Below, piece by piece: positions 1 through 35,515 of a DNA stretch of 35,515 nucleotides (positions are counted from its first letter, which is position 1; each line of letters opens with the position of its first letter). The notes below the pieces were generated by a model that saw nothing but the letters and a program-made list of their open reading frames with translations, was not told where the DNA came from and made no database searches. Origin of the DNA: an uncultured Bacilli bacterium. GTDB lineage: Bacteria; Bacillota_I; Bacilli_A; RF39; UBA660. The stretch is from contig CALVUM010000008.1 of the NCBI GenBank assembly GCA_944363605.1, positions 1 through 35,515 of the forward strand. Direction: 5' to 3'. The translations under genes were made by a program, and so were the position numbers.

Positions 1-1
1 G

Positions 2-52
2 ACTGAACTCATTAATACGGATTACTTATATGATTTTAGGGATATAGAATGA
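2..52 (+). CDS. possible 3' end of a gene entering from the left
   Basis: One plus-strand frame stays open from base 2 to a TGA at 50-52, giving a 16-residue tail (TELINTDYLYDFRDIE). The following terminator on the same strand implies that some transcript enters from the left. Another frame ends at 45-47, so this frame is the likelier choice but not certain. Too short to identify. Confidence 0.25.
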   Translation, partial: TELINTDYLYDFRDIE

Positions 53-80
53 TCATCTATATCCCTTTTCTTTTTTTCTC
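38..80 (+). terminator. Rho-independent terminator of the left-hand transcript
   Basis: A perfect 10-bp stem (AGGGATATAG at 38-47 with CTATATCCCT at 57-66) and a 9-nt loop are followed by a T-rich tail on the plus strand (66-78). It ends a plus-strand transcript that starts outside the window. Confidence 0.82.
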
Positions 81-145
81 TAAATTAATGTGCTGATTTC
101 ACTTCAAAATAAAATGCAGATCTATAAGTTGAATTCTTCTTGATC

Positions 146-168
146 GTGACACATTATACCGTGTTCAC
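146..168 (+). promoter_or_regulatory. imperfect inverted repeat upstream of the XRE gene
   Basis: GTGACAC (146-152) and GTGTTCAC (161-168) form an imperfect dyad 40-60 bp before the regulator start. A weak promoter (TTGAAT at 129-134, CATTAT at 152-157) would overlap it. This would fit an autoregulatory operator for the adjacent helix-turn-helix protein, but the dyad is imperfect and the promoter is poor. Confidence 0.3.
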
Positions 169-208
169 ACATAAAATAGTATGACAAAATATGACTGGGT
201 GGTGAAGT

Positions 209-436
209 ATGATAAAAGAATGTCGAATCAAAAAAGGGTATACGCAAGAACAATTAGCTGAAATGTTAAATATGTCTACAAGACAAATTCAAAGAATTGA
301 AAAAAATGAAGAGAACACAACAATTAAAACTTTAAAAAGACTACGTAAAACTTTAGAAATTCCTGATTCTATCATGGTTCAAGTCTTTTATTCTAAAGAA
401 GAATTAGAACAAGAAAAAACTTCTATTTTATTATAG
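209..436 (+). CDS. small XRE-family helix-turn-helix regulator
   Basis: This 75-residue protein is essentially one Cro/C1-type DNA-binding domain. Residues about 4-60 carry the classical pattern: a KKGYTQEQLAEML helix pair, the recognition segment STRQIQRIEKNEE, then TTIKTLKRLRKTLEIP. There is no sensor domain, so it probably acts as a compact dimeric repressor. The start is supported by GGTGGTGAAGT immediately upstream. It is transcribed towards recO and its last codons overlap the recO stop by 6 bp, so the two mRNAs overlap at their 3' ends. Targets are unknown; the dyad at 146-168 is a candidate self-operator. The family assignment is secure, the role is not. Confidence 0.88.
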   Translation: MIKECRIKKGYTQEQLAEMLNMSTRQIQRIEKNEENTTIKTLKRLRKTLEIPDSIMVQVFYSKEELEQEKTSILL

Positions 437-1162
437 AGGTTTTATTTTTTTTAGAAATTCTTTACTTCCAAAATAGATTCCTGTATATCTAGAATAGTAA
501 TTTGAAAGAAAAAGGTCCATTTCTTTTTTTATTTCTTTTTTAATGTTTAATTTGGTTATTTTAGCAATATCTACATATTGAAATAATCGAAATAACTTAA
601 TAGTCTCTGGATGATAAATTTTTTCATTACGATAACATTTTTTACATAAAAGTCCTCCCTGGTCCGCATCAAGTGTTACAATTTCTTTTTGACTACCACA
701 ATTTATACATGCATCCAAAGATAAACCCACTCCTAACATAGGTAAACATTTAATTTCTAAAATACTAGATAGTACAGCAGGATCGAAACCTTCATTTACT
801 TTTAAAACAGCCGATTGTAAAAGATCAAATAAATAGGAATTTTCACTTTCTTTATAAACTTGGCTTACAAAATCAACAAAATAATTCATATAACTTAAAA
901 GCGTTAAATCCTCATGAATTTTAAACAAAGGATCAAGAATATCAACATCTTTTAAAATAGACAATTTATTCTCTTTATAATACAAATAAAAATAGCCATA
1001 AGTGTATGGAAGAGTTAAAGCTCTCAAAGGACTTTTTAAAGATTTAACGCCCTTTCCTATGACACTTATTAAGCCATGTTCTTTAGTAAATACTTTAAGG
1101 ATAAGTGACGTTTCCCGATAATCCATACTACTAACTATAAAACCCGTCACTTTCTCTAACAT
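431..1162 (-). CDS. recO: DNA repair protein RecO
   Basis: RecO acts with RecR and RecF to load RecA on SSB-coated single-stranded DNA in gap repair and recombination. The 243-residue length is normal for the family. An N-terminal OB fold (about 1-80; VTGFIVSSMDYRETSLIL, IGKGVKS) precedes a helical domain. The zinc site has four cysteines in two CxxC pairs (C152/C155 and C173/C176), as in Firmicute RecO. The gene is the last of the era operon: its ATG lies one base after the stop of the tiny yqzL gene, so translation is probably coupled. Its 3' end overlaps the convergent XRE gene. The order era-yqzL-recO matches Bacillus. Confidence 0.95.
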   Translation of the reverse strand: MLEKVTGFIVSSMDYRETSLILKVFTKEHGLISVIGKGVKSLKSPLRALTLPYTYGYFYLYYKENKLSILKDVDILDPLFKIHEDLTLLSYMNYFVDFVSQVYKESENSYLFDLLQSAVLKVNEGFDPAVLSSILEIKCLPMLGVGLSLDACINCGSQKEIVTLDADQGGLLCKKCYRNEKIYHPETIKLFRLFQYVDIAKITKLNIKKEIKKEMDLFLSNYYSRYTGIYFGSKEFLKKIKPL

Positions 1163-1163
1163 A

Positions 1164-1250
1164 TTATTCCACTTCTTTTCCTTTATATTTCAAATAATAT
1201 TCAATCTTTCCTGTTTCTTTAAATTTTTTCCAAGCTTCTTTTTTATCCAT
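1164..1250 (-). CDS. yqzL: YqzL-family small protein (28 residues)
   Basis: A 28-codon gene fits exactly between era and recO. It begins MDKKEAWKKFKETGKIEYYL and ends GKEVE-stop. B. subtilis carries yqzL, a protein of similar small size and pattern (aromatic W-x-x-F then a G-x-I-E-x-Y-L segment), at the same place between era and recO. The start has a purine-rich site (AGAGAGTG) about 7 nt upstream, and the stop is one base from the recO ATG. Function is unknown in the family. It is too short for standard gene callers, so position plus motif carry the call. Confidence 0.75.
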   Translation of the reverse strand: MDKKEAWKKFKETGKIEYYLKYKGKEVE

Positions 1251-1306
1251 AATATTCACTCTCTTTCTATTACTATCATGAGAGCAAAAGGATTTTTTTA
1301 TTCATT

Positions 1307-2197
1307 TTATTTTAAATTTAATTCGTCAAATCCTAATTCCTTTAAAAAACTTGTTTTTTCACGCCAATTTTTAAATGTTTTTACATATAATTCTAAATAT
1401 ACTTTTTTTTGTAACATCTCTTCTAAATCTATTCTGGCTTCTGTTCCCACTTGTTTTAAACGGGTGCCACCTTTTCCAATAACAATTTTCTTTATAGATT
1501 CACGATCAACAATAATATCGACATTGATATAGACAATATCTTCTTTTTCTTCAAATCTCGTTGTATAACAAGTTAAGCTATGAGGTACTTCTTCGACGGT
1601 TTTATTAAGTAATTTTTCCCGTACAAGTTCACTTGCCATAAAAGAAACTGAATTCGTCGTAATCATATCTGGTTCAAAATATAAAACTGTATCAGTTAAA
1701 TATTTTTTGATTACTTCAAGTAAATGTTCAATATTATCTTTTTTTAAGGCACTTACAGGCACAATTTCTGCAAACGGAAAAATATCTTTATATGTCGTAA
1801 TCGCACAGAAAAGTTCTTCTTCAGTCATTTGATCAATTTTATTTAAAATAAGAAAAACTGGACTATTGGTTTTTTTTAAGGATTCTAAAATCATTTTGTC
1901 ACCAGCTCCAAAACCACCTTTGGCATCCACAACAAATAAAATTGCATCCACATCTTTCATGACAGAATAACTTTCTTTATTTAAAATTTTTCCCAGTTTA
2001 CTCTGAGGTTTATGAATTCCTGGAGTATCTAAAAAAATAATTTGAGTATCTGGATCGTTATAAATACCTTGAATAATATTTCTTGTTGTCTGAGCTTTAT
2101 TTGAAGTAATGGCAACCTTATAATCTAGGATGCTATTTAAAAGAGTACTTTTTCCAACATTAGGACGTCCAACAATACTTACAAAACCACTACGCAT
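1307..2197 (-). CDS. era: GTPase Era
   Basis: Era is an essential GTPase that binds the 3' end of 16S rRNA during 30S subunit maturation. The 296 residues show both domains. The GTPase domain has G1 GRPNVGKST (10-18), the Thr-rich switch AQTTRN, G3 DTPGIH (57-62) and G4 NKID (119-122). The C-terminal KH domain has VIGKGG (239-244). The start has a good ribosome site (AGGAGTGG). It sits 13 bp after dgkA in the ybeY-dgkA-era-yqzL-recO operon. The cdd gene that separates dgkA and era in B. subtilis is absent. Confidence 0.97.
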   Translation of the reverse strand: MRSGFVSIVGRPNVGKSTLLNSILDYKVAITSNKAQTTRNIIQGIYNDPDTQIIFLDTPGIHKPQSKLGKILNKESYSVMKDVDAILFVVDAKGGFGAGDKMILESLKKTNSPVFLILNKIDQMTEEELFCAITTYKDIFPFAEIVPVSALKKDNIEHLLEVIKKYLTDTVLYFEPDMITTNSVSFMASELVREKLLNKTVEEVPHSLTCYTTRFEEKEDIVYINVDIIVDRESIKKIVIGKGGTRLKQVGTEARIDLEEMLQKKVYLELYVKTFKNWREKTSFLKELGFDELNLK

Positions 2198-2210
2198 ACA
2201 ACCACTCCTT

Positions 2211-2591
2211 TTATAGTAAATACGTTAAAAATATATAAATAACAACAATAATTGCTAAGATCGCTATAACAAACGATGCTGCTGATCCACAATCTTTTGC
2301 TTTTTTAGCTAATGGATGAAATTCCTTAGTTACCATATCAACAGTATGTTCAATCGCTGTATTCATAAGCTCCATGGCTAAAAGAAAAATCGCTAGCATA
2401 CTAATAATAATAATATGCTCCGCGGATACATCTAAAATAATACACATCACAAGAACGAAAGCACAAGAAAGTAATAGTAAATGTAAACTCCTTTCTGTTT
2501 TTATTGAAGTAAATAACCCGGTCAATGAATATTTACAACTTTTATAAAAATGGATAAATACATTATCCTTCTCGCGAAATTCTTTCTTCAT
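2211..2591 (-). CDS. dgkA: DgkA-family lipid kinase (undecaprenol kinase type)
   Basis: A small integral membrane kinase of 126 residues with three hydrophobic helices (about 36-58, 59-78 and 103-125). The family signature is clear: the catalytic segment ELMNTAIEHTVDMV followed by HPLAKKAKDCGSAASFV. Gram-positive members phosphorylate undecaprenol and so feed the lipid carrier pool for wall and teichoic acid synthesis; the exact substrate is inferred from the family. It overlaps the end of ybeY by 29 bp and precedes era, which is conserved Firmicute order. Its ribosome site (GAGGAAATATTAG) lies inside ybeY. Confidence 0.93.
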   Translation of the reverse strand: MKKEFREKDNVFIHFYKSCKYSLTGLFTSIKTERSLHLLLLSCAFVLVMCIILDVSAEHIIIISMLAIFLLAMELMNTAIEHTVDMVTKEFHPLAKKAKDCGSAASFVIAILAIIVVIYIFLTYLL

Positions 2592-3009
2592 CTAATATTT
2601 CCTCCTGAAGATTAAACATTTTTTCTTCATCTTCCTTAGTCATGTGATCAAAACCCAATAAATGAAGAAGTCCATGAACGGTTAAAAATGAAAGTTCTCT
2701 TTTTTCACTATGGCCATAAGCTATAGCTTGCTCCTGCATTTTTGGTATAGAAATGAAAATATCTCCTAAAATACGCATCTCTAAATTAAATTCATCTCTA
2801 GCATCTTCAAATGCAAAACTAATCACATCTGTAGGCCGATCCACATTACGATAGGTTTTATTTAACTCCCATATTTTTTCATTGCTGACAAAAGTTATGG
2901 AAAAAATAGAACCTACTGCTTGTTCTTTTTCTAAAGTTCTATCAATTACTTTATATAAATAGGAATAATCCTCATCATAACCAAACTCATTATTAATCTC
3001 GTAATTCAC
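2563..3009 (-). CDS. ybeY: endoribonuclease YbeY (16S rRNA maturation)
   Basis: YbeY is a zinc metalloprotein needed for 16S rRNA 3' processing and 70S quality control. The 148-residue protein has the metal motif HGLLHLLGFDH (three His) and the upstream RxxDRPTDVISFAFE segment typical of the family. It starts with GTG at 3009, preceded by GGTGGGAAG. In most Firmicutes phoH lies directly upstream; here a VanZ-like gene occupies that place, 13 bp away. It overlaps dgkA downstream. Confidence 0.95.
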   Translation of the reverse strand: MNYEINNEFGYDEDYSYLYKVIDRTLEKEQAVGSIFSITFVSNEKIWELNKTYRNVDRPTDVISFAFEDARDEFNLEMRILGDIFISIPKMQEQAIAYGHSEKRELSFLTVHGLLHLLGFDHMTKEDEEKMFNLQEEILDEERISREG

Positions 3010-3022
3010 AAACTTCCCACCT

Positions 3023-3640
3023 TTAAAACAAATGAATCCCCATAATTCTAAAATAATATATAACCGCGATTACACATAAAAGAATTGAAAGAATATTATA
3101 AAATAACGTGCTCGTAAAAATACTAGGTAAATGTTTTTTGACTGCTGAAAAAGCAATATAAAGTAAAAAACCAATTATAGAACCAACAACATTTAACAAG
3201 ATATCATCCACATCAAAACTACGACCGATATAATGCTGAACAAATTCGACTGTAAAGCTTGTTATTAAAGTAATAAGAAAAATATGACTAACTTTTTTCG
3301 CTTTAATATACGTTGATACAAAATAACCAAAAGGAACAAAAATCAAAATATTTCCAATAACATTCAAGTAAAATCCTTGAGTCCCCACCTCATAACGCAT
3401 AATCTCAGTAAACGGAATTAAGTTATATCCACTATTCACATTTAATTCTGCTTTCGTCAAAAGTTCAAATAAGAGCAAAGCATAAATAACAAAAAGCATA
3501 TTAAAAAACTCTTTATAAAAAACAAACTTTTCGTTACTATTATGAATATACATTAATCGAATAGAGATAATTACTACTAAAAAAATAGTCATCATTGGCC
3601 ATACATCATGCAAAGCATCATTTATCATTTTCATTTCCAT
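3023..3640 (-). CDS. VanZ-like membrane protein
   Basis: 205 residues with about five hydrophobic segments. The VanZ signature is present: the NLIPFTEI motif (after the second helix), NVIGNILIFVPFGYF, then TVEFVQHYIGRSFDVDDILLNVVG. VanZ proteins lower teicoplanin susceptibility in some enterococci, but chromosomal members are widespread and mostly of unknown role; no van genes lie nearby, so resistance is not implied. It sits between yqfD and ybeY with 12-13 bp gaps and must be co-transcribed with them. Its position where phoH normally stands is unusual. Confidence 0.85.
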   Translation of the reverse strand: MEMKMINDALHDVWPMMTIFLVVIISIRLMYIHNSNEKFVFYKEFFNMLFVIYALLLFELLTKAELNVNSGYNLIPFTEIMRYEVGTQGFYLNVIGNILIFVPFGYFVSTYIKAKKVSHIFLITLITSFTVEFVQHYIGRSFDVDDILLNVVGSIIGFLLYIAFSAVKKHLPSIFTSTLFYNILSILLCVIAVIYYFRIMGIHLF

Positions 3641-3652
3641 AGTCCACCACTT

Positions 3653-4789
3653 CTATTCTTCAGCTACAAATTCTTGTCTTTCACCAATCTGTTCTAAAAC
3701 AGAGACAAAAACTTCTACATTCATTGTACTATTATTTATCTCTTTTTTCAAAACTTTTTTTGCAATTATCTCTTCTTTTTCATCCAAAGTCAAAGAAATT
3801 TTCTCATCAACACTCAATAAAGCTTTATCTAAAGCCTCGCTTTCACTCATCGTTAGAGTATTTAAAGTGGTTTCATATTGTTTTACAAATAAAAATTCCG
3901 TTCCAAATAAAGTGACCAAAGATGTGGCATCCTCTTCATAATTTTCTAAACGACTTTTAAACAGAAAATCATGAAATCCATTATTTTTTGCTTTAATATT
4001 CCATCTTACTTTACCCGTTCTCTCACTTGTTTCATAAGTAAGAGGAATACTTGCACTTACCTGATACCAAACTTCCGCATACACAGAACCAGTTGCACAT
4101 ACCATTTTTTTAGTCTCTTCATCTTTTTTTATTGTTCCACTAATCAGAATATCTCCTTTTTTAACTGAATCATTTCTTTTATAAACAGCTTCGCCACTTT
4201 GATAAATCATTTCTTTGATAATCCCATCTTTTGTAGCAACGATATTACAAGCTTGTGGCTCATTCTTTTCATTTTCAATTTTTCTTTCTTCTACCCGAAC
4301 AATATATTTCATTCCTTTGGTTTCAATTTCCAACCATTCCAAATCTTCAGGGTACATATCTAGTACTTCTTGTTTAATTTTTTCAATTTCTTGATAATCT
4401 TTTTTCCAAGTATTTTTCTTTATCCCTTTTTCATTTAAAGCATTTGTTACTAAAAACCTAATATCTTGATTAGAATGAATAACCTCAACAGATAAAATAA
4501 TATGAGAAATTACATACAAAAAAACAAGACCAATAAATAAAGAAATAAGATATACACGATATTTCTTTGCTTTTTCTTTTATAGCTTTCCATCCCAAATC
4601 TTGTATTTTTTTTACTTTAATAAACCAAATTTTCTGTAATTTTTTATAATCTTTTTCCAAAATTTTGATTTTTAATCCTTCTTTTTCTTTAATCACATCA
4701 TATAAAAAAACTTGAATTTCTTGACACTTTAAAAAGAAACGTTCATTATTTGTCGTTTTTACTTCAACCCATATATATGAATCTATCAT
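3653..4789 (-). CDS. yqfD: YqfD-family sporulation-associated membrane protein
   Basis: A 378-residue single-pass protein. There is a soluble N-terminal part of about 80 residues, one membrane helix (about 95-117; YLISLFIGLVFLYVISHIIL), and a large domain outside the membrane. That domain contains the family's conserved NIVATKDGIIKEMIYQSGEA and VKKGDILISGTI segments, which resemble biotinyl/HlyD-like beta modules. In B. subtilis, yqfC and yqfD are expressed in the mother cell and contribute to sporulation. It overlaps yqfC by 4 bp (ATGA), with AGGG just before the start. Whether this organism sporulates cannot be told from this window. Confidence 0.88.
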   Translation of the reverse strand: MIDSYIWVEVKTTNNERFFLKCQEIQVFLYDVIKEKEGLKIKILEKDYKKLQKIWFIKVKKIQDLGWKAIKEKAKKYRVYLISLFIGLVFLYVISHIILSVEVIHSNQDIRFLVTNALNEKGIKKNTWKKDYQEIEKIKQEVLDMYPEDLEWLEIETKGMKYIVRVEERKIENEKNEPQACNIVATKDGIIKEMIYQSGEAVYKRNDSVKKGDILISGTIKKDEETKKMVCATGSVYAEVWYQVSASIPLTYETSERTGKVRWNIKAKNNGFHDFLFKSRLENYEEDATSLVTLFGTEFLFVKQYETTLNTLTMSESEALDKALLSVDEKISLTLDEKEEIIAKKVLKKEINNSTMNVEVFVSVLEQIGERQEFVAEE

Positions 4790-5025
4790 AGTACCCTCAT
4801 TTCTTTTAAATTTCCGTGCAATAAAATTTCTTTATTGGTTAATTTTAAAACTCGAAAATCGTTTCCTAAAATTTCTAAAGTAAAATTTTCTAAAACAAAT
4901 ACTGCTCGATTTTCCTGTAAAGCATCAATTTTTTTAAATCCATATATATGGATATTTTCTTGCCAAAAGTCAATATAATATTCTTGATCGATCAAAAAGT
5001 TTTTTATGGTTTTATAAATATGCAT
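4786..5025 (-). CDS. yqfC: YabP/YqfC-family small sporulation protein
   Basis: 79 residues. The second half matches the YabP/YqfC fold pattern: an F-x-L-E-N-x-x-L-E-I-L-G-N-D core, then LKLTNKEILLHGNL, the last strand pair with the terminal HG. It is slightly shorter and more divergent than B. subtilis YqfC, but linkage to yqfD (4-bp overlap, TGA within ATGA) makes the assignment good. The start is supported by AGGTGG 4 nt upstream. It is the first gene of the operon running to recO. No clear promoter is visible in the 25 bp before the upstream terminator, so partial read-through may feed it. Confidence 0.75.
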   Translation of the reverse strand: MHIYKTIKNFLIDQEYYIDFWQENIHIYGFKKIDALQENRAVFVLENFTLEILGNDFRVLKLTNKEILLHGNLKEMRVL

Positions 5026-5049
5026 ACAACCACCTAAAAAAGTATATGC

Positions 5050-5081
5050 AAAGAAAAAGAAAAAAAAGCCTATGCGGCTTT
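5050..5081 (-). terminator. terminator of the 206-residue gene
   Basis: On the minus strand AAAGCC-GCATA-GGCTTT is followed by a run of T broken by single C (plus-strand A run 5050-5064). The stop codon TAG (5070-5072) lies inside the hairpin. Confidence 0.75.
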
Positions 5082-5690
5082 AGATATATTATTATCTTTA
5101 TGTTTAAAGCGAGTTAACATAGGCGAAGGCATCACATTATCTTTTGAGTTTTCATCAGGAATTTGTAACACTTCAACCATTTTTTGTTCTTCTTCCCAAA
5201 CATTTAAAAGCTTTTTCACATCATATTTACTAGCTAAATAAGTACGAATAATTCTTTGTTCTTCATAATTCAAATCATCCCAATTTTCTAAAAATAAATG
5301 ATTTTGAATGGTCAATTTAAAAAACGAACGAACATTTTCTTGTTTTAAATATTTTTCTAAATGATTACTAATATCTCTTACAATTCCTTCCTGTTTAGAA
5401 AATTTCATAAATAACAGAGGTACAGAATACGTAAGAAAAAAAGGATCAGTAATTATGGGAACTTGATTATCTTTTTTCCATTTTCCATGATGAAACACAC
5501 GTATTTCTAAAGCATTCACATCAGTTTCTTTCATAGTCGAATCATTTTCATTTATAATTTTTAAAATGTCTTCTTTTGAATAATTTATAAAAATTTGATC
5601 TAATTCTTCTAAGCGATATGGAATACAATAGGGTTCACGATTTTTTTGTAAAATAGCTAATCCGTATTGTTTAAGATTTATATTTTCCAT
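5070..5690 (-). CDS. hypothetical protein, 206 residues
   Basis: Not recognised. The likely start is the ATG at 5690, because AAAGGAGG lies 8 nt upstream; an in-frame start at 5747 would read through the promoter. The protein is soluble, mixed alpha/beta and charged, with no signal peptide or membrane helix. Visible features are a GKWKKDNQVPIITDPFF segment near the middle and a lysine/asparagine-rich tail (FKHKDNNISKAA). It has its own promoter and terminator, so it is a monocistronic unit between the yqfC operon and an accessory zone. A palindrome covers its -35 box, suggesting regulation. Function unknown. Confidence 0.75.
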   Translation of the reverse strand: MENINLKQYGLAILQKNREPYCIPYRLEELDQIFINYSKEDILKIINENDSTMKETDVNALEIRVFHHGKWKKDNQVPIITDPFFLTYSVPLLFMKFSKQEGIVRDISNHLEKYLKQENVRSFFKLTIQNHLFLENWDDLNYEEQRIIRTYLASKYDVKKLLNVWEEEQKMVEVLQIPDENSKDNVMPSPMLTRFKHKDNNISKAA

Positions 5691-5718
5691 GATTCTTCCT
5701 CCTTTACAAGAAGAGATA

Positions 5719-5754
5719 ATCATATCAAAAAATGTTCTCTTTGACAAGAGAACA
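5719..5754 (-). promoter_or_regulatory. promoter with overlapping 9-bp palindrome
   Basis: Minus-strand promoter: -35 TTGTCA (5742-5747), 17-bp spacer, -10 TATGAT (5719-5724), upstream of the 206-residue gene. A perfect dyad, TGTTCTCTT-tgac-AAGAGAACA (5733-5754), is centred on the -35 box. On the minus strand the same dyad is followed by six T, so it could also act as a terminator for the small ORFs upstream. Operator, terminator or both: the sequence alone cannot decide. Confidence 0.65.
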
Positions 5755-5772
5755 AATGTTTTTACTATACTA

Positions 5773-5937
5773 TTATTTTATAACAAGCGGATCATTTGAA
5801 GTCCCAATACCCCCAGATATTTCTACATCTGGTTTTAAATTAAGGGCTTCGCGCACGCCATAACTTTCTATAACCCAACCGGTATTTGCATGAGCAAAAA
5901 TTCCTAGAGTCAAAATTTTTTCATTTTTTCTATCCAT
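5773..5937 (-). pseudogene. remnant: C terminus of a large surface/prepilin-like protein
   Basis: A 54-codon ORF begins with ATG after GGGGTG. Its second half (SYGVREALNLKPDVEISGG, then GTSNDPLVI) matches a recurrent C-terminal motif of large extracellular or prepilin-like proteins in gut Firmicutes: YGVRPxxNLK…V.I.GG.GT…P. The motif recognition is from memory. Only the last 35 or so residues are present and the first 18 do not match such proteins, so this is probably the 3' stump of a deleted gene that picked up a start. A short expressed protein cannot be excluded because the ribosome site is good. Confidence 0.55.
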
Positions 5938-5959
5938 GTTATTCACCCCACTTAGAATG

Positions 5960-6094
5960 TCATTTTTTTAAATTTTCTTCATTTTTTCCATAAATAAATA
6001 CAGAATTAGTTTGTTTATTATTTGAAATTATAATTTCCTGTGAATCAAAAAACTTTGTAAATGAACTTTCAATATTAATACTAGATATTTTCAT
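5960..6094 (-). CDS. small ORF, 44 residues, faintly Phd/YefM-like
   Basis: An ATG with AGGTGT upstream opens a 44-codon ORF starting MKISSINIESSFTKFFDSQE. The start (M-K-I-S-S) and the following EIIISNNKQTN segment faintly resemble the N-terminal half of Phd/YefM antitoxins (EIIITKNGK). No toxin gene is adjacent, and the ORF is half the usual antitoxin length. It ends 22 bp before the surface-protein remnant, in a region of decayed genes, so it may also be a fragment. Identity unproven. Confidence 0.35.
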   Translation of the reverse strand: MKISSINIESSFTKFFDSQEIIISNNKQTNSVFIYGKNEENLKK

Positions 6095-6189
6095 ACTACA
6101 CCTACTTTTGCTACTAAGTTTTTTTATCACTTTATATTAAAATTGCATATTTCAGCTAAATTTTATATATACTATTAAAGGCATAGTTA

Positions 6190-6218
6190 TTGACAAATAT
6201 TCATTTATTTGCTATATT
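6190..6218 (+). promoter_or_regulatory. strong plus-strand promoter of an orphan mini-unit
   Basis: TTGACA (6190-6195), 17-bp spacer, TATATT (6213-6218): a near-consensus sigma-A-type promoter pointing right, into a region whose annotated genes all read left. The predicted start of transcription is about 6224-6226. Confidence 0.75.
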
Positions 6219-6222
6219 AAAT

Positions 6223-6273
6223 ATGTCAAAAGCAATTAAGTTTGCTTGGGGTTCGTGGTATCGCGGACGGTAA
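6223..6273 (+). CDS. possible 16-residue peptide gene
   Basis: ATG at 6223 opens a 16-codon frame, MSKAIKFAWGSWYRGR, ending with TAA at 6271-6273, the first bases of the terminator stem. The peptide is basic with two Trp and one Tyr. The ATG falls at the predicted transcription start and no ribosome site precedes it, so translation would have to be leaderless. A peptide with aromatic codons directly before a terminator looks like an attenuation leader, but no downstream gene reads in this direction. It could be chance within a small RNA. Confidence 0.25.
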   Translation: MSKAIKFAWGSWYRGR

Positions 6274-6301
6274 GAACTGGTTTATCCAGTTCTTATTTTT
6301 T
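6224..6301 (+). ncRNA. candidate ~78-nt small RNA
   Basis: A near-perfect promoter (6190-6218) and a strong terminator (6271-6301) define a transcript of about 78 nt containing no conserved gene. Internally, GTGGTATCGCGG (6255-6266) matches 11 of 12 positions of the common T-box core GTGGTACCGCGG. But there is no room for a stem I between the promoter and this motif, and the terminator does not use it. The RNA ends four bases from the stop of the convergent DUF3800 gene, so it could be a regulatory RNA, a leader stump or a peptide mRNA. I do not recognise a known RNA family. Confidence 0.45.
6271..6301 (+). terminator. terminator of the orphan mini-unit
   Basis: A perfect 10-bp stem, TAAGAACTGG (6271-6280) with CCAGTTCTTA (6286-6295), has a 5-nt loop and is followed by a T run (6296-6300) on the plus strand. 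The minus strand lacks a T tail, so the DUF3800 gene would use it poorly. Confidence 0.88.
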
Positions 6302-6304
6302 GTT

Positions 6305-7150
6305 TTAAGGAAATATTTTTATTCCTTTATTTTTATAATTTGGATACCCAACTATTTTATCTTCAAATATTAGAAATGCTTTATCCTTAGTATTTCTTTT
6401 AACATATTTATGAATTGGATATGAAAATAAATCAGTTACCTCAAGTCCTACATAAGTTGAACTATATTCTTCGTTCCATTTAGGATTAAAATATACTCCA
6501 TCTATTTTAGATTTTAGTTCTTTTGAACGAATTTTTTTAGTACCAGTTTTATTAATAACTTTACTAATATGTTCTAATAATCCTTTATCCTCATCTTTGC
6601 CTCTTGCCTCAAGCATTATTACACCCTTTTTATTATTATCAGTAGCGTAAATATATCTTTCTAATAGAAAATCAAATGCTACATTATAAACATTGTGAGT
6701 ATATCCTTTTTTCAAATATTCATAAAGATTTATACTTATGGAAATTATTTTACATTGAATATTTTTCATAGTTTCTGTTAAATCAACCATAAACTCACTA
6801 TAATTTATAACACTATCGTTAAAGCAATTATCGTGCTTTCTAATATCTCTCGAATGAAAGCAAACTGCTCTATCTCGTTTTAATTTACTATCATAAAATA
6901 ATCCATCTTTCCAATACTTATTTTTTAATGATTTTATTATTTTCTTGGAAATCATATATTCTTCGTTAGTAAAAATGCATCCAGTAATGGTAAAGTATTT
7001 ATCATCTTCCGATATTTCTTTTTCATTTGATATTTGTTTTAATACATAAGTTAAATTACTGCTACTACCATTTTCATCAATACACATAACATAATCGATA
7101 TCTTTTTTCATTGATAAAATTTTGGTAGATTTATCATACCATTTTGACAC
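6305..7150 (-). CDS. DUF3800 domain protein
   Basis: 281 residues. The DUF3800 hallmarks are an N-terminal acidic site in a MCIDENGSSSN strand (about residues 22-32), a central VIMLEARGKDEDKGLL segment with the second acidic cluster, and the C-terminal GLEVTDLFSYPIHKYV. The fold is predicted to be RNase H-like, and members are common in phage, mobile and defence contexts. No activity is established to my knowledge. It starts with GTG at 7150 after GGAGATGG. It stands alone, flanked by a NUDIX pseudogene and the convergent mini-transcript, and looks like a horizontally acquired accessory gene. Confidence 0.82.
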   Translation of the reverse strand: MSKWYDKSTKILSMKKDIDYVMCIDENGSSSNLTYVLKQISNEKEISEDDKYFTITGCIFTNEEYMISKKIIKSLKNKYWKDGLFYDSKLKRDRAVCFHSRDIRKHDNCFNDSVINYSEFMVDLTETMKNIQCKIISISINLYEYLKKGYTHNVYNVAFDFLLERYIYATDNNKKGVIMLEARGKDEDKGLLEHISKVINKTGTKKIRSKELKSKIDGVYFNPKWNEEYSSTYVGLEVTDLFSYPIHKYVKRNTKDKAFLIFEDKIVGYPNYKNKGIKIFP

Positions 7151-7187
7151 TTTACCATCTCCTAACGTTTTTTTATAAAATTATTTT

Positions 7188-7735
7188 CTAATTACCAAAT
7201 TCATCATCAAAAAGATCAAATAGTATTTCAAATTCTTCTTCATGCCTTAATAAATCTTCTTTTTTGTTTTTTACCATATTTTTAAATTCCTTATAAGGAA
7301 CAAAAAATATTTCTGATATCTCTTCTTCTTGATATTTCATATCATTTATACTTTTGGTTGTTCTTAAAATATAAAGATCATCAAATTCATTATTTATAAA
7401 TGTAGAAGTATATTTAGAACACCTTTTTAAAGTTTTAATAAACTGTAGTTCTTCTGGTTCAACGTCTAAATTTAATTCTTCCTTTAATTCCCTTACTGCT
7501 CCGGATAATGAATCATCTCCTGCTGTCAAATGCCCTGCACTAGATATATCTAACATATTTGGATTGCTATCTTTAGTTGCACACCTTCTTTGTAAAAGAA
7601 TATCTCCCTTATCATTTATAATTCATATATGAACTTCCTTATGCCAATCTCCATCTCTATGTACTTCATTTCTTAATTTTGTTTTGCCTGTTTTATTCCA
7701 TTTTCATCTAATATATCAAAATACTCTTTACTCAT
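7188..7735 (-). pseudogene. NUDIX hydrolase pseudogene (IDI/YfcD-like)
   Basis: The gene begins MSKEYFDILDENGIK at 7735 but loses frame at an A run near 7691-7694 (one base missing). The next frame continues GDWHKEVHI, hits TGA (7623-7625) where relatives have Trp, then IINDKGDILLQRR and SSAGH. The rest (7188-7556) still encodes a perfect-looking NUDIX box (GDDSLSGAVRELKEEL) and C terminus. Two lesions make the full-length product impossible; a shortened protein from the internal ATG at 7556 would lack the first strands of the fold. The family normally hydrolyses nucleoside diphosphate derivatives or isomerises isopentenyl diphosphate. Decaying gene in the accessory zone. Confidence 0.8.
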
Positions 7736-7745
7736 AACTTTCCTT

Positions 7746-8053
7746 CTATATTAAGTTTCTTAAAATTTCAGTTACATTTTTCATTTCTTTTTTTGTGACA
7801 TTATCGTTATTAAAAGTTTTTTATCTTTATTTATTATAATATATTGACCATCCGCGACATCTCTAAAAATATAATTATTGCCTGAAACAAAGGTATAATA
7901 TCCAACACCAAATTTTGGAAATACTATTTCTGGTTTGTATACAGAAAAAGTATTTCTAGTTGGGATGGGCATATAGCTTTATTTTATCCAAGTTTCTGGT
8001 ATTAATTGATTATCATTATATCTTCCATTGTTTAATAATAATAATAATAATTA
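7746..8053 (-). pseudogene. beta-lactamase/serine-hydrolase family 3' remnant
   Basis: The minus-strand frame reads LNNGRYNDNQLIPETWIK, then a TAA, then SYMPIPTRNTF…FGVGYYTF…DGQYIIINKDKKLLITIMS. This is the C-terminal third of class C beta-lactamase-like serine hydrolases (GRYNGxQLISEEWI…GxGW…GGQYIxVxPxxDLVVVI). The SxxK and YxN active-site parts are missing upstream, where topA's 3' flank begins. A further frameshift near the end leaves a plausible tail (EMKNVTEILRNLI) in another frame ending at 7746-7748. In relatives one or two Leu precede NNGRY; here the TTA codon has expanded to six copies. Dead gene. Confidence 0.6.
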
Positions 8054-8060
8054 TGGAAGA
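8021..8060. repeat. (TAA)6 microsatellite inside an 8-bp inverted repeat
   Basis: Six tandem TAA units at 8033-8050 (TTA on the minus strand) sit in the loop between TCTTCCAT (8021-8028) and its exact complement ATGGAAGA (8053-8060). It overlaps the beta-lactamase remnant and probably arose by slippage at its Leu codons. There is no T tail in either direction, so it is a poor terminator. Confidence 0.7.
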
Positions 8061-8093
8061 ACTTTTTTAATAACTCATTTATTATTTTAAATA

Positions 8094-10121
8094 CTATTCT
8101 TCTTCAATATAACCACAAATAGAGCAAAGAATTTGCTTTTTCTTTAGAACCATCATTTCCCCGCATTGTGGGCATTTTTTTACTGGTTTATCCCACGAAG
8201 CAAAATCGCATTTCGGATAATTATTACAACCATAAAATACTTTCCCACGTTTTGTCTTCTTTTCAATGATTTTTCCATCGCACTTTGGACATTCCATAAC
8301 TTCTACTATGGATTTAGGATCTTTTTTTACATATTTACAATTAGGATAATTAGAACATGCTACAAACTCCCCATATTTTCCCCTTCTTTTCACTAATGGG
8401 CTCCCACATGCTGGACAATCTTCACCAACTTTTTCAGCTTCCTTCTTCTCCATGTTTTTAAAAGCATCTTCAACCATTGGTTCAAAAGTATTATAAAATT
8501 CTTTTAAAACTTGAATGTTATTTAAATCCCCTTCAGCAATTTCATCTAATTCAGACTCCATATTCGCTGTATATTCAACATTTACAATATTACTAAAAAA
8601 CTCTTGTAATTTATCGGTTGTTTCAATTCCTATTTCAGTAGGAACAAAACGTTTTTCTTCCATGGTTACATATGCCCGATCTTTTAACGTTTGAATAATT
8701 GGCGCATAAGTACTAGGTCTACCAATTCCTAGAGCCTCCATTTCTTTAATTAATGAGCCTTCAGTATATCTAGGTTCTGGTTTTGTAAAATGCTGTTCTT
8801 TCAAAATTTTATCAGCAATAATAATATCACTTTTATAATTTGCAAAATCTGGAAGAATTACATCTTTTTGTTCTTCAAAACGACCATAGACTTTTAAATA
8901 ACCATCAAACTGTAAAACGGAACCTGTTGCTTTAAATTCATATCCATTGTTTTCTAAAATGGCACTTGTATTTAACAAACCTGCACTAGCCATAATGGAT
9001 GCCAAAGCTCTTGTATAAATCATATCATATAATTTATATTCTTCCGTAGTCAAATAATTTTTTATTGATTCAGGAGTTCTCAAAATACTCGTTGGTCGAA
9101 TACCTTCATGAGCATCTTGTACATTTTCTTTTTTCTTTGCTACCTTAACACTTCCAACATACTCTTTCCCATATTTCTTTTCAATATATTCCTTTGTTTC
9201 AGCTACAAATTCAGGCGAAACTCTTTCTGAATCTGTACGCATATAAGTAATTAACCCAACACTTTCGCTTCCTAAATCGACACCTTCATATAATTTTTGA
9301 GCAATTCTCATCGTTTTAGATGAAGGATAATTTAATTTACTAGAAGCCATTTGCTGTAAAGTGGTTGTTTTAAAAATCGGTTTAGAACTTCTTGTTGTTT
9401 TTTTAGATTCTACTTTACTAATTTTAAAGGCATTAGATAAACTATTTAAAATATCATCCGCTTCTTTTTCGCCATGAATCTCAATTTTTTTCCCCATGTA
9501 TTTTTCTAAGTCGGCTGTAAAATCTTTAAAATCGGCTGTAATTGTCCAATATTCTTTTGGCACAAAAGCTAAAATTGCTCGTTCACGGTCAACAATAAGT
9601 TTTAAGGCAACACTTTGTACTCTTCCTGCACTTTTTCCACCTGTTTTGCTTTGCATTAATTTACTTAGCCGAAATCCAATGATACGGTCTAAAATTCGTC
9701 TTGTTTCTTGACTTTTTACTAAATTATCATCAATTTTACGTGGATTATTTAAGGCATCCTCGACAACTTTTTTCGTAATTTCATTAAATGTAACCCGTTC
9801 ATAATTATCTTCTTTTATACCTAAAGCTTCTTTTAAATGCCAAGAAATTGCCTCCCCTTCCCGGTCGGGGTCGGTTGCTAAATAAACAAAATCCGCATTT
9901 TTCACTTCTTTTTTTAATTCAGTAATTAATTTTTTCTTACCAGAAATCGGAATATAAGTAGGAGCAAAATCATTTTCTACATCAACACCAAGGCCAAATT
10001 TTCCACTTGTAGCTAAATCCATAATATGACCCTTACTAGAAACCACTTTATACCCTTTTCCTAAAAACTGTGCAATTGTTTTACTTTTATGTGGGGACTC
10101 CACAATCATAAGTTTACTCAT
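8094..10121 (-). CDS. topA: DNA topoisomerase I
   Basis: Type IA topoisomerase, relaxing negative supercoils behind polymerases. The 675 residues are complete. The TOPRIM domain has the catalytic Glu in MIVESPHKSK (E8) and LATDPDREGE (D84/D86). The active-site Tyr is in GLITYMRTDS (Y293). Three C-terminal zinc modules follow: CPACG…CSNYPNC, CPKCDG…CNNYPKC and a shorter CPQCG…CSICG. A strong ribosome site (AAGGAGGAG) lies 5 nt before the ATG. It is the last gene of the rbgA-rnhB-ltaS-like-topA operon and overlaps the previous gene by 8 bp. Downstream lies the decayed accessory zone. dprA and trmFO, often next to topA, are absent. Confidence 0.97.
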   Translation of the reverse strand: MSKLMIVESPHKSKTIAQFLGKGYKVVSSKGHIMDLATSGKFGLGVDVENDFAPTYIPISGKKKLITELKKEVKNADFVYLATDPDREGEAISWHLKEALGIKEDNYERVTFNEITKKVVEDALNNPRKIDDNLVKSQETRRILDRIIGFRLSKLMQSKTGGKSAGRVQSVALKLIVDRERAILAFVPKEYWTITADFKDFTADLEKYMGKKIEIHGEKEADDILNSLSNAFKISKVESKKTTRSSKPIFKTTTLQQMASSKLNYPSSKTMRIAQKLYEGVDLGSESVGLITYMRTDSERVSPEFVAETKEYIEKKYGKEYVGSVKVAKKKENVQDAHEGIRPTSILRTPESIKNYLTTEEYKLYDMIYTRALASIMASAGLLNTSAILENNGYEFKATGSVLQFDGYLKVYGRFEEQKDVILPDFANYKSDIIIADKILKEQHFTKPEPRYTEGSLIKEMEALGIGRPSTYAPIIQTLKDRAYVTMEEKRFVPTEIGIETTDKLQEFFSNIVNVEYTANMESELDEIAEGDLNNIQVLKEFYNTFEPMVEDAFKNMEKKEAEKVGEDCPACGSPLVKRRGKYGEFVACSNYPNCKYVKKDPKSIVEVMECPKCDGKIIEKKTKRGKVFYGCNNYPKCDFASWDKPVKKCPQCGEMMVLKKKQILCSICGYIEEE

Positions 10122-12147
10122 TAGACTCCTCCTTGTCTTGTTCTTGATCTATATTTTGAACATCTTCTTTTGCTATCTTTTTTTTCGAAATTTTATCTTC
10201 TAAATCGGCAAAATAATTCGTTGTGACTGCCAATTTACTCATTTGCTTTTTCTGATTTATTTCTAAATTAATTGTTTGTAATTCATTCGTAGAATAGGTC
10301 TTTTCTCCGAAATAAGTAACTACTCCACTTCGGGCATCATAACGCGCGACACTGTCTTCCCAAGAACTATCTGCAAAAACTATCCGATTAGAAAAATTAG
10401 GACTAAATAAATCTTCTCCAAAGTAAAATCTAGGATCATAGTCTAAATTAAACAAATTCGCTAAAGTCGGCAAAATATTCATATAAGAAGTTTTCTCACT
10501 AAAAGTTTGAGCTTCTAATTTACTATTATAAATAACAAATGGCGTACGTTCAATTTCATAAAAATCATTCACATCATAATCTACTGCTGATGCTACATCT
10601 TCATCGATCAACCCATAAGGATAATGATCTCCATATAAAACAATAACTGTATCATCTAAAACGCCTTTTGCATCTAATGTATCTAATAATACTCCAAGTG
10701 CATCATCCGTCACTTTTAATTTGGACATATATCTTTTTAATGTATCAGAATAATCGGTATCTTCAAATAAACTTAAATATTTATTTCCATAAATACTATC
10801 TCCATCATAAGGCTGATGTGGTGTAACCGTAGTAATCCAAGCCATAAACGGAGTATTTTGAGTAAATATAGCCGCAGATTTTTCCATTAACTCAACATCA
10901 CTCGGCCATTCTAAATAATTCGTAGAATCAAAAGAAATCCCTAAATCATTTCCATCGTAATAAGCCGTGCTTCCCATGTAAATATGAAAAATATCTCTAG
11001 CATAATAAGTCGAATCTAAATTATGATAACTTGTTACAGTATAACCACTATTTTTAAAACGATTAAAAATTGAAGAAAAATATTCATTTGTTTGATAAAC
11101 ATTTGCTGTGCAAGCCGTATTTAAAGCATAAATCGAAGTCATTCCGCTAAACTCGTTATCACCAGTCGCACACGCATTCCTAGGACTATAATTATTTTCC
11201 CAAAACCAAGCATGTTCCAAAATTTTCTTAAAATTCGGATAATATTCTTCATGTAAAATAATATTGTTTACTGACTCCAACATAATTACAATAAGATTTT
11301 TCCCTTCAAAATAACCTGTGTAATCGTTTACCTGACTAATACTTCTCGATAAAAAATATTGATCTAATGCTTTTAAAGTCGAATCTTTTTCCTCCGCCAT
11401 TACTTCTTTCCATAAAGTATCATCAAAAACCCTAGTTGGTTCATTCTCATCGCCAGGATCAGAAAAACCATTATCAATAATATATACAGGAAACAAAAGT
11501 TGTTTTATATCTAAAATTCCATAAATACTAGTCCCATACTGATTTACCGCTATAGAAGAATTTATAGGCGAGAAAAACAAATTTTTATTTGGAATCATTT
11601 GAATAGGATTTTGCATGAAAGGAATATAAAGAGTTGCAAGATAAAGAACTCCTATCCCTAATAAAGTTGCGAAAGATAGCATTCTAGTTTTACCACAAAT
11701 TTGATAGGCTAAATTTTCTCTTTTTTTTCTTATAAGAAAAAGATAAAGAATATACAAAATAAAAGGAACTAATATGAAATAATATTCTATTTTATAACTA
11801 ACTAAAAATTCTTTGATATAGGAAGTTACCGCGCCTGCTTGACTACTAGTCCCCATGGAAATATAAACACCTAAAAAATTATTAAAACCAGCCTGAATCC
11901 ATGCATAAATTGAGGAAATTAATAGGAATATTACTCTCCATAAATTTCTTGTTCGTTCTTTTTTACAAAAAGTAAGAAAAAAATGAAGAACAATAGAAAA
12001 ACAAAAAGAAGAGAGAAAAATTCGAAACGTTGCCCAATCAAAGAAAAAGAATCCTTCTACAGCCCGAAACATTACCTCCACTCCAAAGAAAAAGGCAGTA
12101 TATAGTAAAATATCTATAAAATATTTGTTATGAATGTACTTCTTCAA
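10114..12147 (-). CDS. LTA synthase-family membrane sulfatase
   Basis: An envelope polymer enzyme of the LtaS/alkaline phosphatase superfamily, probably transferring glycerol-phosphate onto a lipid anchor outside the membrane. About five N-terminal membrane helices (first ~200 residues) precede the catalytic domain. Metal and nucleophile motifs are visible: IVIMLESVNN (Glu), the nucleophile Thr in NACATGDNEF, WITTVTPHQPYDG, and VLYGDHYPYG (Asp-His). The length (677) is normal. I choose the TTG at 12147, since AAAGGTG lies 6 nt upstream; in-frame GTG and ATG at 12156 and 12153 have no site. It overlaps rnhB and topA. The exact polymer is not determinable, so no symbol is given. Confidence 0.88.
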   Translation of the reverse strand: MKKYIHNKYFIDILLYTAFFFGVEVMFRAVEGFFFFDWATFRIFLSSFCFSIVLHFFLTFCKKERTRNLWRVIFLLISSIYAWIQAGFNNFLGVYISMGTSSQAGAVTSYIKEFLVSYKIEYYFILVPFILYILYLFLIRKKRENLAYQICGKTRMLSFATLLGIGVLYLATLYIPFMQNPIQMIPNKNLFFSPINSSIAVNQYGTSIYGILDIKQLLFPVYIIDNGFSDPGDENEPTRVFDDTLWKEVMAEEKDSTLKALDQYFLSRSISQVNDYTGYFEGKNLIVIMLESVNNIILHEEYYPNFKKILEHAWFWENNYSPRNACATGDNEFSGMTSIYALNTACTANVYQTNEYFSSIFNRFKNSGYTVTSYHNLDSTYYARDIFHIYMGSTAYYDGNDLGISFDSTNYLEWPSDVELMEKSAAIFTQNTPFMAWITTVTPHQPYDGDSIYGNKYLSLFEDTDYSDTLKRYMSKLKVTDDALGVLLDTLDAKGVLDDTVIVLYGDHYPYGLIDEDVASAVDYDVNDFYEIERTPFVIYNSKLEAQTFSEKTSYMNILPTLANLFNLDYDPRFYFGEDLFSPNFSNRIVFADSSWEDSVARYDARSGVVTYFGEKTYSTNELQTINLEINQKKQMSKLAVTTNYFADLEDKISKKKIAKEDVQNIDQEQDKEESNE

Positions 12148-12778
12148 TTTCATCACCTTTACTAATTAAATCACGAACTGGCTTATAAGTAAAGCGATAC
12201 TCTTTCGTTGGTCCAAACTTTTTTAATAATTCTAAGTGTCTTTTTGTAGGATACCCCTTATGATTTTTTAGTTCATATTCCGGATATTTCTTATCTAACT
12301 CATATAAGATATGGTCCCTTGTTACTTTTGCTAACACACTTGCCGCGGCTATGGATAAAGAAAGCGCATCACCATGAATAATCGGTTTTACGGGAACAAA
12401 ATAATCCGGAATAGGCATCGCATCAGTCAAAATATAATCTGGCTTCACTTGCATAGCTTCAATGGCCTTTTTCATTGCTAAGCGACTTGCTTCATAAATA
12501 TTAATCTCATCTATGGTCTTCGCATCAACAATACCAATTCCATAAGCTATAGCTTTTTCTTTAATAATAGGAAAAAATTGTTCTCTTTTCTTTTCACTTA
12601 ATTTTTTTGAATCCGTTAAGCCTTCTAAAGAAAAATCTTCGGGTAAAATGACCGCGCCTGCTACAACTGGTCCAACTAATGGTCCTCTTCCTGCTTCATC
12701 AGTTCCACAAATTAAATGGTATCCTTGTTGGTTTAACACTTTTTCAAAAGCTAATAAGTCTATATCTTCTGTTTTCAT
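12128..12778 (-). CDS. rnhB: ribonuclease HII
   Basis: RNase HII removes RNA of RNA-DNA hybrids and single ribonucleotides misincorporated in DNA. At 216 residues it has the family-defining GTDEAGRGPLVGPVVAGAV (acidic D27, E28), LTDSKKLSEKKRE, the third acidic region YILTDAMP, and IAAASVLAKVTRD, with the C-terminal HKGYPTKRHLE. It overlaps rbgA by 4 bp (ATGA), giving translational coupling, and overlaps the start region of the LTA synthase-like gene. The rbgA-rnhB order is conserved in Bacilli. Confidence 0.96.
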   Translation of the reverse strand: MKTEDIDLLAFEKVLNQQGYHLICGTDEAGRGPLVGPVVAGAVILPEDFSLEGLTDSKKLSEKKREQFFPIIKEKAIAYGIGIVDAKTIDEINIYEASRLAMKKAIEAMQVKPDYILTDAMPIPDYFVPVKPIIHGDALSLSIAAASVLAKVTRDHILYELDKKYPEYELKNHKGYPTKRHLELLKKFGPTKEYRFTYKPVRDLISKGDEIEEVHS

Positions 12779-13647
12779 TTTCGATCAAATGTTATCCCCT
12801 TTATACTTTCTGATTTTATATCATTGACAATTTTTAGAGAAACTCGGTCATAATCAACTTCTCCATGCTTCATCGCGCCCATTTTTTTAGCAATCTCTTC
12901 ATAAGTCTCTTCAATATCTTTTAATTTTGAAATACCATATCTTTCTTTTAGAATAGCAGGATAATATTCACTTAACATTTTTAAAATATAGACAGCTACT
13001 TCATCAATTGGTAAGATTTCTTGTTTAATAGCTGTAAATGCTGCAAGATTTAAAGCCACATCTCCTTGATCTATTTTAGGCCATAATATACCTGGTGTAT
13101 CAAGTAATAAAATATCACTATGGGTTCTTAGCCAACTTAAATTTTTTGTAACTCCTGGATTATTTCCTGTTGTCGCCACTTTTCTTTTGCATAAGCGATT
13201 AATAAGCGTACTTTTCCCAACATTAGGAATTCCTACGACTAACGCTCGAATCTCTTTTTCTTTTAATCCTTTATCTTTTCTTTTTTCTTGAACATCTTTC
13301 ATTATTTCATGAGTCAAAGAAATAACTTTTTCATAATCTGTATCATTATTTAAATCTAAAAGCAAGACTTGATTTCCTAAATTTTCATAATATTTTACCC
13401 ATTCTTTTGTTGCTTTTAAATCACATAAGTCCTTTTTTGTCATAATTAATATTTTAGGCTTATTTCCAATAATGTTGTAAATATCCTTAATTTTTGAAGA
13501 AAAGGGAATTCTTGCATCTATTAATTCATATACAATATCTATTTGCCCATATTTTTCCCCAATAAGTCTCCTTGTTTTATTCATATGTCCTGGAAACCAG
13601 TTGATTACGCTTTTATTAACCCCCCTTTGTGTTTCATTATTATTCAT
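12775..13647 (-). CDS. rbgA: ribosome biogenesis GTPase RbgA (YlqF)
   Basis: A circularly permuted GTPase needed for late 50S subunit assembly. The 290 residues begin with the typical INWFPGHMNKTRR (16-27). The permuted motif order follows: G4 TKKDL (70-74), G1 GIPNVGKST (139-147) and G3 DTPGIL (183-188), then the ANTAR-like C-terminal RNA-binding domain. The start at 13647 has AAAGGAG about 11 nt upstream. In Bacillus rplS lies just upstream; here lepB and rplS are separated from rbgA by a ~4.8-kb island. The first ~50 bp contain a 20-bp motif (13597-13616) repeated inside that island. Confidence 0.96.
   Translation of the reverse strand: MNNNETQRGVNKSVINWFPGHMNKTRRLIGEKYGQIDIVYELIDARIPFSSKIKDIYNIIGNKPKILIMTKKDLCDLKATKEWVKYYENLGNQVLLLDLNNDTDYEKVISLTHEIMKDVQEKRKDKGLKEKEIRALVVGIPNVGKSTLINRLCKRKVATTGNNPGVTKNLSWLRTHSDILLLDTPGILWPKIDQGDVALNLAAFTAIKQEILPIDEVAVYILKMLSEYYPAILKERYGISKLKDIEETYEEIAKKMGAMKHGEVDYDRVSLKIVNDIKSESIKGITFDRK
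13597..13616. repeat. island repeat, copy 1 (inside the 5' end of rbgA)
   Basis: CCAGTTGATTACGCTTTTAT on the plus strand, encoding part of KSVINW of RbgA. Copy 2 at 14390-14409 matches it at 19 of 20 positions. Copies 3 and 4 are more diverged. It may be the original integration point of the island. Confidence 0.6.
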
Positions 13648-13669
13648 TAAAAATTTACTCCTTTCGCAC

Positions 13670-14128
13670 TTAATTTATATTAATATTACCATTATTTATT
13701 TTATCAATAATTATATTTGCTCTTGATTCCATAGTCGGCAAATTGTTTAAAGCAAAAAATTTTAATTGATTACTTTCGTTATCATTTATATGTAGGTTAC
13801 CAGTATAATTTTTTACTTTAAATAAAACAATCACTGTATACATTTTATCTCCATTTGGATATTCAAAATAATAATCTTTTCCAGATAATACTGTAACCAA
13901 CTCCAACTCACCAGCAGAAATTCCTGTTTCTTCCTTTAACTCTCTTATAGCAGTCTCCTCAATAGTTTCATATAATTCCATAGAACCACCAGGTAGTCCC
14001 CAAGTATTTGTATCACTTCTTAAATTAAGTAATATCTCATCCTTATCATTAAAAACTAATGTAGTTGCGCCTAAACCAATCAATGGTTCATGTCCTACGT
14101 ACTTTCTTAAGTTCGTTATATATCCCAT
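13670..14128 (-). CDS. NUDIX hydrolase
   Basis: 152 residues from the ATG at 14128 (MGYITNLRKYVGHEPL); AAGGA lies 10 nt upstream, whereas an earlier in-frame GTG has no usable site. The NUDIX box is complete: GGSMELYETIEETAIRELKE then ETGI. The N-terminal LIGLGATTLVFNDKDEILL strand and WGLPGG are typical of MutT/ADP-ribose pyrophosphatase-like members, which remove unwanted nucleotide derivatives. Substrate not predictable. It is the first island gene after rbgA, bounded by copies 1 and 2 of the island repeat. It is intact, unlike the NUDIX pseudogene at 7.2-7.7 kb. Confidence 0.9.
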   Translation of the reverse strand: MGYITNLRKYVGHEPLIGLGATTLVFNDKDEILLNLRSDTNTWGLPGGSMELYETIEETAIRELKEETGISAGELELVTVLSGKDYYFEYPNGDKMYTVIVLFKVKNYTGNLHINDNESNQLKFFALNNLPTMESRANIIIDKINNGNININ

Positions 14129-14492
14129 ATATTTCACATCCTTTTAAAATTTTTCAGTTCTCTATATAAGCTTTTTAATGCTTTAGTTAAAAAATCATCT
14201 GCTGTTAAATTACTATTTTATTTCTTCAAGTTTCTTTGTTTTTTTATTTCCTAATTGTTTCTCTTCTCTCTTATTTTATTTTTTTCTAAGTTTCTATTAA
14301 TTTTATTTTTATTTAAAAATGCAAATTTTTTTAATAGAAATCCTTTATTTATAAGGGTTCGAAGATATTTTTGCTAAAATTGAACTTTCCCAATTGATTA
14401 CGCTTTTATGAACTTATCATTATTTTCAATCATTTTTTACACCTTCTTCTTTACTATTTTGTATTTTTAAATCTATATATTTCCATATTCTT
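14129..14492. other. gene-free stretch with a repeat copy and an out-of-frame gene tail
   Basis: About 360 bp, very AT-rich. From 14426 to about 14519 the minus strand encodes the displaced C terminus of the neighbouring glycosylase gene. 14390-14409 is repeat copy 2. I see no gene, RNA or clear terminator in the remaining 14129-14389. Confidence 0.6.
14390..14409. repeat. island repeat, copy 2
   Basis: CCAATTGATTACGCTTTTAT differs from the rbgA copy by one base, and the next four bases are GAAC against TAAC. It lies just beyond the 3' end of the uracil-DNA glycosylase-like gene. Similarity to rbgA stops at both sides, so it is a short duplicate of the rbgA 5' end. Confidence 0.6.
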
Positions 14493-15155
14493 TTATATTG
14501 TGTTAATTGTTCTTCCTTTTTTTATTTGGGCAACAGGGTGATATAAAGGAATTATGACATAATTGTTAACCATTATTTCAGGAAGTTTCACTATTGTTTT
14601 CTTTAGTGTTCTTCTTATTCTAAAATTAAATATTTTGAATAATGAAATCAAAGGATAATAACCTAAAGTTAAAATTATCTTTGGCTTTACAATTTCAATT
14701 TGTTTTAAAAGATACTCACTGCAATTCAAAGTTGATGTTTTCAAATTAATACTATTTCCTCGATAAAGATTCCCTTGTCTTGCACACATAATAGCATTTG
14801 TTATATAAATATTATCTAAAGAATATTTATTATTAGATGATTGTTTAATATATTTTTCCAGCATCATTTTAGTGTTGCTCTTTTCTAATTCAATTAGTTC
14901 ATTCCAGTTACTTTTATCTTCACTTAACAAATTATGAAGCTTTTTCATAGCATTATATGGACCCCAATCTTGTCCTATTACCATAATATCTGAATTTAAT
15001 CTATTTAACCAATCCGTCCAAATTGAGGGGATATTAATACAAAATTCATAATTTTTATAAATATTTATAAGTGATTTACTAGAACATTTAAAATTAACAC
15101 ATTTATCACAAGCTGATAAATCCTTAATCAAATTATTAAACAGCTTAGTTTTCAT
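14493..15155 (-). CDS. uracil-DNA glycosylase-superfamily protein with C-terminal frameshift
   Basis: The predicted role is excision of uracil or a related base from DNA. Family 4-like features are visible: CDKC (C16/C19), motif 1 as VIGQDWGP (G61-G65), YITNAIMC (C124), a fourth Cys at 145 (TLNCSEYLLKQI) before KPKIILTLG, and the HPV motif in LYHPVAQI (H206). The four Cys could bind an iron-sulfur cluster. After AQIKK the frame is broken: seven A (minus strand; T run at 14517-14523) where six would continue into EQLTQYKRIWKYIDLKIQ and a stop at 14426-14428. The present product is about 22 residues short; the catalytic motifs remain. It overlaps the BRO gene by 11 bp. Confidence 0.75.
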   Translation of the reverse strand: MKTKLFNNLIKDLSACDKCVNFKCSSKSLINIYKNYEFCINIPSIWTDWLNRLNSDIMVIGQDWGPYNAMKKLHNLLSEDKSNWNELIELEKSNTKMMLEKYIKQSSNNKYSLDNIYITNAIMCARQGNLYRGNSINLKTSTLNCSEYLLKQIEIVKPKIILTLGYYPLISLFKIFNFRIRRTLKKTIVKLPEIMVNNYVIIPLYHPVAQIKKGRTINTI

Positions 15156-16017
15156 TTGAATTTTTTCCCTTTTTATCTTCTAATAATTTTTCATCTATAT
15201 ATTCATAATTTAAAGAGTTTTTGTTGCTTATAACCGTTCTACCTAATTCTTTTTCTAAATTATCTCTAGTAATTTTAGCAATATTACCACCACGTTTTGC
15301 AATTTGTCTATTTTGCTCTAATCCAAATGGTTTATGTTCTTTTGCAAGTTCTCTTGTTGCAATTTCCCCTAAATCAGTAAGCGCGACTTCGATATCGGTC
15401 ATATTATCCCTTAATGATTCTTTTCTTATACCTTTAAACTTTTTATATTCGCTTGCTTTCATACCTGACCAACTCTTATAAATTTCATTTGTTAGAATGC
15501 CATATTCATAATCTTTCGTTATTCCCTGTTCTTTCCAAACATCTGTCAATTTAAATCTATCCACTATTCCTGTAAGTCTTGTTTTGATCCATTTATCGTT
15601 ATAACCCCTTCTCCGATAATATTCTACTGCTCTATTAACTGCTATCTCTGGATCAAACACTTCATCTATCCTCTCACTTCCAAGATTTGCAAGCCACAAT
15701 TTGAAAGGTTCTGCCTTTGGGCTTGGAACGGATTCTATAAGTCTAAGTATTCCTTTTGTATCAAGTACATCCTGACTATAATATTTTCCATCTTTTGACT
15801 TCAATTTTAGTTGTCCGATTTTTTCGGACAACTCACTTCCTTCATTTTCTAACTTTTTCTTTAAATCATTCCAATATTTACGTGGTCTATCTGATTTCGT
15901 TAAAGCAATAATTACATCAACCACACTGAAATAGTAATCCTCATTTTCACTATTCCAAATACTTCTTATTTCATTGCCTTCAAATAAATTTGATATTGTT
16001 TCTAATTTGTTATCCAA
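15145..16017 (-). CDS. BRO-N/antirepressor-like protein
   Basis: 290 residues. The N-terminal half (about 15-115) is a BRO-N domain: IRSIWNSENEDYYFSVVDVI, RKYWNDLKKKL, then a DTKGILRLIESVPSPKAEPFK segment. The C-terminal half (EYYRRRGYNDKWIKTRLTGI…DLGEIATRELAK) is the usual extension of the antirepressor/DinD-like group in gut Firmicutes. Members occur in prophages and mobile islands and are thought to bind DNA or counter repressors. The start is TTG at 16017 with AAGGTG 6 nt upstream. It is co-transcribed with the glycosylase (11-bp overlap), which hints at a linked DNA-damage or phage-related role. The family call is firm, the function is not. Confidence 0.82.
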   Translation of the reverse strand: MDNKLETISNLFEGNEIRSIWNSENEDYYFSVVDVIIALTKSDRPRKYWNDLKKKLENEGSELSEKIGQLKLKSKDGKYYSQDVLDTKGILRLIESVPSPKAEPFKLWLANLGSERIDEVFDPEIAVNRAVEYYRRRGYNDKWIKTRLTGIVDRFKLTDVWKEQGITKDYEYGILTNEIYKSWSGMKASEYKKFKGIRKESLRDNMTDIEVALTDLGEIATRELAKEHKPFGLEQNRQIAKRGGNIAKITRDNLEKELGRTVISNKNSLNYEYIDEKLLEDKKGKNSNEN

Positions 16018-16065
16018 AATCTACACCTTCTTTCTAATTTTATTGTAGGATGGGTTGCAATAAAT

Positions 16066-16096
16066 CGTAATCAACCAATTGATAACAAGCTTTTAT
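16066..16096. repeat. island repeat, copy 3 (with inverted arm)
   Basis: CCAATTGATAACAAGCTTTTAT (16075-16096) is copy 2 with a two-base insertion and one substitution. It is preceded by CGTAATCAA (16066-16074), which is the same motif inverted, so the site forms an imperfect dyad CGTAATCAA/TTGATAAC. It lies between the BRO gene and the 112-residue gene. Confidence 0.45.
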
Positions 16097-16111
16097 AAAA
16101 TACCATTACTA

Positions 16112-16450
16112 TCATTCATCCTCTTTACTTCCATTACTTTCAACATATTGTGGTAAATTTGATGGAATATCACATTCATCTAACGGAATACCTTTTGTAT
16201 CTAAAATCTTCATAAGTGCAATACTTAAGGCAGCATTTTGCATAACTCTTTTTCTCATTTCTATTATTGCATGTGGATTATTCACATCAATATCATCAAT
16301 TTTTTGAATACGTTTTCTAAACATTCTTCGCCATTCTTCAATATTCCAATGACCATTATACTCTCCCCACAAATATTCTTCTAATTTTCTTGAAGCAATT
16401 ATAACTTCTCTTATTTGCTCTTCTTCATCAGTAAATAATTTTTTATTCAT
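16112..16450 (-). CDS. hypothetical protein, 112 residues
   Basis: Not recognised. The start is taken at the ATG at 16450 because GGTG lies just upstream; a GTG at 16462 is part of that site. The protein is helical and highly charged: EEEQIREVIIASRKLEEYLW, then GHWNIEEWRRMFRKRIQKID. It ends in an acidic tail (SNGSKEDE). The Trp/Arg-rich centre could bind nucleic acid or a partner, but this is a guess. It stands alone in the island between repeat copy 3 and the KilA-N remnant. Confidence 0.65.
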   Translation of the reverse strand: MNKKLFTDEEEQIREVIIASRKLEEYLWGEYNGHWNIEEWRRMFRKRIQKIDDIDVNNPHAIIEMRKRVMQNAALSIALMKILDTKGIPLDECDIPSNLPQYVESNGSKEDE

Positions 16451-16626
16451 TTTTATCACCACTAACTTCTTCTAAATATTTATTTATAATAATGATAATC
16501 TATCATCTGTGAAAATTTCATATATTGCATACATATCACTTTTTTAATAGTAATCTTTCTATTTCTATTTTTGGACTTAGCATATTTCAATGTAATTCTT
16601 TTTTAGAACCATTTTCTAAAATATCA

Positions 16627-16701
16627 TTAGATATAGTCACTATCATTCATATTTATTATATTAACTTTTATGTTTTGAACTTCAATCATTTTATTTGACA
16701 T
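16627..16701 (-). pseudogene. KilA-N domain gene remnant (5' end only)
   Basis: After a good site (AGAGGCG), ATG at 16701 opens MSNKMIEVQNIKVNIINMND-SDYI, then TAA. This is the beginning of KilA-N phage DNA-binding proteins (I-x-V…V-I-N-x-N-x-x-D-Y-I-S-L-T-D-I). A few bases are missing after DYI, which throws the frame; the next frame gives SNDILENGSKKELH and stops again. Only about 40 codons of similarity remain. It marks former prophage or island material. The rest of 16451-16800 has no gene that I can see. Confidence 0.6.
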
Positions 16702-16752
16702 ATATTCGCCTCTTTTCTATATTTTAACATTAATTTTCCAACGAAAATTCAA

Positions 16753-16769
16753 TATCGTAATCAATTAGG
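16753..16769. repeat. island repeat, copy 4 (partial, inverted)
   Basis: TATCGTAATCAATTAGG shares CGTAATCAA with the inverted arm of copy 3 and, on the opposite strand, with copies 1 and 2. Only about 10 bp match, so on its own this copy could be chance. It lies just after the methyltransferase gene. Confidence 0.3.
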
Positions 16770-16800
16770 TTCCTAATAAAAATCATTAAAATGTATTGAA

Positions 16801-17412
16801 TTATTTTCTTACGATAAATATCCAATAATTTTTTTTATGACCAAACCTTACTGTTTCTCTTTTTAATAATTTTAGAATTTTAAAATTATCAAGATATTTT
16901 TTTAGTTCCTTATCATCAAATAAATGTATATACCTATTATTATTAAAATAAAAATTTTCTTCTAATTTAACAGCTGTATCCTTTATTACGTCATACCCTT
17001 CTAATCCATTTACACTTCCAATAAATAGACCATCTTTTTTCAATACTCTATAAATCTCATCAACTAATTGTTTCGTTTTTTCTTCTGAGAAAAAATGAAT
17101 AGCTAAACTTGCAAATACCAAATCAAACATATTATCTTGATATTTAAAAGGTTCACTCATATCTAATTTTTCCACTTTTTTATTAAATTTTCTAACTTCA
17201 TTTAATGCTATATCCGATATGTCTGTTGATAATACGTCATATCCATATTCCATTAATCTTTTAGAATATTGGCCAATTCCACAACCAAGGTCTAAACACG
17301 TGCCTTTATCTAAAAAAAACTCTTGATAGTCATCAATCCACATATCTATATCAATTTCTTTACCGATATGTTTTTTCCAATATAAATCATTTTTAAAATA
17401 TTCTTCTTTCAT
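16801..17412 (-). CDS. class I SAM-dependent methyltransferase
   Basis: 203 residues with a canonical Rossmann methyltransferase core. Motif I is CLDLGCGIGQYSKRL (39-53), then LSTDISDIAL (acidic loop), FDLVFASLAIHFFS (motif IV/V) and EIYRVLKKDGLFIGSVN. This is the Methyltransf_11/25 type acting on small molecules or unknown substrates. GAGGAG lies 7 nt before the ATG. It follows the APH-like kinase by 45 bp in the same direction, so the two are probably co-transcribed. Such pairs occur in resistance-like cassettes, but the substrate is unknown. Confidence 0.88.
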   Translation of the reverse strand: MKEEYFKNDLYWKKHIGKEIDIDMWIDDYQEFFLDKGTCLDLGCGIGQYSKRLMEYGYDVLSTDISDIALNEVRKFNKKVEKLDMSEPFKYQDNMFDLVFASLAIHFFSEEKTKQLVDEIYRVLKKDGLFIGSVNGLEGYDVIKDTAVKLEENFYFNNNRYIHLFDDKELKKYLDNFKILKLLKRETVRFGHKKNYWIFIVRK

Positions 17413-17457
17413 AAAATTCTCCTCTTATTTATAATAAACATTTCTTTCTGCTTTTAA

Positions 17458-18381
17458 TCAGTTCTTGACTATTTTATTTATAATAAAATCACAAATATTT
17501 TTTTGATAATCGATATCTGATTGATTGTGCCCATTTGATACATAAAATAGTATTTTTGTCACTGTATCAACATATAAGCTTTTGTATATTAAATTTATAT
17601 CTTCTTTTAAGTAAAGTGATACTTTTAAAATTATATTTTCTAAATTACTCACATCATTATTGACTAGTTTTAATTCTGATTTTATTATTTGGGCAGTTTC
17701 AAATACTCTATAGCCTACTACGCCATGAGGATCAATAACTTGCCATAATTGCTCATCTTTCAATATGTTTTCATAATGCAAATCGCGATGTAAAATATAT
17801 TCCTTTAAATTCATTTCTTCAATTTCACGATAATACTCTTTCGCATTTTGTAACATTTCCTGTGCTTGCTCGTCTAATTTATTATAAATTTCTGGATCAC
17901 TAACCTTAATAGAAAACATTTTAGAATATCGTTTACAATTATTATTTTTACAATCTGGAACAAGTAAAATATCATCAACAATTTTACTTATTATTTTTAA
18001 TCTCTCATCAATACTCTTTATTGTATTTAATGAGCATCCTGGTTCTATTTTTTTTAAAAGAATGATTCCTTCTTCATAATTATAATAATAGCATTGAACT
18101 AAATATCTCGATTTACTTTTTCTTATAAAATCAATTTCATATTTTATACTATCAGGAACACCAATCTTTAAAATTACCTTTCCAAATTCTTCACTGTCTG
18201 CTTTTAATACAACGTTTATAGATAAAGGCTCTACTAATTCGATATTTTTCAATTTAAATTTTTGTTTATATTTAGTAACTGTTGCATTTATATGATAAAT
18301 AAAATCCTGCATATCCATTTTATATCTATATACTGCCTTATCTATATACTTTTCTGGAAATTTCAAATTACACTCTATCAT
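17458..18381 (-). CDS. APH-family kinase (aminoglycoside/hydroxyurea phosphotransferase type)
   Basis: 307 residues with a phosphotransferase (protein-kinase-like) fold. An N-terminal nucleotide lobe has Lys in VILKIG (about 69-74). The catalytic loop is ILHRDLHYENIL (H198, D200, N205) and the metal Asp is in VIDPHGVVGYRVFE (D217). The IDPxGVVG segment is typical of the APH(6)/hydroxyurea kinase group. It may phosphorylate an antibiotic or a metabolite; resistance cannot be claimed. AGGGGTG precedes the ATG. It is the last island gene before lepB, reading in the same direction. Confidence 0.8.
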   Translation of the reverse strand: MIECNLKFPEKYIDKAVYRYKMDMQDFIYHINATVTKYKQKFKLKNIELVEPLSINVVLKADSEEFGKVILKIGVPDSIKYEIDFIRKSKSRYLVQCYYYNYEEGIILLKKIEPGCSLNTIKSIDERLKIISKIVDDILLVPDCKNNNCKRYSKMFSIKVSDPEIYNKLDEQAQEMLQNAKEYYREIEEMNLKEYILHRDLHYENILKDEQLWQVIDPHGVVGYRVFETAQIIKSELKLVNNDVSNLENIILKVSLYLKEDINLIYKSLYVDTVTKILFYVSNGHNQSDIDYQKNICDFIINKIVKN

Positions 18382-18462
18382 CTATAACACCCCTAGGAAT
18401 TACTTTGCCATAAATTTTCTAAAAAATTTCTACTCTCATTATCTTATATCTTTTAAAAATTC

Positions 18463-18963
18463 TCATTCTTCACTTTTCACTGAACCAAATTTAGTAAATG
18501 GCCAAATAATAAAATTTGTATGTCCTTCAATATCTTTTCTGTGAACAGGGCCAATTATTCTACTATCTAGAGAAATCGAACGATTATCGCCAAGTAAAAA
18601 GTACTCATCTTCTCCTAGAGTAACCGCTTCAAAATCACTGGTTTGATTCGTTGCATATGGATCTTCGAGTTTATGATCGTTTATATAAAGAATTCCATTT
18701 TCACATTTTATTGTCTCACCCGGAAGTCCATAAACTCTTTTAATTAATGTATCGTCTTTTTTTTCATCAACAATTAAATCAGCTACAACCATATCATAAC
18801 GATTTATTTCACCAATTTTAACCAAGAGCATAATTTCATCACCTGCTAAAGTATCATACATACTTTGACCATTAACCTTAATTGGAGTAACTAAAAAAGT
18901 CCGAATGAAAACCACTACAAGTAAAATCACAATATAAGGAAATATTTCTTTTAAAAATTTCAA
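18463..18963 (-). CDS. lepB: signal peptidase I
   Basis: A membrane serine peptidase cleaving signal peptides on the outer face. From the TTG at 18963 the protein has 166 residues: one N-terminal anchor (about 7-25), the nucleophile in GQSMYDTL (S34), the general-base Lys in LIKRVYGLPGE (K75), and box E GDNRSISLDSR. AAGGTG sits 5 nt before this TTG; an upstream GTG at 18996 would add 11 residues but has no site. rplS lies upstream with a terminator between. In Bacilli lepB commonly neighbours rplS/rbgA, so the island downstream has split the cluster. Confidence 0.92.
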   Translation of the reverse strand: MKFLKEIFPYIVILLVVVFIRTFLVTPIKVNGQSMYDTLAGDEIMLLVKIGEINRYDMVVADLIVDEKKDDTLIKRVYGLPGETIKCENGILYINDHKLEDPYATNQTSDFEAVTLGEDEYFLLGDNRSISLDSRIIGPVHRKDIEGHTNFIIWPFTKFGSVKSEE

Positions 18964-19021
18964 AGTCATCACCTTCTTCATTTTATCATGTTTCACAGAT
19001 TAATTCTATGAACAAACTTAT

Positions 19022-19052
19022 AAAACAAAAAACAAAGTGTTTCCACCTTGTT
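19022..19052 (-). terminator. terminator of rplS
   Basis: Minus strand: AACAAGGTG, GAAA tetraloop, CACTTTGTT (9 pairs, one G-U), then TTTTTTG. The rplS stop codon lies within the 5' arm. A GNRA loop and U tail make this a strong terminator; lepB expression then needs read-through or a weak promoter in the short gap. Confidence 0.8.
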
Positions 19053-19392
19053 AATTTCTTTCTTTAACTTTATATTCTTTACGCATTCCCTTAATGAAAT
19101 TAAGTTTTGCACGACGTACCATTCCTTTTCTAACAACAGTGATTTTATCAATTGTTGGAGCATTTACAGGAAAAATACGAGTAACACCAATTCCACTAGA
19201 TTTTTTACGGACAGAAATAGTCTCAGAAACTGAACCGCCTTTTTTGCCAACTACTAGGCCTTCAAAAGCTTGGATACGTTCCTTTTTACCTTCTTTTACC
19301 CAAACGTCTACACGAACTGTGTCACCAACACGAATTTCAGGAATATCTTTACGAATATGTTTTTCATTAATCTTATCAACTAAATTCGCCAT
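19051..19392 (-). CDS. rplS: 50S ribosomal protein L19
   Basis: L19 sits at the 30S-50S interface. The 113-residue protein is full length with family segments IPEIRVGDTVRVDVWVKEG, RIQAFEGLVVGKKGG, ETISVRKKSSGIGVTRIFP and RAKLNFIKGM. The ribosome site is AGGAAG, 8 nt before ATG. It is expressed from its own promoter at 19481-19509 through a leader of about 80 nt and ends at a strong terminator, so it is monocistronic here. Confidence 0.98.
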   Translation of the reverse strand: MANLVDKINEKHIRKDIPEIRVGDTVRVDVWVKEGKKERIQAFEGLVVGKKGGSVSETISVRKKSSGIGVTRIFPVNAPTIDKITVVRKGMVRRAKLNFIKGMRKEYKVKERN

Positions 19393-19480
19393 TATAAAAC
19401 TTCCTTTCTATATACGATTACATATTATCATTACTTATAAGTAAGCGGATAATACATCACTTTTTTACAAAAGCATATTG

Positions 19481-19509
19481 ATTATAACATAGCTTATTAA
19501 GAAAAACAA
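19481..19509 (-). promoter_or_regulatory. rplS promoter
   Basis: Minus strand: -35 TTGTTT (19504-19509), 17-bp spacer, -10 TATAAT (19481-19486). The leader to the ATG is about 80 nt and contains a palindrome TTACTTATAAGTAA (19430-19443), which could form a small hairpin; an L19 autogenous leader is known in other Firmicutes, but I cannot confirm it here. Confidence 0.75.
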
Positions 19510-19541
19510 GCAGGTTTTTACTCTTTTTTACCATGATTCTA

Positions 19542-20600
19542 TTAACGTTTTACTATTAATTTGCGTGTATACTCATCGCATAAATCATCTATAGTCTGAT
19601 CACTTTCATAAAAAGAAGAATGTAAATGTATCCCATTAGCAGTTAAAAAGAATTTTGCTAAACAAGCATTTAATGTATCATTCAATTCTGCAGTTCTAAA
19701 GTGCTCTTTATAATAAGAATTTTTTTCCCAATTCGGAACACAATTTGTCATCATTTTTAAAATAATTTCACTAATTTCAGTAGAATTTTGTATTCTTTTA
19801 TCACGGTAAACACGTTGAATTCGCTGAAGAAATAATCGAATATCAATAGCATCCAATTCTGAAATGTAATCCTCTAGTTTTCCTTCTTTATCAAATGCTT
19901 TACGACGATACATAGAACATAAATATAAATTCCTTAATCCTACAGTCGCAGTACTATCTGTCATTTGAAATAAAGTGGAATCATGACGCATCTGATAAAA
20001 ATATATTTGTTTATTTGTAAAATAACCTTTCTTAGCATGCATTGCTAACAAATATGGAGCAATAGTATCTTCATAGATAACCACATTTTGTTCAAAGAAA
20101 AATTCAGGAATCAAACTCTGATGATAAACTTTCCCCCACACCGTATTTAACAAGTCACCTAAATTACGAGGATTTTTTTCAAAGTCCATAATGCCTTCAT
20201 GACGTCGTCTAGAAACGCCACACCAAAAGTCGTCATAACTCAAACGTACTCTACCTACCCCAAATTTTAATTCATTCTCTTGCATTTTATGACATAAGTG
20301 TTCTAAATGCTTAGAAAAAGCCAAATCATCTGAATCAGCAAAAGTAAAATATGGAGTTTCTACATATTGTAAAGCTTTTTTTCTAGTCTCCCAAGTTCCA
20401 GCATGATCTTCTAAAACCACTTTTATATGAGATTGCTTTGAATATTTTTTACACAAGTTAATCACAGATTCACGATTAATTGTTGAACCATCATCAATTA
20501 AAATCACATTACAAAAACCCGGATCAATAGATTCAATTAAAAATTCAAGTTTTTTCACATATTCATAAACTGGTATTATAATAGTCAATATTTTTTTCAT
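19542..20600 (-). CDS. family 2 glycosyltransferase
   Basis: 352 residues. The N-terminal GT-A fold has TIIIPVYEYV (6-15), ILIDDGST (33-40) and the metal-binding ADSDD (88-92), all typical of inverting GT2 enzymes using nucleotide sugars. The C-terminal ~150 residues are helical and rich in aromatic and basic residues, with no membrane helix, suggesting a peripheral enzyme. It probably adds sugars to a wall polymer, capsule or teichoic acid. It stands alone with its own promoter; no capsule cluster is present. AAAGGTG precedes the ATG by 7 nt. Confidence 0.9.
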   Translation of the reverse strand: MKKILTIIIPVYEYVKKLEFLIESIDPGFCNVILIDDGSTINRESVINLCKKYSKQSHIKVVLEDHAGTWETRKKALQYVETPYFTFADSDDLAFSKHLEHLCHKMQENELKFGVGRVRLSYDDFWCGVSRRRHEGIMDFEKNPRNLGDLLNTVWGKVYHQSLIPEFFFEQNVVIYEDTIAPYLLAMHAKKGYFTNKQIYFYQMRHDSTLFQMTDSTATVGLRNLYLCSMYRRKAFDKEGKLEDYISELDAIDIRLFLQRIQRVYRDKRIQNSTEISEIILKMMTNCVPNWEKNSYYKEHFRTAELNDTLNACLAKFFLTANGIHLHSSFYESDQTIDDLCDEYTRKLIVKR

Positions 20601-20680
20601 AACAGCACCTTTTCTTTAAATTAAATTTATATATATTCCTATAACTTTTTTCCAAAAAATCACCTTTCATATTGAGGATT

Positions 20681-20708
20681 ATTATAACATATTTTTCGCA
20701 AAAAACAA
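20681..20708 (-). promoter_or_regulatory. promoter of the glycosyltransferase gene
   Basis: Minus strand: -35 TTGTTT (20703-20708), 16-bp spacer, -10 TATAAT (20681-20686), about 75 bp of leader before the ATG. Confidence 0.6.
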
Positions 20709-20807
20709 TTTCTTTAATTTTCTAGCAAATCTTAAGACAAATTTTCAAAAAGAAATTGATATAGTATTCTAGAATTCACTCAATTGATAACTTTATTTAA
20801 AAATTTG

Positions 20808-20820
20808 TGCAAACGTTTCA
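20808..20820. promoter_or_regulatory. LacI-type operator-like palindrome
   Basis: TGCAAACGTTTCA contains the AAACGTTT dyad common to LacI/GalR operators. It lies 100 bp upstream of the glycosyltransferase promoter and after the 279-residue gene. It is one base shorter than a consensus CcpA (cre) site and no regulator gene is near, so this is tentative. Confidence 0.2.
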
Positions 20821-20831
20821 AACATCAATAT

Positions 20832-20870
20832 AAAAAATGATATAAGCCATCCATGACTTTATCATTTTTT
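20832..20870 (-). terminator. terminator of the 279-residue gene
   Basis: AAAAAATGATA (minus strand) pairs with TATCATTTTTT over 11 bp, with an inner AAG-x-CAT/ATG-x-CTT extension and a T run in the 3' arm. Its 5' arm touches the stop codon of the gene. Confidence 0.65.
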
Positions 20871-21708
20871 AATTCATTTTTTTCTCAAGTTTTTGTCCTA
20901 AAGGGATTTCCTCAGCCTCTAAAGTCTTTTGAAGTATAACATTTGCATAATGATAAGCTTTAGCCTTATAAGGAGCTAGTTCAATATAATATATGCTAGG
21001 AAAAGACGTAAAATACATATCTGAATAAGAAATACAACCTATTACTTTCTTATCCATTGCTCGATTTAAAGAAGCATTAAACTTTTCAACAACTTCATTA
21101 ATAGTTTGTTCAGGGGATGTTTTTTTTACATATTCATCACAAAATCCCTCTCGAAGTTTTAAAACAGAACAAAAACTTTCATCTAATTCGCTCAAAACAG
21201 CAATCGTTGCTAAAAGCAAATTATCAAAGTCCAAACCTTTTTCATCTCCTGTTAAAACATAGCATGATTCACATTTTGGTGATAATTCATGTATTCCACC
21301 CGATTTACGAATACCTGCATTCTCAAATGTGGTATAAATAACTAAATCTGCGCTACTTCTACTAGAAAGACAAATATCAGGAATTTGTTGACCAGTTATT
21401 TTAGATAGCTCATCATTAAGTCTTTCATGCCCCCCTTTTGCAGTATCTTGACTAAACACATCAAACCAATCTTCAGGAATATATGTTTTTACATCTCGAA
21501 AAATTTCCTTTACTAATCCTAGATATACTTTTCTCCAATCTCTTTCCGTATAATTATCAAAAATCTGTGCAAATAAAGCTTCATTTTCATCTCTTGCACC
21601 ACCAATTTCTATTTCCCTGACTCTATGTCTTAGGCTATTAACCCACCAATATGCAGTTGTTTCCATTGGGGATAATTCGATTTCTTCTTTTTTCTTCATA
21701 AATTTCAT
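20869..21708 (-). CDS. hypothetical protein, 279 residues
   Basis: Not recognised. The protein is soluble, without signal peptide or membrane helix. Visible features are AYWWVNSLRHRVREIEIGG near the N terminus, TERDWRKVYLGLVKEIF, a Cys-containing CESCYVLTG segment around residue 147-155, and a LYCISYSDMYF-like strand set towards the end (GCISYSDMYFTSFPSIYYIE). Two in-frame starts are possible (21708 and 21699), since AAGGAAG lies just before the first. The long, evenly coding frame and the terminator support a real gene. It may be a lineage-specific cytoplasmic protein. Confidence 0.7.
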   Translation of the reverse strand: MKFMKKKEEIELSPMETTAYWWVNSLRHRVREIEIGGARDENEALFAQIFDNYTERDWRKVYLGLVKEIFRDVKTYIPEDWFDVFSQDTAKGGHERLNDELSKITGQQIPDICLSSRSSADLVIYTTFENAGIRKSGGIHELSPKCESCYVLTGDEKGLDFDNLLLATIAVLSELDESFCSVLKLREGFCDEYVKKTSPEQTINEVVEKFNASLNRAMDKKVIGCISYSDMYFTSFPSIYYIELAPYKAKAYHYANVILQKTLEAEEIPLGQKLEKKMN

Positions 21709-21809
21709 CTTCCTTTTCCATATAAAATACTATCGTATGCACACTTTAAAATTTAAATACCCCCCTCATCTTAAAATCTTAAATTAAACTATCTAAAAAT
21801 CACATTTTA

Positions 21810-22136
21810 TTATCTATTCTCTTTACCAAAAAGATTTAAAATTTCTAATACAAGCTTGCAAGCTTCACAATCACAGTATTTCCCGCCATTAGCTTCTATT
21901 TCTTTTGCATGAATCACAATATTTTCGGCAACTTCATCTCCAAAATAGTTTTTTCCTTCTTCGGAAGATGCAAAAGCAATTAAATTTTCAATGGGCATAA
22001 TATCTAATTTTAATTCTTTTTTAAATGTTTCATCTGTCTCTAAACCTTCTAACCATCTAGTGGCAACTTCTTTTAATTCTTTAGAACAAGTTTTCGCATG
22101 GATTAACTCTCTTGTTTTTTCTTTTATTTCATTCAT
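21810..22136 (-). CDS. small CxCxxC protein (often mislabelled Hsp90-like)
   Basis: 108 helical residues. The second half, LDIMPIENLIAFASSEEG then HAKEIEANGGKYCDCEAC, matches a family of ~110-residue proteins in Clostridia and other Firmicutes. As I recall, databases sometimes call these 'molecular chaperone Hsp90', although they are not HtpG. The C88-x-C90-x-x-C93 cluster could bind a metal; an additional Cys at 17 (AKTCSKELKE) is conserved in the pattern I remember. GAGGA lies 9 nt before the ATG. It is followed upstream by the glycosylase gene in the same direction (41-bp gap). Function unknown. Confidence 0.72.
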   Translation of the reverse strand: MNEIKEKTRELIHAKTCSKELKEVATRWLEGLETDETFKKELKLDIMPIENLIAFASSEEGKNYFGDEVAENIVIHAKEIEANGGKYCDCEACKLVLEILNLFGKENR

Positions 22137-22177
22137 TTTTCATTCCTCTTTCTTTCATTATTACTTTATCACAATTC

Positions 22178-22651
22178 TTATAAAAACTCCAAAAGAATTT
22201 TATATTCGCTAACTAAATCCTCAAGATGTTTTTTAGCATTAGCAGGAGAAGTACTTGATAAACAAATGTCTTCCCGTTTATAAATAGGATACAAATATTT
22301 TTGATAAATTTGATGAGCTTTTTTTCCAGTTGTAAAAATTTGCTTAATAGATGCTTTATCTAAAATAGTAGCTAAATCATTGGGAACAATTTTCTTAATC
22401 GAGGCATCACTAGAAGCATTGATTTCACAAGAAGCGCATGTATCCCATAAAGCTATATGATGTTTTAAACAAAATTCTTTTTTGTCCTTGATTTTTTCTT
22501 GAAATACATTTTCTAAAACTTTCCAAAACCTATTCTGCGGATGCATATAATAAAAACCCATTTCTCTTGATTTAACACTTGGAATTGAACCTAGAATTAA
22601 AATCTTCGAATCTTTATCAAAAACAGGTGGAAATTCATGAAAAACTTGCAT
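22178..22651 (-). CDS. DNA-deoxyinosine glycosylase (UDG superfamily, HDG type)
   Basis: 157 residues. The UDG-superfamily motifs fit the family 6 hypoxanthine-DNA glycosylase pattern: ILILGSIPSVKSREMGFYY (motif 1 region), MHPQNRFWKVL, the central LWDTCASCEINASSDASI and the C-terminal LSSTSPANA. The enzyme would excise deaminated adenine (hypoxanthine) from DNA. AGGAGG lies 8 nt before the ATG. It is the second UDG-fold gene in the window, but unlike the island copy it is intact and in core-like surroundings. Confidence 0.85.
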   Translation of the reverse strand: MQVFHEFPPVFDKDSKILILGSIPSVKSREMGFYYMHPQNRFWKVLENVFQEKIKDKKEFCLKHHIALWDTCASCEINASSDASIKKIVPNDLATILDKASIKQIFTTGKKAHQIYQKYLYPIYKREDICLSSTSPANAKKHLEDLVSEYKILLEFL

Positions 22652-22991
22652 AAAATTAGCCTCCTATTGTATTACTATAGAAAAATAAACATACTACAAT
22701 TTTTTCTAATTTAACACATTCGATTATAATATTCATAATATCTTCTTCGCTATCTATATACTGATTTAATACTCAAGCATTTAATAATTGCCATAATACC
22801 ATATATATAAAATTCTATCACATATTTTTTCCTTTCATCTATTCTATATATTTTAGTTATAGGTAAAAATATATATTTTTTTATATTTTCATATTTGGTA
22901 AAGAAAAATGTCTATTTTATGATTTTAATAAATATGTATTTATCTAAAAAACTACTAAATTTTAATTTACACTACTGCTTATTTTCCAAAA
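22652..22991. other. AT-rich intergenic stretch without a supported gene
   Basis: About 340 bp of extreme A+T content. The only candidate is a 23-codon GTG-started minus-strand frame near 22755-22825, with AAAGGA upstream and no recognisable product; I do not call it. No clear promoter, terminator or RNA motif is seen. Confidence 0.5.
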
Positions 22992-23630
22992 TTAATGTAT
23001 TTTTGATTTCACATAAGGTTTTACCACTTCAACGGTTTTAACTAAGTGATAGCGTTTAATTTCTTTTATATCTTTAACTAATCTTATTTTGCCATAATAC
23101 CCATTTTTCTCTGACCATGTCCCATCATAATTTTGTCTAATAAAATGAACATCGTAATCTGAAATGGAATTCGGAGGATTATTTTCTAGATATATTGCTA
23201 CCTTGGATCCTTCATGTTCAATATCATTATCCAGCTTACTATCAAAAACATCTATTCCTAAAATTTCACAATCTGTATAAAATCTTTCTAACAATTCTTG
23301 TTCATCATGAAGTTCTCTATATTGATCTGCTTTGGTGAAACCAACATCAAACATTAATGGCCCCATTTTTATTTGCCTATAAAGGCCTAAAAGTTCCTTA
23401 GTACATTTTAAACAAAGAGCATATGTATAACAATTTGCATATTCATAATTTCTTTTATCGCTTTTAAAATCTAATTGGTTACTACTAGTAGTAATGTTTT
23501 CTTTTAAATATTGTATATGTAAATCTCTAATTCTTTTCCAAATATCTAGAGAAGAAGCAAAATCAGTTGATTTTAATGATTCTAATAATTTGAATAAATC
23601 ATTATAAATGGTTAAAGGTTCTTTTTGCAT
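22992..23630 (-). CDS. predicted Cys/His hydrolase-like protein
   Basis: 212 residues, cytoplasmic. The pair ANCYTYAL (Cys67) and DYDVHFIRQNYDGTWSEKNG (His162) matches a recurring bacterial pattern NCYxYAL…D-x-H-F-x-R-Q-x-x-D-G-x-W-S-x-K-x-G, in which Cys and His look like a papain/NlpC-type catalytic dyad. The activity is inferred only. The first 60 residues are a helical region (LFKLLESLKSTDFASSLDIW), and the C terminus is basic. It lies 24 bp upstream of nothing shared but directly downstream of the SPFH gene in the same direction (23-bp gap), so it is probably the third gene of the NfeD-SPFH operon. Confidence 0.6.
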   Translation of the reverse strand: MQKEPLTIYNDLFKLLESLKSTDFASSLDIWKRIRDLHIQYLKENITTSSNQLDFKSDKRNYEYANCYTYALCLKCTKELLGLYRQIKMGPLMFDVGFTKADQYRELHDEQELLERFYTDCEILGIDVFDSKLDNDIEHEGSKVAIYLENNPPNSISDYDVHFIRQNYDGTWSEKNGYYGKIRLVKDIKEIKRYHLVKTVEVVKPYVKSKIH

Positions 23631-23653
23631 ACTACCTAAAAAAGAAAAAGAGA

Positions 23654-24580
23654 TTACTCTCTTGGTTCTTTTATATCTTTCAAATGTGGTGGCTTTACTT
23701 CAGGATGCATCGTTTCTTGAAGTACAGTACCGAAAGTCGCGACGTTTTGAAGTTCTGTTGGCAAGAAAATTTTAGTAGCTTTGCCATCTGCCATTTTGCT
23801 TAGTGTTTCATAAGATTTTAATTGTAAAACGGCTTTATCTGCTTTTGCTTCTCTTAACAATCTTATTCCTTCCGCTTCAGCATTTTTGATTTTTAATAAG
23901 GCATCCGCTTCTCCTTCTGCTCTTTTAATTCTTGCTTCTTTATCGGCTTCAGCTCGTAAAATTGCACTTTCTTTTTCTCCCTCAGCAATTAAAATAGATG
24001 ACTTTTTTTCTCCTTCAGCTTGTAAAATCTTTTCTCTTCTTTCTCTTTCAGCACGCATTTGTTTTTCCATTGCATCTTGGATATCTCTTGGTGGTAAAAT
24101 ATTTTTTACTTCTACCCGATTCACTTTAATGCCCCATGGATCAGTTGCTTCATCTAAAATAGAACGCATTTTACTATTAATAATATCTCTTGAAGTAAGT
24201 GTTTGATCAAGTTCTAGTTCGCCAATAATATTTCTTAAGGTTGTTGCCGTTAAAGACTCAATCGCACTTATTGGATACTCAACCCCATATGTATAAAGTT
24301 TTGGATCTGTTATTTGAAAATAAACAACTGTATCAATTTGCATGGTTACATTATCTTTCGTAATAACCGGTTGCGGTTCAAAGTCCCGTACCATTTCTTT
24401 TAAGATCACTACATTTGCAATTCGATCAATAAACGGAATTTTAAAATGTAATCCATTATGCCAAATCGTTAAATAAGAACCTAATCTTTCAATTACATAA
24501 GCTTTTGATTGCGGAACAATTTTAACATTTGGTAAAACAATGATGATAACAATAACTAACAAAATAATAAATATTTCCAT
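23654..24580 (-). CDS. SPFH/band 7 (stomatin-like) membrane protein
   Basis: 308 residues. An N-terminal hydrophobic anchor (1-20) is followed by the band 7 domain (VVPQSKAYVIERLG, VVYFQITDPKLYTYGV, LRNIIGELELDQTL, DPWGIKVNRVEVKNI). Then comes a long coiled coil rich in Ala/Glu/Lys/Arg (about 165-260; AERERREKILQAEGEKKS and repeats). This is the QmcA/YbbK-type scaffold that forms large membrane-associated oligomers. It directly follows an NfeD gene (15-bp gap), the standard partner pair. The ribosome site AGGGAG precedes the ATG. Confidence 0.93.
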   Translation of the reverse strand: MEIFIILLVIVIIIVLPNVKIVPQSKAYVIERLGSYLTIWHNGLHFKIPFIDRIANVVILKEMVRDFEPQPVITKDNVTMQIDTVVYFQITDPKLYTYGVEYPISAIESLTATTLRNIIGELELDQTLTSRDIINSKMRSILDEATDPWGIKVNRVEVKNILPPRDIQDAMEKQMRAERERREKILQAEGEKKSSILIAEGEKESAILRAEADKEARIKRAEGEADALLKIKNAEAEGIRLLREAKADKAVLQLKSYETLSKMADGKATKIFLPTELQNVATFGTVLQETMHPEVKPPHLKDIKEPRE

Positions 24581-24595
24581 AATACTCCCTACTTT

Positions 24596-25108
24596 CTATG
24601 CTTTTTTCACATTTGTTTTTTTCGTAGTTGTTTTTTTTGAAGTCGTTTTTTTCTTTTTTGGACTTGCTACTTTCTTTGGCTTTTCTTCTTTTACTTTTTC
24701 CACGACAAGTTTAACACCCTCAATGGAAGTAGCTTTTACAATGCTATCAACAGGAATTTTCACGCTGGAAACTGCACTCCAAAGTTTCCCATCCACTTTT
24801 ACCTCGCCAATTTTATTTTTAGAAATTTCTTCTGTTACAACGCCTTCCATTCCTATTATACGTTCCAAATTTAATTTTATTTCTTTTTCTTTCAACATTT
24901 TTTTGATAAATGGCTTCGTTAAAAGAAGTAATAAAATTCCTACTAAAACAAAGACCCCAAATTGGATATAAAATATATCCGTAAATAAAGAAACTATCAT
25001 TGCGATAAGCCCACTTATCACAAACCAAATTGAAACTAAATTTACTGTTGATGCTTCAATAATTGCTAGCAAAACAACAATAACTAACCACATTGCCCAA
25101 TAAACCAT
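24596..25108 (-). CDS. NfeD-family membrane protein
   Basis: 170 residues. Three to four hydrophobic helices (about 5-75) precede a C-terminal OB-like beta domain (MEGVVTEEISKNKIGEVKVD, LWSAVSS, SIVKATSIEGVKLVVEKV), as in YbbJ/NfeD1b proteins. It ends with a very basic Lys/Thr-rich tail of about 25 residues (KKKKTTSKKTTTKKTNVKK), an unusual cytoplasmic extension that could bind polyanions. A strong AGGAGGAGGA site precedes the ATG. It is the first gene of the NfeD-SPFH operon, with its own promoter at 25221-25248. The pair influences membrane organisation. Confidence 0.88.
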   Translation of the reverse strand: MVYWAMWLVIVVLLAIIEASTVNLVSIWFVISGLIAMIVSLFTDIFYIQFGVFVLVGILLLLLTKPFIKKMLKEKEIKLNLERIIGMEGVVTEEISKNKIGEVKVDGKLWSAVSSVKIPVDSIVKATSIEGVKLVVEKVKEEKPKKVASPKKKKTTSKKTTTKKTNVKKA

Positions 25109-25220
25109 TTTTATCCTCCTCCTTCAAAGTTTTTTGACAACTTTCCACTTTCTCATTTTTTCTTAAAAAAATTTAACTATCAATTTTCCTTAATATGCCT
25201 CGTATCCCTCCATTAGTCTT

Positions 25221-25248
25221 ATTATAACATCATTTTCTAAATATGCAA
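25221..25248 (-). promoter_or_regulatory. promoter of the nfeD-SPFH operon
   Basis: Minus strand: -35 TTGCAT (25243-25248), 16-bp spacer, -10 TATAAT (25221-25226), just downstream of the carboxypeptidase stop. The leader is about 105 nt. Confidence 0.7.
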
Positions 25249-25259
25249 TTTTTCATTAT

Positions 25260-26519
25260 TTAAATTTTTCTTTTATACCTCTTTTTACGTTTCTTTTTTC
25301 GAAAGCATACATATAAGAGAGAAAGAACTACTATGATAATAAGAATAGGAATTTCGGGAATTTCTTTGAATAACCGAATAATTGATAAAGAAAGGGTTCC
25401 ATCATAAGAAACTTCAATTGTTTTTAAAAGCGTATTTTCTAAATATACTTCTAATGTCCCTATTTTTCCCTTTTTAGTAAAAGGAGTAACTACATCTATT
25501 CCCTCATATTGAAAAGAAATTTTATCTAAATTTGTATCATTTGGTAAATAATATGAATAATCTTCTACAGCCTTAATTTCATATTTTTCTTCTTGACTAT
25601 ATAAAGTATCTAAAAAATACAAACTTTCTTCTTTTTTATAAATATTCTGATACTGATAATGCGTCCCATAATACTCATAAATCTTTAGGGCATCCGCAAA
25701 ATGATAAGGATATTGATTCGTTGTTGGCGCTTTAGCTGTTACAAGTAAATACTCTACACCATTAGATTCTGCAATGCTTGCTAAACAAAAACCTGCGATC
25801 GTTGTAAACCCTGTTTTACTTCCATAAATATACTTATTATCTAAAGCAAATTTTTCCGTATAATAAACAAGTGTACTTTTTAAAACTGTCCCATTACTCA
25901 TTAGATACTCTTGGCTTGTAAAAATTTTCTTAAATTCTTCATTTTTTAAAGCATACTGTAAAAGAATACTAACATCTTTTACTGAAGAATAATTATTTTG
26001 ATCATCTAAGCCTGATGTATCCGAAAAATGCGTAGAAGAAAGATTTAATTCTTGGGCTTTTTCATTCATAAGTTTTACATAATTTTCTTCATTACCTGAA
26101 ACATAATACGCGATTGTTCCTGTCGCATCCGCCCCAGATGGAAGTAAAACTCCATAAAGCAAATCACGGAATGTCACTTCTTCTCCTACTTTTAAGCCTA
26201 CAACCATCGCGTTTTTCGCGGCAAGCCCTTCTAAAGCTTCTTTAGGAACTGGTACTTTTTCTTCTAAATCCGAGATATTTTCTATTGCAACAATTGCTGT
26301 CATAATTTTTGTTAAACTGGCAATTGGAATTTTTTTTTCCGCATTTTTTTCAAACAGTACGGTATTTTCATTCATATTATAAAGAATCGCATGTTCTGAA
26401 TAGATATCTAATGCTTTAATAGAAATCGGAAAGAAAAAGAGAAAAAAGAGAAAAAAGAAAATCTTTGGCATAATTTTACTCTTTCTATAAAAAGAATAAT
26501 ACGAAAATTTCTCTGTCAT
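25260..26519 (-). CDS. D-alanyl-D-alanine carboxypeptidase (peptidase S11)
   Basis: A wall-modifying penicillin-binding protein that trims the terminal D-Ala of pentapeptides outside the cell. Motifs: SLTK (68-71, nucleophile Ser), SGAD (128-131; many relatives have SGN here) and KTG in GSKTGFT (235-237). A signal peptide (hydrophobic core about 20-35, ending SIKA) and a C-terminal membrane helix (IPILIIIVVLSLLYVCF) with a basic tail tether it, as in DacA/DacF. An alternative start (ATG at 26471) would give a tighter signal peptide; the ribosome sites are weak for both. It follows the CAP-domain gene by 15 bp and is probably co-transcribed. Confidence 0.92.
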   Translation of the reverse strand: MTEKFSYYSFYRKSKIMPKIFFFLFFLFFFPISIKALDIYSEHAILYNMNENTVLFEKNAEKKIPIASLTKIMTAIVAIENISDLEEKVPVPKEALEGLAAKNAMVVGLKVGEEVTFRDLLYGVLLPSGADATGTIAYYVSGNEENYVKLMNEKAQELNLSSTHFSDTSGLDDQNNYSSVKDVSILLQYALKNEEFKKIFTSQEYLMSNGTVLKSTLVYYTEKFALDNKYIYGSKTGFTTIAGFCLASIAESNGVEYLLVTAKAPTTNQYPYHFADALKIYEYYGTHYQYQNIYKKEESLYFLDTLYSQEEKYEIKAVEDYSYYLPNDTNLDKISFQYEGIDVVTPFTKKGKIGTLEVYLENTLLKTIEVSYDGTLSLSIIRLFKEIPEIPILIIIVVLSLLYVCFRKKKRKKRYKRKI

Positions 26520-26534
26520 ATATATCCAAACTTT

Positions 26535-27845
26535 CTAATAGCCAAAAACTTGAACCCAGTAGTATCGACCATTAAAATAGTTGATACCAATACCTATTTT
26601 TGTATAATCGCCAATCATATTTTGATAATGTCCAGACGAATTTTTCCACGATGTAAAGACAGCATTTGGAGTACTTTGACTATGTGCAATATTCTCGGCA
26701 TAAAACAACTGTCCAAATTCATACCCAAGTGTAAAACAAGAGCTTCCATCTGGTCTATCATGACTGAATGTATTTCCATAACTAAGTTCCATCGCACGAA
26801 TCATAGCCATTGTAGTTAAATTCGAATCTAAAGAAAGGGTCGATTTATTAAGACTAGTTCGTAATTCGTTAACTAAAGAGACCACTTCATTAGCCATACC
26901 ACTATATTTTGAAGCATTTTCGATGGCCTCAAGTTTCAAAGTAGCTGTAGTTCCATTATATGAAGAATAGTCATAGGTAGTGCTTATAATTCTAGAATCA
27001 TATAATTCTTCGCTATTATCCTGTTTTACTCGGTAATAATCAGTTATTTCTTTTACAGCTTTCACGCCATATTTAAAATCCTCTTTTTGGGTGCGAGTTT
27101 TTGTATAATAACTCTTATAAGGGTTATTAGTTGTTGAATTAGAATTTGTTGTAGATGAAGATGAATTAGAACTATTGGAGCTACTTCCATTATTGGAAGT
27201 GTTTGAATTAGAAGATGCATTATTTGTAGTTGAAGAATTTTGCTTTATTGGTTCTTGCTCATCTTTGGTTATTGTTAGCTTGGTTTCTTTTTGAACCGCA
27301 TTTCCTGTTTGGTCTTTGGCAAGAATAACAATTGGATATTCTCCTATTTCTTGATAATTTCCCATAGCATTATCCTTATATTCCAGTATGCATTCTTCTT
27401 TGGAATTATCTACACAACTTACCACAAAATTGGCTATCTCATAAGTAGAATTTTGAGGGGTAGTTACCTCTTGTACTTCTAATTGAGGAGATTCTTTATC
27501 TATAACTTGTAAAATGGTCTGATACTCAGTATCTTTATCTTTAATAACAACTTTAAATTCTCCAATTTTATTATAAACATCAGAAAAACTTACTTCTTCA
27601 TCGTTTAAAAAATATGCAATAGAAGCATCTTCCACATTAGTAGTGGTAACAAAAAAATCTGAAACTTCTAAAACAGAAGAATAAACTTCTACCTCTACTT
27701 CTTCTTTTACCACTTTGTTATTTATTTCATTTGTAGGTTCTTGATCGTTTTTACTACGGTTTAACAAAAATAATGCACTTCCTACTCCAATACCTATCAA
27801 TAAAAGTACTACACATACAATAATCATCACATTTTTCTTCTTCAC
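26535..27845 (-). CDS. membrane-anchored CAP-domain protein with Ig-like domain
   Basis: 436 residues, extracellular with an N-terminal anchor (about 6-28). Domains in order are an Ig-like/DUF5011-type module (ESPQLEVQEV…GEYPIVILAKDQTGNAVQKE; about 115-195), a Ser/Asn/Thr-rich linker (about 200-240), and a C-terminal CAP/SCP domain (about 310-436). The CAP cavity residues are present: His in FSHDRPDGS, Glu in YAENIAHS and His in SGHYQNMI, followed by the GIGINYFNGRYYWVQVFG ending. Bacterial CAP proteins are secreted; their activity is mostly unknown. GTG start with AGGAG 10 nt upstream. It is a paralogue of the gene at 31841-32917. Confidence 0.9.
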   Translation of the reverse strand: MKKKNVMIIVCVVLLLIGIGVGSALFLLNRSKNDQEPTNEINNKVVKEEVEVEVYSSVLEVSDFFVTTTNVEDASIAYFLNDEEVSFSDVYNKIGEFKVVIKDKDTEYQTILQVIDKESPQLEVQEVTTPQNSTYEIANFVVSCVDNSKEECILEYKDNAMGNYQEIGEYPIVILAKDQTGNAVQKETKLTITKDEQEPIKQNSSTTNNASSNSNTSNNGSSSNSSNSSSSTTNSNSTTNNPYKSYYTKTRTQKEDFKYGVKAVKEITDYYRVKQDNSEELYDSRIISTTYDYSSYNGTTATLKLEAIENASKYSGMANEVVSLVNELRTSLNKSTLSLDSNLTTMAMIRAMELSYGNTFSHDRPDGSSCFTLGYEFGQLFYAENIAHSQSTPNAVFTSWKNSSGHYQNMIGDYTKIGIGINYFNGRYYWVQVFGY

Positions 27846-27866
27846 TCTTTCTCAACTCCTACCATT

Positions 27867-27895
27867 ATTGTACTCGTCTCAAGTAAAATTGTCGA
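27867..27895 (-). promoter_or_regulatory. promoter of the CAP-carboxypeptidase unit
   Basis: Minus strand: -35 TCGACA (27890-27895), 17-bp spacer, -10 TACAAT (27867-27872), giving a leader of about 15-20 nt. It is back to back with the plus-strand promoter at 27902. Confidence 0.6.
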
Positions 27896-27901
27896 TATTT
27901 T

Positions 27902-27931
27902 TTGCATATTTTTTGTCCGACTCATTATGAT
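27902..27931 (+). promoter_or_regulatory. promoter of the DUF6512 gene
   Basis: TTGCAT (27902-27907), 18-bp spacer, TATGAT (27926-27931). The two divergent -35 boxes are six bases apart, so one bound protein could affect both genes. Confidence 0.5.
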
Positions 27932-27951
27932 ACTACTAGGTGATGCGATTC

Positions 27952-28479
27952 GTGAGCTTAAAAACATGGAAAATTATTAGTTGTATTGGAATTTTTTTAT
28001 TAAGTGCTCTTTCCCATTTTATCTATGATTGGTTTCCTAATTTTTTTACCAGCTTATTTTTCCCGGTCAATGAAAGCATTTGGGAACATAACAAAATTAT
28101 TGTCGATGCCTTCTTCATTTGGGCAATTTTTGAAAAAATCTTTTACAATAAAAGAAAAAATATCTTTTTTACTGAAAGCATTTCATCTTTAGTATGTATG
28201 ATTTTAGTTATGAGCTTATTTACCCCTGTCTATTTATATCTTTTAAAAACGAAAGATAATCTCATTATTACTTTTACAATATTTTTTTTCTCAATTCTCC
28301 TTAGTCAAATTTTATCTTATTATTTACTTCAAAAAAATTATAATCCAAAATTAGAAAAAAGAGGAATTTTTCTCTTCCTCTTCCTTGCATTTATAAATAC
28401 CCTTTTTACCTATTTTCCTTTAAAGGTTGCTCTTTTTTACGATTTTACTAAGAATATATATGGTCTTTTTAAAAAGTAA
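27952..28479 (+). CDS. DUF6512-family integral membrane protein
   Basis: 175 residues from the GTG at 27952 (AGGTG lies 9 nt upstream; an in-frame GTG at 27940 overlaps that site). About five membrane helices. The family signature lies in the first third: LLSALSHFIYDWF then FFPVNESIWEHNKII, a conserved His/Trp/Asn/Glu-rich region next to the first helices. Function unknown. It is one of only two conventional genes on the plus strand. It is divergent from the CAP gene and ends five bases before the ileS stop, so transcripts converge there with no visible terminator. Confidence 0.83.
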   Translation: MSLKTWKIISCIGIFLLSALSHFIYDWFPNFFTSLFFPVNESIWEHNKIIVDAFFIWAIFEKIFYNKRKNIFFTESISSLVCMILVMSLFTPVYLYLLKTKDNLIITFTIFFFSILLSQILSYYLLQKNYNPKLEKRGIFLFLFLAFINTLFTYFPLKVALFYDFTKNIYGLFKK

Positions 28480-28484
28480 AAACA

Positions 28485-31400
28485 TTATTTTTTTTCTAAA
28501 TCAATTGCTACTTTCTCGCCATTAATATCAAACATATCAGATAAGTTTTCTTTTAAAATAATTTCTGTTGCCAAAGTTTCTTCTTTAATATATTCGCCAA
28601 ACATTTCTAATACTTTTGCAAAATTTTCAGTTCCATTATAATACAAAACGATTCGATCCGTAATTTCTAATCCTTTTCCTTTACGCATATTTTGTATTTT
28701 ACTTATAAATTCTCTAGCCATACCTTCTAAAATAAGTTCTTCTGTTCTTTCTGTATTTAAAATAACGAAATTTTGATTTTCCATAGAAACATTAAAACCT
28801 TCTTTTGCTTCTACTCGAATATCAACCATATTTTTTTCCACATTTATTTTCTCGCCATCCATAAGGATCGCTACTTCACCATTATTCTCTAATGAAGTGA
28901 TTTCTTCATTAGTAAGGTTTTGTAAAGCTTCTTGGAACAATTTGATTTTTGGTCCAAAAATTTTTCCTACTTCTTTAAAATTTGGTTTCACAGAAAAGTT
29001 CATATACTTACTTAAATCATCAATAAATTCTATTCTTTTAACGTTTAATTCTTCTTCGATTAAAGAAGTTAAATCTTCTAAAACACTTTTATTTCGACCA
29101 TCTAAATAGACTACACTTAATGGTTCACGAACCTTTATTTTAGCTTCTTCACGACCATTACGACCTAAACGAATTAAATCTCTTACTAAATCCATTTTTT
29201 CTTCTAAAGCATCATCTAAAAGTTTCTCGTCACACACTGGATAGGTCTCTAAATGAACACTTTCCTTGCCTGTTAAGTTCCTATAAATTTCTTCTGAAAT
29301 AAACGGTGTAATTGGAGCGATAAGTTTTGCAAGTCCAATTAAAACTTCATAAGTGGTAATGTATACACTTTTTTTCGAAAGTGTCATTTCACTATTCCAA
29401 AATCTTTTTCGATTTCTTCTAATATACCAATTCGATAAATCTTCGGAAACAAAATTGGCAATAAAGCGTGTCACTTTATTTAAGTCATATTCTTCAAATG
29501 CTTCTGTAACATTTTTTACTAAACGATTATATTTTGATAACAACCAACGATCAATATCTTCTCTTTCTTTATAAGGTACGTCACATAAATCCGTATCAAT
29601 ATGATCCGCATTTGCATACATTTCAAAAAAGCTATAAGTATTTTTTAGTGGATTTAAAAATTTCGAATAAACTTCTTTTAATCCTTCTTCGCTAAACTTT
29701 AACGGAGTCCATACAGGTGAGACATATGGTAAGTAAAAACGAACTGTGTCGGCACCATATTTTTCCATAGTTGTAAATGGTTCGACAATATTTCCTTTAC
29801 TCTTACTCATCTTTTTTCCTTCAGAATCAAGAACTAAATCGTTAACCAAAACATTTTTATATGGAGCACACCCCTTTACAAAAGTAGAAATTACTAACAG
29901 TGTATAAAACCAACCTCTTGTTTGATCAATTCCTTCACAAATAAAATCAGCTGGAAATTGCGATTCAAACATTTCTTGATTTTCAAATGGGTAATGATAT
30001 TGAGCAAATGGCATAGCTCCTGAATCAAACCAACAGTCAATTACATCATTTACACGGTGCATTTCTTCCCCACATTTTGGACATTTTAAACGGATTTCAT
30101 CAACAAATGGACGGTGCAATTCAACAGTTTTTGAATCAATTTTAGTCGTCGCCATAGTAGCAAGTTCTTCACGACTACCAACCATATGATCATATCCGCA
30201 AGCACATCTCCACAATGGAAGTGGGGTGCCCCAATAACGATTACGACTTATGGCCCAATCTTTTAGCTCTTCTAGCCAATTTCCGAAACGCTTTTCGCCA
30301 ACATATGCCGGATACCAATTTACTGTTCGATTTGCTTCAATGATATCATCTTTAAACTTCGTAGTTTCAATATAAAAACTTGGTTTTGAATAGTAAATTA
30401 ATGGGGTATTACATCTCCAACAATGTGGATAGTTGTGAATTATTTTTTGTTTTTTAAAGAGTTTGTCATTTTCCTTTAAATATTTTATAACCTCTACATC
30501 CGCATCAAAAACGAGCATTCCTTTCCATGGTCCTTCTAAGTATTTACCATCTTCGCCTACTGGATTTATATAAGGTAATTTATATTTTTTCCCAACACGA
30601 GCATCATCCTCACCAAAAGCAGGCGCTAAATGAACGATTCCTGTACCACTATCCATACTGACATATTCATCACAGCAAACAAAGAAACCACCTTCAACTT
30701 TAAGTTCAGGGATAAGTTGTTCATATTCTTCTTTTTCTAAGTCTTTACCTAGATAGGTTTCAAGTACGGTAAATTCTTCCCCTAAAACAGTATGAGCTAA
30801 AGCCTCGGCAACAATAAATTTATTGCCTTTTGATTCACAAAGAACATACTTTTCCTTTGGGTTTACACAAACAGCAACATTTGCAAGAAGTGTCCAAGGA
30901 GTCGTTGTCCATACTAAAAGATAAGCATCTTTATTTTTTAATTTCATCGGAACAATAACCGTATCAACACTGACCTCTTTATATCCTTGTGCTACTTCAT
31001 GACTTGCGAGTCCTGTTCCACATCTTGGACAATAAGGCAAGATTTTACTTCCTTCATAGAAGTATCCTTCGTCAAAAAACTTCTTTAAAATCCACCATTC
31101 TGTTTCAATGTAATTATTATCGTAGGTAATATAAGGATCTTTTAAATCAATAAATTGTCCCATTGTACTCGTAAGTTTCGAAAAACTCTCTTCATTTTTC
31201 CAAACACTTTCACGACATTTTTGATTAAATTCAGGTATTCCAAATGCTTCAATATCTGCTTTACTATGAAAACCTAATTCCTTTTCGACTTGTAATTCTA
31301 CAGGCAAACCATGAGTATCCCAACCAATTTTTCTATAAACAAGGTGCCCCTTCATTGTTTGATATTTACAAAAAGTGTCTTTCAAAAATTTTGCCATCAT

Positions 31401-31580
31401 ATGATGAAGTCCAGGATGCCCATTTGCTGTTGCGGGACCATCATAAAAAACAAATTTCGGATCATTTAGATGTTTTTCAATCGATTTCTCATAAATACCT
31501 TGTACACCTTCCCAAGACTTTAAAATATCTTGTTCCATTTCATAAGGACTTCTTTTGTCTAAACTTTTAAAATCTTTCAT
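28485..31580 (-). CDS. ileS: isoleucyl-tRNA synthetase, type 2-like
   Basis: Charges tRNA-Ile. 1031 residues from the ATG at 31580 (GGAAGGTGAGG upstream); an earlier in-frame start would lie in the T-box. Class I motifs: the HIGH equivalent in ATANGHPGLHHMMAK and GKKMSKSKGN (KMSKS). The editing domain has GWDTHGLPVE and LLVWTTTPWTL. The HPGLHH form of the signature and the DUF5915-type C-terminal region (FKEVGKIFGPKIKLF…RKGKGLEITDRIVLYYN) mark the type 2 clade, related to eukaryotic enzymes. That clade often tolerates mupirocin; the tolerance here is inference. An Ile-specific T-box and a strong promoter precede it. Confidence 0.96.
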   Translation of the reverse strand: MKDFKSLDKRSPYEMEQDILKSWEGVQGIYEKSIEKHLNDPKFVFYDGPATANGHPGLHHMMAKFLKDTFCKYQTMKGHLVYRKIGWDTHGLPVELQVEKELGFHSKADIEAFGIPEFNQKCRESVWKNEESFSKLTSTMGQFIDLKDPYITYDNNYIETEWWILKKFFDEGYFYEGSKILPYCPRCGTGLASHEVAQGYKEVSVDTVIVPMKLKNKDAYLLVWTTTPWTLLANVAVCVNPKEKYVLCESKGNKFIVAEALAHTVLGEEFTVLETYLGKDLEKEEYEQLIPELKVEGGFFVCCDEYVSMDSGTGIVHLAPAFGEDDARVGKKYKLPYINPVGEDGKYLEGPWKGMLVFDADVEVIKYLKENDKLFKKQKIIHNYPHCWRCNTPLIYYSKPSFYIETTKFKDDIIEANRTVNWYPAYVGEKRFGNWLEELKDWAISRNRYWGTPLPLWRCACGYDHMVGSREELATMATTKIDSKTVELHRPFVDEIRLKCPKCGEEMHRVNDVIDCWFDSGAMPFAQYHYPFENQEMFESQFPADFICEGIDQTRGWFYTLLVISTFVKGCAPYKNVLVNDLVLDSEGKKMSKSKGNIVEPFTTMEKYGADTVRFYLPYVSPVWTPLKFSEEGLKEVYSKFLNPLKNTYSFFEMYANADHIDTDLCDVPYKEREDIDRWLLSKYNRLVKNVTEAFEEYDLNKVTRFIANFVSEDLSNWYIRRNRKRFWNSEMTLSKKSVYITTYEVLIGLAKLIAPITPFISEEIYRNLTGKESVHLETYPVCDEKLLDDALEEKMDLVRDLIRLGRNGREEAKIKVREPLSVVYLDGRNKSVLEDLTSLIEEELNVKRIEFIDDLSKYMNFSVKPNFKEVGKIFGPKIKLFQEALQNLTNEEITSLENNGEVAILMDGEKINVEKNMVDIRVEAKEGFNVSMENQNFVILNTERTEELILEGMAREFISKIQNMRKGKGLEITDRIVLYYNGTENFAKVLEMFGEYIKEETLATEIILKENLSDMFDINGEKVAIDLEKK

Positions 31581-31599
31581 TTTCCTCACCTTCCTAAAT

Positions 31600-31783
31600 A
31601 AAAAAGGACAGTACCAAAGGAGTCTTTTAAAAGACGGTACCATCCTTAATTTTTACTTTTTTTCACTATTTATCGTTAGTGGGTCCGCAAAAACAATGAT
31701 TTAAGTGATATTTACTATATTCATTTATCTAGTTTCACCAACCCTAGACTCTCTTAAAATACCCTATAGTAAACGTGTCTTAA
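31600..31783 (-). promoter_or_regulatory. T-box riboswitch for ileS (Ile specifier AUC)
   Basis: A tRNA-sensing leader on the minus strand. Stem I base: TTAAG (31779-31783) with CTTAA (31701-31705). Upper helix: TTTACTATA (31765-31773) with TATAGTAAA (31711-31719). Between them the specifier loop reads TATCA, presenting AUC (31707-31709) for isoleucine. The T-box sequence AAGGATGGTACC (31636-31647) carries the UGGU that pairs with the tRNA 3' end. It can form an antiterminator with GTCTTTTAAAAGAC/TCC, or a terminator with GGTACTGTCCTT (31604-31615) followed by six U. Uncharged tRNA-Ile should switch the gene on. Confidence 0.92.
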
Positions 31784-31802
31784 TGTTTTTGAATACTTTT
31801 TT

Positions 31803-31831
31803 ATTATAAGAAACTTGCTGGTATTTGTCAA
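31803..31831 (-). promoter_or_regulatory. ileS promoter
   Basis: Minus strand: consensus TTGACA (31826-31831), 17-bp spacer, TATAAT (31803-31808). The -35 box starts ten bases beyond the stop of the upstream CAP-like gene. Confidence 0.9.
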
Positions 31832-31840
31832 ATATTTCTT

Positions 31841-32917
31841 TTACCCTGTTATATAAACTACCCAATAGTAATGATTATGAACATATGCAAATCCAACACC
31901 AATTTTAGTGAAAGATGCATCATTTAATTTTACTTTCATTTCATTGTTATTATACATTTGATTAACAGCTATCGTAGGCTCTGAAATATCTTTTAAAATA
32001 AATTCTCCACTTCTTTCATAAGGTATTTCGACTTCATCTAAAATACTTTGATTTGTAGTTGGCCGAATCGTTGAATATTTATTTGAATAGCCAATTTCTA
32101 AAGCTCTTAGTTCCGCTATAGCTGTTAAGTCTCCATCCATCTCTAACTCTTCTAATCCATTGTTTTTTCTCACTTCATTTGTCTTTAAAAATACGCTTGC
32201 AATGTAATCGGCATAAGTTACCATTTGATATCCTGACTCATAAGCTAAATCTTCTAACGTAGCATTATAGGTTGTAAAATCGCATGTTACTAAAGCTTCA
32301 GACGAGCCAACCTCATGAGCTCCTTCGTAAAAAGTTGTAATAAGATACTCACAAGTTGCTCCATATACATCTCTTACTTCCACTATTTCTTCTTTAGTTA
32401 TTTCTTCATTCATTGTAATATTTGGTTGCTTGTTTTCTAATGAAGGAAGTTTTTTGTCTTCTTTAACCTCTTCCGTATTCGATGAATTTTCTTCCCCTAT
32501 TTTTTCAATTTGTTCTTTAACTGAATTATTTTCTTCAGTATTTTCTTTAACAGGAGAACCATCTTGTTGAATGGTTAATTTTACAGTTTTTAAAGTTTCG
32601 TTTTCTGCATCATCTAAAGCTCTTACAATAATTTCATATTCTCCAGGTTCTTTATAATCTTCCATTTTCTTTTCTTTAAATTCAATAGTACACTTTGAAA
32701 GATTATCTTTACAAGAGCTTACAAAATCTTCAACCTTATATAAATCCCCTTCATTTATCTTAACATCTTTTACTTCTAAAACAGGTGACTCTTTATCCAT
32801 TTTCTTTGCTTCTAAATCTGCCATACTTTTTTTAACAAACAAATATGTTCCAACAGAAATTCCACCAAGTACTAAAACAATTGTTATACCAATAACCCAA
32901 GACTTCCACTTTTTCAT
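31841..32917 (-). CDS. membrane-anchored CAP-like paralogue with lost cavity residues
   Basis: 358 residues with the same architecture as the gene at 26535-27845: N-terminal anchor (about 8-28), Ig-like module (ESPVLEVKDVKINEGDLY…GEYEIIVRALDDAENETLK), acidic Glu/Asn-rich linker, CAP-like C terminus. The two share the disulfide-like SCKDNLSKC/SCVDNSKEEC element. In the CAP region, however, the conserved His of the first paralogue (SHDRPDG) is replaced (YSTIRPTT), Glu of AENIA falls in a GEFIL segment, and the HYQNM His is gone (NEMKVKL). The closing GIGINYF…YYWV pattern survives (GVGFAY…YYWVVYI). A structural or binding role is likelier than catalysis. AGGAG precedes the ATG. Confidence 0.8.
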   Translation of the reverse strand: MKKWKSWVIGITIVLVLGGISVGTYLFVKKSMADLEAKKMDKESPVLEVKDVKINEGDLYKVEDFVSSCKDNLSKCTIEFKEKKMEDYKEPGEYEIIVRALDDAENETLKTVKLTIQQDGSPVKENTEENNSVKEQIEKIGEENSSNTEEVKEDKKLPSLENKQPNITMNEEITKEEIVEVRDVYGATCEYLITTFYEGAHEVGSSEALVTCDFTTYNATLEDLAYESGYQMVTYADYIASVFLKTNEVRKNNGLEELEMDGDLTAIAELRALEIGYSNKYSTIRPTTNQSILDEVEIPYERSGEFILKDISEPTIAVNQMYNNNEMKVKLNDASFTKIGVGFAYVHNHYYWVVYITG

Positions 32918-32959
32918 AACTCACTCCTACCACGACTTCTAAATTAAAAATATCATACA

Positions 32960-33001
32960 AAAAAGCAAAAGTAAAGAGAATATCAGAAGTAGACATTCTC
33001 T
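32960..33001 (-). terminator. terminator of lon
   Basis: Minus strand: AGAGAAT (32995-33001) pairs with ATTCTCT (32975-32981) around a 13-nt loop, followed by a U-rich tract with single interruptions. The lon stop codon overlaps the 5' arm. Confidence 0.6.
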
Positions 33002-35321
33002 ATTCATTCATAAATATTTTTTCATAGATATCTTGATATTCTTTAACAAAAATAATTGTTAATTTATCTCGGATTTCTTTAGGCACTTTTTTTACATCTA
33101 ACTCATTAGCCTTAGGCAAGAAAACAGTTCGTATTCCTTGATTATAGGCACTGATAACTTTCTCTTTAATCCCACCAACTGGCATAACCTCACCTCGCAA
33201 GGTCATCTCACCAGTCATCGCGATATCTAAAGAAACCTTTTTATTGGTATAAAGACTTATCAAACTTGTTGTAATAGCCACACCAGCACTCGGTCCATTT
33301 TTAGGAATTGCACCTTCTAACATATGGATATGAATGTCCTTTTTTTGAAAAACATTCTCATTAATTTCAAAATTTTTGGCATTTGCTTTTAAAAAACTCA
33401 TTACAACACTTAAAGATTCTTTCATAACCTCACCAAGTAATCCAGTAACAATGACATTTCCTTTTCCATCATATAAAGTAGCTTCAATAGGCATCACTAC
33501 TCCACCAACACCTGTAACTGCAAGGCCATTTACTAAACCTTTTGTAAACAATTTTGGTTTTAAGTCTTCAAGCGTTAATTGTTCATTTAAATATTTTTTT
33601 AAATCTTTTGCATCAATTACCATTTCTAAATTTTTCTTTTTTTTCACACTTTCCATAATTACTTTTCGTAAAATAGTTTCCAGTTTTCTTCTTAAATCAC
33701 GAACTCCAGCTTCATTTGTATAATCTAAAATAATCTTGGTTAAAGCTTCATCAGTAAAGGTAACTTCTTCTTTTGAGATATGATATTCTAAATAAATCGC
33801 TGGTAACAAATATTCCTTTGCGAGTTTTAATTTCTCTAAAATGGTATAACTTGAAAGTTCAATCATTTCTAACCGGTCACGAAGTTCAATTGGAATATCT
33901 TCCTTATAATTCGCGGTTAAAATAAATAAAACATGACTTAAATCAAAAGGTTCTTCTAAGTAAGAATCTGTGAAAAATTGATTTAAATTGGGATCTAACA
34001 CATCTAATAAGACACTTGCTGGGTCACCATGATAATCTTTAATCATTTTATCTACTTCATCAATTAATAAAACAGGATTTTTGCTACCACATTTCTGAAT
34101 AGCTGTAATGATTTTTCCTGGGGAAGAACCGATATAAGTTCTTCGATGCCCCATTAATTCGGCGGAATCATTTAATCCACCAACACTAATTTTATAAAAC
34201 TCGCGATGAAGAGATGTCGCGATGGACGAGGCAATTGTGCTTTTTCCAACTCCTGGAGGACCAACTAAACAAATAATGGGACTCGTAAGCATTGGATTTC
34301 GACTTTTCATTGCCGCATATTCTAAAATTCTTTCTTTTACTTCTTTTAATCCATAATGGGATTTATTTAAAACATTGGTAATATATTTTAAATCTAAAGC
34401 TTCTATTGTTTCATCATTCCAAGGAAGCGAAAAAAATGTTTCTAAATAATTACGTACAAAAGCCAAATCAGGACTCATTTCATTCATAAATTCATATTTT
34501 TGAATTTCAGATAAAATCTTTTTCTTGGTTTTTTGAGAAATTTCTAAATTTTCTAATTTTTCTCGATAAATATCTGCTTCTTTATTTTGATGATTATCTT
34601 CTCCCAATTCTTTTTGGATTTCTTGAAGTTTTTCCCGTAGTACATATTCCTTTTGACTTTTATCCAATTCTTGTTGCAAAGCTTGATTAATTTTTTGATC
34701 TAACTTCACAACTTTTAGTTCAATTACCAAGTCATCAAGTAAAGCATTTGCCCTTACAACTGGGTCAATTTCTTCCATATAAAATAATTTTTTTTCAAAA
34801 TTCATCGGTAAGAAAACGACACCCATATCTGTTAAATCGCTTAAACTTTTTTCTTCGGTTATTTCTCTTAAAATAGAATTATCTAAAGATAAAGAAGATT
34901 TCACATAACGCCTAATTAACCGAATCACTTCTTTTTTTAAAGCAATTTCTTCAGGAGTTCTAGAATCAAAAATTTCAGGAATATAATACTGACATTGTAA
35001 TAGCTCTTTTTCTTTATCAGAATTAAAATATTTATGAACTTTTACTCTCTTCCCGCCAAGAATAGTCACTCGAACATGATTATTAGGAAGAAGGATTTTT
35101 TTAGAAATTTGAGCTACAACAGCTGTTAAAGGTAAATCTTCTACATCGGGAATCTCTTCTAAAAAATCTTTTGGTGAGACAAGAATAAATTGGTTTTGAA
35201 AATTCTTTTCACTAAGTTCTAAAATATTTAAAGAAAGTGGGTTACTTAGCTCTAGTTTCACTTCTTGATTAGGCAATAAAACTAAGTTTTTTAATAGCAT
35301 AACTGGTAAAGTTTTTGCCAT
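33000..35321 (-). CDS. lon: ATP-dependent protease Lon (LonA)
   Basis: An AAA+ serine protease degrading misfolded and regulatory proteins. 773 residues, full length. The N-terminal LON domain (about 5-200) and coiled coil (205-265) come first. The ATPase follows, with Walker A GPPGVGKST (354-362), Walker B VLLIDEVDK (417-425) and sensor segments. The protease domain has the catalytic dyad S678 (AIPKNGPSAGVAI) and K721 (VGGIKEKVIS), matching S679/K722 of E. coli. AAGGAGTGG precedes the ATG. It has its own promoter, and I see no CIRCE or CtsR box nearby. The upstream neighbour is tig (trigger factor), a common Firmicute arrangement. Confidence 0.98.
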   Translation of the reverse strand: MAKTLPVMLLKNLVLLPNQEVKLELSNPLSLNILELSEKNFQNQFILVSPKDFLEEIPDVEDLPLTAVVAQISKKILLPNNHVRVTILGGKRVKVHKYFNSDKEKELLQCQYYIPEIFDSRTPEEIALKKEVIRLIRRYVKSSLSLDNSILREITEEKSLSDLTDMGVVFLPMNFEKKLFYMEEIDPVVRANALLDDLVIELKVVKLDQKINQALQQELDKSQKEYVLREKLQEIQKELGEDNHQNKEADIYREKLENLEISQKTKKKILSEIQKYEFMNEMSPDLAFVRNYLETFFSLPWNDETIEALDLKYITNVLNKSHYGLKEVKERILEYAAMKSRNPMLTSPIICLVGPPGVGKSTIASSIATSLHREFYKISVGGLNDSAELMGHRRTYIGSSPGKIITAIQKCGSKNPVLLIDEVDKMIKDYHGDPASVLLDVLDPNLNQFFTDSYLEEPFDLSHVLFILTANYKEDIPIELRDRLEMIELSSYTILEKLKLAKEYLLPAIYLEYHISKEEVTFTDEALTKIILDYTNEAGVRDLRRKLETILRKVIMESVKKKKNLEMVIDAKDLKKYLNEQLTLEDLKPKLFTKGLVNGLAVTGVGGVVMPIEATLYDGKGNVIVTGLLGEVMKESLSVVMSFLKANAKNFEINENVFQKKDIHIHMLEGAIPKNGPSAGVAITTSLISLYTNKKVSLDIAMTGEMTLRGEVMPVGGIKEKVISAYNQGIRTVFLPKANELDVKKVPKEIRDKLTIIFVKEYQDIYEKIFMNE

Positions 35322-35348
35322 GTTACCACTCCTTACACAATAGATTTT

Positions 35349-35377
35349 ATTATAAGGTGGATTTAAAAAAATGTAAA
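35349..35377 (-). promoter_or_regulatory. lon promoter
   Basis: Minus strand: -35 TTTACA (35372-35377), 17-bp spacer, -10 TATAAT (35349-35354). The transcript leader is about 22 nt. No heat-shock operator repeat is visible around it. Confidence 0.75.
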
Positions 35378-35385
35378 GAATTTTA

Positions 35386-35422
35386 AGCAGAAAAAATAAA
35401 AAAACAGGTTCTTTTCCTGTTT
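35386..35422 (-). terminator. terminator of the trigger factor gene
   Basis: Minus strand: AAACAGG (35416-35422, read in reverse) pairs with CCTGTTT (35402-35408) over 7 bp with a 7-nt loop, followed by a long T tract. It separates tig from lon. Confidence 0.8.
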
Positions 35423-35515
35423 AATTATTCTCTTTTAAAAATTCTAATGTTTTACGCATTTTCGCATCATATTTTAAAACTTCCATACTACCAAAAGCTT
35501 CTAACAACTCTTCTT
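35421..35515 (-). CDS. tig: trigger factor, C-terminal end (partial)
   Basis: The window edge cuts this minus-strand gene; only the last 30 or so codons are present: EELLEAFGSMEVLKYDAKMR then KTLEFLKENN-stop (TAA at 35421-35423). The pattern (x-E-E-L-x-x-x-F-G…L-K-x-D-x-K-x-x-K-x-x-x-x-L) is the end of the trigger factor chaperone, which holds nascent chains at the ribosome exit. Trigger factor commonly lies next to clpX/lon in Firmicutes. The short length leaves some doubt. Confidence 0.6.
   Translation of the reverse strand, partial: EELLEAFGSMEVLKYDAKMRKTLEFLKENN

Follow-up and report, generated by a model that had tools for sequence, protein, structure and literature searches.

Two CAP-domain genes on either side of ileS

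The window (the whole stretch of 35,515 nucleotides that was analyzed) carries ileS between two ORFs for CAP-domain proteins, here called CAP1 and CAP2 (Table 1), and the ORF list confirmed both at the ends given by a previous reading of the same DNA from its letters (hereafter the sequence-only reading). They had been described as paired genes, which holds in so far as they flank ileS, but the arrangement is not tight, as ileS is separated from CAP1 by a DUF6512 gene and from CAP2 by a promoter-like site followed by a T-box leader. The promoter-like site is the sole one with a full match to the consensus (22 promoter-like sites in all vs. a shuffled mean of 32.1), and the T-box leader was seen only under an E-value threshold, no Rfam match being obtained in the whole window at the gathering threshold. 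Since the promoter-like site directly follows CAP2, ileS probably has its own transcript. The ileS start at 31643 falls within the T-box leader, and the true start is likely an internal MKDFKS. An envelope-type gene (D-Ala-D-Ala carboxypeptidase) lies close by, together with NfeD and SPFH genes, which we take to be of the same type. A third CAP protein is encoded on contig C18.

Table 1. Positions of genes, protein parts and putative regulatory elements around ileS in the window
Feature	Position	Strand	Description
CAP1	26535..27845	-	436 aa; anchor, two beta-sandwich modules, N/S/T-rich linker, hairpin module, CAP domain
DUF6512 membrane protein	27940..28479	+	convergent, between ileS and CAP1
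ileS	28485..31643	-	between CAP1 and CAP2
T-box leader of ileS (putative)	31615..31790	-	49.3 bits vs. an Rfam gathering score of 93; E 4.7e-10 with 351 bases searched
Promoter-like site	31803..31831	-	12/12 consensus bases, directly 3' of the CAP2 stop
CAP2	31841..32917	-	358 aa; N-terminal membrane anchor, one Rib/Ig-like module, K/E-rich linker, three-stranded beta hairpin module, CAP domain
CAP2 hairpin and CAP head	31844..32404	-	residues 172-358
CAP2 anchor and Rib/Ig-like stalk	32564..32917	-	residues 1-118
lon	33000..35321	-	upstream of CAP2

Both proteins matched the Pfam CAP family (PF00188) beyond chance and above its curated cut-off of 21.1 bits (CAP1: 77.9 bits, E 1.4e-21; CAP2: 34.4 bits, E 4.4e-8), share 30% identity over 321 aligned positions, and possess the YYWV pattern, whose retention in CAP2 had been pointed out before. 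The sequence-only reading had called their architectures identical. An anchor, a beta-sandwich module with a Cys pair (C144/C152 in CAP1, C69/C76 in CAP2), a linker and a CAP domain are indeed common to both, but the linkers are unlike (N/S/T-rich vs. K/E-rich) and CAP1 has an extra N-terminal beta module (model strands within 49-115) that the CAP2 model lacks, so the architectures are not identical. Neither protein reached the NCBI cut-off of 171 bits for the YkwD family TIGR02909 (75.3 bits for CAP1 and 40.0 bits for CAP2). An assignment of CAP1 as DalA was rejected (NCBIfam match of 29.5 bits vs. a cut-off of 200); the available part of the DalA paper mentions neither CAP, SCP, amidase, AmiC nor "active site" (PMC10470522).

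Structure prediction, which had been suggested for each protein, gave the alpha-beta-alpha CAP fold in both models, with Z scores of 17-19 to solved bacterial CAP proteins and a pLDDT of 83-96 per block in the CAP2 head. As PDB sequences yielded no hit to the CAP2 profile at E ≤ 0.01, the structural match of this protein depends on a model. The top structural match of both models was the extracellular YkwD-type SCP/CAP domain of Bacillus anthracis (4ifa; Z 18.9 for CAP1 and 19.2 for CAP2), which can be aligned with CAP1 over the FSH, ENIA and GH motifs; CAP2 differs from this type in the absence of both cavity His, its TIGR02909 score below cut-off, and its Rib-like stalk and hairpin. The bacterial surface CAP domain BB0689 of Borrelia burgdorferi (4d53) is also close to the CAP2 model (Z 17.3), but it retains H, E and H in the corresponding columns of the alignment and its solved chain is without a Rib-like stalk. 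The predicted CAP2 stalk and a predicted CAP1 module may have the fold of the Rib domains of streptococcal and lactobacillar surface proteins (Z 9-10 for the CAP2 stalk, e.g., 6s5x with Z 9.8, 79 residues and an rmsd of 3.0 Å; Z 9.1-9.3 for CAP1), although beta sandwiches of other kinds, PKD-like ones among them, score up to Z 8, the Pfam Rib score of CAP2 (PF08428, 15.5 bits) is below the cut-off of 27, and CAP2 has a single module instead of a tandem array.

Loss of the cavity histidines in CAP2

The His/Glu/His cavity set, common but not universal in the CAP superfamily, is intact in CAP1 (H362, E384, H406), in agreement with the sequence-only reading. The same reading had all of these residues replaced in CAP2, which is correct for both His (T283 and M327 stand in their places) and incorrect for the Glu, as E305 occupies the position of E384 in CAP1. 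CAP2 orthologues were found in nine of 36 genomes of the genus (Candidatus Ventrenecus, judged from named relatives), with 31-61% identity to the window copy, and they adjoin lon and/or ileS in all nine, lon being the upstream neighbor in seven. Both cavity His are missing and the Glu is present in every one of them; the Glu column is invariant also when the CAP2-like protein of G016 is included (10/10). The first His column holds seven different residues among the nine sequences (rank 3 in variability of 138 CAP-domain columns), the second holds M, A or F, and a nearby Trp column V, L or M. The CAP2 proteins form one clade (support 100/99 with G016 and 99/96 without it), and because relatives outside this clade keep both His and the Glu (G290, G166, G419, G194, G032 and G025), the His were lost on the CAP2 stem, probably together with the Trp. 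A second Cys pair in the hairpin (C189/C212) is present in 9/9 CAP2 proteins and absent in G016 and at the matching place of the CAP1 group, and a VHN/VHD turn is conserved in CAP2.

All nine frames are open, and 22 of the 138 CAP-domain columns are invariant. Within head types, dN/dS in the CAP domain was 0.17 (G033-G013), 0.14 (G017-G030) and 0.29 (G011-G008), and no value above 1 was obtained (NG86 estimates, saturated for distant pairs); these ratios indicate purifying selection within head types. That CAP2 might be a relic being lost is hardly credible: the unconstrained first His column, the 27 genomes in which it was not found (some with broken contigs) and the low identity to the window copy would fit, but the open frames, invariant columns, new Cys pair, conserved turn and low dN/dS speak against random decay, the outcome that the sequence-only reading had named as refuting its own proposal. 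A frameshift was seen in CAP1 instead, in G013.

A comparable loss has a eukaryotic precedent in SmVAL4 of Schistosoma mansoni (4p27), which has one tetrad residue, with only the CAP4 motif (G[EQ]N) left and both His missing, and nevertheless binds sterol (PMC4118828). Much as in CAP2, the CAP fold is kept with a single tetrad residue (Z 12.7 to the CAP2 model); SmVAL4 is, however, eukaryotic and without a stalk, and its sterol binding was shown. As SmVAL4 is a CAP member without the His, we place CAP2 in the superfamily on the grounds of fold and profile and do not class it with the metal-site CAP proteins. The label "active", applied earlier to CAP1, presupposes a known role for the cavity, and SmVAL4 binds its sterol with neither His.

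Exchange of the CAP2 head between sister genomes

The sister genomes G033 and G034 share ~95-100% identity across lon, ileS, and the anchor and stalk of CAP2, while identity drops sharply over the linker, hairpin and CAP domain and is back up at the ileS promoter. The two flanks are 98.0% (ileS side, 3425 b) and 97.2% (lon/stalk side, 2815 b) identical, and between them only one stretch can be aligned (266 b at 67%). The edges are located near the end of the stalk within CAP2 and at the CAP2 stop. Synonymous divergence (dS) was 0.89 in the CAP domain vs. 0.08 in ileS and 0.13 in lon, and control blocks sampled from matched sequence elsewhere were 94-98% identical. The two genomes form a clade with 100/100 support in both lon and ileS trees, but for the head this clade was rejected (p-AU 4e-44 with nucleotides, 2e-4 with amino acids, and 1e-61 with the linker): the head of G033 falls together with the G013 head, and the heads closest to that of G034 are those of G000, G017 and G030. 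In the stalk tree (cut at residue 104) the support for G033 + G034 was weak (62/52), and when the cut was placed at residue 118, beyond the edge, the grouping was reversed and G033 + G034 was disfavored (p-AU 0.029). Wider conflicts between stalk and head trees had p-AU of 0.002-0.005 (nucleotides), with groups named after the trees were seen. Constant and variable parts, sharp edges and conflicting trees, as expected of a mosaic surface protein, are thus combined in one clear case; the sharp exchange was seen in this genome pair, to which the window genome does not belong.

Searches with CAP2 proteins found no silent donor copies in G033 or G034 (MAGs 79-85% complete), and nothing in the extra bases following CAP2 in G034 pointed convincingly to a former head (the best match, with E 0.004, was to A/T-rich sequence). 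A phage or mobile origin of the head was considered and dropped: none of 225 pattern matches in viral_contigs was confirmed, and no relative was present in 50,697 phage records, an absence that shows little. Gene content is not the same in the two genomes either, as a stretch of 20 kb in G033 finds no match in G034.

Competing readings and the role of CAP2

It is possible that CAP2 is an envelope housekeeping factor that handles wall or lipid, its divergence tracking envelope chemistry and the exchange being a neutral by-product of recombination around ileS. The envelope-type genes nearby and the purifying selection on the head are compatible with this, as is the mosaic structure of ileS, given which recombination may occur here with no selection acting on CAP2; the nearest eukaryotic parallel, SmVAL4, binds a lipid (PMC4118828). 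However, the edges lie within CAP2 and at its stop and not in ileS, the other matched sequence sampled from the two genomes does not diverge in this manner, and CAP2 was not found in three quarters of the genus genomes (27/36).

Since all genomes are MAGs, a binning or assembly chimera of mixed strains in the metagenome could have produced the head difference. We consider this unlikely, as the frames are open across the edge in both genomes, the G033 head type is found at lon-CAP2-ileS in an independent MAG (G013), and the G034 head has its own nearest relatives in three further genomes. A partnership, with CAP1 as the working protein and CAP2 as a pseudo-copy that regulates or binds it, is more doubtful still. 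It was the proposal of the sequence-only reading, and anchor, stalk, hairpin and CAP head are common to the two proteins at 30% identity. The pair is not conserved: CAP1 and CAP2 are together at the locus, flanking ileS, in 2/36 genomes (G000 and G013), seven of the nine CAP2 genomes lack CAP1 there, one of the three with CAP1 lacks CAP2, and in five of the nine no further CAP domain was found at E ≤ 0.001 (MAGs 73-90% complete). The frameshifted copy in G013 is, moreover, the supposed working partner.

A His-less protein that is conserved between species and has its outer half swapped looks like a variable surface head, neither in decay nor one member of a set pair. We give an even chance to CAP2 being an extracellular protein anchored in the membrane, in which the anchor and Rib/Ig-like stalk are constant and the head (linker, Cys-marked hairpin and CAP domain) is variable and exchanged by recombination. 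With the His lost and the Glu, fold and hairpin Cys pair (a presumed disulfide) kept, CAP2 is probably not a metal-binding CAP protein but a structural or binding scaffold, and a His-less CAP scaffold for surface recognition is the reading that we favor. In closely related genomes the head would be replaced as a block by homologous recombination, with conserved lon and stalk sequence as one border and the ileS promoter plus T-box leader as the second. The likely role of the head, which is presumably exposed at the surface, would be to recognize a host, phage, neighboring cells or a wall ligand, and selection may favor new heads; the exchange between sister genomes lends indirect support to the "antigenic" part of the earlier proposal.

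More tentatively, lon-CAP2-ileS could be a built-in swap site for surface variation, in which two housekeeping genes and the T-box leader supply the homology for a relative's DNA to replace the head in one step, anchor and stalk staying fixed, and the His-less CAP fold would be a variable recognition scaffold like other folds in known variable surface proteins. Streptococcal Alp proteins are mosaic; no report of a head exchange in a bacterial CAP protein was found in the literature searched, most subscription journals being outside its scope. To our knowledge, the function of bacterial CAP domains and the relevance of the His/Glu/His cavity to it are an open question. CAP2 offers a natural set of nine proteins that keep the fold and the Glu and have dropped both His, and so allows the scaffold to be considered apart from the metal site. 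Through the head exchange, surface variation can be put to the test in a gut lineage that has not been cultured, and in a fold that is not usually seen as a variable head.

Layout and distribution of the CAP2 locus

CAP1 and CAP2, two CAP-domain proteins, are encoded on either side of ileS. Next after CAP1 on the minus strand is a D-Ala-D-Ala carboxypeptidase gene (Pfam S11), followed by two genes which we take to be NfeD-like and SPFH; in genome G034 the carboxypeptidase gene that comes after ileS is split into two frames (L120:7681-8890). The promoter-like site lies just past the CAP2 stop codon, followed by the T-box leader, which scores below the Rfam gathering score and contains the listed ileS start. 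Given that ileS has its own promoter-like site and T-box and that a terminator-like stem lies 3' of lon, CAP2 would, by this evidence, stand between two housekeeping units, uncoupled from ileS.

Features of the locus in minus-strand gene order
Feature	Position	Strand	Remarks
lon	33000-35321	-	first in order
CAP2	31841-32917	-	after lon, before ileS; Pfam CAP 34.4 bits
Promoter-like site, then T-box leader	31615-31831	-	ahead of ileS; 12/12 consensus for the site; sequence scan / Rfam
ileS	28485-31643	-	between CAP2 and CAP1
DUF6512 gene		+	between ileS and CAP1; Pfam
CAP1	26535-27845	-	after ileS; Pfam CAP 77.9 bits

A CAP2 orthologue was found at the locus in 9 of the 36 genomes of the genus, including the window genome (G000), immediately upstream of ileS in eight and downstream of lon in seven. 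CAP2 follows lon in G008, where ileS starts at the edge of another contig, a different gene replaces lon beside CAP2 in G030, and in G017 the contig ends. Named relatives of CAP2 belong to Candidatus Ventrenecus and to uncultured Bacilli or Tenericutes MAGs, some titled as from chicken. In a 25-row tree the nine orthologues formed a clade (99/96) nested within a clade (100/99) that includes a divergent relative encoded elsewhere in G016, while the CAP1 trio of this locus was separate (100/99). CAP1 lies beyond ileS in G000, G021 and G013, and both genes occur together only in G000 and G013, which does not support the active/inactive pair proposed in the sequence-only reading. Across the class, the CAP2 profile matched 66 of 395 genomes, chiefly via the stalk; the best matches outside the genus (G290 and G166) span the full length and carry the His/Glu/His set.

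The window genome encodes a third CAP protein (contig C18, L199:266-1627), which belongs with L196, L204 and L205 to another CAP family in the genus, one whose first motif differs. Very divergent IleS-like proteins were also seen in G018 (C24:7588-10653, 35% identity) and G001 (C11:9540-11918, 31%), the latter being the sole match there at E<=1e-100.

Fold and cavity residues

CAP1 and CAP2 are 30% identical across 321 aligned positions, and high-confidence predicted models, built on shallow alignments (6 and 10 sequences), give both heads (hairpin plus CAP domain for CAP2) a CAP fold. The CAP1 cavity set H362, E384 and H406 aligns with T283, E305 and M327 of CAP2, so that both His are lost and the Glu is retained; complete replacement, as initially read, thus holds for the His but not for the Glu. 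W400 of CAP1, the Trp near the second His, is M321 in CAP2. The architectures, previously described as identical, are alike, but the CAP1 model has an extra N-terminal beta module.

Among the nine CAP2 sequences, the first His column holds seven residue types (variability rank 3 of 138), the second is M/A/F and the Glu column is one of 22/138 invariant CAP-domain columns. A second Cys pair (C189/C212, on adjacent strands of the hairpin module) and H347 within a VHN/VHD turn are present in 9/9. CAP domains of G326 and G265, other genomes of the class, also lack the usual His and keep the aligned Glu. The G326 protein (L178:1114-3012, minus strand, 632 aa) has three successive CAP domains, all aligning without the usual His set.

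The best structural matches of the CAP2 model were 4ifa (Z 19.2), BB0689 (17.3) and SAV1118 (15.9), and its stalk model resembles Rib domains (Z 9.8). Unlike CAP2, BB0689 retains H, E and H in sequence alignment. The nearest residue-level parallel is SmVAL4 (Z 12.7), which has lost the His and keeps the CAP4 motif and a single tetrad residue, yet still binds sterol (PMC4118828).

Head exchange between sister genomes

Matching blocks sampled from the sister genomes G033 and G034 are 94-98% identical; a 20 kb stretch of G033 has no match in G034. In 60-base bins, lon, the intergenic spacer and the anchor and stalk of CAP2 are 95-100% identical. From near the stalk end, the bins covering the linker, the hairpin and the CAP domain fall to 18-70%, and values of 95-100% are regained near the ileS promoter and T-box leader. 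BLASTN gave one match per side (98.0% over 3425 bases and 97.2% over 2815 bases) and a single 67% stretch between them. Synonymous divergence reaches 0.89 in the CAP domain but is 0.08 for ileS and 0.13 for lon, a contrast that makes fast protein evolution an unlikely sole cause and favours a diverged head brought in from outside. The G033 head clusters with that of G013 (100/100), and grouping G033 with G034 is rejected for the head, whereas it receives 100/100 for both lon and ileS; the stalk-only tree joins them weakly (62/52). Donor copies of CAP2 were not found in the G033 or G034 MAGs, and the sharp exchange is one case, in MAGs. Beyond this pair, the stalk and head trees disagree for groups picked after the trees were seen, which suggests further exchanges.

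The ileS gene is itself mosaic in the genus (L118, L120, L121, L119): G033/G034 join G000/G013 in the lon tree (100/99), the ileS tree separates these pairs (100/100), and G013-G034 identity falls about 150-200 bases inside ileS.

Selection and possible role

CAP2 evolves much faster than its neighbours, with G000-G013 identities of 50% for CAP2, 67% for CAP1, 84% for ileS and 92% for lon. The CAP2 frame is open in 9/9, and CAP-domain dN/dS within head types is 0.17, 0.14 and 0.29. The G013 CAP1 has an apparent frameshift near the C-terminal CAP motif (L118:8690-8750), either real or an assembly error.

The earlier antigenic idea gains slight support in an altered form, that of a replaceable head. 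We favour reading CAP2 as a non-metal CAP scaffold that tips an anchored stalk and is maintained by selection; its head would be replaceable by recombination, and its role may be surface recognition.
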